From Propionibacteriaceae bacterium (GTDB lineage: Bacteria > Actinomycetota > Actinomycetes > Propionibacteriales > Propionibacteriaceae), in NCBI GenBank assembly GCA_003451975.1, contig DMIX01000327.1, forward strand, positions 1 through 6,341: DNA of 6,341 bases, given 5' to 3'. Both the position numbers and the translations under genes were made by a program. This document shows, in pieces, positions 1 to 6,341 of the stretch (within the stretch, counting starts at the first letter, position 1; each line of letters starts with the position of its first letter). Below the pieces are notes generated by a model. That model saw nothing but the letters and a program-made list of their open reading frames with translations. It did not search any database and was not told the DNA's origin.

Positions 1-50
1 CGACTGGGTCAACACCACCACAGCCCGGGCAGGTGGTGTTGACCCAGTCG
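1..50. repeat. Perfect 19-bp inverted repeat at the window edge (fold-back)
   Basis: Bases 1-19 are the exact reverse complement of bases 32-50, separated by a 12-nt spacer that encodes the CPGC of LeuRS. One arm codes for DWVNTT, a normal LeuRS sequence. The other gives GGVDPV in place of the conserved segment expected after the second Cys pair. The repeat begins on base 1, as expected of a contig-end fold-back; a natural hairpin in the gene is less likely. Confidence 0.9.
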
Positions 51-1495
51 GTGGCCGAGGCCAGCGGGCTGGTGCCCTTCGGCGCCAGCGCAGCACCGCG
101 CAGATCGGGCAGTTCCACCGGCAGCTGGTCATCGGGCACCGGCACTTCACCGCAGGCCGGGCAGTGCACGATCGGGATCGGGCAACCCCAGAACCGCTGC
201 CGACTCAGCAGCCAGTCGCGCAGCCGGAAGGTGACTGCCTTCTCGCCGCGCCCCTGCTCGGTCAGCTTCTCGGTGATTGCGGCGATGCCGGCCTTCTTGT
301 CGGTCAAACCATTCAGGCCCGGTGAGTTGACGTAGACCCCATCGCCGGGGGTGGCGACGAAGGTCTCGGCCGGATCAGGCTGGCCGGTCTCGACGACCAC
401 CTGCACCGGCAGTTCGAATGCCTTGGCGAAGTCCAGATCACGCTGATCGTGGGCTGGGACGGCCATCACCGCACCAGTGCCGTAATCGGCCAACACGTAG
501 TCGGCGGCGAACACCGGCAGCTTCTCGCCGTTCACCGGATTGATGGCGTGTACTCCCAGGAAAACTCCGGTCTTGGGCCGCTCGCTGGACTGCCGCTCGA
601 TTTCGGTGGCGCGCTTGGTGGCCTCCAAGTACTCCTCGAAGGCGGCACGCTGGGGGTCGGTCACGATCTCGGCAGCCAACGCGGCTTCAGGGGCAACCAC
701 GAAGAAGGTCGCACCGAATAAAGTGTCGGGCCGGGTGGTGAACACCCGCACCGGTTCGTCGCGTCCTTCGATCTCGAAGTCGACCCAGGCACCTTCGGAG
801 CGTCCGATCCAGTTGCGCTGCATTGACAGCACCCGATCCGGCCAGGTGCCTTCGATCAGGTCCATGTCGTCCAGCAGCCGCTGCGCGTAGTCGGTGATCT
901 TGAAGTACCACTGGGTCAGCTTGCGTTTGGTGACGACCGCGTGGCAGCGCTCACATTCGCCCTGTACGACCTGCTCATTGGCCAGCACGGTCTGGTCGTT
1001 GGGGCACCAGTTGACGTAGGAATCCTTGCGGTAGGCCAGGCCGCGCTCATAGAAGCGCAGGAACAGCCACTGCGTCCAGCGGTAGTACTCCGGATCAGAG
1101 GTGTGCAGGCGACGCGACCAGTCCAAGCTCAGCCCGTAGCGCTTGAAGGAGCCGGCCTGGGTGTCGATGTTGGCATAGGTCCAGTCGGCCGGATGGGCGT
1201 CGCGAGCGATGGCGGCATTCTCCGCGGGGAGCCCGAAGGAGTCCCAGCCGATCGGATGCATCACGTCGTAACCCTGCAACCGCCAGTAACGGGCGACGAC
1301 GTCGCCCATGACGAAGGCCTCGGCATGGCCCATGTGCAGGTCCCCGGAGGGGTAAGGGAACATGTCGAGCATGTAGCGACGCTCCTTGGAACCGTCGTCC
1401 ACAGGGGCGAAGGTGCGGTCAGCCTCCCAGAACTGCTGCCACTTCTCCTGTGCTGCCACGGCGTCGTAGCCGCTGCGCACTGCCTCGCTGGTCAA
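1..1495 (-). CDS. leuS: Leucyl-tRNA synthetase, N-terminal ~498 codons (3' end cut by window)
   Basis: This class I synthetase charges tRNA-Leu with leucine in the cytoplasm. Counting from the TTG at 1495, the protein shows the HIGH-type motif HMGH at residues 54-57 within [11 protein letters not shown], then [17 protein letters not shown] (80-96). A Cys cluster follows (C164, C181, C184, in NWCPND...CERCH), consistent with the zinc insertion. The CP1 editing domain carries TTRPDT (253-258) and [15 protein letters not shown] (339-353), whose last Asp matches the conserved editing Asp of E. coli Leu[16 protein letters not shown] (424-437) returns to the catalytic core, and CPAC (445-448) and CPGC (489-492) suggest a second metal site. 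KMSKS and the anticodon-binding domain lie outside the window. TTG is chosen as start because AAGGAG sits 8 nt upstream; an in-frame GTG at 1504 overlaps that SD. The last codons before the window edge (1-19) lie in a perfect inverted repeat and depart from the family sequence, so they may be artefactual. Confidence 0.97.
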
Positions 1496-1503
1496 TGTCG
1501 TCA

Positions 1504-1509
1504 CTCCTT
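1504..1509 (-). promoter_or_regulatory. Ribosome binding site of leuS (decides the TTG start)
   Basis: AAGGAG on the minus strand ends 8 nt before the TTG at 1495-1493. The in-frame GTG at 1504-1502 would share its first base with the SD and have no spacer, so TTG is the better start. Confidence 0.8.
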
Positions 1510-1539
1510 GTTCAACCGGATCGTGCCTGCTAGAGCATG

Positions 1540-1576
1540 AAAAAACCCCCGCGCACCGCTCAGGATCGCCAGGGGC
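1540..1576 (-). terminator. Intrinsic terminator in the leuS leader (attenuator)
   Basis: Read on the minus strand, CCCCTGGCG (1575-1567) pairs with TGCGCGGGGG (1555-1546). The pairing gives nine base pairs with two G-T wobbles and one bulged G (1552), around a loop of about 11 nt. Six T's (1545-1540) follow immediately. A GC stem plus T-run stands out in such a GC-rich genome. It lies 44 nt upstream of the leuS start and downstream of a small leucine-rich ORF, so it is placed to stop transcription before leuS rather than at the end of a gene. Confidence 0.75.
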
Positions 1577-1578
1577 CG

Positions 1579-1601
1579 CCGCGACTGCACTGCAGCCGCG
1601 G
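1579..1601 (-). promoter_or_regulatory. Leader hairpin directly after the leader-peptide stop codon
   Basis: CCGCGGCTGC (1601-1592) and GCAGTCGCGG (1588-1579) form a 10-bp stem with one G-T wobble and a 3-nt loop (AGT). The stem begins on the base next to the TAG of the small upstream ORF. Its 3' arm also contains CAGTCGC (1587-1581). That stretch can instead pair with GCGA (1569-1566) and CTG (1563-1561) of the terminator stem and loop, a 7-bp alternative with a 2-nt bulge. This makes it a candidate antiterminator arm. The pairing was done by hand and no folding energy was calculated. Confidence 0.65.
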
Positions 1602-1640
1602 CTAGAGAAGCTTCAACTCAACGCCGAACACAGCGGTCAT
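1602..1640 (-). CDS. Putative leuS leader peptide, [12 protein letters not shown]
   Basis: This is a 12-codon ORF running from ATG (1640) to TAG (1604-1602). It ends Glu-Leu-Lys-Leu-Leu-stop, so three of the last four sense codons are leucine (TTG, CTT, CTC). TTG and CTT are normally minor leucine codons in high-GC genomes. It lies 106 nt upstream of leuS and is followed by a 10-bp hairpin and an intrinsic terminator. Its likely role is to sense leucyl-tRNA supply by ribosome stalling, not to make a functional peptide. No good Shine-Dalgarno precedes the ATG. An in-frame GTG at 1631 would give the 9-codon MFGVELKLL and lies just after a -10-like TAAGAT, which suggests leaderless translation. 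The ORF is too short to judge by coding statistics; the call rests on its position and leucine content. Confidence 0.6.
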
Positions 1641-1644
1641 CTTA
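1639..1644 (-). promoter_or_regulatory. Possible -10 element for the leuS leader transcript
   Basis: TAAGAT on the minus strand fits the actinobacterial TANNNT -10 pattern. Transcription would begin about 7 nt downstream, at or next to the GTG at 1631, giving a leaderless leader-peptide mRNA. If so, the ATG at 1640 would not be transcribed from this promoter. No recognisable -35 lies 16-19 bp upstream, because that stretch is a GC-rich inverted repeat. Confidence 0.4.
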
Positions 1645-1649
1645 TCCGA

Positions 1650-1669
1650 CGCCGGGCCGAACCCCGGCG
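1650..1669 (-). terminator. GC-rich hairpin after the DUF4192 gene (possible T-less terminator)
   Basis: A 7-bp perfect GC stem (CGCCGGG with CCCGGCG) surrounds a short TTCG-containing loop. It starts 4 nt past the TGA of the DUF4192 gene. No T-run follows, so it could be an actinobacterial hairpin terminator without a U-tract, or simply mRNA 3'-end protection. It separates the DUF4192 gene from the leuS leader. Confidence 0.45.
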
Positions 1670-1673
1670 GCGA

Positions 1674-2657
1674 TCAAGCCCCGGGTGGCCCGGCGTCGCC
1701 GGCGCCCACCAGCCCGCTGTGATCGGCGAAGGCGGCGATCAGGGTTGCTCGATGATCCGACCAGGTCGACGGCGGCAGCACCGTCTGGTTGATCCAATCC
1801 AGCAGGGCCGCCAACGGTGCCAGGGGATCCAACTGATCGAGGCGCTCCAGACAGAGGTTCTGGGTCGCGCCATCACCGGCCAACCAGGACGCCACCCCCA
1901 GCAGGCCCAATGGAGCCGCCAGGTAAGGAGTCAAGCAGTGCGCAACCACGGCACTCCAACGGGAGACCGCGGCGTCGGCATCACCGCGCTCGAGCCCCCG
2001 CAACACCTCCCACTGCAAGACGGGATCCTTGATCAACACCGCCAGCTGCACATGGTCGGATGAATCGGCGGCAGTTCGCACCAGCCGCCGCAGCAGGCGC
2101 TTGCGTTGTGCCGGTCCCAGCGAGCGTGCGGTCGCTTCGGCTGCCTCGCATTGGGTCAGCAGATCGGCGACGGCATCATCGCCAGGGCCAGCCAGGTGAG
2201 TACCCAGATCGTCTCGGCTGGCGCGCGCCGCCATGCCGAGCACGGCCGCCTCGGTCGCCAACGCGTTGGGCCCTAGCTGGCCGAATTCGCCGCCGAGGTG
2301 GTCCGCGCGCCACTGGTCGGCGTCCACGTGCAGCAGACGCCCCAACCGCACGGCGCCGACCAGTTCAGCGCAATGCTGCAGTACCTCCCAGGCGGCGGTG
2401 GCATCAGCGGTGTAGGCCAGGAACCACTGATCGGCATTCGGAAACCGCTGTGAGAGCCGCCCGACCAAGTCGGCCAGACGGTGCGGCACCACCGCGTCGG
2501 CCAGGTCGATGCGTCCGGTGAGTTGCACACCGCTGGCGGAAACGACCACCACCACCAACGACTGTTCGGGGTGGAACCCCAGCAGGTAGGGAACCAGGGC
2601 CACCAAATCATCCAGGCTGCGGATCGTCAATCGATCGCGAAAGGCAGAGTCACTCAT
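1674..2657 (-). CDS. DUF4192 domain-containing protein
   Basis: The product is 327 residues and of unknown function. The N-terminal stretch LTIRSLDDLVALVPYLLGFHPEQ (roughly residues 10-32), followed by SLVVVVV, matches the hallmark of DUF4192: a 'dLla.vPyLLGFhP..SlVvv' pattern found widely in Actinobacteria. The rest is Ala/Leu/Asp-rich and helical, with no signal peptide, no clear membrane segment and no recognised catalytic motif. It is therefore probably soluble and cytoplasmic. Length is close to that usual for the family. The start is the ATG at 2657, because AAGGA lies 8 nt upstream. An in-frame ATG at 2702 would add 15 residues without an SD and run across the palindrome in the divergent promoter region. 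It is co-directional with leuS, but a hairpin and the leuS leader lie between them, so cotranscription is uncertain. It diverges from the membrane-protein gene at 2740. Confidence 0.88.
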   Translation of the reverse strand: MSDSAFRDRLTIRSLDDLVALVPYLLGFHPEQSLVVVVVSASGVQLTGRIDLADAVVPHRLADLVGRLSQRFPNADQWFLAYTADATAAWEVLQHCAELVGAVRLGRLLHVDADQWRADHLGGEFGQLGPNALATEAAVLGMAARASRDDLGTHLAGPGDDAVADLLTQCEAAEATARSLGPAQRKRLLRRLVRTAADSSDHVQLAVLIKDPVLQWEVLRGLERGDADAAVSRWSAVVAHCLTPYLAAPLGLLGVASWLAGDGATQNLCLERLDQLDPLAPLAALLDWINQTVLPPSTWSDHRATLIAAFADHSGLVGAGDAGPPGA

Positions 2658-2665
2658 GCCGGTGA

Positions 2666-2670
2666 TCCTT
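2666..2670 (-). promoter_or_regulatory. Ribosome binding site of the DUF4192 gene
   Basis: AAGGA on the minus strand lies 8 nt before the ATG at 2657. It selects this start over the upstream in-frame ATG at 2702. Confidence 0.75.
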
Positions 2671-2682
2671 GGTAGCGCTACC
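2671..2682 (+). promoter_or_regulatory. 12-bp perfect palindrome in the divergent promoter region (candidate operator)
   Basis: GGTAGCGCTACC reads identically on both strands. It lies in the 82-bp gap between two divergent genes, next to the SD of the DUF4192 gene. On the minus strand a TGGACA (2701-2696, -35-like) lies just upstream, so the palindrome would overlap the -10 and start-site area. A matching half-site, GGTAGC, recurs at 2724-2729. The regulator is unknown. Confidence 0.4.
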
Positions 2683-2725
2683 GGGTTTCGGTCACTGTCC
2701 ACAGGCCGCCGGTGTCAGGTCCAGG

Positions 2726-2731
2726 TAGCCT
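2726..2731 (+). promoter_or_regulatory. Possible -10 element for the proline-rich membrane protein gene
   Basis: TAGCCT fits TANNNT and ends 8 nt before the ATG at 2740. This would place the transcript start at or next to the start codon. It agrees with the absence of a good SD before that ATG. No clear -35 is visible. Confidence 0.3.
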
Positions 2732-2739
2732 TGCCGGTG

Positions 2740-3411
2740 ATGAGTGATCTGCAGCCGCCACCACCACCGCCACCGCCTCCGGGGGAGAACACCGCGAACC
2801 CGCCGGGCCCCGACTGGACCCCGGCGTCGCTGTCGGCCTCAGGCCAGGCCACCTACGCCGGAAAGACCTCCGCGCCGGAACCGACATCGGCAGGCTCCAC
2901 CACTGCACCGGCGATCAACAAGTTCAGCCCCAAACGCTCGCTGGTGCCGTTGATCGTGACTGTGATCACCATCGTGGTGGCCGCTGCGGTGTTGTATACG
3001 GCGCTCAACCCGCCCAAACCTCAGGCGGCGTCCACGCCGTCGCCCAGCCCAACGGCCTCCCAAGCACCGGCTCGCCCAGGAACCCCCTTCGCGGTCGCCT
3101 ATTCCGACACCAGCGGGGTGTGGCAGATCACCAAACACCGATGGACTGATCGTGGCCTCGACGTCTTCGTCGAACTCACCGTAGACAACGGCGATCTCGA
3201 TTGCGCCTTCAACGCCTTGTCGAACTCGGGCCAGGAAGTCGAAAAGGGTCTGTTGTCCGAGCTCACTCCGCAGTTCGACTACACCACGATCACCGCCGGT
3301 GAAACCCGCAGCGGCTGGGTGTACTTCCCCATGTACGAACGCGGCACCACCCTGGTGTTCCTGCGCACCCTGGACCAACCCCAGGTTTCCGGCATCGAGA
3401 TCAGCGGCTAG
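2740..3411 (+). CDS. Proline-rich single-pass membrane protein with extracytoplasmic domain
   Basis: The product is 223 residues and I do not recognise a named function. Residues 6-14 are nine consecutive prolines, followed by a Pro/Ser/Thr/Ala-rich, presumably disordered cytoplasmic stretch to about 64. Basic residues (K61, K65, R66) precede one hydrophobic helix at about 67-89 (SLVPLIVTVITIVVAAAVLY), giving an N-in topology. A Pro/Ser/Thr linker (91-116) leads to a folded extracellular domain (116-223). Its short strands and GETRSGWVYFPM motif (near 187-198) resemble the Ig-like fold of DUF4352-type proteins; this is inference from pattern only. Start choice is uncertain: ATG 2740, GTG 2737 and TTG 2731 are all in frame and none has a strong SD. 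An ATG at 2656 would overlap the start of the divergent gene and is unlikely. The glycosyltransferase gene begins 24 nt after the stop. Confidence 0.82.
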   Translation: MSDLQPPPPPPPPPGENTANPPGPDWTPASLSASGQATYAGKTSAPEPTSAGSTTAPAINKFSPKRSLVPLIVTVITIVVAAAVLYTALNPPKPQAASTPSPSPTASQAPARPGTPFAVAYSDTSGVWQITKHRWTDRGLDVFVELTVDNGDLDCAFNALSNSGQEVEKGLLSELTPQFDYTTITAGETRSGWVYFPMYERGTTLVFLRTLDQPQVSGIEISG

Positions 3412-3423
3412 TCAGCCACCCGC

Positions 3424-3429
3424 TATCGT
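3424..3429 (+). promoter_or_regulatory. Possible -10 element for leaderless glycosyltransferase mRNA
   Basis: TATCGT (TANNNT) ends 6 nt before the GTG at 3436, so transcription would start at or next to the first base of the start codon. No Shine-Dalgarno is present in the 24-nt gap. This is the layout of leaderless actinobacterial genes. Readthrough from the upstream gene is equally possible. Confidence 0.4.
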
Positions 3430-3435
3430 GATGAT

Positions 3436-4698
3436 GTGAGCACGGCGGCCCCCATACGGATTGGCATCTTCACCGACGACTTCTATCCGGAGTCCGGCGG
3501 AGTGAGCCGCTCCATTCAACTGCAACTGCAGGTGCTGGCCGCCGCCGGCCACGAGGTCATCTTGTTCGCGCCGTCCTCCCACTTCACGCCTCCGGTCGAA
3601 TGCCGCTGGGAAAAGACCCCACAGTGGCGGCTGCCCGGCACGCCCAGCTACCTGTGCAGCCTGCAGGTCGGCACCGGCCTGGCCCGACGCATCGCCGCCG
3701 ATCACCCCCGGCTGGACGTGGTGCACTCCCAGAACGAACGCGGCGCAATCTTTCTCGCCGCCCAGGTCGCCGCCGAGTTGTCGATCCCGCAGGTGCACAC
3801 CTTCCATTCCAACTATGTCGGCACCCATCGCAACGCGCCCGGTGTGGCTGCACTGAACTCCCTCACCTACCTGGACTGGTCCGGACGCTGGCTGCGACGC
3901 TTCCGTGATCCGGAGCACCGACGGGATTTCCGTCCCGCCACGGTGGCCGCAGAACCCGGAGATTCGTCGTTGGCGCCCAGAGACTGGCGCAGCATGGCAC
4001 GGCTGGCCTCAGCGGTGGATCGCTTCACCTCGCCGGCACCGTTCGTGGTCGACAACATGGTGGCGGCCTCGGGCGGCCGCCTCGAACCTTTCGGACGCGT
4101 CGTGCCCAGCGGCGTCGCCACTGCCTTCACCAGGACCGTCCGCAAGCGTCCTCGCGGCGCCATCACCCGATTCCTCAGTGCCGGGCGCCTCGGGCCGGAG
4201 AAGCGGATCGACGTGCTGCTGGATGCCTTCGAACTCCTGGCTCGCGATGACGCCGAGTTGCACATCATCGGCAGCGGCGGCGCCGAGCGAACACTGCGCC
4301 AGCGTGCCAAACGCATCGCGCATGGCACGGTGCGTTTCCTCGGCCATTTCACCGACGCCGATCTGCTGGCCCAAGAACTCGCCGACGCCGACGTGTTCGT
4401 GCTGGCGTCCTACCGCTTCGATACCCAAGGCATGGTGCTCGCCGAAGCAGCCGCCACCGCGACCCCGATCCTGTATTGCGATGATCGGCTTCAGGTGGGG
4501 ACCAGCACCGAAAGCGCCTTGTTGACCGGCCCCAGTGCGGCGGATCTCGCCGTCGGCATGCGTAAGCTCATGGATGATCCGGCAAGGCTGGAGTCGATGT
4601 CGGCCGCGGCCGCCACCCTGGGAGCGACGTTGGGCGCCGACGCGATGTGCGAGTCCTATGTGGAGGTCTATCGCGGCGCAATCCAGGATCGCGCCTGA
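3436..4698 (+). CDS. GT4-family glycosyltransferase (GT-B fold)
   Basis: The product is 420 residues, typical for GT4 enzymes, which transfer a sugar from a nucleotide donor with retention. The N-terminal acceptor half begins IRIGIFTDDFYPESGGVSRS (7-26), with the glycine-rich first loop, and later carries HTFHSNY. The C-terminal donor half has SAGRLGPEKRIDVLLDAF (residues 248-265), then DTQGMVLAE (329-337), the position of the E-x7-E motif of the family. Here the first acidic residue is Asp. No signal peptide or membrane helix is seen, so it probably acts at the cytoplasmic membrane face. The Thr-Gln-Gly form of the motif recalls glycolipid-forming GT4 enzymes such as diacylglycerol glucosyltransferases and PimB-like mannosyltransferases, but donor and acceptor cannot be read from sequence. 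GTG is the start that keeps the first beta strand at the usual place. It may be cotranscribed with the membrane protein upstream, suggesting an envelope role (inference). Confidence 0.9.
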   Translation: MSTAAPIRIGIFTDDFYPESGGVSRSIQLQLQVLAAAGHEVILFAPSSHFTPPVECRWEKTPQWRLPGTPSYLCSLQVGTGLARRIAADHPRLDVVHSQNERGAIFLAAQVAAELSIPQVHTFHSNYVGTHRNAPGVAALNSLTYLDWSGRWLRRFRDPEHRRDFRPATVAAEPGDSSLAPRDWRSMARLASAVDRFTSPAPFVVDNMVAASGGRLEPFGRVVPSGVATAFTRTVRKRPRGAITRFLSAGRLGPEKRIDVLLDAFELLARDDAELHIIGSGGAERTLRQRAKRIAHGTVRFLGHFTDADLLAQELADADVFVLASYRFDTQGMVLAEAAATATPILYCDDRLQVGTSTESALLTGPSAADLAVGMRKLMDDPARLESMSAAAATLGATLGADAMCESYVEVYRGAIQDRA

Positions 4699-4702
4699 TC
4701 AG

Positions 4703-5662
4703 CTACTCGGCCGCCTCGACCTGCGGCACCTCAGCAGCCGGCCGAAGCCGTGACTGAGCCTCGGGGTGGTATTTGCTCAGCAGCACCACACCGCTGATCG
4801 CGACCGCACCGGAGATGGCCATGCCAATGCCGTCACCGATCGTGAGCAGCGCCCCCTCCCCCAGCACGATGATGCCGAAGGTGACTGCCACGATCGGGTC
4901 GGTGGTGGTCATGGATCCGACCACGATTTCGGCCGGACCGTTGGCGTAGCCCTGTTGAATCATCCACGCGCCGAACAGGTAGCTGCACAGCAGGAAGAAC
5001 AGCACCACGTAGAACAGTGGCTGGGTCCAGAACTGGTCGCGTCCCAACATCTCAAAGGTTGATTTGACCATCGCCGAGCTGAGTCCGTAGATGAAGGCAC
5101 CGCCACTGGCCCACATCAAGCAGCGGCGAGCTGCCGAGCCGTGCATTCCCAGATAGCCCAGCACTGCGGCGATTCCGAACACCACCAGCGCAGCCACCAC
5201 GATCGGTAGCGGCTCGAGCACCGTCTCTTTGGCAGCCGTGGATGCAGAGAAGTAGGTGAAAGCAGCAACCCCGATGATCGTCAGCGCAACCGCACCCCAG
5301 ATCATCTTGGACGGTCGGAAATGGTGAATCTTCGCAGCCAACAGCACCGACCAGGGCACTGCCAGAATGCCCACCGGCTGCACCACGGTGACCGGTGCGA
5401 GCGCCAATCCGCAGATGTGCATGCTGGCACCGATGACGATCATGGTCAGGCCACCGAGCCACACCTTGTTCTTCAGCAGGCCGAACACCTGGCGCAGGTT
5501 CATCGACCGGTTCTCGGATTCGACGTCCACGGTGCCATCGACGGCGAGGTGCTGCACGGTCGAACCGCTGGCGAACAGGAACGAGGACAGCACCACAATC
5601 GTGATGGCCAACGGCACGTTCTGCTCGAGTTGGAAGAACCCACTCAGGGGTATCAGCGTCAT
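4703..5662 (-). CDS. DMT-superfamily (EamA/NIPA-like) membrane transporter
   Basis: The product is 319 residues. I count about nine hydrophobic segments: near 17-38, 67-88, 89-111, 119-140, 151-171, 182-200, 215-236, 243-266 and 276-296. They are linked by short loops, in two related halves. Segments such as GLALAPVTVVQPVGILAVPWSVLLAA (85-110) and TDPIVAVTFGIIVLGEG (254-270) resemble the drug/metabolite transporter repeat, in which a helix-breaking Pro is followed by small residues. Many actinobacterial relatives are annotated simply as DMT transporters, and NIPA magnesium transporters are a related branch. The substrate cannot be inferred. The C-terminal tail (297-319) is hydrophilic and acidic. 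The ATG start at 5662 has only a weak SD (GGGA). The stop is 4 bp from that of the convergent glycosyltransferase, with no terminator between them. The gene follows the AlbA_2 gene after 66 nt on the same strand, so they may share a transcript. Confidence 0.87.
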   Translation of the reverse strand: MTLIPLSGFFQLEQNVPLAITIVVLSSFLFASGSTVQHLAVDGTVDVESENRSMNLRQVFGLLKNKVWLGGLTMIVIGASMHICGLALAPVTVVQPVGILAVPWSVLLAAKIHHFRPSKMIWGAVALTIIGVAAFTYFSASTAAKETVLEPLPIVVAALVVFGIAAVLGYLGMHGSAARRCLMWASGGAFIYGLSSAMVKSTFEMLGRDQFWTQPLFYVVLFFLLCSYLFGAWMIQQGYANGPAEIVVGSMTTTDPIVAVTFGIIVLGEGALLTIGDGIGMAISGAVAISGVVLLSKYHPEAQSRLRPAAEVPQVEAAE

Positions 5663-5680
5663 GTCGTCCCGTCGGTCGTC

Positions 5681-5700
5681 GGCCAGCGCCGTCGCCAGCC
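5681..5700 (-). other. Hairpin in the leader of the DMT transporter gene
   Basis: On the minus strand, GGCTGGCG and CGCTGGCC form an 8-bp stem with two tandem G-T wobbles and a 4-nt loop (ACGG). The plus-strand copy would have A-C mismatches instead, so the structure favours the minus-strand RNA. It lies 18 nt upstream of the transporter ATG, between it and the AlbA_2 gene. There is no T-run. It could be a T-less terminator for the upstream gene, a 5'-UTR stem, or chance in GC-rich DNA. A TANNNT match (TAGGCT, 5702-5697) overlaps its start. Confidence 0.25.
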
Positions 5701-5728
5701 TAGCCGGTGCACAACAGCCTCACAGAGT

Positions 5729-6341
5729 TCAGCGAGCATCCGAGAAACGCACTGCGGCCAGCAGTTGAGCGGCTAGTGACGAACCCAAATTGAGCGGCCA
5801 GCGGTGCATCACGTATTCGGTGGCGTCATCAACGCTGAGTTGCCGGGTGGAGTTGCCTGAACGCACCCAGAATTCTGGAGCTGCTCCTTTGGCGGCCCGC
5901 AGATACACCGGGCGCGGCGACGGCCGACAGCTGATCCGACACACCGGACGCAGCGCATCACCACCGTCGACCTCGGGAAATTCCACCTTCACCAGTGCCG
6001 CGGCGTTCTGACCCAGGTCAACGGTGAGCAGGTCACGCAGCCACAGCTCGTAGCGGTCCAGATCGGGGGCTTTCATGACGGCCAGGTCGGCGTCCAGGCC
6101 GAGCGGGCTGCCGGCATCGTCGACGCCCACCACCAGGGTGCCGCCGTCGGCATTGAGGAAAGCCGCGATGGTCTTGGCGATGATCTGCTCCATGCGAGGG
6201 TCCTTCTCGCCAGTGCGCAGATTCACCCGGGCGGTGGATTTGAACTCCACCCGATCGGACTCACCGGCGGCTAATAAGTCCGCCACCGGAGTTTGGGGTT
6301 GGGTCTGGAAATGGGCGGCGATCGCCGCGTAGCCGGCAATG
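5729..6341 (-). CDS. AlbA_2 / Schlafen-type putative DNA-binding domain protein, C-terminal part
   Basis: The reading frame is open from the right edge of the window to TGA at 5731-5729, giving about 204 codons. It shows the AlbA_2 domain (Schlafen group, formerly 'divergent AAA-4'): GESDRVEFKSTARVN near the beginning, KTIAAFLNADGGTLVVGVDDAGSPLGL in the middle, and FWVRSGNSTRQLSVDDATEYV near the end. In the family these match a vEFKs strand, a FlNt.GGtLliGVdd glycine loop and a final vRsGnsT element. The domain is usually linked to nucleic-acid binding or processing and often forms one end of a larger protein. A GTG at 6286 could be read as a start, but it has no SD and the frame continues upstream as an Ala/Gln-rich linker. 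The N-terminal domain, which would say most about function, is therefore missing. Confidence 0.85.
   Translation of the reverse strand, partial: IAGYAAIAAHFQTQPQTPVADLLAAGESDRVEFKSTARVNLRTGEKDPRMEQIIAKTIAAFLNADGGTLVVGVDDAGSPLGLDADLAVMKAPDLDRYELWLRDLLTVDLGQNAAALVKVEFPEVDGGDALRPVCRISCRPSPRPVYLRAAKGAAPEFWVRSGNSTRQLSVDDATEYVMHRWPLNLGSSLAAQLLAAVRFSDAR

Follow-up and report, generated by a model that had tools for sequence, protein, structure and literature searches.

Here, we analysed a stretch of DNA of 6,341 nucleotides from a Propionibacteriaceae bacterium (contig DMIX01000327.1; hereafter, the window) and compared the region upstream of its leuS gene with the corresponding regions of other actinobacteria. 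We propose that the element preceding leuS is a leucine-responsive transcription attenuator that is read by a leaderless ribosome, that likely has no antiterminator hairpin, and in which the ribosome itself would block the terminator; for this complete reading, which is built on sequence comparison, we estimate a probability of about 0.5. Its components differ in strength. That the element senses leucine is very probable, given the comparisons described below; that a stalled ribosome itself keeps the terminator open is a tentative suggestion, which we develop after the evidence on the RNA pairings.

All parts of the element lie on the minus strand, between leuS and an upstream DUF4192 gene (Pfam PF13830) that occupies positions 1674-2702 of the same strand (Table 1). 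The leuS assignment follows from a match to TIGR00396 (656.8 bits, above the cut-off of 548.4), and its TTG start was chosen by alignment with the starts of relatives. Much of the anatomy that the first-pass annotation had read from the letters is confirmed: the leader frame ends Leu-Lys-Leu-Leu-TAG (TTG AAG CTT CTC TAG, 1616-1602); a 10-bp hairpin, here P1, begins on the base after TAG (5′ arm CCGCGGCTGC, 1601-1592; loop 1591-1589; 3′ arm GCAGTCGCGG, 1588-1579), which RNAfold extends to 11 pairs by including the G of TAG; and a stem resembling a terminator, with six T's in a row, here T, is separated from the leuS start codon by 44 nt, counted from the T-run (1545-1540) to TTG 1495. A search of the window against Rfam, covering the T-box and other described RNA families, gave zero matches at E values up to 1. 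The remainder of the window holds a glycosyltransferase gene (3436-4698), a frame with a weak NIPA match below the cut-off (4703-5662), and a gene for an AlbA_2 (Schlafen-like) domain protein (5729-6340).

Table 1. Predicted and observed features of the leuS upstream region in the window (MFE, minimum free energy fold)
Feature	Position	Strand	Remarks
-10-like box TAAGAT (TANNNT) of the predicted leaderless promoter	1639..1644	-	overlaps the ATG 1640-1638 of the first-pass annotation
Leader ORF GTG TTC GGC GTT GAG TTG AAG CTT CTC TAG (MFGVELKLL*)	1602..1631	-	predicted leaderless start
CTT control codon	1608..1610	-	8 nt ahead of the first paired base of P1
Other leader Leu codons	TTG 1616-1614, CTC 1607-1605	-	
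Leader stop TAG	1604-1602	-	
P1 hairpin	1578..1602	-	11 bp in MFE; G of the stop codon pairs with C1578
T, predicted intrinsic terminator	1540..1577	-	stem about 1577-1544 in MFE; adjoins P1
Run of six T within T	1545-1540	-	
Antiterminator proposed in the first-pass annotation: CAGTCGC 1587-1581 with GCGA 1569-1566 and CTG 1563-1561	1561..1587	-	unsupported
CATG directly 3′ of the T-run	1536..1539	-	
AAGGAG, leuS Shine-Dalgarno sequence	1504..1509	-	8 nt ahead of TTG 1495
leuS (leucine--tRNA ligase), 5′ part, continuing past the window edge	2..1495	-	start TTG 1495

The fold of the single window sequence is only mildly better than that of shuffled sequences (z -1.17; 27 of 200 shuffles as good), and therefore the evidence is comparative. 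Among 169 actinobacterial loci with leuS (30 + 59 + 80 named; a few with little or no upstream sequence), the combination of a Leu-codon frame, a TANNNT box, and a terminator was detected in 90. Within the genus of the window, 21 of the 29 genomes with leuS carry the element, the window counted, and the leaders align over their whole length. The 8 genomes lacking it (L022, L024, L025, L027-L029, L118, and L121) measure 1.2-2.7 Mb, compared with 2.5-5.0 Mb for the others, sizes that are rounded and come from assemblies of uneven completeness; the absence looks as if the leader had been lost along with genome reduction. Over 65 aligned leaders, 13 of the 16 pairs of P1 and T show a change on both sides, 94.8% of the cells are paired, and the double-change cells number 124 versus 25.9 in shuffles, with none of 500 shuffles reaching the score and slid versions of the structure scoring far lower. 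Within P1 alone, both sides have changed at 8 of the 9 aligned pairs in these 65 sequences. The 21 same-genus leaders taken by themselves give a weaker signal (3 of 21 pairs; 9 cells versus 2.2). Stem, T-run, and covariation together predict an intrinsic terminator between leader and gene.

The T-run of the window is followed by CATG, and CAT is aligned at this place in 21/21 same-genus leaders, RTG often lying elsewhere. A second or coupled frame starting at this ATG was considered and rejected, its frame relation to leuS being mixed over the loci; no conserved frame starting at the CAT(G) was found across the loci compared.

Where the leader begins is indicated by the TANNNT box. In the 90 detected leaders, RTG follows the box at a distance of 6 nt in 63, 7 nt in 24, and 8 nt in 3, the detection itself having required a box within 3-11 nt of RTG and at least 2 clustered Leu codons. 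The same spacing recurs in all 39 leuS leader ORFs that were found by structure alone (28, 10, and 1 at 6, 7, and 8 nt), in a procedure that preferred box-bearing ORFs, then those with more branched-chain codons, and that did not require Leu. As a background, among RTGs located upstream of the leaders, 3 of 881 have a box so placed, and among those of the loci as a whole, 61 of 3139. In the window, the box-positioned RTG is GTG 1631, which leaves a frame of 9 codons, and 21 of 21 same-genus leaders have an RTG at the aligned place. The 12-codon frame of the first-pass annotation is indeed opened by the ATG at 1640-1638, but this start is probably wrong; it overlaps the -10-like box. An in-frame start exists at its position in 4/21 same-genus leaders (window counted), and 10/21 have an in-frame start somewhere in the upstream seven codons. 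Based on the spacing between box and RTG across leaders and on the leaderless leuL2 of Streptomyces lividans (see below), we predict that the leuS leader is a leaderless frame of 9 codons, with transcription starting at or beside GTG 1631.

The most strictly maintained feature of the leader is the position of a Leu codon relative to P1. In the 65 aligned leaders, the codon located 8 nt before the first pair of P1 is CTT in 61, CTC in 3, and CGT in 1, that is, a Leu codon in 64 of 65, although, in the leuS stretches of these loci, CTT accounts for 49 of 2346 Leu codons. Downstream, P1 and T are separated by 2 nt in 62/65 leaders and by 3 nt in the other 3, even though P1 itself spans 20 to 47 nt. 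The stop codon behaves differently: TAG lies ahead of P1 in 58 of the 90 detected leaders, whereas 25 have a sense codon in its place (CAG in 11, GAG in 8, others in 6), with a TGA inside P1, and 7 differ. The stop thus moves while the Leu codon stays fixed, which shows that conservation does not extend to the stop; this settles the concern, raised in the first-pass annotation, that a ribosome paused at the stop would cover the hairpin as well. The closeness of P1 and T was dropped as a distinctive feature, given that the folded linkers of the Escherichia coli his, ivbL, and pheM attenuators are 1 to 3 nt long; those of trp, leu, and ilvG measure 9-12 nt, and thr and phe gave no value.

The strongest evidence that the codons are read comes from a search that is blind to them. 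A covariance model (R1) built of P1 and T only, with the leader codons left out, has matches in 230 of the 394 genomes of the class or, by genus, in 102 of 138. In the genome of the window itself, its matches are leuS, a place scoring 26.5 bits, and a third with an E value of 0.9. The 26.5-bit place (L180, G000:C379:6778-6845) is a leader, MRILLVVSKRVG*, that precedes ilvB; here, P1 adjoins a terminator-like stem and the T-run is followed by CATG. From the matches in the class, 30 with sequence and 19 further places were taken, plus 40 weaker ones, of which 18 lie before ilvB, 19 before cimA, 2 before leuS, and 1 elsewhere. The gene called cimA has citramalate synthase as its best match (TIGR00977; 239.9 bits over a 205-residue part, the cut-off for the full length being 450).

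Codons were counted at structure-found places outside the training loci, L233, L234, and L236 having been dropped as repeats of training sequences and L280, which by eye repeats L095, having been kept. The control codons match the downstream gene. Of the 40 places before leuS, 39 have a leader frame, and the control region of this frame contains two or more Leu codons in 38/39 and two or more Ile codons in 0/39; before cimA (24 places, 23 with a frame), 22 of 23 have at least 2 Ile codons and 2 of 23 at least 2 Leu codons; and before ilvB (20 places, 17 with a frame), 17/17 have at least 2 branched-chain codons. No leader frame was found at L253, L308, L313, L318, and L321, and 2 further places have no matched gene, namely L246, where an LLL leader lies at the end of a contig, and L305, which has no leader. 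The p-values of this codon-gene match ignore kinship. Because R1 does not see the codons, the match is the best evidence that they are read. By contrast, the TANNNT box was seen in 3 of 17 ilvB leaders and in 0 of 23 cimA leaders, so that the leaderless reading rests on leuS.

Several actinobacterial genomes thus present predicted Ile leaders, with runs such as ATC ATC ATT, followed by P1 and a terminator-like stem, before cimA (L263, L269, L271-L273, and 19 of L282-L321). A rare codon is found in the cimA leaders, too: ATT is the last Ile codon in 15/22 of them, compared with a background of 4/90. The first match to the search pattern in 41 of 50 ilvB stretches is CTC GTA. The last control codon is often rare and U-ending (CTT or ATT; at ilvB, GTA is often followed by GTT or CTT), and such a codon may make the response to a shortage of charged tRNA sharper.

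Together, these observations weigh on the simplest alternative, that the structure is a plain terminator of the upstream DUF4192 gene, which ends at 1674 on the same strand, preceded by a Leu-rich frame that arose by chance. Such an arrangement would fit the local gene order, but the codon match, the fixed register, and the conserved box over many genomes speak strongly against it, and we regard it as barely credible.

A more serious alternative is classical, trp-type attenuation, as the first-pass annotation had supposed: a ribosome stalled at the Leu codons would free the 3′ arm of P1, which would then pair with the 5′ half of the terminator as an antiterminator. The leader, P1, and T that this scheme calls for are present, and it has been predicted for leuS of Streptomyces in the accessible part of the relevant study (PMC1262725). 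In the window, 7 pairs can be drawn, CAGTCGC being able on paper to pair with GCGA and CTG, and the shortened fold joins the two regions by 11 pairs, at least 4 such pairs being found in 60 of 90 leaders. However, the proposed pairs do not covary beyond shuffles: 89.3% of the cells are paired compared with 88.2% in shuffles, with 124 of 500 shuffles as high, and the covariation score is 0.075 versus 0.081. The pairing does score above its slid versions (7 to 48%), which is to be expected of columns that hardly vary, and the pair C62-G89 fails in 8 of 20 distinct rows. Accordingly, an alignment of the leuS upstream regions, which had been suggested as a check, preserves the Leu codons and shows compensatory changes in P1 and T, but it shows no covariation in the alternative stem.

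Searches without a preconceived partner gave the same picture. In a mutual-information scan, pairs of P1 and T come out on top; between the released region and T, there is one weak candidate (97-137). Pairs between the 5′ arm of P1 and T (56-111, 54-131, and 56-130) also score high, with 86-93% pairing, which we read as kinship. In a scan for duplexes between all segments of the 65 leaders, only P1 and T clearly exceed swapped partners; no antiterminator helix does.

Equilibrium folding with the ribosome footprint removed, a comparison foreseen in the first-pass annotation, failed to separate the models, in that T remained closed in 88 of 90 leaders and likewise in E. coli trp. Therefore, we used an interaction test, in which the RNA left free when a ribosome occupies the control codon is paired with the 5′ half of T and the energy is compared with that of dinucleotide shuffles. 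Among known attenuators of E. coli, 7 of 8 (trp, leu, thr, phe, ilvG, ivbL, and pheM) reached z values of -2.0 to -6.4 at the best codon, each value being the best of up to four codons and the other codons of the same leaders being weaker or positive. The known classical attenuator of his scored +0.9, so that the test can miss an antiterminator; we read this miss as self-folding of its long stem in the trimmed fragment.

In the 65 leuS leaders, the interaction is, on average, not above that of shuffles. With the ribosome at codon -8, the mean z is +0.47 (1/65 below -1); when the mask starts at each leader's last Leu codon, it is +0.44 (4/65 below -1). Because the E. coli values were the best of up to four codons, the leuS leaders were also run as the best of four stall positions, with a mean of +0.14 (5/65 below -1, 2 below -2). 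The window itself scores about +1.3 to +1.4 at codon -8 and +0.6 as the best of four; individual leaders do score, for instance L161, at -2.9. Neither ilvB (mean +0.59; 1 of 50 below -1; the mean includes about 8 of 50 stretches in which, by eye, the anchor or T was misplaced) nor cimA (mean +0.45; 1 of 24 below -1) gave, on average, an interaction above shuffles. A further 38 leuS leaders yielded a mean of -0.01 (4/38 below -1), while P1 itself scored -2.8 in the same RNAs. The 11 Streptomyces-type leaders within these 38 had a mean of -0.54, which leaves room for a weak antiterminator in this type.

Taken together, with 7 of 8 controls positive, no covariation of the proposed pairs, and no helix beyond swapped partners, we consider trp-type switching unlikely at these loci, and the leuS leaders probably lack an antiterminator hairpin. 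From the attenuator first suggested for the window, the Leu-codon leader joined to a terminator, the covarying hairpins, and the match between codons and gene remain; the antiterminator pairing does not.

How a leader of this kind might work without an RNA antiterminator can be outlined as follows. T is predicted to end most transcripts, and the short frame would be translated by a leaderless ribosome from the moment it emerges. If Leu-tRNA suffices, the ribosome would have finished and gone before the polymerase makes the approximately 60 nt to the T-run, P1 and T would close, and transcription would stop. When charged tRNA-Leu is scarce, the ribosome would halt on the Leu codons, its front reaching the base of P1. 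With CTT in the A site, it would cover about five bases of the 5′ arm of P1, assuming a footprint of typical size, and these approximately five bases are the most conserved stretch of P1. With P1, or its upper part, folded, few nucleotides would be left between the ribosome and the foot of T: with the intervening RNA taken up by the fold of P1, and with T beginning immediately after P1, the ribosome would come to stand at the very foot of T. Given that T must close at the exit of RNA polymerase, ribosome and polymerase together would leave no room for it, resulting in readthrough into leuS. The antiterminator would, then, be the ribosome and not an RNA stem.

This steric step, which assumes typical ribosome footprint sizes, would explain why the length and upper sequence of P1 are free, why the distances flanking it are fixed, and why no antiterminator has been kept. 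A stall at the first Leu codon, though, would reach merely the edge of P1, and this counts against it. Extending the argument, it is conceivable, if somewhat speculative, that Actinomycetes share compact attenuators at leuS, ilvB, and cimA that are leaderless at least at leuS and have no antiterminator RNA, and in which a ribosome on a rare cognate codon, parked at a fixed distance from a spacer hairpin, blocks the terminator.

Two other mechanisms would also link the leader to leuS. One is a fast attenuator operating by branch migration, comparable to that of Corynebacterium glutamicum ilvBNC, in which a few bases at the boundary of the T foot switch to a hairpin overlapping P1. It has in its favour the features common to ilvBNC and the leuS leaders, namely a leader start near the transcription start (predicted at leuS), P1, T, and the codons CUU/GUA, as far as the accessible text of PMC11857589 describes them; moreover, a switch so short could escape the interaction-energy test. 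Nonetheless, no conserved GGC/GCC-like boundary pair is discernible by eye in the leuS alignment, none emerges by covariation, and the two sides of the first pair of T covary with each other (22 double changes, 13 unpaired), all of which makes branch migration rather improbable here.

The other is translational control in the style of the LEU element, with CUUCUC pairing with the Shine-Dalgarno sequence of leuS until a stalled ribosome frees the latter. The minimum free energy fold of the window does pair the Leu-codon region with AAGGAG, and duplexes between leader and downstream region are somewhat stronger than those of shuffles (z -0.67). Yet own pairs beat swapped ones in just 35 of 65 leaders, the likeness of Leu codons to an anti-Shine-Dalgarno sequence is generic, and T would be left unexplained, so that we consider this reading very improbable.

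Returning to attenuation by a leaderless ribosome, its closest counterparts are found in Streptomyces. Attenuators with antiterminator hairpins have been predicted upstream of leuS in S. coelicolor and S. avermitilis (Seliverstov 2005, PMC1262725), and in S. lividans TK24, leuL2 before leuS was annotated from RNA-seq in 2021 and reported to be transcribed leaderless, with the leader peptide MRAVRLLLSEPR* (PMC8079986). This peptide occurs in nine loci of our set, and in a tenth it lies inside a longer frame. As far as the accessible parts of the two studies go, the Streptomyces elements and the leaders described here have the same Leu leader before leuS, then a hairpin and a T-run (PMC1262725, PMC8079986). 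The differences are that the window leader reads MFGVELKLL*, with the stop before P1, and that the reported antiterminator (PMC1262725) was not seen in the leuS leaders compared here. The accessible parts of both papers contain no analysis of register or rare codons (PMC1262725, PMC8079986), and the main text of a term-seq study of S. griseus (PMC8914203), in the part available, mentions neither attenuat-, nor leader peptide, nor tRNA synthetase.

The ilvB leaders of Corynebacterium have already been studied (PMC10272879, PMC11857589, PMC11109978). With the ilvB-II motif of ilvBNC, the leuS leaders share a start codon at the transcription start, as predicted for leuS, P1, a terminator, and CUU/GUA codons; for ilvBNC, however, an antiterminator has been proposed, with terminator mutants raising expression, in the accessible text of PMC10272879 and PMC11857589, whereas the leuS leaders here show none. 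The accessible part of the 2025 study of C. glutamicum gives an effective stabilisation of -1.5 kcal/mol from one mutation compared with -6.8 calculated, and cites Val-to-Ala changes in the leader that abolish the valine response (PMC11857589). For S. coelicolor, changes of the ilvB leader codons were without effect and leuA does not follow classical attenuation, according to the accessible part of PMC1262725. The leader table for S. lividans, in the part of the paper available, lists leuS, leuA, ilvB, alaS, thrS, trpS, trpE, and metN but not cimA (PMC8079986), and a literature search, to which subscription papers were mostly out of reach, yielded no description of a cimA leader.

Previous studies did not make clear how actinobacterial leaders switch. 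One architecture at three genes, with codons matched to the gene and with fixed distances, offers a simple set of mutants that separates the models, and the comparison adds a predicted isoleucine-responsive leader at citramalate synthase.

With the trp, leu, and phe attenuators of E. coli, the leuS leaders have in common the coupling of the ribosome position on cognate codons to a terminator; unlike the leuS leaders, these E. coli attenuators show a strong interaction between the released arm and the terminator. The E. coli leader genes have Shine-Dalgarno sites. The LEU element of actinobacterial leuA resembles the leuS leaders in its run of Leu codons in a short leader near a leucine gene, but the accessible description gives it a pseudoknot and Shine-Dalgarno pairing and no terminator (PMC1262725). 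Ultimately, leuS attenuators as such are already known from Streptomyces; what appears to be new is the breadth of the family, its members at cimA, and the lack of an antiterminator. The element of the window is of a kind already known, extends it to a new family, the Propionibacteriaceae (by the nearest named loci), and represents a variant of that kind by its missing antiterminator, its fixed geometry with a rare control codon, and its spread to cimA.
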